Assembly: GCA_030427245.1 (NCBI GenBank)
Contig: JAUHXA010000063.1
Coordinates: 1 to 37,896, forward strand
DNA length: 37,896 nucleotides
Origin: Bacteroidia bacterium
GTDB lineage: Bacteria > Bacteroidota > Bacteroidia > Chitinophagales > UBA2359
Direction of reading: 5' to 3'
Shown: piece after piece, positions 1 through 37,896 of the stretch
Layout of the letters: every line of letters begins with the position of its first letter
Numbering within the stretch: position 1 is the stretch's first letter
Made by a program: the position numbers and the translations under genes
The notes under the pieces: generated by a model
What the model was told of the DNA's origin: nothing
The model's database searches: none
The model's input: only the letters and a program-made list of their open reading frames with translations

Positions 1-55
1 TGCACATCTCTCTTAGCATCTCTAAAGATACACTATCTAAATCTATATAACGCAT
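1..55 (-). CDS. possible N-terminal fragment of a gene running off the left edge
   Basis: On the minus strand an ATG at position 55 opens a frame that stays open to the window edge and encodes about 18 residues beginning MRYIDLDSVSLEM. A TATTTTTG box matching the Bacteroidota -7 consensus lies just upstream (89-82 on the minus strand), at a suitable distance for a promoter. The fragment is too short to identify a family and could be a chance frame. It is co-directional with the foldase cluster whose last gene ends at 125. Confidence 0.3.
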   Translation of the reverse strand, partial: MRYIDLDSVSLEMLREMC

Positions 56-81
56 TGAATTTAAATTATTTAGTATTTAAG

Positions 82-89
82 CAAAAATA
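82..89 (-). promoter_or_regulatory. candidate -7 promoter box
   Basis: Read on the minus strand the bases are TATTTTTG, which fits TAnnTTTG. No clear TTG -33 element is seen at the right distance upstream. It would serve the partial gene that starts at 55. Confidence 0.3.
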
Positions 90-124
90 ATCATTTTAGC
101 CCATTAAATTTGAAGAGGTACTTA

Positions 125-1477
125 TCAGTTGATCCATTTCTCCAACATCGTACAGCCCTTGTATTCTTCTTCCACAAAAATGTAAGTGCGTTTGACCTTT
201 CTATCCAGCCAATTCATCAAAGATTCGTTCTGTTTGTTGCTTTTCACAATCTTTTGCACCTTGTTGTAGTCGTCTTTCAAATTGGCTACGTGTGGTTTGG
301 TTCGGCTGTAAAGGTATAAAATACGGTAGGCCTCGTCCCCTTCTTTGGTTTGGTACTTGACAGGTACAGAAATTTCGCCTTCTTTCAAATCTTCAATCGC
401 AAAAAAGTCATTGGGATCCAATTGATTCATGTCATACACACTTGTCCCTGCTTGTTCATTCACAATCAAACCACCCGTTTTTTGAGTTGCCTCATCGTCT
501 GAGAATTTTTCTACTGCTTGTTGAAAGGTCAAGGAATCATCTTCCATAATGAGCGTACGAATGCTGTCCAATTTGTTCTGAGCATCTTGTAATTGTGCAT
601 AAGAAATTTTGGGTCGGAGTAGAATGTGTCGGACATGGATTTTTTCACCACGTCTTTCGAGCAGTTGAACAATGTGATAGCCAAACTTGGTTTTCACCGT
701 TCCCGAAATATCTCCTGGGTTTCTAAGCCTAAATGCCGCCGCTTCAAACTCTGTTACCATTTGCCCTCGACTGATAAAACCCAAATCACCTCCTTGTGGA
801 CCACTTGGACCTTCGGAATATTTTTTCGCCATATCTCCAAAATCCGCCCCTTCTTCGATTTGCTTTTTGATGTCTGCCAATCTTGCAATTGTTCCATCCT
901 TTTCCTCTTTGGTCAATTCGGGCTTGATTACCAAATGTCCCATTTCGATTTCAGCATTGAAGTAGGGCAAACTATCCTTAGGTATTTGATTGAAGAAAGT
1001 TTTAACCTCTTTGGGGGTCACTTTGATGTTACTCAATACGCTACCTTGCATTCGTTGAGCCAACAATAAGTCTCTTACATCGTCTCGAAATTCTTCTTTC
1101 ATCTGCAAAACTGTCTTGTCGTAATAGTCTTCAAATTTTTGTTCGTCCCCTTGAAACAAGTTCAAAAAATAATCCATTCTACGGTCAATTTCCGATTCCA
1201 CTTCTTCTTCCGAGACTTCCAAGCTATCTATTTGGGCATGAGTGACAAACATTTTTTCCAAAAGTAATTGATCCAAAATTTGACATCGCAAATCCTCGTC
1301 TTCCATGCCTTGATTAACGGCAGCCCAATACTGTTCCTCTATATTTGACTTCAATACAATTTTATCTCCCACTACCGCCACTATTTCATCCACCAAGATT
1401 TTGTCTTGCGCCTGAATGAGAGGCATAGAAAAAAACAGGGTCAGCATAAAAAAGATGGTCCAACTATTTATACTCAT
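125..1477 (-). CDS. SurA-like periplasmic peptidyl-prolyl isomerase/chaperone
   Basis: A 450-residue parvulin-type foldase, probably periplasmic and involved in folding outer-membrane proteins as in the SurA family. The chosen ATG gives a signal peptide (hydrophobic residues about 7-22, cleavage near LIQAQ). The frame is open upstream to 1672, but that extension is polar and overlaps the preceding gene, so it is rejected. A SurA-like N-terminal region with the DEIVAVVGDKIVLKS segment (about residues 30-44) is followed by a first rotamase domain (about 176-275, with GGDLGFISRGQMV and FGYHIVQLLER). A second, more divergent domain starts at IHVRHILL (about 280-385). It is the last gene of a three-gene minus-strand foldase cluster. 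Family assignment is firm. Calling it an orthologue of surA is less certain because Bacteroidota carry several such paralogues. Confidence 0.85.
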   Translation of the reverse strand: MSINSWTIFFMLTLFFSMPLIQAQDKILVDEIVAVVGDKIVLKSNIEEQYWAAVNQGMEDEDLRCQILDQLLLEKMFVTHAQIDSLEVSEEEVESEIDRRMDYFLNLFQGDEQKFEDYYDKTVLQMKEEFRDDVRDLLLAQRMQGSVLSNIKVTPKEVKTFFNQIPKDSLPYFNAEIEMGHLVIKPELTKEEKDGTIARLADIKKQIEEGADFGDMAKKYSEGPSGPQGGDLGFISRGQMVTEFEAAAFRLRNPGDISGTVKTKFGYHIVQLLERRGEKIHVRHILLRPKISYAQLQDAQNKLDSIRTLIMEDDSLTFQQAVEKFSDDEATQKTGGLIVNEQAGTSVYDMNQLDPNDFFAIEDLKEGEISVPVKYQTKEGDEAYRILYLYSRTKPHVANLKDDYNKVQKIVKSNKQNESLMNWLDRKVKRTYIFVEEEYKGCTMLEKWIN

Positions 1478-1595
1478 ATCATTGTTATTATTAGGTTGCA
1501 GAGAGAGATAAGATTCGAGAAATGGAATTTTTAATTCAATCAAAAACTCTTGAGTCTCGCTTCTACTATCTTGTTTCCCTCTTCTAAAATTCAAG

Positions 1596-2471
1596 TTAAT
1601 TAAATACCTCGTATTGATTCTTATCGAGTGCTTCTTTGTAAATTTCTTTCTTCCTTTTTTTAATATGTTCAATTCGACGTTTGTTGATCAATACCTTGCT
1701 GATTTCTCCCCTCTTATAATCCATAGGAGCCAAATTCCCTTGAAGACCATATTCCGAGATGTTCACAAAATAAATGTTCACCCCATCTTTGGTTTCGTAC
1801 AAAGAAGAACTTGTCAAAAAAGTATTAATTTCTTCTTCGGGAATCGGTATTTCCTGACTAAACTCTTCAAACGTACTCCAAACAGGAGTCAGTGAAAAAT
1901 TCATAGCATATTGAAAACAATAGGTTTGCAGTGCTTTCATAGACGATTCGCTACCGTCTTTCATCCAGTAACGAACAGAATCCAATTGAGGTGACTCTTT
2001 TTTAAGAATGACAAATTGAGCCTTTAATATATTCTCTCGCAAAATAAAACTTTCTTTATGCTCTTGATAGTATTCATTGATGTCGGTAGTCCTAACTAAA
2101 GTATCTGTATTTTCTTCCAACAAACGCTGTTCATACAAAAACAACAGCAAAGAAGCTCGATAATCCTCTATTTTCTGTTCTATCTCCTCTTTGCTGTTCG
2201 GCAATTCCAATTCTGCTTTTTTTAGCAGCAGATTACGATGAACCCAATCATACACATAGTAGTCGCTAAGGTTAGCACTGTCTTCTGCCGAATAATTATC
2301 TCCCAACATTTTTTCTAAATCTTCTTGATAGAGAAAATTATTGAATACCCTTGCTATAGGTTCATTTCCCTCCCCTGTATCCTTGCCTCCAAATAGGTTG
2401 CAAGCCGACAATAAGCAGAAGCAACAAAACATAAGAAGCATCGAAAAAACAGCAAAATATCTATAAATCAT
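1596..2471 (-). CDS. PpiC/SurA-like lipoprotein of the foldase cluster
   Basis: A 291-residue predicted lipoprotein. A hydrophobic leader ends in the lipobox LLSAC, with Cys24 as the lipidation site. The remainder is charged and helical and resembles the SurA/PpiD N-terminal chaperone region (a segment near residues 38-60 with FNNFLYQEDLEKML, then long helices). No complete rotamase signature (GGDLG...GYHIV) is visible, so it is probably a chaperone without isomerase activity. A TTG two codons upstream is possible, but the ATG is preferred. It lies 26 bp after the 662-residue foldase gene and 118 bp before the SurA-like gene, consistent with one operon for outer-membrane protein biogenesis. 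The exact function is inferred from context. Confidence 0.7.
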   Translation of the reverse strand: MIYRYFAVFSMLLMFCCFCLLSACNLFGGKDTGEGNEPIARVFNNFLYQEDLEKMLGDNYSAEDSANLSDYYVYDWVHRNLLLKKAELELPNSKEEIEQKIEDYRASLLLFLYEQRLLEENTDTLVRTTDINEYYQEHKESFILRENILKAQFVILKKESPQLDSVRYWMKDGSESSMKALQTYCFQYAMNFSLTPVWSTFEEFSQEIPIPEEEINTFLTSSSLYETKDGVNIYFVNISEYGLQGNLAPMDYKRGEISKVLINKRRIEHIKKRKKEIYKEALDKNQYEVFN

Positions 2472-2497
2472 CTGCAAAAAACTTAAACGACAAAAAA

Positions 2498-4486
2498 CTA
2501 TTTATAGATGCTTTTCAGCACCTCTTCTTTCACATTTACAGGATATTTTTGACGCAGTTCTTCCACCCATTCTTTTTCAAGTTCAGATTGATAATCCGCT
2601 ATAATATACCCTCTTGCTTCCTTCAACTCTTTCACCATTACAGGAAGTTTTTCATTGATTTTGACATAAGTAACGCTGCCATCTTGATTGTTGATTGGTT
2701 CTGAAATTCCTACTTCATAGGGCATATCGTCCACCAATTCATTTTGACCTTTTTCGTATTTCCCATGTTTTACAGATACAATCTTTTCTGCACCTACTTC
2801 ATTGAAGGCCGTTTCCAGTTCACTAAAATTGGAAGATGTTTTCTTCAGCTTTTTATACACTTTCTTGGCAATCGAAGGATCTTTAATCGTCACAATCGTA
2901 GCATCCAATCGAGGTTCCCATTTGTAATTTTCTTTATGAGCTTCATGAAACTTCTTCAAACCCACTGTATCTTCCAATGCCTTGTTCCACACTTTTTGTT
3001 CAGTCAATTCAAATAGCAAGGTTCCGTCTCTAAACTCCTTCAATAACCGCCTAAATTCAGGATATTTTTCACTCAATCGGCTTTCTTCTACTTCTAGCAA
3101 ACTCTGTTCGATGAACATTTTATATAGCAAGTCAATAGTCGCCTCTTGGGTTTTGCTGCGCGCTTTCAATTGATTTTTCTCAATGAAACGAGCAAAGTGT
3201 TGCTGTGTAAATTCTACTTTTCCCTTATTAGGAATTTCCATCGAAAACATAACATCCAATAAATCACCCGCCGTAGAACTCTGCCATCTTCCTTTTACCA
3301 CATCCGCATGTTTGGCCTCTTTAAATGGTGTCAATTTGTTAGGCATAGACTTGAATTTGTAGTCGCTCTGTAACCGCTTCAAAAACACCTCTTTCGACAC
3401 TTTTGAACGGGCATCTCTTTTGATTTTCTTCTTGATATCTGCTTCTTCTTCCTCAAAAGTACCAACTTCTTCTTTATCCAATAATTTGACAATGTGCCAT
3501 CCCAGACGTGTTTGGAAAGGATTCGAGATGTCTCCAATTTCTTCTAAGCCAAACGCTACATCTTCGAATTCGGGCAACATTCGCCCACTACCAAACCAAG
3601 GAAGTTCGCCCCCTTTACTGGAAGTTTGCTTATCCTCCGATTGCAACTTAGCTCTTTGAGCAAAATCACCTCCTGATTTTATTTGATCATACAGTTGATA
3701 AATCTTTTCTTTTGCAGCCTTTTGTTTGTCCGCAGAATCCGTTTTTTTAGATTTAACCAAAATATGAGCCGTCAAAACTCGACCCTTTGCAGGACGAATA
3801 TCGTGAACTTTCACAATATGATACCCATATTTGGTGCGAACGATATCAGAAACCTCTCCCTTGTGAGTCTCATAAGCAGCTGATTCAAAAGGATAAACGG
3901 TTTGAAATGCAGTGATATAGCCCAAAGTTCCCTTATTCTCTTTCACAGAAGGGTCTTGGGAGTGTACCATCGCCATTTTTTCAAAATCTGCGCCGTCCTT
4001 TATTTCCTTGCGTATCTTCGCCAGTTTGTTGTAAGCCAAAGCAGTATCTTGAGGCGAAGCATCAGGATTCACTCTGATCAAAATATGGCTTGTTTTTACT
4101 TCTTTTGTCATACGTGAATAAGCTTCACGCACCAAATTCGCACTCACTTCTTTGTCATACAAATAACTCTGAGCCAATTGCTTGTAATACTGATCCAATT
4201 GAGGCATAATGTGACTAAGTGTATCAATACCTAAATTTTCTGCTTCTTTTACCTTCAATTTAAAATTTGTGTATAAACGCAAATATTCATCTACCGACTC
4301 TTGACTATATTGATTCTTGTCCTGTGAATTGTGTTTTTCATAAACATACACAAACTCAGATTTGGTAACAGATTCATCACCGAATGAAAATAAAATAGGG
4401 TCGTCATCTTGGTTCACATTCAAATTTGCAAAGGATAACTGTGTGGCAACCAACAGGCACCAAAACATTATGCACTTAATATTCAT
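2498..4486 (-). CDS. multidomain parvulin-type peptidyl-prolyl isomerase
   Basis: A 662-residue exported foldase. A short signal peptide (about residues 1-20, ending LSFAN) is followed by a SurA-like helical region. Two well-conserved rotamase domains come next: residues about 131-230 (KTSHILIRV ... GTLGYITAF ... YGYHIVKV) and about 238-338 (TAHILVKSK ... GGELPWFGSGRMLPEFE ... LGWHIVKL). The long C-terminal part (about 390-662) is helical and ends in a degenerate isomerase-like segment. This length and double-parvulin layout are common among Bacteroidota PpiC proteins. It is the first gene of the minus-strand cluster that continues with the lipoprotein and the SurA-like gene. It probably acts in the periplasm on nascent barrel proteins. 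Confidence 0.85.
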   Translation of the reverse strand: MNIKCIMFWCLLVATQLSFANLNVNQDDDPILFSFGDESVTKSEFVYVYEKHNSQDKNQYSQESVDEYLRLYTNFKLKVKEAENLGIDTLSHIMPQLDQYYKQLAQSYLYDKEVSANLVREAYSRMTKEVKTSHILIRVNPDASPQDTALAYNKLAKIRKEIKDGADFEKMAMVHSQDPSVKENKGTLGYITAFQTVYPFESAAYETHKGEVSDIVRTKYGYHIVKVHDIRPAKGRVLTAHILVKSKKTDSADKQKAAKEKIYQLYDQIKSGGDFAQRAKLQSEDKQTSSKGGELPWFGSGRMLPEFEDVAFGLEEIGDISNPFQTRLGWHIVKLLDKEEVGTFEEEEADIKKKIKRDARSKVSKEVFLKRLQSDYKFKSMPNKLTPFKEAKHADVVKGRWQSSTAGDLLDVMFSMEIPNKGKVEFTQQHFARFIEKNQLKARSKTQEATIDLLYKMFIEQSLLEVEESRLSEKYPEFRRLLKEFRDGTLLFELTEQKVWNKALEDTVGLKKFHEAHKENYKWEPRLDATIVTIKDPSIAKKVYKKLKKTSSNFSELETAFNEVGAEKIVSVKHGKYEKGQNELVDDMPYEVGISEPINNQDGSVTYVKINEKLPVMVKELKEARGYIIADYQSELEKEWVEELRQKYPVNVKEEVLKSIYK

Positions 4487-4554
4487 TTTATCTCAATATT
4501 TGTTTGTAAAAATTTGGCTGCAAAAATAATGAATTTGATTAGTTTTTATGGCAT

Positions 4555-5691
4555 CTAATCAAATGGGCTGGAAAAATCGGGATTATTAATAAATGAGGTA
4601 TCCGTCAAAGACTTCAAAAAAGCAACCAATTGCTGTTTTTCTTTTTCGGTCAGTCCCAAACCTTGATACACACCATTTTTGAATCGCACTGCAAAATTTG
4701 GGTCTAAATTGGGAGAATATTTCATGCCTGAATTGTAGTGTTCCACAACTTCCTCTAATGTCTCAAAACGTCCATCGTGCATATAAGGAGCCGTCAGTTC
4801 GATGTTTCGCAAGGTAGGTACTCGAAACATTCCATTGTCTATTTCATTGCCTGTGATAGCCCCCAAACCTTTGTCTGCCAAGGTTAAATATTCTTCGGCT
4901 GAATTCAAACCGTCATTGGCAAACAAATTATCTGCAAACAAGTTGTTGACATCGCTTCCATGACAATGAAAACAATCTCCTACTTCGCTAAAAAAAACTT
5001 CTCTTCCCTCAATGGCATCTTCTGATAAGTCGTCGTTGATTCCCCTATAATATTGGTCATAGGGAGAATTAATGCTGATTAAGGTCCGCTCAAATTGTGC
5101 AATTGCATTGGCTACATCTTCTTTTTGAATGGTTTTGATACCGAAAGCTTTGTAAAAAGCAACTCGATAATCCACATTTCGCATCAAACGAACAATTGCT
5201 TCATCCCATTCTAAGTGCATTTCAATCGGATTCGGGACAGGTTCTAGTGCCTGCTCCTCCAAACTTGCAGAACGACCTTCCCAAAAAAAACGGTCTTTCC
5301 AAACCAAGTTGATGATGGCCATAGTATTGCGGCTTCCTTCTATCCCATCAATTCCCTTGCTAAAGGTTCTACCATTATCTGTAAAGCCAAACGCTTGATT
5401 ATGACAGCTTGCACATGCTTGAGTGCTGTCTCCTGACAAAATGGGATCGTAAAACAACATTCTCCCCAATTGTATTCCTTCTTCTGTTAGCGAATTGTTT
5501 GGGTTTGTAGGGATGTCTGGGACTAGTTCATGTGCTGTCAATTCTTTTGGAGTAGGATTGTAACTTATAGTGTCCCAATTTATTAAGATATCGTTTGGTG
5601 GAAAGGGCGAATCATCATCGTCTTTTACACAAGCATCAAAAAACAAAACAAGTGGTAATAGAACAACAATGAGTAGAATAACGTTTTTCAT
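4555..5691 (-). CDS. di-haem cytochrome c peroxidase/MauG-family lipoprotein
   Basis: A 378-residue predicted lipoprotein (leader ending FFDAC, lipid Cys21) of the bacterial di-haem cytochrome c peroxidase family. Two CXXCH haem sites are present: CASCH at residues 93-97 and CFHCH at 240-244. Family landmarks are visible: LGRMLFYDP near 75-82, ACASCHNQAFGFTD, RNTMAIINL and FFWEGR (about 121-140), and VPTLRNIELTAPYMHDGRF (about 291-309), whose Met304/His305 region lies where the family supplies an axial ligand. Bacteroidota encode many such lipoproteins, which reduce peroxide or carry out MauG-like oxidations. The substrate cannot be told here. It is transcribed away from the histidine kinase across a 296-bp intergenic region. 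Confidence 0.9.
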   Translation of the reverse strand: MKNVILLIVVLLPLVLFFDACVKDDDDSPFPPNDILINWDTISYNPTPKELTAHELVPDIPTNPNNSLTEEGIQLGRMLFYDPILSGDSTQACASCHNQAFGFTDNGRTFSKGIDGIEGSRNTMAIINLVWKDRFFWEGRSASLEEQALEPVPNPIEMHLEWDEAIVRLMRNVDYRVAFYKAFGIKTIQKEDVANAIAQFERTLISINSPYDQYYRGINDDLSEDAIEGREVFFSEVGDCFHCHGSDVNNLFADNLFANDGLNSAEEYLTLADKGLGAITGNEIDNGMFRVPTLRNIELTAPYMHDGRFETLEEVVEHYNSGMKYSPNLDPNFAVRFKNGVYQGLGLTEKEKQQLVAFLKSLTDTSFINNPDFSSPFD

Positions 5692-5987
5692 AGAATGTGA
5701 AGTATTTTTTCTGGCAAAACACTATAATGAACTATATTACCAACTAATAAGTTGTGTTCTTATAGATTATTCTTTTGAAAGCAAAATGACTTTTTAGCAT
5801 ACAAAAGAGTTTAGGCATGTAAATTGCGTAAAGAAAATATTGACGTAATGCAAATTTTAAAATGTTATTTTTCATTTGCTTGGTGTATAGAATACAAATA
5901 TTGTATTTTTTATCACTAAATTGAAGTCCATTTTATTTTATCTTTACTTGAATATATTTCCATTGCATAGAAGAATTTTTATCAAAA
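5692..5987. other. divergent intergenic region between the peroxidase and histidine kinase genes
   Basis: This 296-bp AT-rich stretch must hold the promoters of both divergent genes. On the plus strand TATCTTTA at 5939-5946 and TATATTTC at 5953-5960 are near matches to TAnnTTTG, but neither has a convincing TTG partner. No RNA gene, open frame or strong hairpin was seen. Confidence 0.4.
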
Positions 5988-8162
5988 ATGACAAAATCTA
6001 AACACACTTCCTTTCAAAAAATAGAATTGGCTTTGAAACAGTGTGAATTGGCAACAGCTTTTGAAGTCGGTCAGAAAACATTGGAACAAGCAAAGGCTTC
6101 AAACGATGATGAATGGCTTGCTGAAGCTTACTTAATGATGGCTAATATTTGCAAAAAAAAAGCACAACACAGCGGAAAACCATCCTACAACGAACAAGCA
6201 CTCTTCAATGCAATGGAGGCTTTAAAATTAATTCCCAAAATTCATACACCTACTCTTCAAGCAGATATTTACACTGCTACTTCCCATGTTTACATCAATC
6301 ATCAAGATATGAACAAGGGATATGAACTCATCGAAAAAAGTTTGACCTTATGTGAAGAAATTGAATACACAAAAGGTAAATACAATGCTTATATGAGTTT
6401 GGTGGGCTTATATGCTCTTCAAAACAACTTTAGCACGGCTTTGGATTATGCTTTTGAGTGTTATCATTATGCAAACGAAAATGACGATAAGTCACTATTA
6501 ATGCGCTCCTTACACTCTATTTCCTCCCTTTATATTGCTACTCTTCAATACCAAGACATATTTGAATATGCCAAGCAATTATTAGTGCTTGCCCAACTAT
6601 TAGAAGACAAAGAAGTAACTATTGTTGCTCTGATAAATCTCTCTGTAGCTTTTGGTAGCACAGGCGATTACAAAAACTGCATGATACATTTAATGGACGC
6701 TTTGAAAAAAAGCGAAGCTATTAATCATCGCAGCAATATCGCTAAATGTCATGGAAATATAGGAACCCTCTATACATTTCTTTCCAATAATGAAGAAGCA
6801 CTAAAACATTATGAAATTGTATATAATGAATACCCTGATGTAATTGACAAAAGAGATGAAACAGCACTCTTGGTCAATTTAGGAGACCTGTATTTTGGTA
6901 GAGGAGAATTTGAACTTGCCAATACTTACTATACGCTCTGCCTAGAATTGGCTACTCTTATCAACTTCAATGAACGAATCGCCATTGCGCTAGTCAATAA
7001 AAGTCAATTGGCAAACGTTCAAAAAAAGTATGAAGAAGCGCTAAAATATGCCTTACAGGCACAAGAGGTCTATGACAAACTGAATCACGAAGCTGCTGAT
7101 TATCATGCACATTTGATCAACATGGCAGAAATCTTCTTGGCACAAGAAGATTTTCAACAAGCTATCAAATATGGTGAAAAAGGGCAGAAACTTTGTTTGT
7201 TGAAAAATGCCAAGCATCATTTGGCAGAGGTATATGATGTATTATCCAATGCACATTTAGGATTGAAAAACTTTGAAGTTGCTCTGGCTTTCAGAAATAA
7301 GTACATGGAATTGAAGCATGAACTACTTGACGAACAAAAATACTATCAAATCATTGATATGCAAATTGCTTATGAGACGGAGAAAAAGGAAAAAGAAATA
7401 GAGATTTTGGTCAAAGAAAATAAATACCAAGCTTTGTTGCTCGAAAAAGGAAATCAAATAGAATCTCAAAATGAGTTACTGAAACAAGCCAATCAAGAAT
7501 TGCAGCAATTTACCTATGCAGCTTCCCACGACTTAAAAGAGCCCCTTAGAATGATTGGCAGCTACACCACCCTTTTAGAACACCGCTTAAAAGACCAACT
7601 CAACGACTCGACCAAAGAGTTTATGAAATATATATCTTCAGGCGTTCACCGAATGAACAAACTCCTTGAAGATCTCCTAAAATATGCGACCCTACTCAAC
7701 AACAATCACCAAACCGATACGGTCAACCTAAATCATGTCGTTCAAGATGTATTGGATAACTTCCATTTAAAAATCAAAGAAACCCAAGCACAAATTGAAG
7801 TAAGTGAATTGCCAATCATTCAAGGCTATCCCTCTCAACTTTTGCAGTTGTTTCAAAACCTCATCAGCAATGCCATCAAATTCAGAAAAAACGATACACC
7901 TCCTCAGATTTTTATAACCGTCAAGGAAGATCCAAATCAATATGTTATTAAAATAAAGGATAATGGAATAGGCATACCTGCTGAATTTCAAAAAAAGGTA
8001 TTTGATATTTTTTACCGCCTTCATCACCGACAAGAATACGAAGGTACGGGCATTGGTCTGGCACTCTGTCAAAAAATCGCTATCAAACATGGTGGGATTA
8101 TTTGGATGGAATCCGAAGAAAATGTAGGAACTCAATTTTTTATTTCTCTTCCCAAAGTCTGA
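5988..8162 (+). CDS. cytoplasmic TPR-containing sensor histidine kinase
   Basis: A 724-residue protein with no signal peptide or membrane segment. Residues about 1-440 form repeated helical pairs typical of tetratricopeptide repeats (for example NIGTLYTFLSNNEEALKHYE and NLGDLYFGRGEFELANTYY). A coiled-coil linker (about 445-500) leads to a HisKA dimerisation domain with the phospho-acceptor in AASHDLKEPLRM (His514). The ATPase domain has the N box (FQNLISNAIKF, 622-632), the G1 box DNGIGI (658-663) and the G2 box GTGIGLALC starting at Gly686. It is probably a soluble kinase whose TPR array senses a protein partner or ligand. No response regulator is encoded next to it, so its target must be elsewhere. 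The ATG is preceded by AT-rich DNA without a Shine-Dalgarno sequence, as usual in this phylum. Confidence 0.93.
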   Translation: MTKSKHTSFQKIELALKQCELATAFEVGQKTLEQAKASNDDEWLAEAYLMMANICKKKAQHSGKPSYNEQALFNAMEALKLIPKIHTPTLQADIYTATSHVYINHQDMNKGYELIEKSLTLCEEIEYTKGKYNAYMSLVGLYALQNNFSTALDYAFECYHYANENDDKSLLMRSLHSISSLYIATLQYQDIFEYAKQLLVLAQLLEDKEVTIVALINLSVAFGSTGDYKNCMIHLMDALKKSEAINHRSNIAKCHGNIGTLYTFLSNNEEALKHYEIVYNEYPDVIDKRDETALLVNLGDLYFGRGEFELANTYYTLCLELATLINFNERIAIALVNKSQLANVQKKYEEALKYALQAQEVYDKLNHEAADYHAHLINMAEIFLAQEDFQQAIKYGEKGQKLCLLKNAKHHLAEVYDVLSNAHLGLKNFEVALAFRNKYMELKHELLDEQKYYQIIDMQIAYETEKKEKEIEILVKENKYQALLLEKGNQIESQNELLKQANQELQQFTYAASHDLKEPLRMIGSYTTLLEHRLKDQLNDSTKEFMKYISSGVHRMNKLLEDLLKYATLLNNNHQTDTVNLNHVVQDVLDNFHLKIKETQAQIEVSELPIIQGYPSQLLQLFQNLISNAIKFRKNDTPPQIFITVKEDPNQYVIKIKDNGIGIPAEFQKKVFDIFYRLHHRQEYEGTGIGLALCQKIAIKHGGIIWMESEENVGTQFFISLPKV

Positions 8163-8198
8163 TTTTCTATATAAGCAGCTATTTTTGGTGAACATACG

Positions 8199-8230
8199 TT
8201 GGAGGAAGTAGTTTAAAGATTATATCTTTG
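8199..8230 (+). promoter_or_regulatory. Bacteroidota-type promoter for the barrel gene
   Basis: TTG at 8199-8201 and TATCTTTG at 8223-8230 (TAnnTTTG) are separated by 21 bp, close to the spacing of Bacteroidota housekeeping promoters. The first ATG of the barrel gene lies 20 bp downstream. Confidence 0.6.
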
Positions 8231-8250
8231 CCCTCACCTTTTTAATTTAA

Positions 8251-8985
8251 ATGACTATGATAATGAAAAAACTCTTTTGGCTCCTTGCATTCGTGTGGAT
8301 CAGTTTGCCGTTGATGGCTCAAGAAGAAGCAGAACCTACCAAAAAAATAAACAATATCAGTAGAGACAGAATTACAGTAGAATTCGTCCACAACAACTGG
8401 ATATGGGATGCAGGACAACCCAATGATATCGAGCAAAAATGGCACAGTCGAGGCATCAACTTTCTATACACCTATGACATTCCCATTGCCAACTCCAAAA
8501 ATATCAGTATTGCACCTGGTTTGGGAATCACCAATTCCAATGTTTTTACCAATGCTCGCTTGGGCTATGATTCGCTCGACAATGTGGTAAACACAACATT
8601 AACAGCTTTTGACGAAAGCCTAACTGTCAATAAAAATAAAATCAGCACTACACATTTGGTCGTGCCTTTGGAGATTCGACTGCGAACCAACCCTAATAAA
8701 AGCAACAAAACATGGAAATTGGGCTTAGGAGTACGAGTAGGTTACTTGTTGGAAGCCAAAAACAAATACAAAGGTTCGGACATCATTGACAATACTTCTC
8801 GTGAAATTTTTATCAAACAAAAAGACCTCTTTAACTTCAATCGGTTGAAATATGCGGGTACGGTGCGAATTGGATACGGCAGCTTCAATATTTTTGGAGA
8901 ATATTCACTCGCTACCTTGCTGCAAAAAAACAAAGGACCTAAGATTTATCCGATTTCCGTCGGGATTACCTTCAATAGTCTTTAA
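8251..8985 (+). CDS. outer-membrane beta-barrel protein (PorT-like)
   Basis: A 244-residue protein with a signal peptide (KKLFWLLAFVWISLPLMAQ, cleavage near residue 23). Alternating amphipathic strands follow and end in a terminal strand, YPISVGITFNSL. The layout and length resemble the PorT/OMP beta-brl family of small Bacteroidota barrels. Three in-frame ATGs occur at residues 1, 3 and 5. The first is given, but the one at 8263 gives the most typical leader. It follows the histidine kinase by 88 bp and has its own promoter-like sequence. Its ligand or role is unknown. Confidence 0.75.
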   Translation: MTMIMKKLFWLLAFVWISLPLMAQEEAEPTKKINNISRDRITVEFVHNNWIWDAGQPNDIEQKWHSRGINFLYTYDIPIANSKNISIAPGLGITNSNVFTNARLGYDSLDNVVNTTLTAFDESLTVNKNKISTTHLVVPLEIRLRTNPNKSNKTWKLGLGVRVGYLLEAKNKYKGSDIIDNTSREIFIKQKDLFNFNRLKYAGTVRIGYGSFNIFGEYSLATLLQKNKGPKIYPISVGITFNSL

Positions 8986-9003
8986 TGATGGTTATATGGC
9001 TAT

Positions 9004-9095
9004 ATTGCTGTATAGTTAAATTGTTTTTTTCGTATTAAATAAAACAATACAGCAATAAAACAATTCAACAGTATAACAATAAAAACAATTTAACA
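9004..9095 (+). promoter_or_regulatory. repeat-rich leader of moxR with two competing inverted repeats
   Basis: Two perfect inverted repeats interlock here. ATTGCTGTAT (9004-9013) pairs with ATACAGCAAT (9047-9056). GTTAAATTGTTTTT (9015-9028) pairs with AAAAACAATTTAAC (9081-9094). The left arm of the second lies in the loop of the first, so both cannot form as simple nested hairpins. Two near-identical direct repeats also occur, CAATAAAACAATTCAACA (9053-9070) and a 19-bp variant (9077-9095). The stretch could end the barrel transcript, regulate moxR, or be simple AT-rich repeat DNA. Confidence 0.45.
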
Positions 9096-9104
9096 ATAAA
9101 AAAA

Positions 9105-10112
9105 ATGAGCGATTCAATTTCTCCAACAGTAGATATAATAGAACTCAATGAACGCATCGAACGTGAAAGTGCATTCGTTGACATCCTTAATGCAGAATTG
9201 GGCAAGGTCATTGTTGGACAGAAATACATGCTAGAAAGACTACTTTTGGGACTACTTTCCAAAGGACACATTCTATTGGAAGGAGTACCTGGTTTGGCAA
9301 AAACATTGGCTATCAAAACACTATCACAAGCTGTACAAGCTGATTTTGCTCGAATCCAGTTCACTCCCGACTTGTTGCCTGCCGATTTGATTGGTACACT
9401 GATTTACAACCAAAAAGCACACGAATTTACGGTCAAAAAAGGGCCTGTTTTCTCCAATTTTATCCTGGCAGATGAAATCAACCGAGCACCAGGAAAGGTC
9501 CAAAGTGCTTTGCTTCAAGCGATGCAAGAACGTCAAATCACCATTGGCGATTCGACCTTTGATTTGGAAGAACCTTTTTTGGTGATGGCAACTCAAAACC
9601 CATTGGAGCAGGAAGGTACTTATCCCCTACCCGAAGCACAGCTTGACCGATTCATGCTAAAAGTGATTATCAGCTACCCTGAGTTTGAAGATGAACGACA
9701 CATCATGCGGATGAACATCAACCAAACTTTTGGGAAAGTGACTCCTGTACTGCGAAAAGAATCGCTTTTGAGAGCCAGAGAAGTTGTGCGTCAGGTCTAT
9801 ATGGACGAAAAAATCGAACGCTATATTTTGGACATCGTGTTTGCGACTCGTAACCCTGAGAAATACGGTTTGGCACACTTGAAGCCGCTTATTAGCTATG
9901 GCGGTTCTCCTCGTGCAAGTATCAACTTGGCTTTGGCCTGCAAATCTTATGCTTTTATCAAGCGTCGGGGTTATGTGATTCCAGAAGATGTTCGGGCGAT
10001 TTGTCACGATGTGATGCGTCACCGAATCGGCATCACCTACGAAGCCGAAGCCGAAAACATCACTTCTGAAAATATTATTGACGATATATTGAATAAGGTA
10101 GAAGTACCTTAG
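9105..10112 (+). CDS. MoxR-family AAA+ ATPase
   Basis: A 335-residue AAA+ ATPase of the MoxR group, cytoplasmic chaperone-like ATPases that help assemble or activate other proteins. Walker A is GVPGLAKT (residues 60-67), Walker B is ILADEINRAP (120-129), and the sensor region has ATQNPLEQEGTYPLPEAQ followed by LDRFML (about 164-192). The C-terminal lid domain is complete and includes YGGSPRASINLALACKSYA. MoxR genes usually sit in front of a DUF58 gene and von Willebrand-domain genes. Here the next element is a strong terminator and then marR, so this copy is alone. Family assignment is firm; the client is unknown. Confidence 0.93.
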   Translation: MSDSISPTVDIIELNERIERESAFVDILNAELGKVIVGQKYMLERLLLGLLSKGHILLEGVPGLAKTLAIKTLSQAVQADFARIQFTPDLLPADLIGTLIYNQKAHEFTVKKGPVFSNFILADEINRAPGKVQSALLQAMQERQITIGDSTFDLEEPFLVMATQNPLEQEGTYPLPEAQLDRFMLKVIISYPEFEDERHIMRMNINQTFGKVTPVLRKESLLRAREVVRQVYMDEKIERYILDIVFATRNPEKYGLAHLKPLISYGGSPRASINLALACKSYAFIKRRGYVIPEDVRAICHDVMRHRIGITYEAEAENITSENIIDDILNKVEVP

Positions 10113-10163
10113 GCATAATTTCAAATCTAAGCTATAAACTCAACATTATTTGGGTTTTCAAAT

Positions 10164-10214
10164 AAAAGGCTATTGAGGTTCATTATTTTAGAACTTCAAT
10201 AGCCTTTTTTTGTT
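10164..10214 (+). terminator. intrinsic terminator after moxR
   Basis: An 18-bp stem is formed by 10164-10181 (AAAAGGCTATTGAGGTTC) and 10191-10208 (GAACTTCAATAGCCTTTT) with one wobble pair and a 9-base loop. A run of T follows immediately. It separates moxR from the efflux cluster. Confidence 0.9.
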
Positions 10215-10281
10215 TTTCCCTCAACCTTTCACCTTTGCTCCTATCTTCTTTTTTTTATAAAATGTTAATTTCCTTTAAAAA

Positions 10282-10314
10282 TTAGTTGCACTAACAACTT
10301 TTTAGCTACTTTTG
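10282..10314 (+). promoter_or_regulatory. marR promoter overlapping a palindromic candidate operator
   Basis: The -33 element TTG (10286-10288) and the -7 element TACTTTTG (10307-10314) are 18 bp apart. Overlapping the -33 element are two palindromes, TTAGT-TGC-ACTAA (10282-10294) and AGTTG-N6-CAACT (10284-10299). MarR proteins usually bind such inverted repeats near their own promoters, so autorepression of the efflux cluster is likely. The sites are seen in the sequence; binding is inferred. Confidence 0.7.
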
Positions 10315-10344
10315 CATTGTAGAGTCAGATTATCAAAAAAGTAA

Positions 10345-10797
10345 ATGAACCAACTTCCAAATATAGACACCACACTTTTGCCTTGGATTAGTAAAACTGC
10401 CAAGATGATTCGTGTATTTATGAGAGAACATTTCAAAAAGAACAATTTTAATTTGACCACCGAACAATGGGTCTTATTGAAGAGATTACATCATAAAGAT
10501 GGTCAAGTCCAAAACGACTTATCACTCATAACAGAATGTAATAAAGCTTCATTATCAAGACTCATTAGCACAATGGAGAAAAAGAACTATGTGGCTCGAA
10601 TTCCAGATATGGAAGATAAAAGAGTCAATAGAATATTTTTGACGACCAAAGGCAAAAAAATTTTTGAAGCTACCTTTGAAGCGATGCACGAAGCCGTTGA
10701 TGAATTGCAGAGTGATATCAGCATCGAAGAAATAGTGACGGTCATTGAAGTATTGAAGAAATTACAGAAAACATTAAAACCTAACTTGAAACAATAG
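10345..10797 (+). CDS. MarR-family transcriptional regulator
   Basis: A 150-residue MarR-type regulator. A winged helix-turn-helix spans about residues 38-110 (LTTEQWVLLKRLHHKDGQVQ; ECNKASLSRLISTMEKKNYV; the wing is DMEDKRVNRIFLTTKGKK). Helices at both ends are those used for dimerisation in the family. It is the first gene of a cluster with a membrane-fusion protein (34 bp downstream) and an RND pump. It therefore probably controls export of small toxic compounds and releases DNA when a ligand binds. A palindrome over its promoter is the likely operator. Confidence 0.92.
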   Translation: MNQLPNIDTTLLPWISKTAKMIRVFMREHFKKNNFNLTTEQWVLLKRLHHKDGQVQNDLSLITECNKASLSRLISTMEKKNYVARIPDMEDKRVNRIFLTTKGKKIFEATFEAMHEAVDELQSDISIEEIVTVIEVLKKLQKTLKPNLKQ

Positions 10798-10831
10798 TTG
10801 CAGTGTAAACTATTGTTTAGAATATCTATAT

Positions 10832-11974
10832 ATGAATTTACGAACAATCATCACCTCTGTTTTAGCTGTTATCATCATTGCAGGAGCGGTTTTTATCAAT
10901 AAGAAACTGAGTAGCAGCAAAACAATTCCTAAGCCCAAACCTAAAAAAACGGTGACAATGGTGGTAGCCGAAACAGTCAAAAACGGCAGCACCCCCATTA
11001 GCATTACGACAAGCGGCAATTTGGCAGCCAAAGAAAAAATTGAGCTTTTTGCAGAGGTTCAAGGAGTTTTTGAAGATACAGGTCGAGATTTTTTGCCCGG
11101 TGAATATTACAAAAAAGGCGCATTACTCATTAAAATCAATGCAGACGAACACCGAGCAAATATGCGAGCGCAAAAAAGTACATTTTACAATCAGGTAGTG
11201 GGACTCCTCCCCGATTTGCGAATGGATTATCCCGAATCTTTTCCCAAGTGGGAAGCTTACGTTAGAGACTTCAATATAGACCGATTTGTGCCTCCTATCC
11301 CAACTCCTGTCAATGAGAAAGAAAAACTCTTTGTGGCAGGTAGAAATATCTTACCAACTTATTATAGCATCAAAAACATGGAGGAACGCCTCTCAAAGTA
11401 CAACATATATGCGCCTTTTTCAGGAACATTAACTGAGAACTTGGTGCGACATGGCGCATTGGTTCGTGCGGGTCAAAAATTGGGTGAATTTATCAATCCC
11501 AGTGTTTATGAATTGGAGGTATCTATCAATACGGGCTATGCCGATTTATTGAAGGTCGGTAAAACGGTTGATTTACACAATGTCGAAAAAACTAAAACTT
11601 GGAAGGGAAAAGTGACAAGGGTAAATAGTTTGGTTGATGAAGCGTCTCAAACGATTCCCGTTTTTATTCGAGTCAGTGGTAAGGGATTGAAGGAAGGTAT
11701 GTATCTGGAAGCTGAAGTGACTGCAAAGGAGGAGCAAAATACCTATGAGATTTCTCGAAAGCTACTATTTGACGAGAATAAGGTATTTGTAGTAGAAGAT
11801 AGTTTGTTGGCAGTGAAGGAGATTGACCCTGTGTTTTTCAAGCAGAGTACCGTGGTGATTCGAGGCTTAGAAAATGGCACACAGCTCTTGGGAAAGTCTG
11901 TTCCTGGAGCATATGATGGAATGAAGGTGACGATTTTGGACGATGAACGAAAAACGACTGACGGTGGACGATAG
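10832..11974 (+). CDS. RND efflux membrane-fusion (periplasmic adaptor) protein
   Basis: A 380-residue HlyD/AcrA-type adaptor. An uncleaved signal anchor (about residues 5-24) is followed by a biotinyl-lipoyl-like half (ISITTSGNLAAKEKIELFAEV ... PGEYYKKGALLIKI, about 56-106). The hairpin is short and contains a Pro-rich segment (FVPPIPTPVN). The second lipoyl half is IYAPFSGTLTENLVRHGALV plus RAGQKLGEF (about 190-220), followed by the beta-barrel region. The C-terminal region (about 310-380) carries the membrane-proximal fold. There is no lipobox, so it is anchored by its N-terminal helix. It bridges the inner-membrane RND pump encoded downstream and a TolC-like channel. The gene is 34 bp from marR and 253 bp from the pump. 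Confidence 0.88.
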   Translation: MNLRTIITSVLAVIIIAGAVFINKKLSSSKTIPKPKPKKTVTMVVAETVKNGSTPISITTSGNLAAKEKIELFAEVQGVFEDTGRDFLPGEYYKKGALLIKINADEHRANMRAQKSTFYNQVVGLLPDLRMDYPESFPKWEAYVRDFNIDRFVPPIPTPVNEKEKLFVAGRNILPTYYSIKNMEERLSKYNIYAPFSGTLTENLVRHGALVRAGQKLGEFINPSVYELEVSINTGYADLLKVGKTVDLHNVEKTKTWKGKVTRVNSLVDEASQTIPVFIRVSGKGLKEGMYLEAEVTAKEEQNTYEISRKLLFDENKVFVVEDSLLAVKEIDPVFFKQSTVVIRGLENGTQLLGKSVPGAYDGMKVTILDDERKTTDGGR

Positions 11975-11975
11975 A

Positions 11976-12128
11976 TGGAGTTGGTTGTTAAGGCTAAAAA
12001 ATCCAATATCAAACTTCAAAAATCACACATCGTATGTCTGCCCATTTGTAGGATGTATGATTGACGAGTAAGGATGTTTGATTTGTGATTTGAATATATT
12101 CGAGTTCTAACTACAACTATCAACTCCA
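11976..12128. repeat. 153-bp imperfect palindrome (MITE- or REP-like) between adaptor and pump genes
   Basis: The element begins one base after the adaptor stop codon. Its ends are perfect inverted repeats, TGGAGTTG at 11976-11983 and CAACTCCA at 12121-12128. The complementarity continues inward imperfectly (GTTGTTA with TAACTACAAC; AAATCACA at 12020-12027 with TGTGATTT at 12084-12091). It could be a decayed miniature element or an mRNA hairpin that lowers expression of the pump relative to the adaptor. No second copy was noticed in this window. Confidence 0.5.
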
Positions 12129-12134
12129 ACACAA

Positions 12135-12226
12135 ATATCAATCTAAACACAAAGAAACAAAGGCACGAAGTTTCACAAATGTGCTTGAACACATAAGCAC
12201 AATTATCAATCCGAACATAAAGAAAC
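12135..12226 (+). repeat. imperfect 24-bp direct repeats upstream of the RND pump
   Basis: ATATCAATCTAAACAC + AAAGAAAC at 12135-12158 recurs as TTATCAATCCGAACAT + AAAGAAAC at 12203-12226, directly before the pump start codon. A small inverted repeat, GTGCTT (12181-12186) with AAGCAC (12195-12200), lies between them. The function is unknown. Confidence 0.5.
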
Positions 12227-12227
12227 T

Positions 12228-15200
12228 ATGCGAAATATAATTGGTTATTTTATAAAATACCCCGTAGCAGTCAATGTGATGCTATTGGCAATTGCCCTAT
12301 TTGGATTAAGAGGAGTTTCGCAAATGAAATCCTCGTTTTTTCCACAAAGCCCTTCTACAATTATCACCATTTCGGTTGCTTATCCCGGCGCATCTCCCGA
12401 AGAAATAGAAGAAGGAGTGGTTCTGAAGATTGAAGACAATCTAAGAGGGCTAATCGGTATCGACCGTGTGACTTCCAAATCTTCCGAAAACAGCGCAACG
12501 ATTACGGTTGAAGCCTTTGAAGATGCAGATATTGACATCGTATTGGCGGATGTAAAAAATGCGGTGGACAGAGTGCCGAATTTTCCGACAGGCATGGAGC
12601 CTGCTGTGGTCGCCAAGCGTGAATCTATGGACGAAGCCATCAGTTTTACGGTCAGTGGCAAAAATGTTCCCCTCAAAACCCTCAAGCAAATCACCCGCAC
12701 GATTGAAGCCGACCTACGAGCGAAAGAAGGCATTTCGCAGTTGGAAGTGTCGGGTTTTCCAGAGGAAGAAATCGAAATTGCGGTACGGGAAAACGATTTG
12801 CGGGCTTACAATTTGACCTTTGAAGAAGTAGCAAGAGCCGTATCAAATGCCAACATTTTGACGACAGGTGGTAACATCAAAACCGAAACGGAAGAGTATT
12901 TGATTCGTGCCAATCACCGTTCCTATTATGGCGATGAATTGGACTATATAGTGGTTCGTTCTGACCCTTCGGGCAGGCGCATCTACCTAAAAGACATCGC
13001 TACGACTCGTGATAAATGGTCGGAAAGTCCTGACCGTTTGTATCACGATGGCAATACGGCTATTCAAATTCGGGTGTCAACGACCAACAATGAAGACCTT
13101 GTTTTTGCAGCCGAACAAGTGAACGAATACATCGAAAACTTCAATGCTCAAAACAACAATTTACAACTAAACGTCAATAGAGACGCTTCCATTACGATTG
13201 CACAACGAACACAATTGTTGATGGAAAATGGAGGAATCGGTATCTTGTTGGTACTGATTTTACTATCTCTATTTTTGAAGCCTACACTTGCTTTTTGGGT
13301 AGCTGCGGGATTGCCTGTTTCGTTTTTGGGGATGTTTATTTTTGCTCCAAGCTTCATCACCATCAATGTCGTTTCGCTTTTTGGGATGATTATCGTGATT
13401 GGGATTTTGGTGGATGATGGGATTGTGATTGGAGAGAATATTTTTTACCATTACGAGCTCGGCAAAACTCCGATTCAAGCCGCAATTGATGGCACGATGG
13501 AGGTGGTTGTTCCTATTATTTCGGCAATTCTCACCACGATTGTAGCCTTTTCGACCTTCTTTTTTGTAGAAGGACGTATAGGAACTTTTTTCAGTCAGGT
13601 AGCCATTGTGGTCTTGTTCACACTGGGCGTTTCGCTCATTGAAGCCTTGATTATTTTGCCTGCTCACATTGCCCATTCTCGTGCATTGAAGCGAAATTCT
13701 GAACCCTTTTTATTGAATAAGTATGCAGATAAATTCATGCTTTTTCTTCGAAATAAGATTTATGCTCCTGTACTTCGATTTTTCCTTCAAAACCAACTAC
13801 TCGGTTTTGCCATTCCTATAGCCTTGCTTATCATCACTTTGGGAGCGATGGGTGGTGGAATCATCAAGTTCACCTTCTTCCCTTCTGTGGCAAGTGACCG
13901 AGCTACGATTACGCTGCAAATGCCACAAGGAACAAGCGAAGCGATTACAGATTCTTTGATTTCAATCATTGAAGTCGAGGCTTGGAAAGTGAATGAAGAT
14001 TTTACGGCACGCCAAACAGGTAATTTACCTGTGATTGAAAATACCATTCGGCGTATCGGTCCAGGAACTTCAATTGCTACGCTTTCGCTCAACTTATTGC
14101 CAGGAGAATCTCGTGATTTTTCGGCGGTCGAAATCTCCAATGCAGTGGAAGAGGCGGTAGGTCCTATTCATGGTGTTGAAAGTTTGGAGTACAATTCTGG
14201 TAGCAATTTTAGGGGAAAACCTGTCTCGGTTTCTTTGGTCAGTAATGACATCAAAGAACTAAAAGGTGCAAAAGAAGCCTTGAAAGCAAGGATGGCAGAA
14301 ATGTCACAATTGAAAGATATTTCGGACAACGACCCTCTGGGTATCAAGGAGGTTAGGCTGAGTCTAAAAGACAATGCTTATGCGCTTGGTCTGACGCTAA
14401 ATGATGTAATGTCGCAGGTAAGAAGCGGATTTTTTGGGCGTTCGGTTCAGCGGTTTCAACGAGGAAGAGATGAGATTCGGGTGTGGGTTCGATACGACGA
14501 AAAAGAACGAAATTCTATCAAAAACTTGGACGATATGAGAATCGTCACTCCTTCGCAGAATCGTGTTCCGCTTTCCGAAATTGCAGATTATCAGATAGAA
14601 CGAGGGGAAGTGACCATCAATCACCTCAGCGGTAAGCGTGAGATTTTGGTAGAAGCCAATCTGAAAAACTTCAAAGACAGTGCGACCGAAATGTTGGCAG
14701 CTGTCCAAACGAACATCATGCCTGATATCCTTGCCCAATATCCAAATGTGACGGCATTGTATGAAGGACAAAATCGAGACGCAATGAAAACCACCAATTC
14801 TATGCGTGCCGTTTTGCCAGGTATTTTGTTTTTGATTTATGCCATTATCGCTTTCTCGTTTCGTTCTTACACCCAACCTTTATTGTTGTTTTTGATGATT
14901 CCATTTAGTTTGATTGGCGTGGCGTGGGGACACTACATTCATGGCTTCCCTATCAATATGCTTTCGATGTTGGGAATCATCGCTTTGATTGGGATTGTGG
15001 TGAATGATGGACTGGTGCTGATTGGGAAATTCAATGGTTTTTTGAGAGAAGGTTTGTCCTTTTGGGATGCGCTATATGAGGCGGGAAAGTCTCGTTTTCG
15101 GGCTATTTTGCTGACTTCCATTACCACGATTGCAGGTTTGGCTCCGCTTATTTTTGAGACGAGTCGACAAGCTCAATTTTTGATTCCGATGGCGATTTCG

Positions 15201-15386
15201 ATTGCCTATGGCATTTTTGTCGCTACTTTCCTGACACTCTTCATGTTGCCTTTGCTACTGTCGGTGAACAATACGATTAAGGTAGGCGGGTCTTGGCTTA
15301 CGACTGGTCAAAAGCCTGAAAGAAAGGATGTTGAAGCGGCGGTTATTGAGCAGAAGTCGGAGCAAGAAGAATTGGTAGAGTCATGA
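12228..15386 (+). CDS. RND-family efflux pump, inner-membrane permease
   Basis: A 1052-residue AcrB/HAE1-like permease of normal length with the usual twofold layout: TM1 (about 9-28), a large periplasmic domain, TM2-6 (about 335-480), TM7 (about 525-547), a second periplasmic domain and TM8-12 (about 860-1025). The proton-relay pair in TM4 is kept (GILVDDGIVIGEN, Asp396 and Asp397). The signature VAYPGASPEEIEEGV (about 50-64) is typical. With the upstream adaptor and a TolC-like protein downstream it should drive proton-coupled export of lipophilic compounds. The substrate cannot be read from the sequence. The gene follows a palindromic spacer, so expression may depend on read-through or on a second promoter. 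Confidence 0.95.
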   Translation: MRNIIGYFIKYPVAVNVMLLAIALFGLRGVSQMKSSFFPQSPSTIITISVAYPGASPEEIEEGVVLKIEDNLRGLIGIDRVTSKSSENSATITVEAFEDADIDIVLADVKNAVDRVPNFPTGMEPAVVAKRESMDEAISFTVSGKNVPLKTLKQITRTIEADLRAKEGISQLEVSGFPEEEIEIAVRENDLRAYNLTFEEVARAVSNANILTTGGNIKTETEEYLIRANHRSYYGDELDYIVVRSDPSGRRIYLKDIATTRDKWSESPDRLYHDGNTAIQIRVSTTNNEDLVFAAEQVNEYIENFNAQNNNLQLNVNRDASITIAQRTQLLMENGGIGILLVLILLSLFLKPTLAFWVAAGLPVSFLGMFIFAPSFITINVVSLFGMIIVIGILVDDGIVIGENIFYHYELGKTPIQAAIDGTMEVVVPIISAILTTIVAFSTFFFVEGRIGTFFSQVAIVVLFTLGVSLIEALIILPAHIAHSRALKRNSEPFLLNKYADKFMLFLRNKIYAPVLRFFLQNQLLGFAIPIALLIITLGAMGGGIIKFTFFPSVASDRATITLQMPQGTSEAITDSLISIIEVEAWKVNEDFTARQTGNLPVIENTIRRIGPGTSIATLSLNLLPGESRDFSAVEISNAVEEAVGPIHGVESLEYNSGSNFRGKPVSVSLVSNDIKELKGAKEALKARMAEMSQLKDISDNDPLGIKEVRLSLKDNAYALGLTLNDVMSQVRSGFFGRSVQRFQRGRDEIRVWVRYDEKERNSIKNLDDMRIVTPSQNRVPLSEIADYQIERGEVTINHLSGKREILVEANLKNFKDSATEMLAAVQTNIMPDILAQYPNVTALYEGQNRDAMKTTNSMRAVLPGILFLIYAIIAFSFRSYTQPLLLFLMIPFSLIGVAWGHYIHGFPINMLSMLGIIALIGIVVNDGLVLIGKFNGFLREGLSFWDALYEAGKSRFRAILLTSITTIAGLAPLIFETSRQAQFLIPMAISIAYGIFVATFLTLFMLPLLLSVNNTIKVGGSWLTTGQKPERKDVEAAVIEQKSEQEELVES

Positions 15387-15454
15387 GCAAGAGGACGTTA
15401 AAGGTCAGACTATTTAATAGTGCAAAATAGATAAAAGATGATTTATTTCAATAT

Positions 15455-16408
15455 TTATTTCAAACTTATAAACCATTCTATGATTTCCTCTTCATCAACA
15501 ATATTCCAACTGTGCGGATGTCTTTTTCCATCGGGATGATAGCCCTTATTTTGGGTAAGTATCAATTCTGCTTGTTTATTTCCGAGAATGTTTAATTCAT
15601 TTATCATTGCAGCTAAGTCAATGACATTCATTCCATAATAATCTTTTCGCCTTGTTTCCATCCACCAATCTACATCGGGTTCAGAATAAGCTCTAATAGC
15701 TATATTTTTGAAGGAAAGTAAATTTTTCCCACCATTGGCGGAATAGCAATAAGGAGAATAGTTGATGTATGCAGTGAGATTGTTATTTGGTGTTCCATCC
15801 AAATTGGACTCCAAATAAGCCGAGACCCATTTTCCTTCATTGGCTGCGCTTGCTTGGAAATTCAATTTTGCTGCCTTACTTGCTTCTTTATGGAAGCGCA
15901 CCATATCCAAAGGAGCATCACAAACGACGATGGCTTTTGGGGTGATTTGATGCTTTGAAGCAGAAGTTTGTGCAAATATTGGCAATTTCAGTGCTCTTGT
16001 TCCTGCCAAAGACATTCCACAAAACAGTAGATTGTTTTTGGGGATTGAATAATTGGAAAGTACTTCTTGAAGATAGCCTTCTATTTCTGCCATTTTTTCG
16101 GCTTCAAAGAAAAACTCCAATTGATTGTCGGTCGTAGCATAGAGTACTCCCAAGCCTTTTTCCAAAGCACAGTCTATTAACTCGTTGCTGTTGATGGTGT
16201 CTCGTCTGGCGTGTAGAAACACTACCAAACCCTTTGCAGTTTGGTTTTCAGGCAGCCAAAGTGTATAACCGCTGTTGATTTTGGCAATGGCAATATCGGG
16301 AGCCAAAACGATTTTTCCTGTTGAAGAAATTTCGTGATTGATTACTGTTTGACACAAAGCACTTGAAGTAAAGAAAAAAAGGCAAAGAATTAGATAGCAA
16401 GGTTTCAT
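15455..16408 (-). CDS. exported alpha/beta-hydrolase-like protein
   Basis: A 317-residue predicted periplasmic or secreted protein. The ATG at 16408 gives a clean signal peptide (MKPCYLILCLFFFTSSALCQ), whereas the longer frame starts with GTG and a polar extension. An alpha/beta-hydrolase pattern is visible: GLVVFLHARRD as an early strand and loop, GMSLAG as the nucleophile elbow (Ser133), CDAPLDMVRF, and a late HPDGKRHPHSW segment that could supply the catalytic His. The specific family and substrate are not recognised. It is on the opposite strand between the RND pump and TolC genes and is convergent with the pump. Confidence 0.65.
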   Translation of the reverse strand: MKPCYLILCLFFFTSSALCQTVINHEISSTGKIVLAPDIAIAKINSGYTLWLPENQTAKGLVVFLHARRDTINSNELIDCALEKGLGVLYATTDNQLEFFFEAEKMAEIEGYLQEVLSNYSIPKNNLLFCGMSLAGTRALKLPIFAQTSASKHQITPKAIVVCDAPLDMVRFHKEASKAAKLNFQASAANEGKWVSAYLESNLDGTPNNNLTAYINYSPYCYSANGGKNLLSFKNIAIRAYSEPDVDWWMETRRKDYYGMNVIDLAAMINELNILGNKQAELILTQNKGYHPDGKRHPHSWNIVDEEEIIEWFISLK

Positions 16409-16546
16409 ATTCAATGGAGTTTGTCTTTTTTTTGAATACACTTAATTCCTTGTTAGGTTTAAATATAATCACTTTTGGCGTTTTTGATTTAATTTTTTAA
16501 GCTATTACTTTCACCAAAACAACCAATTAGTTGCTAATCCAATAAG

Positions 16547-16583
16547 ACAATGAATCAATACAACAATAAAACAATGAATCAAT
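16547..16583 (+). repeat. duplicated start-codon context of the tolC-like gene
   Basis: ACAATGAATCAAT occurs twice, at 16547-16559 and 16571-16583, 24 bp apart and in frame. Two start codons with almost the same surroundings result. The phrase CAATAAAACAAT at 16564-16575 is also found in the moxR leader (9053-9064). Confidence 0.7.
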
Positions 16584-17902
16584 TCAGCAATATAATCATC
16601 CTCCTTTTATTTTTCCCTTTTGCTTTCCTGCAATCTCAAAATACAACTACGACTACCTTAACCCAAGCCGAAGCTGTTCAAAAAACGCTGGAAAACAATT
16701 ACGGAATCAAGGTGGCAAAAAACAACATCGAGATTGCGGAAAACAATACAAGCAAGCAAAACAATGGCTATTTGCCAACCGTCAATGCCAACGCAAGCAC
16801 CTCTACCAACTTGGGAGGTTCTACCCAAAAGTTTGGGACGGGTAATGAAAATCAAGTGAAAAATGCTTTTACTTGGGGTGCAAATGCTTCGGTAACGGCA
16901 AACTATACCTTGTACGACCAAACTCGGATGTATGGCTTGGAGCAATTGAAGGAGGTTTTGAATCTTTCGGAGCTACAACTGCGACAAACCATTGAAATGA
17001 ACTTGCTACAATTGTTGAGCAGTTATTACGAGATTGCTCGTTTGTCCGAAAATCTCACTTTGCAGGCTCAAACATTGGAGGTTTCCAAAAGCCGTTTGCA
17101 GCGTTCTCAGTATCAATTTGACTACGGTCAAGGAATCCGTCTGAATGTTTTGAATGCAGAAGTCGATGTGCAAAGAGATAGCATCAATTATTTGAATATT
17201 CAACAACAACTTGCCAATGCAAAACGCAATTTGCAGGTGGTGATGTCGACAACCGAAATGGATGATTTTGAAGTAGATACGGTGGTAACTTACCAAGCCA
17301 ACTTAGCTTTGCCTCAATTGATTGAAGATGCCCAATCAAATAATATTGAAGTCTTATTAGCAAACAAAAATATTTACATTTCCAACTACGATTTGCAGAT
17401 TATTGATGCACAGCGCAAACCTACTATTGGAGCAAGTGCAGGCTACAATTACAGTTTTCAAGACAATGCGGCAGAAGCGTTTATCACTTCTTCAACGAGC
17501 AGAGGCTGGACAGCAGGATTGAATCTTTCGTGGAATATTTTTGATGGTGGAGCAAGAAAGGTTAGGACGCAAAATACTAAGATTAGCATTGACAATCAAC
17601 AGATTCAAAAAGAACAATTACTGCAACAGTTGGAAATCAACATTACAAATGCGTGGGAAAGTTATCAAAATGCACTGTACATTTTGGAGGTCGAGCAAGC
17701 AAATTTGGCAACGAATCAAGTGAATTTTGATTATACGCAAGAACGTTTCAAAACAGGTCAGGTTTCGTCGGTGGAATTTCGACAGGCGCAGTTGAACTTA
17801 CTGAATGCTGCAACGAGCTTCAATCAAGCCAAATACAATGCGAAGGTGATTGAGTTGGAAATGACGCAGTTAGCGGGAGGATTGTTGGAGGTTGAGTTTT
17901 AG
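16550..17902 (+). CDS. TolC-family outer-membrane efflux protein
   Basis: A 450-residue outer-membrane channel subunit of the OEP/TolC family. The signal peptide follows the second of two in-frame ATGs (16574; MNQFSNIIILLLFFPFAFLQ). Two OEP repeats follow: LTQAEAVQKTLENNYGIKVAKNN opens the first, and NIEVLLANKNIYISNYDLQI with RKPTIGASAGYNYSF opens the second. Beta-strand segments (WGANASVTANYTLYD; WTAGLNLSWNIFDGG) and long coiled helices fit the alpha-barrel. It probably completes the tripartite exporter with the adaptor and RND pump, although an opposite-strand gene lies between them. The first ATG is annotated, but the second may be the true start. Confidence 0.9.
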   Translation: MNQYNNKTMNQFSNIIILLLFFPFAFLQSQNTTTTTLTQAEAVQKTLENNYGIKVAKNNIEIAENNTSKQNNGYLPTVNANASTSTNLGGSTQKFGTGNENQVKNAFTWGANASVTANYTLYDQTRMYGLEQLKEVLNLSELQLRQTIEMNLLQLLSSYYEIARLSENLTLQAQTLEVSKSRLQRSQYQFDYGQGIRLNVLNAEVDVQRDSINYLNIQQQLANAKRNLQVVMSTTEMDDFEVDTVVTYQANLALPQLIEDAQSNNIEVLLANKNIYISNYDLQIIDAQRKPTIGASAGYNYSFQDNAAEAFITSSTSRGWTAGLNLSWNIFDGGARKVRTQNTKISIDNQQIQKEQLLQQLEINITNAWESYQNALYILEVEQANLATNQVNFDYTQERFKTGQVSSVEFRQAQLNLLNAATSFNQAKYNAKVIELEMTQLAGGLLEVEF

Positions 17903-17932
17903 TTTGGCAAGTAATAGATGATTCGTTCTATC

Positions 17933-19075
17933 CTAAATATTTTCACTTCTTTTGGTGGCTTTCAAATAGATAAAATTTGGAGAAGGTAATAAACTCCCCC
18001 CAGTGGGTTCTAAAGTAACAAAGAATGATTTGGGTTCTTTATTAAGCATTTGGAGTTTAAAGAAATTATCTTGGTCGGTTTTCATATTTGAAAGTAAACC
18101 TAAATTATATGGAGTGACATTGCTGGAAATTTCAGCCCATACTTGCCATTGTTTTCCTTTGGGCGAAAGAGGTAATTTACTTGCATCAATGTGAGTTATT
18201 CCATTTTGATAGTCCCAATACAGAGTAGCCTCGATATCTGTGATATCTTTTTGGGTTGGCATCAAGATTATTGCTAATGTGCTGGGAGAAGAATGGGTCA
18301 TAAAATTTTTACGATCGCTGCTGTACGCCGTTTGCATCCCATCAATTGCTTTAACATTGTCTTGGTCTAAGATAGCTACTTGCTCACTTGTCTTTTTCAA
18401 TTCACTCATCATAAACAGGTTTGCTCCCGCACTGATCATAAGTATGATAATGGCAGCAGCTAAATAATGGCCATATTCTCTAAAGAAATTCTTTGTCTCA
18501 AAACTTCCTACTTTTTCACCATAACTTTCTTGATTATTCTCGACTATATTATTAATGGAAACCAATAGGTTAGTAGTCGGTGCAGTTTGCTTTTCGATAT
18601 GGTCTATCTTAACTAAAATATCAGCTAAGCCATATTCATCCAAAGGAGGAGTATCAGCAATAGATAGTTGAATATAAGAAGCTTCGATCCTTTCCACTTC
18701 TGCCTGTATATCAGCATCATCTGCAATAAGTTGAGATATTTTTATGGATTCTTCTTCGGTAAGAGCACCTGCGACATACAATTCTAATATACCTGAAGAA
18801 ATAAGAAGGGTATTGTCTTTTATTGAATGAAGACTGAGGGATTCGTTATTCGAGTTGTTGATCTCCTGAATAATATTGGCAAACATGTTTTCAGGAAGTG
18901 TGGGTGTTTGGGACATAGCGATTTTGCAGAAGGTATCTTCAATGCTTTCTACCTCCTTTGCTAATTGGGAACTAGCTTGTACGGCTTTAGTGATTTCAGT
19001 GGATTCTGATTCAGTAAGTGCTCCAGCTATGTAAAGTTCTAATAACCCTGATAATATATACTCTTGTTCAGTCAC
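17933..19075 (-). CDS. RskA-like transmembrane anti-sigma factor with a duplicated N-terminal domain
   Basis: A 380-residue anti-sigma factor. The cytoplasmic part carries two copies of the same domain: ILSGLLELYIAGALTESES (7-25) and ISSGILELYVAGALTEEES (92-110), each continuing for about 65 residues, offset by 85. One transmembrane helix (about 203-224, YLAAAIIILMISAGANLFMM) leads to a C-terminal RskA-type extracytoplasmic domain (about 262-375, with AIILMPTQKDITDIEATLYW and KGKQWQVWAEI). Zinc ligands of the HxxxCxxC type are absent. The start is GTG, directly next to the sigma-factor stop (TAA-GTG), with no nearby ATG, which implies translational coupling. It should bind and hold the sigma factor encoded upstream. 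The tandem domain is unusual for the family. Confidence 0.87.
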   Translation of the reverse strand: MTEQEYILSGLLELYIAGALTESESTEITKAVQASSQLAKEVESIEDTFCKIAMSQTPTLPENMFANIIQEINNSNNESLSLHSIKDNTLLISSGILELYVAGALTEEESIKISQLIADDADIQAEVERIEASYIQLSIADTPPLDEYGLADILVKIDHIEKQTAPTTNLLVSINNIVENNQESYGEKVGSFETKNFFREYGHYLAAAIIILMISAGANLFMMSELKKTSEQVAILDQDNVKAIDGMQTAYSSDRKNFMTHSSPSTLAIILMPTQKDITDIEATLYWDYQNGITHIDASKLPLSPKGKQWQVWAEISSNVTPYNLGLLSNMKTDQDNFFKLQMLNKEPKSFFVTLEPTGGSLLPSPNFIYLKATKRSENI

Positions 19076-19627
19076 TTATACTTTAACAACTATTTTTCTA
19101 AGTATTAAAATTGCGGTTCTCAATCGAGTTTTTACAGTGCCCATAGGCAGTTTCAGTTCTTGCGCTGCTTCTAATTGAGTATAGCCTTGAAAATAAATTA
19201 AGTCAATGAGAGTTTTATATTTTGGTTCTAAATTATTGGTTAAATCTTTAATGCCTATAACATCGGTATTGTCTGTATAGTTTAAATTTAAGAAATTATT
19301 TTCAGGAGTTAAGGGTTGATCTCTAAGTTGGGTTACTTTCCTGTATTCTTTAGATCGAGTCTTATCAATAGCTGCATTGCGGGCTATGTTCAACATCCAG
19401 GTAAACAAACGACCTTTTGAAGGATTGTATTGAGGAAACCTTTGCCAAATTTTACAAAAAGTATCCTGCAAAACATCTTTTGCAAGTTCCTGATGATTAA
19501 GAATTTTAAAAATAACTCCATAGAGCGTTTTTGCATATTGTTGATACAATATACTAATCGCACACTTGTCTCTTTGAGAAAGGAGCTTGAGGATTTGTTC
19601 TTGGGTAAATTGTTGTCTATTTTGCAT
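19076..19627 (-). CDS. ECF-type RNA polymerase sigma factor
   Basis: A 183-residue sigma-70 family factor of the extracytoplasmic-function group. Region 2 covers about residues 24-92 (DVLQDTFCKIWQRFPQYNPS; GRLFTWMLNIARNAAIDKTR). Region 4 covers about 130-178 with the helix-turn-helix GYTQLEAAQELKLPMGTVK. The next gene, with zero spacing, is its probable anti-sigma factor. A TATTTTTG box lies 44 bp upstream on the same strand. The resemblance to SigK-type factors paired with RskA supports control of an envelope or oxidative stress regulon, but the target genes cannot be told. Confidence 0.93.
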   Translation of the reverse strand: MQNRQQFTQEQILKLLSQRDKCAISILYQQYAKTLYGVIFKILNHQELAKDVLQDTFCKIWQRFPQYNPSKGRLFTWMLNIARNAAIDKTRSKEYRKVTQLRDQPLTPENNFLNLNYTDNTDVIGIKDLTNNLEPKYKTLIDLIYFQGYTQLEAAQELKLPMGTVKTRLRTAILILRKIVVKV

Positions 19628-19671
19628 ATATGGGTTAAAGTAGCCTAAAAATAGGTATTTATCATATGGAA

Positions 19672-19679
19672 CAAAAATA
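19672..19679 (-). promoter_or_regulatory. candidate -7 box upstream of the sigma-factor gene
   Basis: On the minus strand the bases read TATTTTTG, a full TAnnTTTG match, 44 bp before the sigma-factor ATG. No TTG is present at the usual upstream distance, so it may be used by another sigma factor or be a chance match. The 12-bp inverted repeat CCTA-AAAA-TAGG lies between it and the gene (19644-19655). Confidence 0.35.
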
Positions 19680-19702
19680 TAAAGGTGTGAAAGGGAATTA
19701 AA

Positions 19703-20566
19703 TTAGTATAAGTCGTCAAATCTCATCTGAAGATACTTATATACGGCTGTACGTGTACTCCACCAAGACAACAAAACCCCAATCAGAGATATACAAATGC
19801 AAATCAATATAAAATAAGAAGGATTGGTCAACAATCTCAATTCTGAAATACTGTTTTGAGTTACTACCAAACACAAAAGCAATAAAAAAGAAGCTAATAG
19901 TCCACTCAATATGCCATTGTATAAACTCTTAACTAAAAATGGTCTTGCAATAAACATCCTAGTAGCTCCCACCAATTGCATGCTTTTCACCAAAAATCGG
20001 TTGGAATACATGTTCAGTTTGATGGTATTGTCAATGAGTGTGAAAGCAATCACCATAAATACAAAGCTCAAAAAAGCAAATACTAAACTCACTTTTTGGA
20101 CATTGGTATTGATCAAGTCGACCAATGATTCTTGATAAAAGACTTCTCTAACGATAGGTTCTTCTATCAATCCGGTTTTGATTGTTGTTAGACTATCAGT
20201 ATTTGCAAAATTGGAGTGCAAATAAAGATAATAGGCAGAAAAAAGAGGATTGTAGCCCAGAACTTCTACAAAATCTTCTTCGTAGTTTTCGACAAACTGT
20301 TGGGCTGCATCTGCTTTAGAAACATATTTGTAGGTTTTGATATAGGGTTGCTTTTTCAAGTACTCATCAAACAGCAGTAATTCTCGTTCTTTGGATTGAT
20401 CGGTGAGTATGACAGTTACTTCAATATTTTCCTTGAAGTGAGTAGAAAGTGCTTGGGCATAAGTTAAGAATACCCCTAGTAAACCCAACATAAACAACAC
20501 CAGTGATACGCTAACAATAGCATATAAATAGGATGGTTTAGCTGCCTTATTCACATTTTTTTTCAC
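19703..20566 (-). CDS. ftsX: cell-division permease-like protein FtsX
   Basis: A 287-residue FtsX homologue. One N-terminal membrane helix (about 13-36) is followed by an extracytoplasmic domain (about 40-157) and three helices (about 158-178, 215-236, 250-270). The family hallmark KSMQLVGATRMFIARPFL (about 194-211) is present. FtsX works with the ATPase FtsE to activate cell-wall hydrolases at the division site. No ftsE gene is next to it here, which is common in Bacteroidota. The start is GTG (AATAAG then GTG); an in-frame stop lies four codons upstream and no ATG is near. The gene lies in a minus-strand run after a lipoprotein gene. Confidence 0.9.
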   Translation of the reverse strand: MKKNVNKAAKPSYLYAIVSVSLVLFMLGLLGVFLTYAQALSTHFKENIEVTVILTDQSKERELLLFDEYLKKQPYIKTYKYVSKADAAQQFVENYEEDFVEVLGYNPLFSAYYLYLHSNFANTDSLTTIKTGLIEEPIVREVFYQESLVDLINTNVQKVSLVFAFLSFVFMVIAFTLIDNTIKLNMYSNRFLVKSMQLVGATRMFIARPFLVKSLYNGILSGLLASFLLLLCLVVTQNSISELRLLTNPSYFILICICISLIGVLLSWWSTRTAVYKYLQMRFDDLY

Positions 20567-20625
20567 CTTATTGATTCAATAGTTTTAGAAAAATTGTATG
20601 TCAGATATTCTATTGTATGCACTCA

Positions 20626-21348
20626 TTAATTGACAGGATTCCAAACATCTTCGCTCACAGAAGAATTGGTAATTTGTTTGATCATATCTAGAATCAATTT
20701 ACCAACCGTCTCATTTCTATCAGAAGCCATTCTTATCAACTGTCCATTGACGTTTTCTGAAAGAGACAATAAATTGATTTTCCATTCAGCATCTTTGTCG
20801 GCACGAATAAACTCAACAACTGTATCAGTATTTTCATTTCTAACGGTCATTGCAGCTTTTGCTGTATTGTCACCTATTTTTCTGATTTCAGCCAGTTCTG
20901 TAATAGCTACTGTTTTCTTGTTAGTCCATTCGTTATCAACTGTATATATCAGCAGTGACTCGCCTGTCATCTTCTTAATTTGTTCTTTAGGAATCCTTTT
21001 CCTTACAGACAATACCATGAATTGATGAACAGGGTCTAATTTTTCGACCTCGCTTTTAGAGCTATTCAATGCCCATTCTAGGATATCACCATAATAATCA
21101 ACCGAACTTTGGGTAATGCTTTTGATAGCTTCTTTCCCATTGCTTTCCATAATCGCTTTTTTGTAGGCATCATAGCATTTCTGAACATCTTGTACGTCTT
21201 TGGAAGTTGGTACAATTTTTTTCAACTTTTCAACCTCCTCTACTGTATTTCCAGACAAATCTCTTTCTTCGGTGTCTTCCCCTTCAGTTTGGCAAGCACT
21301 TACTAAGCCAACAATACTGATGAATATAACTATAAAAAAATGTTTCAT
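20626..21348 (-). CDS. uncharacterised lipoprotein
   Basis: A 240-residue predicted lipoprotein (leader ending LVSAC, lipid Cys19) with an acidic linker (EGEDTEERDLSGN). A soluble domain follows that has a helical first half (CYDAYKKAIMESNGKEAIKS) and later beta strands (ESLLIYTVD; KAAMTVRNENTDTVVEFIRA; EWKINLLSL), a pattern like NTF2-type DUF4878 lipoproteins. That comparison is tentative. It sits between ilvA (23 bp) and ftsX (59 bp) on the same strand. No function is assigned. Confidence 0.7.
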   Translation of the reverse strand: MKHFFIVIFISIVGLVSACQTEGEDTEERDLSGNTVEEVEKLKKIVPTSKDVQDVQKCYDAYKKAIMESNGKEAIKSITQSSVDYYGDILEWALNSSKSEVEKLDPVHQFMVLSVRKRIPKEQIKKMTGESLLIYTVDNEWTNKKTVAITELAEIRKIGDNTAKAAMTVRNENTDTVVEFIRADKDAEWKINLLSLSENVNGQLIRMASDRNETVGKLILDMIKQITNSSVSEDVWNPVN

Positions 21349-21371
21349 TTTTAAACCTAATTGTTAGTGTG

Positions 21372-22655
21372 TTAAATTAAAAAACTAAATAAACTTGGGT
21401 TTTCATTAACTAAGGTATAATCTATACCGTTGTCATTCATACGTTTAATGAGCATTTCGTAGTTTTCCTTTTTATCCAACTCAATTCCCACCAAAGCAGG
21501 GCCCTTCACCCGATTGTTCTTTTTTGCATATTCAAAGTGAGCAATGCTATCATTTGGGCTCAACACTTTGTCCAAAAACTCACGTAAGGCTCCAGCTCTT
21601 TGTGGAAAATTGATGATGAAATAGTGCTTAATTCCTTCATAGATAAGCGATCTTTCTTTGATTTCAGGCATTCTCTGAATATCGTTGTTTCCTCCACTTA
21701 TCAGGCAGACCACGTTTTTGCCCTTGATTTCTTCTTTGAAAAAATCCAATGCTGCAATCGTCAACACGCCAGCAGGTTCAACTACAATAGCATCATCGTT
21801 GTACATATCTAAAATAAAAGTACAAACCTTACCTTCAGGCACCAATTGAATCTTATCCAAGATGTTTTTGCAAATACTAAATGTCAACTGCCCAGCTTGT
21901 TTAACCGCCGCTCCGTCCACAAAAGTATCAATATTTTGAAGTGTTACCACTTTGCCTTGTCGAAAAGCTTCCCACATTGAAGGTGCGCCTTCGGGTTCTA
22001 CGCCAATAATTTTTGTATTTGGACTCAGTGGCTTCAAATAAGTTCCTACACCAGCAGATACACCTCCACCACCGATAGGTAAGAACAAATAGTCAATTTC
22101 ACCATTAAATTGTTCCAAAATTTCATAACCAATTGTACCATTCCCTTCAATCACCAACGGATGATTAAAAGGAGGAATAAATACTTTATTGTGCTCTTTG
22201 GCATAAGACTTTGCCTCTGCTGATGCATCGTCAAATGTATCTCCTACCAAGACTACCTCCACCATTTCTTTACCCAATTGGGTCACTCGTTTTATTTTTT
22301 GAGAGGGTGTAGGGATAGGCATGTAAACTTTTCCTTTGATGCCCAATAACCGGCAAGAATGAGCAAACCCTTGTGCATGATTGCCCGCCGATGCACATAC
22401 GACACCATTTTGGGCCTGAACAGAAGTAAGGTTTGACATCAAATTATAGGCTCCGCGAATTTTGTAAGAACGGACAACTTGTAAGTCTTCACGTTTCAAA
22501 AAAACATTTGCCTCATATTTATCAGATAGGTTGACATTTCGTTGTAGAGGTGTTTCTATCGCTATCCCATTGAGTCGGTGGCTCGCTTTTATGATATTTA
22601 GCACATCAACAGTTCTTTGTTCATCAATATTCTCCTTGGGTACAATTGTTGGCAT
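21372..22655 (-). CDS. ilvA: threonine dehydratase (threonine ammonia-lyase)
   Basis: A 427-residue PLP enzyme that deaminates L-threonine to 2-oxobutanoate at the start of isoleucine synthesis. The PLP lysine is in SYKIRGAY (Lys65), the substrate loop is SAGNHAQG (89-96), and the phosphate-binding glycines are GGGG (195-198). A C-terminal ACT-like regulatory domain (about 339-425, HYFIINFPQRAGALREFLDK) gives the single-domain short form seen in many Bacteroidota and Gram-positives. It is therefore probably the biosynthetic, isoleucine-regulated enzyme and not the catabolic form. It is not beside other ilv genes; a YkvA-like gene lies 44 bp upstream. Confidence 0.93.
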   Translation of the reverse strand: MPTIVPKENIDEQRTVDVLNIIKASHRLNGIAIETPLQRNVNLSDKYEANVFLKREDLQVVRSYKIRGAYNLMSNLTSVQAQNGVVCASAGNHAQGFAHSCRLLGIKGKVYMPIPTPSQKIKRVTQLGKEMVEVVLVGDTFDDASAEAKSYAKEHNKVFIPPFNHPLVIEGNGTIGYEILEQFNGEIDYLFLPIGGGGVSAGVGTYLKPLSPNTKIIGVEPEGAPSMWEAFRQGKVVTLQNIDTFVDGAAVKQAGQLTFSICKNILDKIQLVPEGKVCTFILDMYNDDAIVVEPAGVLTIAALDFFKEEIKGKNVVCLISGGNNDIQRMPEIKERSLIYEGIKHYFIINFPQRAGALREFLDKVLSPNDSIAHFEYAKKNNRVKGPALVGIELDKKENYEMLIKRMNDNGIDYTLVNENPSLFSFLI

Positions 22656-22699
22656 CTATATTATCTGGTTAAATGGAAAAATAATGCAAATTTAAAAAA

Positions 22700-23242
22700 T
22701 TAAACATCTTTTCCTTTTGGCCCTTGGCTCTCGCCTGGTGGGGTTGGATCATTGGGTGCTGGAGTTTCAGTTTCCCAATCAAATAAATCGTCTAATTCGT
22801 CTAAGTCAATAAAAAAAGTATTCAATTCTTCCCATTCTAAAAAACTGTTTACCTCATCTTGGATAATATTCATCAACCAAAATAGCAAACTCATATCATC
22901 TAAAAAACCCACAACGGGCAATGCGTCAGGAATCAAATCTATGGGTAAAGCAAAATACAATAAAGTAGCGATGCTCAATAACAAGTTTCGTCGTGAAAAA
23001 TCACGATACTCCCCTTTTATGGACGCAATGATTAAACGATAAATATCTTTGAAGGGCTTAATTACTTCTTCCCGAATTCGACCATTACTTTCAGCTTCGA
23101 TCAATCTTTGGGCAACATTTTCAATTGAAGAAACAAGCTTGAGTGGGTTTGAAAGAAAACTGCCTGCTTTAATAAGTAGTAGACGAAACAACGCAGTTTT
23201 AGAAATCTTCAAGCCATTTTTGATATAGTCTGGTAGTTTCAT
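22700..23242 (-). CDS. YkvA/DUF1232-family membrane-associated protein
   Basis: A 180-residue protein with the DUF1232 signature LLYFALPIDLIPDALPVVG plus FLDD (about 94-116), a short hydrophobic hairpin found in small proteins across bacteria. The N-terminal part is basic and helical. The C-terminus is very acidic and then Pro-rich (DLDELDDLFDWETET; PNDPTPPGESQG) and is likely disordered. The molecular function of the family is not established. It is the first gene of a minus-strand run that continues into ilvA, 44 bp away. Confidence 0.8.
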   Translation of the reverse strand: MKLPDYIKNGLKISKTALFRLLLIKAGSFLSNPLKLVSSIENVAQRLIEAESNGRIREEVIKPFKDIYRLIIASIKGEYRDFSRRNLLLSIATLLYFALPIDLIPDALPVVGFLDDMSLLFWLMNIIQDEVNSFLEWEELNTFFIDLDELDDLFDWETETPAPNDPTPPGESQGPKGKDV

Positions 23243-23375
23243 GGCTAAATAATGATTTAGAGTTTATTTGCATGATGGAATAATAATGTTCAATTTACTT
23301 AAAAAAAAGAATAAAAACCATTTTACCTTCAATTTTTTAATGCTATCTTGTTATTTTAATATTGACTGAAAGAAC

Positions 23376-23594
23376 ATGAATTATTCAGAAATCGAAGACA
23401 TTATCAAGAGGACTCTTACAACTATACCGCCTGAGAATGGTTGGATTAATTTGACTAAAGTAGGTATAATCTTGCGTAAAAAAGGCATTAGATACGTCAA
23501 ACTTACCAAACTATTGCAGAATTTCACCCATATTATTGAGTTTAAAAAAGAAGAAAGTCTTCAGCCCCCCATCCATTTTATTCGTTTGAAATAG
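23376..23594 (+). CDS. small OST-HTH/LOTUS-like winged-helix protein
   Basis: A 72-residue protein. Its core GWINLTKVGIILRKKGIRYV, then KLTKLLQNF, HIIEFKKE and IHFIRLK matches the order of elements in OST-HTH (LOTUS) domains: a GW-start, a short helix, a helix around KLxxLL, and two closing strands. These domains bind RNA (G-quadruplexes in some eukaryotic cases) and are normally fused to NYN nucleases or other modules in bacteria. Here the domain is the entire protein. It converges with the NdpA-like gene, 19 bp away, and has no obvious promoter. The domain call is by eye from a short sequence. Confidence 0.6.
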   Translation: MNYSEIEDIIKRTLTTIPPENGWINLTKVGIILRKKGIRYVKLTKLLQNFTHIIEFKKEESLQPPIHFIRLK

Positions 23595-23613
23595 GCTTAT
23601 TTCTTTGGCTCTT

Positions 23614-24672
23614 TTACTCCTGATTGAAATAAACTTTGTAATACGCCATTCCTCTTCCCTCGTCAAAACCTCTTTCAACGAACTCATGACTTGTTTCAGT
23701 GTTGAGTTTGATGTCAATACCAGTATCTAAGCGAATGAAATTTTTGAATTTTCGCTTCATATTTTTCACCGCCTTCTGCGAAATACCAAAATCTTCACTC
23801 CCTGCAATTCCCTTATCTTCTTCAAAAGATTTTTTGAAGGCTTTAAACTCTTTGATGCGTTCAGGTTCTTCAATCACCTCTTGGGCAAAATCGTCCAAGT
23901 CAAATGCCTCGTTTTTAGCGAAATAATCCAGTGATTTATTTAAGAAAGCTACTTGGTCTTTCGGATCCGCTTCGTGTACTTCTGCAAATACTTCCTCACA
24001 AAAATCTTTACAGAGATTCAAGTAGTTGGATGTATGAAACGAATCGTCTTGTATGCGAGTCGTTCCCAAAAAATCGTTTTTCCAATATTGAGCATCCGTT
24101 TTGCTGCGACTCAAGGCATCTACAACAATCAACCGATAGCCATTCTCCGCATAAGTGTTGAAAATCAAACACGCTTTATCCAATTTCCTTAGATTCGTAC
24201 CTTCCTTGATTTCTATTTCCAAGCCGCCTTGCTGAGACGATTCTTGAAGGGTCAAGTAGCGGTCTTTCTTTTCGGCTTTGAAGATACCAATTGCATCCAC
24301 CAACTCATCTTCTATCAAACAATCATTCAAATAGGCGACAAACAATTCCCCTTCTTTGATTTTGGGATGCGAAGCCTGTTCATACAAATGCTTCAAAATG
24401 CTGATAGACTGCTCATAAAGGCGTTCTTCATCTCCAAAAATATTTTTGGCATAGGTATAAATTTCGTTTAGGCTCAAATCTTCGGCATGACTGAATCGGT
24501 AAAACTCTTCCGATTCAATTGACTTCGCAAAGTAGCTGAATAAGCTGTCTCTTACCGCTTCGTTCTCAAATTTATATAAGCCTTCTGAAATCACAATTCC
24601 TTCTTCTCGAAGTTTGTTGCCAACTTTGTGGACAACAAGATTTTCTAAATTAGCTTGGGATAAGTCAATCAT
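23614..24672 (-). CDS. nucleoid-associated protein, NdpA/YejK family
   Basis: A 352-residue protein of the 37-kDa nucleoid-associated family (NA37). Family features include the N-terminal LENLVVHKVGNKLREEGI, GELFVAYLNDCLIEDELVDAIGIFKAE (about 107-133), YENGYRLIVVDALSRSKTDAQYWKNDFL-like text (about 174-201), and a late KRKFKNFIRLDTGIDIKL. These proteins bind DNA or associate with the nucleoid; some are linked to phage or accessory DNA, and their role in Bacteroidota is unclear. The gene is divergent from an EI24-like membrane protein (69 bp between starts) and convergent with the small OST-HTH gene. Confidence 0.8.
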   Translation of the reverse strand: MIDLSQANLENLVVHKVGNKLREEGIVISEGLYKFENEAVRDSLFSYFAKSIESEEFYRFSHAEDLSLNEIYTYAKNIFGDEERLYEQSISILKHLYEQASHPKIKEGELFVAYLNDCLIEDELVDAIGIFKAEKKDRYLTLQESSQQGGLEIEIKEGTNLRKLDKACLIFNTYAENGYRLIVVDALSRSKTDAQYWKNDFLGTTRIQDDSFHTSNYLNLCKDFCEEVFAEVHEADPKDQVAFLNKSLDYFAKNEAFDLDDFAQEVIEEPERIKEFKAFKKSFEEDKGIAGSEDFGISQKAVKNMKRKFKNFIRLDTGIDIKLNTETSHEFVERGFDEGRGMAYYKVYFNQE

Positions 24673-24741
24673 TTCTTTATTACTTATTTGTTGGAGTGCA
24701 AAAATATCATAAATTTATTGCTGCAAAAGTTTTATTCTACT

Positions 24742-25557
24742 ATGCTTCAAAAAATCCATCAATTTATTGCTCAGTTTCGTTTAGGAATGTCTTACATCCG
24801 CAAAGCAATTCCCTTTATTTTCAAGCACCAGCTTTGGAAAGGGATATTGAAATACGGTTGGTTGGTGAAGTTTTTTTTAATTATAGGAATCCTGTTTGGT
24901 TTGAAAATTTTCACCTTGTTGTTGGATTTTCTATTCAGCATTGAAGTAGGTAATCCCATTGCAGTAACGAGCAGTGCTTTGCATTTATTTCAAGAAGTAG
25001 GCATGGAAGGTTACAACCTGTTCTATTTGGGAGGTTTCAAATATGTGGTGGTTTTAGCAATGGAGGTGCTGATTATTCACTTTGGTGGTAAAACCACCGA
25101 AATACTTACCCAAAAACCTTTTCATCTGACTTTCAAACAGTTTCTTGAAGAACAATTTCGGGCTTTCAAGATGATTCTTAGAAAGTATATATTGGAATTG
25201 ATAGTCACTATATTATTGGGCATTATTTTGGGCATAATCGGGATGGATTTCATAAAATCACCACTTGTTTTGCTCATTCAATGCTATTTTTTGGGCGTGG
25301 TCATTTTGGACAATTACTTCAAACAGAGGGGTAAATCAACAGGGCAAAGCGAAAAAATAATTCGCAGATATGCAGGTTTGGCAACAGCTATCGGGATGTT
25401 CTTCTATATCATGTTACTCCTTCCTCTCATTGGAGCAGTGATAGGTGCTTGTGTTGCAGGGGTAGCAGGAACATTGGCATTGAATGAATTGAAGCCTTTG
25501 GAAGCGGAAATAAGACAAGAACCTATAAAGACTGAAGGTGTTGCAAGTAATCAATGA
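24742..25557 (+). CDS. EI24-like polytopic membrane protein
   Basis: A 271-residue integral membrane protein starting at the ATG at 24742 (the frame extends 54 bp upstream only to a TTG). The opening YIRKAIPFIFKHQLW, then several hydrophobic segments (about 40-62, 101-117, 155-200, 215-250) and the ending LLLPLIGAVIGACVAGVAG with ATLAL-like text, resemble EI24/CysZ-type proteins of Bacteroidota. CysZ imports sulfate in proteobacteria, but this cannot be transferred here. The C-terminus is charged. It is convergent with the cytochrome gene, 29 bp away. Confidence 0.65.
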   Translation: MLQKIHQFIAQFRLGMSYIRKAIPFIFKHQLWKGILKYGWLVKFFLIIGILFGLKIFTLLLDFLFSIEVGNPIAVTSSALHLFQEVGMEGYNLFYLGGFKYVVVLAMEVLIIHFGGKTTEILTQKPFHLTFKQFLEEQFRAFKMILRKYILELIVTILLGIILGIIGMDFIKSPLVLLIQCYFLGVVILDNYFKQRGKSTGQSEKIIRRYAGLATAIGMFFYIMLLLPLIGAVIGACVAGVAGTLALNELKPLEAEIRQEPIKTEGVASNQ

Positions 25558-25586
25558 AACACAAAGATTGTATTAATCAATTTGAT

Positions 25587-26627
25587 TTAAGGTGCAGAAA
25601 CACTTTCCTCTTCAATATAAGCCTTCAAATCTGCCATCTGCTGATGACTCATACGCTCCAAAGTATAGTTCGGCATATAAGGGCGATACCCCATCATTGG
25701 GTAAGTGCCATAACGTGCCAACTGAAACAAGGAAGCATGATTGTACTTACCAAAATTATTGCGTAAATACCTAAAAGAGAGTTTGGAATCGTCAAGAGTA
25801 AACTGAGTAACGTGTGCTTGAGGTGCATGACAATGCAAACAACTCAATTCATAAATACTCCTACCTCTTTCCGGATTTCCTTCCAATTTTTCGGAAGCTT
25901 GAATAGAAGGATAAGCTCCTATAAAGGTAGCAGGAGAAGCTTGAAAATACTGTTCTTGCAGCCATTTTGCAGTAGACGCATCGGTTTTCCCTTCCTTCAA
26001 TTTTTCCCAATCCGTTTTAGACAAATTCAGATCCTTGGCCTTCAATTGCAGCGTCCACAAATACGAAAGCACTGCATCCATTTCCCATTCCTTCAATTCT
26101 CGACCTTGCGAACACTCAACGGCACACAATTGTACTGCTTCTCGCAAATCCTTTCGAGCAGACTTCACCAATTCTCCATATTTTTTTTCGTAATCACCAT
26201 TGTACCAAGAAGTACGATTGACTACACCATACAAAGTTGTTCCTTGAAGAAAAGGAATATCGTTTTCAATAGCATAGGTCAAGCGGTCATCTGGATTGGG
26301 CAATGCCAAATTTGGATCTTCCTTTTGGACATTGTGGCAGTGTGTACACACAAAATTTTTGGACTGTTTCTTGGTTTTATCACCATCAGAATCAATGGCA
26401 ACTCCCTTCAATACCAAACCTTTGCCCTGCTCTATCATTGCAGCAGTAGGGTTCTCGACTCCATGATTATCAACTTCTACCCCTAAACTTTTTAATATTT
26501 CGGCAACAGGTGTATTTTCATTCCACGCAGCCCGCATTTTATTTTTTGCTTTCTCGGAATTGGAGAAGGTGTTTGCAGATAGGAAAATGATAGATAGTAA
26601 GGCGAGAAGGCTTAGGGTTTTGTTCAT
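25587..26627 (-). CDS. di-haem c-type cytochrome
   Basis: A 346-residue periplasmic cytochrome. The ATG at 26627 gives a signal peptide (MNKTLSLLALLSIIFLSANT). Haem sites are CTHCH (residues 94-98) and CLHCH (263-267). A Cys pair, CAVEC, lies between them (near 168-172). The spread-out arrangement with one haem in each half resembles SoxA or DUF-type di-haem cytochromes, with Met-rich ends (TYPMMGYRPYMPN near 310) that may give axial ligands. It is likely an electron carrier; the partner is not encoded nearby. An ATG eight codons upstream is also possible. Confidence 0.87.
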   Translation of the reverse strand: MNKTLSLLALLSIIFLSANTFSNSEKAKNKMRAAWNENTPVAEILKSLGVEVDNHGVENPTAAMIEQGKGLVLKGVAIDSDGDKTKKQSKNFVCTHCHNVQKEDPNLALPNPDDRLTYAIENDIPFLQGTTLYGVVNRTSWYNGDYEKKYGELVKSARKDLREAVQLCAVECSQGRELKEWEMDAVLSYLWTLQLKAKDLNLSKTDWEKLKEGKTDASTAKWLQEQYFQASPATFIGAYPSIQASEKLEGNPERGRSIYELSCLHCHAPQAHVTQFTLDDSKLSFRYLRNNFGKYNHASLFQLARYGTYPMMGYRPYMPNYTLERMSHQQMADLKAYIEEESVSAP

Positions 26628-26752
26628 TGCTATTATTGATTGAAAGGACATTTGAAGTAGTACAACAAGCTTTTAGGCTAAGGAAAGTTCAAAACCTCTT
26701 CCATATTTTAGTCGGAATTCACATAAAACTTTTGTAGGCAAACACATTGAAG

Positions 26753-26796
26753 AACCCATCTGTTAGATTTCTAAAATCTAACAAATGGGTTTGTCT
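26753..26796 (+). terminator. hairpin between the peptidase and cytochrome genes
   Basis: An 18-bp stem with one mismatch is formed by 26753-26770 (AACCCATCTGTTAGATTT) and 26774-26791 (AAATCTAACAAATGGGTT) with a 3-base loop. A T-rich tail (TGTCTTTTT) follows on the plus strand, but both flanking genes are on the minus strand, where no U-tract follows. It may still stop minus-strand transcripts or be a dispersed palindrome. The rest of 26652-26831 shows nothing else. Confidence 0.6.
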
Positions 26797-26831
26797 TTTT
26801 ATACAATTCCAAATGTATTTGTGTCAAAATT

Positions 26832-27929
26832 TTATGTAAAATAGCGAAAATCGTGGTTATTTTCAATCTTTTGGAGCGTATAATACATCAGTCTAATGAC
26901 ATTTTCGACATCATCTTTATGTACCATCTCGACGGTCGTGTGCATATATCGCAGACTCAAGCTGATAAGAGCCGAAACAACGCCACCATTGGAGTATGCA
27001 AACGCATCTGTATCAGTACCCGTAGAGCGGAAATTGGCTTCAAGTTGGTAAGGTACTTCGTTTTCGGCAGCCGCTTCAAAAATCAAATCTAAAAATTTGT
27101 TGTGTACTGCAGGTGCAATAGACAATTGAGGCCCTGAACCTGCCTTGAAATCTCCATGCTTGATTTGGCTGATCATTGGAGTATTCGTGTCGTGTCCAAC
27201 ATCTGTCACCAAAGCTACATTGGGTTTGATGGTTTGGGTAATCATCTCTGCTCCTCGAAGTCCTACTTCTTCTTGCACAGAATTAACAACATACAAACTA
27301 TAAGGTAGTTTTATATTGTTTTCTTTCAACAATCGAGCTACTTGTGCAATCATGTATCCGCCCATGCGATTGTCCAAAGCACGGCCTACAAAATAGCGAT
27401 CATTCAAGGTCATAAACTCATCTTCAAAAGTAATAACCGACCCTACTTGAATACCCAAAGCCTCCACTTCTTCTTTGGATGTACACCCTACATCAATGAA
27501 TACATTTTCGATTTTTGGAGTTATTTTGGCATCCTCTCCACGTCGGAGGTGAATAGCAGGCCATCCAAAAACACCTTTCACTATTCTTCCATCTCTTGTA
27601 TAAATATTGACTCGTTTGGAGGGAGCAATCAATGGATCTGATCCACCATTTCTAATCACATATATAAACCCATCTTTGGTTACGTGATTTACAAACCACG
27701 CAATCTCATCAGCATGTGCCTCAATTACCACTTTGTAATCCTGTCCGGGATTGATAACCCCATACACCGTTCCATAATTATCTACCTCATATTCATCAAT
27801 ATAAGGTTTAATATAATCCAACCAAACTTTTTGACCTTTGTACTCAAAACCCGTTGGAGAGGAAGTGTTGATATAGGTTTCGAGGAATTCTAAGGATTCA
27901 GGGCTTAACACGTTTTTTAATTCCGCCAT
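26832..27929 (-). CDS. M42-family metallo-aminopeptidase
   Basis: A 365-residue cytoplasmic peptidase of family M42 (glutamyl aminopeptidase/TET type), which trims peptides from their N-terminus in large oligomers using two metals. Expected ligands and catalytic residues are present: EAHADEIAW (His72, Asp74), ALDNR (Asp186), QEEVGLRGA (Glu220, Glu221), VTDVGHD (Asp243) and RYMHTTVEM (His330). The STGTDTDAFAYSNGG stretch (about 302-316) is also typical. No signal peptide is seen. It is monocistronic or follows trmD at a distance of 154 bp. Confidence 0.93.
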   Translation of the reverse strand: MAELKNVLSPESLEFLETYINTSSPTGFEYKGQKVWLDYIKPYIDEYEVDNYGTVYGVINPGQDYKVVIEAHADEIAWFVNHVTKDGFIYVIRNGGSDPLIAPSKRVNIYTRDGRIVKGVFGWPAIHLRRGEDAKITPKIENVFIDVGCTSKEEVEALGIQVGSVITFEDEFMTLNDRYFVGRALDNRMGGYMIAQVARLLKENNIKLPYSLYVVNSVQEEVGLRGAEMITQTIKPNVALVTDVGHDTNTPMISQIKHGDFKAGSGPQLSIAPAVHNKFLDLIFEAAAENEVPYQLEANFRSTGTDTDAFAYSNGGVVSALISLSLRYMHTTVEMVHKDDVENVIRLMYYTLQKIENNHDFRYFT

Positions 27930-28083
27930 GTTGATTATTTGATATGTTTTGTATTTTAAAACTTTTAATTTAAAACTACTATTTAAGAAAAACGGTCAAA
28001 GCTACCAAATTTTTTGGGTTTCTATTTGTGCTTTTCTGCCATTTTGATAAAGATATTTTCTAAACCGAAATTGATTTGGAGGT

Positions 28084-28767
28084 TTAATTCCCTTTCTCAA
28101 ACAAATCTGGCCGCCGCTCTTTTGTGCGCTCCAATGCTTTTTGTGTACGCCATTCTTTGATTTTTGCTTCGTGTCCCGACAACAAAATTTTGGGAACTTC
28201 CCAGCCTTTGTAGTTTGCAGGACGAGTATAAACAGGAGGAGCGAGCAGGTCGTCTTGAAAAGAATCTTCCAAAGCAGAGGTTTCATTGTTGAGTACACCG
28301 GGAAGAAGTCTCCCTATCGCATCTACCACCACAGCCGCCGCCAATTCCCCCCCCGACAACACGAAGCTGCCAATGGATATTTCTTTGGTAATCAAATGTT
28401 CTCGCACACGCTCATCAATGCCTTTGTAATGCCCACACAATAAAATCAAATTATTGTACAGCGATAAACGATTTGCCATTTTTTGCTCAAACAATTCCCC
28501 ATCAGGGGTCAAATAAATGACCTCGTCATACACTCTTTCTGCCTTCAATGCTTCAATGCAGTTCAATATAGGGTCAATCATCATCACCATGCCTGCACCT
28601 CCACCATATTGATAATCATCTACTTGTTTTTGATTGAAGGTACTGTAATCTCTCAGGTTGTGGCACTTCACAGTCAACAAGTTTTTTTCTTGCGCTCGTT
28701 TCATAATCGAGTGATTGAAGGGACTTTCCAAAAGTTCGGGGAGAACGGTAATGATGTCTATTCGCAT
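28084..28767 (-). CDS. trmD: tRNA (guanine-N1)-methyltransferase
   Basis: A 227-residue SPOUT methyltransferase that methylates G37 of tRNAs with SAM and so prevents frameshifting. The start is [17 protein letters not shown] at 28767; a longer frame to 28803 overlaps the promoter. Landmarks are [13 protein letters not shown] (about 51-63), [13 protein letters not shown] (about 110-122), [20 protein letters not shown] (about 132-151) and the trefoil-knot end. The usual partners (rpsP, rimM, rplS) are absent next to it. It has a strong Bacteroidota promoter match and is divergent from the NADH dehydrogenase gene. Confidence 0.96.
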
Positions 28768-28802
28768 GAAAAATTTAATTTGCTGTTTCCTTAAAAAAAT
28801 CA

Positions 28803-28832
28803 CAAAGGTACTGCAAAAATTACTTCTTCAAA
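28803..28832 (-). promoter_or_regulatory. Bacteroidota-type promoter for trmD
   Basis: On the minus strand TTTG (28832-28829) and TACCTTTG (28810-28803) are separated by 18 bases, a full match to the TTTG/TAnnTTTG pair. The trmD ATG follows 35 bp downstream. Confidence 0.75.
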
Positions 28833-28891
28833 TTTGTGAATCTTTTTGCCCTTCTTCTTGTTAACATTGCGAACCAAATATGCAAGAATAA

Positions 28892-30214
28892 ATGCAGATG
28901 CAAAAAGTTCCTTTACCTCAAACAAACAATCCTCGTGTAGTCATTATCGGCGGTGGATTTGGTGGAATCGAATTGGCTAAAAAATTGAAGAAGAAAGCCG
29001 TACAAGTGGTGATGATTGACCGAAACAATTTCCACACCTTTCAGCCCCTACTCTATCAAGTCGCTACGGCAGGCCTCGAGCCAGATTCTATAGCTTATCC
29101 TCTCCGCAAAATCTTCAAACGACAATCCAATTTTCACTTTCGGATGGCAGAAGCACAGCAAATCATTCCCGAAGAAAATACGCTTCTGACGAGTATTGGC
29201 AAAATTCGCTATGATTATTTGGTGATTGCCACGGGTTCGACTACCAATTTTTTTGGATTGAAGGAAATTGAAGAACAAGCGATGCCCATGAAAAGCGTCA
29301 CCGAAGCTCTTGATCTCCGAAGTCTTTTACTTCAAAATTTTGAAAACGCTCTTCTTGCCAAAAGTGTGGAAGAACGAGAAGCTTTGATGAATGTGGTCGT
29401 TGTGGGCGGTGGTCCGACAGGCGTAGAAACGGCGGGTGCTTTGGGCGAATTGAAGGAAAATGTACTACCGCAGGATTACCCCGAATTGGATGTGCGACAA
29501 ATGCAGATTCACCTCATTGAAGCGGCAGGAAATTTACTGAACGGTATGTCGGAAATTTCAGGCAAAAAAGCGGTGGATTTTTTGAAGAAATTTGATGTAC
29601 ATGTATGGCTCAATACGGCGGTCAAACACTATGATGGTCAAATGGTTTACACCAACACCGAGCATCAAATTCCGACCAATACTTTGATTTGGTCTGCGGG
29701 CGTGAAAGGCGCAGTGGTAGAAGGGATTGACGCAAATGTGATTGGTAGAGGTAACCGAATTTTGGTGAATGAATTCAATCAGGTGAAAGGCTACTCCAAT
29801 ATTTTTGCGGTGGGTGATGTGGCTGCAATGCTTACCGAAAAGGCTCCAAAAGGGCATCCGATGGTGGCTCCCGTAGCCATTCAACAAGGTCAGTTATTGG
29901 CAAAAAACATAGTCTGTTTGCTGCAAAATAAACCTCTAAAAGCTTTTCAATACAAGGACAAAGGGTCTATGGCTACGGTTGGACGCAATCGGGCAGTTGT
30001 AGAAGTGGGCAAATTCAAAACACAGGGCTTTTTTGCTTGGTATATGTGGATGGCAGTGCATTTGATGTCTTTGGTGGGTTTCCGCAATAAGTTGGTTACA
30101 CTGGTCAATTGGATGTGGAGTTACTTCAATTATGACAAAGGGATTCGGTTGATTATTAGACCTTTCAAGCGAAAGAAAACGGAAGAGAAGGAAGTTGTCA
30201 TGGATGAGGTTTAA
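28892..30214 (+). CDS. type II NADH dehydrogenase-like FAD oxidoreductase
   Basis: A 440-residue flavoprotein of the NDH-2 group, which passes electrons from NADH to quinone without pumping protons. The FAD Rossmann motif IIGGGFGG (about 18-25) and the NAD motif VVGGGPTGVETAGAL (about 170-184) are both present, as is the FAD-closing AVGD (306-309). The conserved quinone-side segment VAPVAIQQGQLLAKNI (about 325-340) is visible. A C-terminal hydrophobic amphipathic stretch (about 373-405, AWYMWMAVHLMSLVGFRNKL) should bind the membrane. The ATG at 28892 is used; a second at 28898 is equally possible. The gene is divergent from trmD. Confidence 0.9.
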   Translation: MQMQKVPLPQTNNPRVVIIGGGFGGIELAKKLKKKAVQVVMIDRNNFHTFQPLLYQVATAGLEPDSIAYPLRKIFKRQSNFHFRMAEAQQIIPEENTLLTSIGKIRYDYLVIATGSTTNFFGLKEIEEQAMPMKSVTEALDLRSLLLQNFENALLAKSVEEREALMNVVVVGGGPTGVETAGALGELKENVLPQDYPELDVRQMQIHLIEAAGNLLNGMSEISGKKAVDFLKKFDVHVWLNTAVKHYDGQMVYTNTEHQIPTNTLIWSAGVKGAVVEGIDANVIGRGNRILVNEFNQVKGYSNIFAVGDVAAMLTEKAPKGHPMVAPVAIQQGQLLAKNIVCLLQNKPLKAFQYKDKGSMATVGRNRAVVEVGKFKTQGFFAWYMWMAVHLMSLVGFRNKLVTLVNWMWSYFNYDKGIRLIIRPFKRKKTEEKEVVMDEV

Positions 30215-30250
30215 TTGAAGAAAAGAACGGAAGCTTTTACTCATTAGACT

Positions 30251-30384
30251 CATACTACATGCACATTTTTAATTCCACCACAAAAGGCACAAAGAAAATA
30301 AAAATAAAGAACTGAAATTCAATAACCTCTTTTATGCCCTTTTGCTACTTTTGTGGTTCAAAAATTATTTTTTACAGTAGTATG
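30251..30384 (+). mobile_element. MITE-like element, copy 1
   Basis: This 134-bp element runs from a degenerate left end (CATACTACATGCACATT) to ACAGTAGTATG. The reverse complement of the copy at 31331-31463 aligns over its full length at about 90% identity by eye. It has no coding capacity. No clear target-site duplication is seen. It stands between the NADH dehydrogenase gene and the methyltransferase gene, in inverted orientation to copy 2. Confidence 0.8.
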
Positions 30385-30511
30385 ATTAGGCTTCACTTTG
30401 CTTGGAAATGTAAAGACAGAGGGATGGAGATGGAGAGGTTTTGACACAAGATTTATACTAACAACAATTCAAACTCCCGAATCTCGCTTCTCCCCTCTCT
30501 CCTCTAAAGTA
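30385..30511. other. spacer between MITE copy 1 and the methyltransferase stop
   Basis: A purine-rich run near 30417-30437 (GAGGGATGGAGATGGAGAGG) and a pyrimidine-rich run near 30485-30504 (CGCTTCTCCCCTCTCTCCTC) are partly complementary and could form a weak hairpin at the end of the minus-strand transcript. Nothing else is recognisable. Confidence 0.35.
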
Positions 30512-31285
30512 TTACCTCTTCCTTCCTATCCAAATATATTCTCTCGCCAAACGATAACGTTCTACCAAATCCTTGTCCATATCCAAAATAAACCTATCCA
30601 AATCCACTTCAAAACCCGCTTTTTCCAAACGTGCCTTTTTGTCCATGCCATAGATACGAACATGGTCGGCTTGGTGAAATAAGCGAATACGTTCTTGTGG
30701 GTCGGTAATCGTTAGGTCTTCCCTCGTTTGATATTCCTCATTCGGCAACATCGGTGTCTCTAATACTGCCCAACCTCCTGGCTTCAATACTCGATACAAT
30801 TCACTCATTGCTTTCGCATCATCAGGGATATGCTCTAACACATGATTGCAGATAATGACATCAAAGCTGTTGTCACTGAAGGTGATGTTGGTGATGTCCA
30901 TTTTGACCATTGCAGTCGGCATGTCTAAATCTGCACTGATATAGTCAATATTAGGAGCGTTTTTCAGCCATTTCTGAAACTGATGTTCGGGTGCAAAGTG
31001 CAAGACTTTCAGCTTTGCAGTAGGCAGCGTGGTTTTTTGGTGGAAAAACAACCACAAACCCCGATGCCGTTCCAAAGACAAGCACCAACGACACAAGATA
31101 TTCTCTCTCGTTTTTTGTCCATAACTCGCAAAAGAACTAAAGGTAGATTTGCAGCAAGGACATTCCACTTGATTGCCTCTATACAAAGGAATTGTAGCAC
31201 GCATTGCATACAAGCCCGCTTCTCGCAAGTATTTCTTGGGAATGATTTTTTCTGCCGTTAGCTTTAGTTGGTGTGTTGAAAACAT
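30512..31285 (-). CDS. class I SAM-dependent methyltransferase with a zinc-ribbon-like N-terminus
   Basis: A 257-residue protein. An N-terminal four-cysteine knuckle (CPCC at 42-45 and CRWC at 65-68) probably binds zinc. A type 11 methyltransferase fold follows: motif I region KLKVLHFAPEHQF (91-103), the acidic loop YISADLD (115-121), FDVIICNHVLEHIPD (141-155), and LYRVLKPGGWAVLETP (163-178). The substrate is unknown; relatives sit in sugar or cell-surface gene sets. The start is set at MFSTHQLK (31285). The frame extends 60 bp upstream, and those extra Met codons lie in or beside a MITE terminal repeat, so they are less likely. Two inverted MITE-like copies flank the gene. Confidence 0.82.
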   Translation of the reverse strand: MFSTHQLKLTAEKIIPKKYLREAGLYAMRATIPLYRGNQVECPCCKSTFSSFASYGQKTRENILCRWCLSLERHRGLWLFFHQKTTLPTAKLKVLHFAPEHQFQKWLKNAPNIDYISADLDMPTAMVKMDITNITFSDNSFDVIICNHVLEHIPDDAKAMSELYRVLKPGGWAVLETPMLPNEEYQTREDLTITDPQERIRLFHQADHVRIYGMDKKARLEKAGFEVDLDRFILDMDKDLVERYRLAREYIWIGRKR

Positions 31286-31330
31286 CTGGATTTGTGTTTG
31301 TGTGTTTGAGTTGATAATTGTATTTGGGTG

Positions 31331-31463
31331 CATACTACTGTACAAAATGATTTTTGAACCACAAAAGTATCAAAAGGGCACAAAAGAGATAGATGAATTT
31401 CAGTTCTTTACTTTTGTTTTCTTTGTGCCTTTTGTGGTTGGATTAAAAATGTACAGTAGTATG
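31331..31463 (-). mobile_element. MITE-like element, copy 2, with perfect 14-bp terminal inverted repeats
   Basis: This 133-bp element has perfect ends, CATACTACTGTACA (31331-31344) and TGTACAGTAGTATG (31450-31463). The arms continue as an imperfect palindrome (AACCACAAAAG ... CTTTTGTGGTT). No open frame is present. It is the better-preserved copy and lies upstream of the methyltransferase start. Such short palindromic elements are moved by transposases encoded elsewhere; none is in this window. Confidence 0.85.
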
Positions 31464-31487
31464 ATTTGTGTCTTTGTGTGTTTGAGA

Positions 31488-31617
31488 GTTTTTTTACAGT
31501 GATTCTTCCGAAACCCTAAATTCTTGTTGAGTGTTTGTGTTTGAGTTGATAATTGGGTGTAAGTGTTTATGTGTTTTTATAGTGAGTCCTCCGAAACCTC
31601 AAATTCTTGTTGGGTCC
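31488..31617. repeat. two diverged direct repeats of ~45 bp downstream of rlmN
   Basis: TTTACAGTGATTCTTCCGAA + ACCCTAAATTCTTGTTGAG (about 31490-31532) recurs as TTTATAGTGAGTCCTCCGAA + ACCTCAAATTCTTGTTGGG (about 31575-31615), offset by about 85 bp. The phrase GTTTGAGTTGATAATTG between them also occurs before MITE copy 2. The repeats look like a local duplication. Their function is unknown. Confidence 0.65.
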
Positions 31618-31624
31618 ACCGTTT

Positions 31625-32662
31625 TCACTTATTCGCCAATTGTCCACAAGCCGCATCAATATCCTTCCCTCGACTTCGGCGCAAAGTAGCGGTGATGCCT
31701 TGTGACTCTACATAGTTTTGAAATTTTTCCAATCGGTCTTCTGTCGTTTTGAAGAAGTTCAGCCCTGCAACGGTATTGTATTCGATGATATTCACCTTTG
31801 AAGGAATGATTTTGCAGAATTTCACCAATTCTTTGGCATCTTCAATGCTGTCATTGAAAGAATTGAAGGCTATGTATTCATAAGTCACTTGTCGCCCCAA
31901 TTTTTCGTAGTAATACCGCAAAGCATCTGCCAAGACCTCCAATGAATTGCTTTCATTGATAGCCATGATTTCGTTGCGTTTTTGGTCGTTGGCAGCGTGA
32001 AGCGAAAGAGCCAAATTGAATTTGGTATCGTCGTCTGCCAATTTTCGAATCATTTTGGAGATGCCTGCTGTTGAGACCGTTATGCGTTTGGGAGACATAT
32101 TGAGACCATCGGGTGCGGTGATGCGCTCAGTGCTTCTCACCACTTCTTTGTAGTTGAGTAGCGGCTCGCCCATGCCCATATAGACAATGTTTGTCAAAGG
32201 TTGGTTGTAGCGCTGTTCTGCCTCTCGCTTGATGAACACGACTTGATCAAATATTTCGTCGGCAGTAAGATTGCGTTTGCGATCCAACAATCCCGTAGCA
32301 CAAAAACTACACGCCAAACTGCAACCGACTTGCGAGGATACGCAGGCGGTCATACGTGACAAATCAGGTGAGGGAATCAACACACCTTCAATGATATGTC
32401 CTTCATGTAGTTGAAAGCCAAATTTTACCGTGCCATCCTTACTTACCTGTTTTTTGGCAATTTGGACAGGAAGAATCTCATAACTTTCCTTGATTTGGTT
32501 GAGCAATTTTTTGGGAATGTTCAACATTTCGTCAAAACTATGAGCCGTTTTTTGCCAAATCCAATGATAAATTTGTTTGGCCCTGAAAGGTTTATCCCCC
32601 ATTTCTACAACTACTTTTTGCAGTTGTTCGAGAGTGAGGGTGCGGATGTTTTTTTTGCTCAT
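31625..32662 (-). CDS. rlmN: dual-specificity RNA methyltransferase (23S rRNA A2503 / tRNA A37)
   Basis: A 345-residue radical-SAM enzyme that methylates C2 of adenosine in 23S rRNA and some tRNAs. The iron-sulfur cysteines are in CSLACSFC (Cys114, Cys118, Cys121), and the methyl-carrying Cys is in AACGQL near the C-terminus (Cys339). Also present are TYEYIAFNSFNDS and the motif YMGMGEPLLNYK. The length matches the family. RlmN and Cfr differ in detail, but the sequence reads as RlmN, not the resistance enzyme Cfr. A TAATTTTG box at 32704-32697 is a probable -7 element. The gene is divergent from yicC. Confidence 0.96.
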   Translation of the reverse strand: MSKKNIRTLTLEQLQKVVVEMGDKPFRAKQIYHWIWQKTAHSFDEMLNIPKKLLNQIKESYEILPVQIAKKQVSKDGTVKFGFQLHEGHIIEGVLIPSPDLSRMTACVSSQVGCSLACSFCATGLLDRKRNLTADEIFDQVVFIKREAEQRYNQPLTNIVYMGMGEPLLNYKEVVRSTERITAPDGLNMSPKRITVSTAGISKMIRKLADDDTKFNLALSLHAANDQKRNEIMAINESNSLEVLADALRYYYEKLGRQVTYEYIAFNSFNDSIEDAKELVKFCKIIPSKVNIIEYNTVAGLNFFKTTEDRLEKFQNYVESQGITATLRRSRGKDIDAACGQLANK

Positions 32663-32696
32663 TATGAAAAATCTCTATTTAGGTAAAATGCTGCTG

Positions 32697-32752
32697 CAAA
32701 ATTACAGTAAATTGATGAAACCGTATGATTTCAAACTAAAATCGTACATTTG
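32697..32752. promoter_or_regulatory. divergent -7 boxes between rlmN and yicC
   Basis: On the minus strand TAATTTTG (32704-32697) points to rlmN. On the plus strand TACATTTG (32745-32752) points to yicC, 14 bp before its ATG. Both fit TAnnTTTG. No convincing -33 TTG is placed for either. Confidence 0.45.
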
Positions 32753-32766
32753 CGGAAATTTATTAT

Positions 32767-33642
32767 ATGCTTTATTCGATGACAGGTTATGGCAAAGCAG
32801 TAGGAAGCTTGCCAGATAAGGTGTTGACAGTTGAAATTCGTTCTTTGAATAGTAAAAACTTCGATGTAAGTGTTCGGATGCCTCAATTGTATAGAAGTAA
32901 GGAATTGCAGCTTCGAAAAATGCTTTCCCATAAACTCTACAGAGGCAAAGTAGATGTTTATTTTACGGTTGAAGATTTGGCAGGGATTCAGAGTTATACG
33001 ATTAACAAACAAGTCATTAAGTCTTATTTTAGAGAATTGGCGGATTTGAGTGATGAACTGTATCTCCCCAAAGACGATTTGATGTCCGTTATCATGCGAA
33101 TTCCCGATATCTTGACAACTGCTAAGATGGATGTAAGCCCTGAAGAATGGGTCGAGGTCATGAAGGTGGTAGAGGAAGCCTTGAACAATTTCATGCGGTT
33201 CAGAAAGACCGAAGGAGATGCAACGGAGGCGGATTTGAAGCATCGAGTAGAAAACATTCAGTCGAATCTGGCTAAAATAGAAGAACTCGTGCCTGAACGA
33301 ATGACCCTCATCAAAGACCGTGTGCAAAACTCACTGAATGAAATAGTGGGACGAGAAAAAGTCGACATGAATCGCTTTGAGCAGGAACTTATCTACTACT
33401 TAGAGAAGTTGGATATCAATGAAGAAGTGGTGAGACTCAAAAGTCATTGTGTTCACTTTTTGAAGGAATTGCTCTTGGAAAAGGCCACAAAGGGTAAAAA
33501 ATTGGGATTCATTGGGCAGGAAATGGGTAGAGAAATCAATACAATCGGGTCCAAAGCCAATCATACTCAAATCCAGACCTTTGTGATTCAGATGAAAGAT
33601 GACTTGGAAAAAATAAAAGAACAACTATTGAACATCGTTTGA
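32767..33642 (+). CDS. YicC-family endoribonuclease
   Basis: A 291-residue YicC/YloC protein. Its N-terminal MTGYGKA motif and the C-terminal run GFIGQEMGREINTIGSKANH are family hallmarks. YicC proteins are reported to cleave RNA and to affect small-RNA turnover. The start is the ATG giving MLYSMTGYG, the position of the usual family start. The next gene, gmk, is 45 bp downstream, an arrangement conserved across many bacteria (yicC-gmk), so the two are probably co-transcribed. Confidence 0.92.
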   Translation: MLYSMTGYGKAVGSLPDKVLTVEIRSLNSKNFDVSVRMPQLYRSKELQLRKMLSHKLYRGKVDVYFTVEDLAGIQSYTINKQVIKSYFRELADLSDELYLPKDDLMSVIMRIPDILTTAKMDVSPEEWVEVMKVVEEALNNFMRFRKTEGDATEADLKHRVENIQSNLAKIEELVPERMTLIKDRVQNSLNEIVGREKVDMNRFEQELIYYLEKLDINEEVVRLKSHCVHFLKELLLEKATKGKKLGFIGQEMGREINTIGSKANHTQIQTFVIQMKDDLEKIKEQLLNIV

Positions 33643-33687
33643 TGTTGTAAAAGAAGATATTGAACCAACTAAAACACAATCATCGTC

Positions 33688-34302
33688 GTGAAAGGCAAAC
33701 TTATTGTATTTACAGCTCCTTCTGGAGCAGGCAAGACAACCTTGGTCAAACACTTATTGAAGAAAATAGACAATCTTGCTTTCTCTGTCTCTGCGACTAC
33801 CCGCAATCGCAGAAAAAAGGAAATAGACGGCAAGGATTACTATTTTTTGACCAAAGATGAATTTTCTAAAAAATTAGAAAATGGAGAATTTTTGGAGCAT
33901 CAAGAAGTATATGACGGCAATTTTTACGGCACTTTGATTGCAGAAGTTGACCGTTTGTTGAATATGGGCAAACACGTCATTTTTGATGTGGACGTAGAAG
34001 GTGCTTTGAGCATCAAAAAATACTACGGCGACCAAGCCTTGACCGTCTTTGTACAAGCTCCGTCAGTAGAGGTGCTTCGAGAACGCCTTACGTGTCGAAA
34101 CTCCGAATCCCCTGAAACTCTGGAGATAAGAATAGCTAAAGCAAACAAAGAAAATCAGTATGCGTCTAAGTTTGACAAAGTAGTCCTAAACGACGTTTTG
34201 GAAGTAGCAAAAGCCGATGCTTATCGAATTGTCAAAAATTTTTTGACCAGTAGTTTACTGAACAGCATGGCAGTGAAGCAAGTCATTGTCGAAAATGTTT
34301 AA
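33688..34302 (+). CDS. gmk: guanylate kinase
   Basis: A 204-residue enzyme that converts GMP to GDP with ATP. The P-loop is APSGAGKTT (residues 10-18). The GMP-binding parts are FSVSATTRNRRKKEIDGKDYY-like text (about 32-53) and GEFLEHQEVYDGNFYGT (about 66-82), followed by HVIFDVDVEGA (95-105). The start is GTG: an in-frame stop lies six codons upstream, no ATG intervenes, and the homologous start MKGKLIVFTAPSG begins exactly there. It belongs to a probable yicC-gmk-apaG operon. Confidence 0.95.
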   Translation: MKGKLIVFTAPSGAGKTTLVKHLLKKIDNLAFSVSATTRNRRKKEIDGKDYYFLTKDEFSKKLENGEFLEHQEVYDGNFYGTLIAEVDRLLNMGKHVIFDVDVEGALSIKKYYGDQALTVFVQAPSVEVLRERLTCRNSESPETLEIRIAKANKENQYASKFDKVVLNDVLEVAKADAYRIVKNFLTSSLLNSMAVKQVIVENV

Positions 34303-34323
34303 GATTTCTTATTTTCAAAGAGT

Positions 34324-34713
34324 ATGCAAACAGCTATTACACAAGGAATAAAGGTCAGTGTAGAGGTGTTTTTTCATCCGCAACAGTCGCAGCCCGCAGC
34401 ATCACAATACGTGTTTGCGTACCGGATTACGATTGAAAACCAAAGCAAACACACCGTTCAATTGCTTAGAAGACACTGGCACATCTTTGACACTTGGCGC
34501 ATGAATGTGCGAGAGGTAGAAGGTGCTGGAGTCGTTGGGCAACAGCCCATTTTAGAACCCAACCAACAGCATCAATATGTGTCGGGATGCCATCTACACT
34601 CCGAAATGGGCTGGATGAATGGAACCTATCTCATGCAGCGATTGAGTGACGAACAGACTTTTCAAGTTGATATTCCCACCTTCAAAATGATTGTGCCTTC
34701 AAAATTGAATTGA
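34324..34713 (+). CDS. apaG: ApaG-domain protein
   Basis: A 129-residue ApaG protein, a single fibronectin-III-like beta-sandwich. The family sequence is clear: GIKVSVEVFFHPQQSQP, YVFAYRITIENQSKHTVQLL, RRHWHIFDTWR (nucleotide-binding loop region), EVEGAGVVGQQPILEPNQ, and MNGTYLMQ. Its biochemical role is unsettled; the name comes from an apaH operon and a cobalt-resistance effect. The gene starts 21 bp after gmk, so co-transcription is likely. Confidence 0.93.
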   Translation: MQTAITQGIKVSVEVFFHPQQSQPAASQYVFAYRITIENQSKHTVQLLRRHWHIFDTWRMNVREVEGAGVVGQQPILEPNQQHQYVSGCHLHSEMGWMNGTYLMQRLSDEQTFQVDIPTFKMIVPSKLN

Positions 34714-34758
34714 TGTGAATTTTTGACGCAGGACTGAAAGAGGCGAGAAACGGGATTT

Positions 34759-34815
34759 TAACTTTGAGAATTGTTTTTTTTGTTTAATTTTAAGCATTAA
34801 GCAAACAAAACAATT
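34759..34815 (+). promoter_or_regulatory. -7 box and 5'-leader hairpin of the GH97 gene
   Basis: TAACTTTG at 34759-34766 matches TAnnTTTG, without a well-placed -33 TTG. From 34769 (AATTGTTTTTTTTGTTTAAT) to 34815 (ATTAAGCAAACAAAACAATT) the sequence is an imperfect inverted repeat of about 20 bp per arm, ending 5 bp before the start codon. In the mRNA it could mask the start. Confidence 0.5.
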
Positions 34816-34820
34816 CTACT

Positions 34821-36923
34821 ATGCAAACCGTTCACCAACTCCTTCTATTTGCGAGCATCTTATTGGTCACAATCTTCCTTCAAAGTTGTCAACCTGCTCC
34901 TCAGTCACAAACAACGACAAGTCTTCACTCTCCTTCCAAAGACCTTCACCTTCAATGCTTCCTCACCGCCGAAGGAACACCTGCCTATACCCTCAGCTTC
35001 AAAGACAAAACAGTCATAGACACTTCTACTTTGGGTTTTGACTTCAAAGATGCCCCTTCTTTGGGAAAAGGTATGAAAGTCTTGAACAGCGAATCAAGTA
35101 CCGTTTTTGAAAGTTGGGAAATGCCTTGGGGTGAACAGCGAATGGTCGAAAACCACTTCAATGAATTGACGGTCCATTTGCAGGAAACAGCCGCCCCAAA
35201 TCGCTTGGTCAATCTTCACTTCAAAGTGTACAACGATGGTCTGGGATTCCGCTACGAATTTCCCGAACAAAACAACTGGGCGGAAATGGTCGTGATGGAT
35301 GAACACACGCAGTTCAACTTGACAGGCGACCACACTTGTTGGTGGATTCCAGGAGATTGGGACATTTACGAACACCTCTACAATACCACCAAGTTTTCTG
35401 CCATTGATGCGCTGAGCAAACGGGATCATCCCAACTTGGCTCAAACAACGATTCCCGAAAATGCGGTCAATACACCTGTCACCATGAAAACCGCAGATGG
35501 CTTGCACCTGAGTTTTCACGAAGCCAATCTAACCAATTACGCAGGTATGACCTTGAAAATAGACAAGGACAAACTGATGATGGTAAGCGAATTGGTTGGT
35601 TCTAAGCGTTTGGGACACAAAGCAAAAGTCAACCTTCCCTTCAATACCCCTTGGAGAACCGTACAAATCACAGAAACGGCAGCAGAATTAATTGACTCCA
35701 AGCTGATTGTGAACCTCAACGAACCCAACAAATTAGGCGATGTTTCTTGGTTTAAGCCCATGAAATACGTGGGGATTTGGTGGGAAATGCACTTGGGCAA
35801 ATCCACTTGGCAATTGGAAGGCGGCAAACACGGCGCAACGACTGCCAATGCCAAACGATTCATTGACTTTGCTGCCAACAACAACATTGGAGGTGTATTG
35901 GTCGAAGGTTGGAACACAGGTTGGGAGCATTGGATTGGTTTTGAAGACCGAGAAGGTGTGTTTGATTTTGTCACTCCTTATGCCGACTACGACCTCAAAG
36001 AAGTGGTGCGATATGGCAAGGAAAAAGGCGTGGAAATCATCATGCACCACGAAACTTCGGCTGCTCCTCGCACTTATGAGCAGCAATTGGATACCGCTTA
36101 TGCCTTGATGCAAAGTTTGGATATTCATGCGGTCAAGACGGGCTATGTTGGCAAAATCATTCCCAAAGACGAGTATCATCACGGTCAATGGATGGTCAAT
36201 CACTACCGCAAAGTCTTGGAAACGGGTGCGAAATACCAAGTGGCTATCAACGCTCACGAACCCATCAAAGACACGGGGATTCGCCGAACAATGCCCAATG
36301 CGATTTCGAGGGAAGGCTTGCGTGGGCAGGAGTTCAACGCTTGGGCAAGCGATGGCGGCAATCCTCCCGAACACTTGACCATCGTACCCTTTACCCGAAT
36401 GTTGAGTGGTCCGATTGACTTCACGCCCGGTGCCTTCAATATCAAACTCGACCCTTACAAAGCCGAAAATCAAGTCAACACGACTTTGGCGCAACAGTTG
36501 GCACTCTATGTGGTTCTTTACAGCCCTGTGCAAATGGCTTGTGACCTACCCGAACACTATCAAAACGGCAAACACCCTGCGTTTCAGTTTATTCGGGATG
36601 TGGCAGTGGATTGGGAAACGTCTAAAACGCTGAACGGTGAGGTGGGCGAATATGTGACGATTGTGCGACAAGAAAGAGGTTCTGACAATTGGTTTTTGGG
36701 GAGCGTAACGGACGAAAACACAAGAGATTTGGACGTGGCATTGGACTTTTTGGAGGAAGGCAAAAAATACACCGCAACGATGTATTTGGACGGTGACAAG
36801 GCACATTGGGACGACAATCCTACGGACTACAAAATCGAAAAACAAACGGTGGACAGTAAAACGGTTTTGAAGCTGCACTTAGCGGCTGGCGGCGGGGCGG
36901 CTGTGAGTTTGATAATGGAGTGA
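34821..36923 (+). CDS. glycoside hydrolase family 97 lipoprotein (SusB-like)
   Basis: A 700-residue lipoprotein (leader ending FLQSC, Cys23) of GH97, alpha-glucosidases and alpha-galactosidases. An N-terminal beta-supersandwich (about 40-310) is followed by a TIM barrel (about 320-600) and a C-terminal beta domain. Four glutamates, in MHHET (Glu411), NAHEP (Glu480), SREG (Glu498) and GQEF (Glu504), have the same spacing (69, 18, 6) as the catalytic and calcium-binding glutamates 439, 508, 526 and 532 recalled for Bacteroides SusB. This favours the inverting alpha-glucosidase type over the retaining subgroup that uses an Asp nucleophile. No susC/susD pair is adjacent, so it is not in a standard utilisation locus. 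It probably faces the periplasm. Confidence 0.93.
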   Translation: MQTVHQLLLFASILLVTIFLQSCQPAPQSQTTTSLHSPSKDLHLQCFLTAEGTPAYTLSFKDKTVIDTSTLGFDFKDAPSLGKGMKVLNSESSTVFESWEMPWGEQRMVENHFNELTVHLQETAAPNRLVNLHFKVYNDGLGFRYEFPEQNNWAEMVVMDEHTQFNLTGDHTCWWIPGDWDIYEHLYNTTKFSAIDALSKRDHPNLAQTTIPENAVNTPVTMKTADGLHLSFHEANLTNYAGMTLKIDKDKLMMVSELVGSKRLGHKAKVNLPFNTPWRTVQITETAAELIDSKLIVNLNEPNKLGDVSWFKPMKYVGIWWEMHLGKSTWQLEGGKHGATTANAKRFIDFAANNNIGGVLVEGWNTGWEHWIGFEDREGVFDFVTPYADYDLKEVVRYGKEKGVEIIMHHETSAAPRTYEQQLDTAYALMQSLDIHAVKTGYVGKIIPKDEYHHGQWMVNHYRKVLETGAKYQVAINAHEPIKDTGIRRTMPNAISREGLRGQEFNAWASDGGNPPEHLTIVPFTRMLSGPIDFTPGAFNIKLDPYKAENQVNTTLAQQLALYVVLYSPVQMACDLPEHYQNGKHPAFQFIRDVAVDWETSKTLNGEVGEYVTIVRQERGSDNWFLGSVTDENTRDLDVALDFLEEGKKYTATMYLDGDKAHWDDNPTDYKIEKQTVDSKTVLKLHLAAGGGAAVSLIME

Positions 36924-36992
36924 CCTTTAGGTTTGGGATATTGAAGTCTCAAAGAAAAAGATAAATCACTTCACAAAGTGCTACAAAAATAG

Positions 36993-37000
36993 TATATTTG
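36993..37000 (+). promoter_or_regulatory. -7 box upstream of the orphan CRISPR repeat
   Basis: TATATTTG fits TAnnTTTG. It lies 83 bp before the orphan repeat, on the strand expected for array transcription. No -33 TTG is visible. Confidence 0.35.
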
Positions 37001-37050
37001 TTTTTGCGAAGTTCTTTGACATCGTTGGAATTCAAAAAAGTCTCAAATAA

Positions 37051-37082
37051 GGGCAGCATGCCCACTTTATTATATTATTTTT
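37051..37082 (+). terminator. short GC stem followed by a T-rich run
   Basis: GGGCA (37051-37055) and TGCCC (37059-37063) form a 5-bp stem with a GCA loop. The T-rich stretch after it runs to the orphan repeat. The stem is short, so the call is weak. Confidence 0.3.
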
Positions 37083-37083
37083 T

Positions 37084-37118
37084 TCAGAACCATATCTATA
37101 CGTTATACGGATTGAGAC
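37084..37118 (+). repeat. degenerate orphan CRISPR repeat
   Basis: TCAGAACCATATCTATACG + TTATACGGATTGAGAC matches the array repeat except for one missing A, C-to-T and G-to-A changes, and loss of the first G. It is in the same orientation and 506 bp before the first intact repeat. No other clear copy lies between them. Confidence 0.85.
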
Positions 37119-37193
37119 TGTGTATTGTATCTTCAATTTAGTAGATTGTAAAGTAAGAGTGATAAACTCGTTTAATAAATAAAGAAATACCAA

Positions 37194-37242
37194 GTTTTTA
37201 AGAGAAAGGGGGAATGAATATTCCCTCCCTTCTCTTAAAAAC
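37194..37242. repeat. 49-bp near-perfect palindrome
   Basis: GTTTTTAAGAGAAAGGGGG + AA (37194-37214) is complementary to TTCCCTCCCTTCTCTT + AAAAAC (37221-37242), with one bulge or mismatch and a 6-base loop. No T-tract follows the stem on either strand, so it is not a standard terminator. It lies between the orphan repeat and the main array. Confidence 0.7.
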
Positions 37243-37247
37243 AGCAG

Positions 37248-37513
37248 AAAGCTTGACTATTTTGTTTTAGACCATTAGTCGACAGTATCAACGAACTATA
37301 CTCCAAAAAAATGCTAAATTGAGACTTTATACATAGAAACACAATTTAAATTAATGAAAATCTATACTTGAAAAGTGTCTTATTCACAATAAACGCTATG
37401 CGTTTAACATTTATTAACACTTTTTAACACAACTTTGTCTCCTTTCTTGCATCAATAGCCTCTTCAGGCTATTGTATAATTCCCAAAAATTTTACTAAAA
37501 GCTTGACTATTTT
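37248..37513 (+). repeat. 16-bp direct repeats bracketing 234 bp
   Basis: AAAGCTTGACTATTTT occurs at 37248-37263 and 37498-37513. The enclosed 234 bp contain a stretch ending in ATTGAGAC (37318-37325), the same 8 bases that end the CRISPR repeat, and a hairpin CAATAGCC-TCTTCA-GGCTATTG (37453-37474). Confidence 0.65.
37453..37474 (+). terminator. small hairpin in the region before the CRISPR array
   Basis: CAATAGCC (37453-37460) and GGCTATTG (37467-37474) form a perfect 8-bp stem with a 6-base loop, followed by an AT-rich sequence without a long T run. It may stop transcription coming from upstream. Confidence 0.4.
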
Positions 37514-37624
37514 CATGCACATAACAATATCGCTTTGAAACGCAAAGTGCACGAAACCTTTTGTTAGCATACGTATTAATCTTTTTGTTACAATTGATTT
37601 TCAATTGATTGTAGGGAGGCACGG
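37514..37624 (+). promoter_or_regulatory. putative CRISPR leader
   Basis: This AT-rich sequence lies directly upstream of the first intact repeat on the side opposite the repeat's conserved 3' tag, where a leader is expected. It holds a nested inverted repeat (TGCAC at 37516-37520 and GTGCA at 37548-37552, with CTTTG-AAACG-CAAAG inside at 37533-37547) and the direct repeat CAATTGATT (37591-37599, 37602-37610). Leader function is inferred from position. Confidence 0.5.
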
Positions 37625-37896
37625 GTCAGAAACCATATCTACACGTTATGCGGATTGAGACCATAATATGAAATTTGAAGATTAAAAAATATGGTGGTCA
37701 GAAACCATATCTACACGTTATGCGGATTGAGACGGACTCTCGCGGCTCGAGCCAAAATCGGGTATTGTAGTCAGAAACCATATCTACACGTTATGCGGAT
37801 TGAGACTCTTAAATGTCTCGTGCTGTACATCGGTGGTACTTTGTCAGAAACCATATCTACACGTTATGCGGATTGAGACTATCTGCTTTTTTCCGC
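37625..37896 (+). CRISPR. CRISPR array (start of array, cut by the window edge)
   Basis: Four identical 37-nt repeats lie at 37625-37661, 37697-37733, 37770-37806 and 37843-37879. Each begins GTCAGAAACCATATCTACAC and ends GTTATGCGGATTGAGAC. Spacers are 35, 36 and 36 nt, and a fourth is cut after 17 bases. The repeat is not strongly palindromic. Its last eight bases, ATTGAGAC, resemble the ATTGAAAC-type 5' tag of crRNAs in type III and I-B systems, which also sets the direction as plus. No cas gene is in the window. Confidence 0.97.

Follow-up and report, generated by a model that had tools for sequence, protein, structure and literature searches.

Does a gene that lies between two inverted copies of a short repeat move with them, or do the copies simply lie beside it? 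The question is raised by the window analysed here, a stretch of 37,896 nucleotides that forms contig 164 of a Bacteroidia genome assembled as 7,581,472 bases in 187 contigs. A SAM-dependent methyltransferase gene (30512-31345, minus strand; profile match to Methyltransf_11) is the single gene between copy 1 of the repeat (30251-30384, minus strand, 134 bp) and copy 2 (31331-31463, plus strand, 133 bp). A first-pass annotation had described two inverted elements of 133-134 bp, about 90% alike, the second with perfect 14-bp terminal inverted repeats, and both descriptions are borne out. The arms of the pair (30260-30384 and 31331-31455) are 125 nt long, inverted and 90% complementary, a similarity search gave 89% copy-to-copy identity over 133 query letters, and copy 2 carries the perfect inverted end CATACTACTGTACA at 31331-31344 and 31450-31463. 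The right end of copy 1 (30371-30384) has one mismatch to this 14-bp end; its left end, CATACTACATGCACA, is damaged and contains an extra base. With up to two mismatches, the end occurs at three places in the window versus 0.08 expected. The window's list of open reading frames holds none of 60 or more amino acids inside either copy, overlapping frames reaching past the element, and an Rfam search of the window at the gathering threshold gave no match. We consider it very likely that one non-autonomous element, a MITE of about 133 bp on which an IS4-family transposase acts in trans, inserted here twice, separately and not at the same time, with the methyltransferase as a bystander.

Searching the genome for further copies of the ends, as the first-pass annotation had proposed, was productive. 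CATACTACTGTACA with at most one mismatch was found at 148 places, compared with 2 for a reversed-pattern control, and the core AACCACAAAAGTATCAAAAG with at most two mismatches at 110 places, compared with 0 in the control; a catalogue built from the listed end and core matches comprises at least 106 element places. Among the matches listed, at least 99 distinct ones are 80% or more like the consensus, which was typed by hand, weaker matches (the self-complement and most end-less cores) having been dropped beforehand. Seventy-seven of the 99 are complete; the 22 incomplete ones include two end-less cores and three truncated by contig ends, which could make one broken copy count as two. A perfect target duplication (TSD) of 9 bp borders 43 of the 77 complete copies, with 13 more showing one mismatch and 3 showing two (56 with at most one and 59 with at most two, cumulatively); 18 have three or more. 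When exact border repeats of 4-13 bp were tested, all 43 fell at 9 bp and every other length gave 0-1. The perfect duplications begin with A in 32 and end with T in 22 of the 43 cases. Insertions avoid genes and lie mostly outside long open frames: with the element and one repeat removed, 20 of the 60 sites that had enough flank (out of 77) were within an open frame of 100 codons or more, compared with 92% of 600 control positions taken from these loci. The elements are therefore short, multi-copy, bounded by inverted ends and a constant 9-bp TSD, and carry no transposase of their own, as expected of MITEs; an autonomous element with matching ends was seen in other genomes (loci L329 and L308) and not in this one. 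Their status as mobile elements follows from the TSDs, and the assignment of a parent from those other genomes. The MITE-like nature and dependence on an outside transposase suggested earlier are both well supported by these copies, their TSDs and the occurrence elsewhere of an insertion sequence with near-identical ends.

The family moved recently: ten copies at different sites have one and the same sequence, namely copy 2 and nine others among those listed, and of these nine, eight have a perfect TSD and one a TSD with one mismatch. Judged by divergence from the consensus (9.0% for copy 1, 2.3% for copy 2), copy 1 is the older and copy 2 is young, and the identity of copy 2 with nine others beside a 9%-diverged copy 1 argues that the two arrived separately. 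A whole-element search of 60 related genomes, the own genome included, gave just four matches outside the own genome, each of 26-37 nt. The core hairpin was also found without ends, as neighbouring units that are mostly 74-78% alike, on contigs 48, 83 and 145 of the own genome (loci L127, L139 and L152); in L127 and L139 the units are spaced 98 bp apart in tandem arrays, with five units in L139.

These end-less 98-bp arrays, together with the position of the copies mostly outside long open frames and the folding of copy 2, which on either strand is much stronger than that of shuffled sequences (z -7.1 and -8.6), would suit a structural or regulatory repeat, such as a REP/ERIC-like hairpin or a transcription terminator, that is kept for its function and is not mobile. 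We regard this as very unlikely, since 43 of the 77 complete copies have 9-bp TSDs, which require insertion; nor was a terminator-like site found in 30150-31650 by a scan that allows loops of 3-8 and would miss a long hairpin. Whether the pair moved or flipped as a unit can be read from its flanks. Copy 2 lies between ATTTGGGTG (31322-31330) and ATTTGTGTC (31464-31472), which match at 7/9 letters (1.1% by chance). Copy 1 lies between the TSD-like flanks ATTAGACT (30243-30250, read from the sequence) and ATTAGGCTT (30385-30393), which agree by eye at 7/8 letters if one base of a 9-bp duplication has been lost and match at 3/9 in a gap-free script. A composite transposon would have a single target duplication outside the pair and terminal elements supplying the transposase; the outer flanks match at 4/9, a level that random flanks with equal freedom reach 58% of the time, and neither copy has an open frame of its own. 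The first-pass annotation had proposed a cassette resembling such a unit, about 1.2 kb long with the inverted copies as its ends and the methyltransferase as cargo of an outside transposase. Its appeal lies in the geometry, in an unexplained 6/9 match (6.5% by chance) between the inner flanks, right of copy 1 and left of copy 2, and in the lack of a kept methyltransferase neighbourhood across related loci, as would fit a mobile gene. The proposal does not survive the chance-level outer flanks, set against the 7/9 of copy 2's own, or the unequal ages of the copies. The gene is present in full just once in the own genome, where the other two matches span 55 and 46 residues, and nine genomes from six other genera of the family carry it at 66-70% identity. 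The spacing of the pair is in line with chance as well. Among 98 listed places (the listed catalogue minus eight end-less core places), three close pairs of at most 1100 bp were observed versus 1.36 expected under uniform placement (P 0.15) and 1.03 under placement solely in intergenic gaps (P 0.083), the gap model being a simple grid and not the real gene map; one was inverted, versus 0.67 expected. On 102 listed places the expectations were 1.46 (P 0.18) and 1.13 (P 0.097), respectively. We accordingly give a cargo role for the methyltransferase extremely little credence.

The missing neighbourhood is not peculiar to the methyltransferase. An ndh-like oxidoreductase gene, as we take it to be from its sequence (28892-30214, plus strand), faces copy 1 with its 3' end, and a presumed rlmN-like enzyme, also named from its sequence (31625-32662, minus strand), is the neighbour on the other side, with matches in 58 of the 60 genomes searched (own included). 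In none of 28 related loci, drawn from genera other than the own genus, did the methyltransferase lie within 1.5 kb of either the ndh-like or the rlmN-like gene (some loci being shortened by contig ends), and shared neighbours were restricted to small groups of the loci examined. The order of the window's genes is, however, lost around rlmN too, none of six other window proteins lying within 1.5 kb of it in 23 of 23 other loci, so that synteny has been lost generally. The methyltransferase is a bystander and not mobile cargo. Its frame runs for 277 codons from a first TTG that sits within the end of copy 2. Alignments with the closest homologues begin at about residue 8-22, which makes the ATG at 31285 the probable true start and would place copy 2 about 45 bp upstream. 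This position, with two inverted copies 90% alike, could suggest a segment that recombination between the copies flips, switching expression of the gene. Such inversion, also raised in the earlier annotation, has left no trace: the flank pairings that it predicts match at 4/9 and 2/9, as opposed to 7/9 for copy 2 as it stands, and 133 bp at 90% identity is short for homologous recombination. We consider it most improbable. Imperfect direct repeats surround copy 2 upstream of the methyltransferase (31292-31615), with TTGTGTTTGTGTGTTTGAGTTGATAATTG present three times and a 45-nt unit twice.

If two independent MITE insertions made the pair, an IS4-family DDE transposase would recognise the end CAYACTACTGKACATTTT, a longer, 18-bp version of the 14-bp end; it would cut and paste the MITE in trans, as the chemistry of the IS4 family suggests, and its 9-bp staggered cut would produce the 9-bp TSD. 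Within the order, 17 of 396 genomes, the own one among them, contain CAYACTACTGKACATTTT, compared with 2 of 396 for a control, and 15 of the 17 belong to family f17. The exact 14-letter ends gave 10 matches in 8 other genomes among the 396; those at L107, L108, L110 and L111 look by eye like chance. At L329, in genome G339, two ends, one 18/18 and the other 16/18 to CAYACTACTGKACATTTT, are 1190 bp apart and bordered on both sides by ACGGACTCT, a 9-bp TSD. They enclose one open frame without frameshift, encoding a 372-aa transposase that matches PF01609 at 5e-13 and scores 112.2 bits against NF033591 (NCBIfam IS4_2, IS4 family), below the curated cut-off of 152. The YREK signature, Y-(2)-R-(3)-E-(6)-K, reads YVKRWRIECLFFHLK in L329 and YAKRWKIECLFRHLK in L308. 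The L329 insertion sequence thus has the DDE domain with YREK, a TSD near the 10 bp of the IS4 family and an unbroken frame while falling short of the curated model, and we call it IS4-like by signature, since YREK, TSD and PF01609 carry the assignment. Its ends (CATACTACTGG, of the form CA------T), its length of 1190 bp (range 1150-1750) and its 9-bp duplication (range 8-10) suggest IS4Sa as the best fitting subgroup. A second element, L308 in G181, is 1193 bp long with both ends 18/18, its transposase split over two frames and no clear 9-bp TSD. Transposase fragments with such ends are present in G229, and less alike ones in a Phaeodactylibacter genome. MITE and insertion sequence share just the 14-18-bp ends and no longer internal stretch.

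The search for a transposase with matching ends, likewise proposed in the first-pass annotation, therefore succeeded in a related genome and failed in the own one. There, the G181 protein found no match, and three PF01609 matches were recovered, none enclosed by the ends; a small transposase profile gave nothing at E 1, with no genome of known match to serve as its positive control. The PF01609 transposases of five genomes, 21 loci, likewise included none inside an inward-facing pair of ends. With the G181 protein as query, 7 of 19 genomes had a match and 12 had none, which limits the claim that one insertion sequence drives all the MITEs. We infer that the L329 transposase or a close relative may have moved the copies in the own genome, and that the enzyme has been lost, is too divergent to see or falls in an assembly gap. 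Its absence is in tension with the recent movement suggested by ten identical copies. Equally, the TSD of copy 2 matches at just 7/9 although its sequence is identical to fresh copies, and that of copy 1 aligns solely with one deletion. A 577-aa transposase on contig 146 of the own genome (L154), presumably IS1634-like, lies between two MITE relics and was rejected as a partner, because the relics belong to a direct duplication around another insertion sequence: exact 397-bp direct repeats (1561-1957 and 3957-4353) flank the transposase, and the duplicated stretch contains a MITE relic, giving an apparent MITE pair. Long direct repeats are a known feature of IS1634 and IS1549.

Elements with the same ends are present in related genomes under other interiors. 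When a genome collection was scanned for exact ends in pairs, one contig was recovered; it belongs to a Phaeodactylibacter MAG (Saprospirales) and has a different interior and AGTTTTGTG on both sides. Ends with at most one mismatch numbered 27 in the Phaeodactylibacter genome, 30 in G315, 12 in G199, 10 in G385 and 2 in G020, compared with 0-1 in the control for each genome; G020 is thus no evidence. The sequence between the ends was compared for 50 elements of 11 genomes, a subset of those found. These interiors fell into 14 clusters, between which BLAST gave no link at E 1e-5 and 40 nt; three of the clusters are in Phaeodactylibacter and two each in G315, G385 and G285. The likeness of the ends arises partly from their use as search key, and the clusters need not be wholly unrelated, since some have short motifs in common by eye, such as CCACNAAG in the own genome (G000), G385 and Phaeodactylibacter. 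A perfect 9-bp TSD was found in 27 of 38 non-own elements in the listed set, which leaves out five pairs at L169, L179, L180, L185 and L187 (two perfect) and two in L257 and L269 (poor). Folding reached a z of -2 or below in 31 of 39 interiors versus 2 of 38 nearby controls, members of one cluster not being independent; in G199, 5 of 6 do not fold at this level. The motifs GTGTAAA and CACAGAG recur by eye in inverted order inside interiors. Two 49-bp elements (L248, 2953-3001; L250, 3024-3072) are hardly more than their two ends, and both have a perfect 9-bp TSD, which suggests that the ends may nearly suffice for movement. At the other extreme, L314 966-1357 (392 bp) and L311 1616-2037 (422 bp) have the same kind of ends and, by eye, long inverted interiors. 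No transposase remnant was detected in ten elements of 184-422 bp (best E 0.14). Five matches to CATACTACTGGACATTTT in viral contigs were examined and judged not to be MITEs, all lying in nearly one 40-letter stretch with no partner end at up to two mismatches.

The elements of the wider family form a new set of IS4-type MITEs whose interiors are exchangeable; our literature search found no report of the end sequences, of CCACGGAG-type strings or of a link between IS4Sa and a MITE. From the 14 clusters under near-identical ends, the 31 of 39 folding interiors and the end-less core arrays, we venture a speculative model, with the odds against it: one IS4-type end pair would repeatedly gain new, mostly self-complementary interiors, the hairpin helping to bring the ends together, and the interiors would perhaps be captured from interspersed palindromic repeats already in the host. 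Similar interspersed repeats occur in other bacteria. For the locus itself, a story of a cargo transposon gives way to a tested and more ordinary one, in which two MITEs inserted independently next to a gene that is a bystander. About 100 unlabelled repeats of the genome can now be linked, by their ends and target duplications, with a family of transposases. The series in sister genomes, from 49 to 422 bp with near-identical ends and different interiors, asks what an IS4-type transposase needs besides ends and offers a way into the origin of MITE interiors.

Among known systems, IS4Sa is characterised in the family description of PMC2266710 by a size of 1150-1750, ends of the form CA------T, a direct repeat of 8-10 and YREK as the IS4 signature. 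The L329 element resembles it, on that description, in its 1190 bp, CAYACTACT ends, YREK, 9-bp TSD and PF01609 DDE domain (PMC2266710); it departs from IS4Sa/IS4_2 in scoring 112 versus the cut-off of 152, being assigned by signature and not by tree, and the L308 copy departs further, as its transposase is split over two frames and it lacks a clear TSD. The Porphyromonas gingivalis MITEs BrickBuilt, MITE239, MITE464/PgRS and MITE700, as portrayed in PMC4596501, are similar at their ends but not elsewhere, and two of them contain internal repeats, of 23 and 41 nt. Both sets are Bacteroidota MITEs with ends resembling those of insertion sequences (PMC4596501). In that paper, however, the P. gingivalis ends are compared with IS5-family elements and BrickBuilt TSDs are variable in length or absent, whereas here the ends are of IS4-family type, the TSD is a constant 9 bp and, unlike theirs, the interiors are mostly self-complementary (PMC4596501). 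In Cardinium, a MITE belongs to an IS982-family element whose intact parental copies reside in the same genome, according to PMC9769881; our family differs in its transposase family and in the location of the parent, and shares with the Cardinium MITE a lineage-specific spread in which the MITE is likely kept by its parental insertion sequence (PMC9769881).
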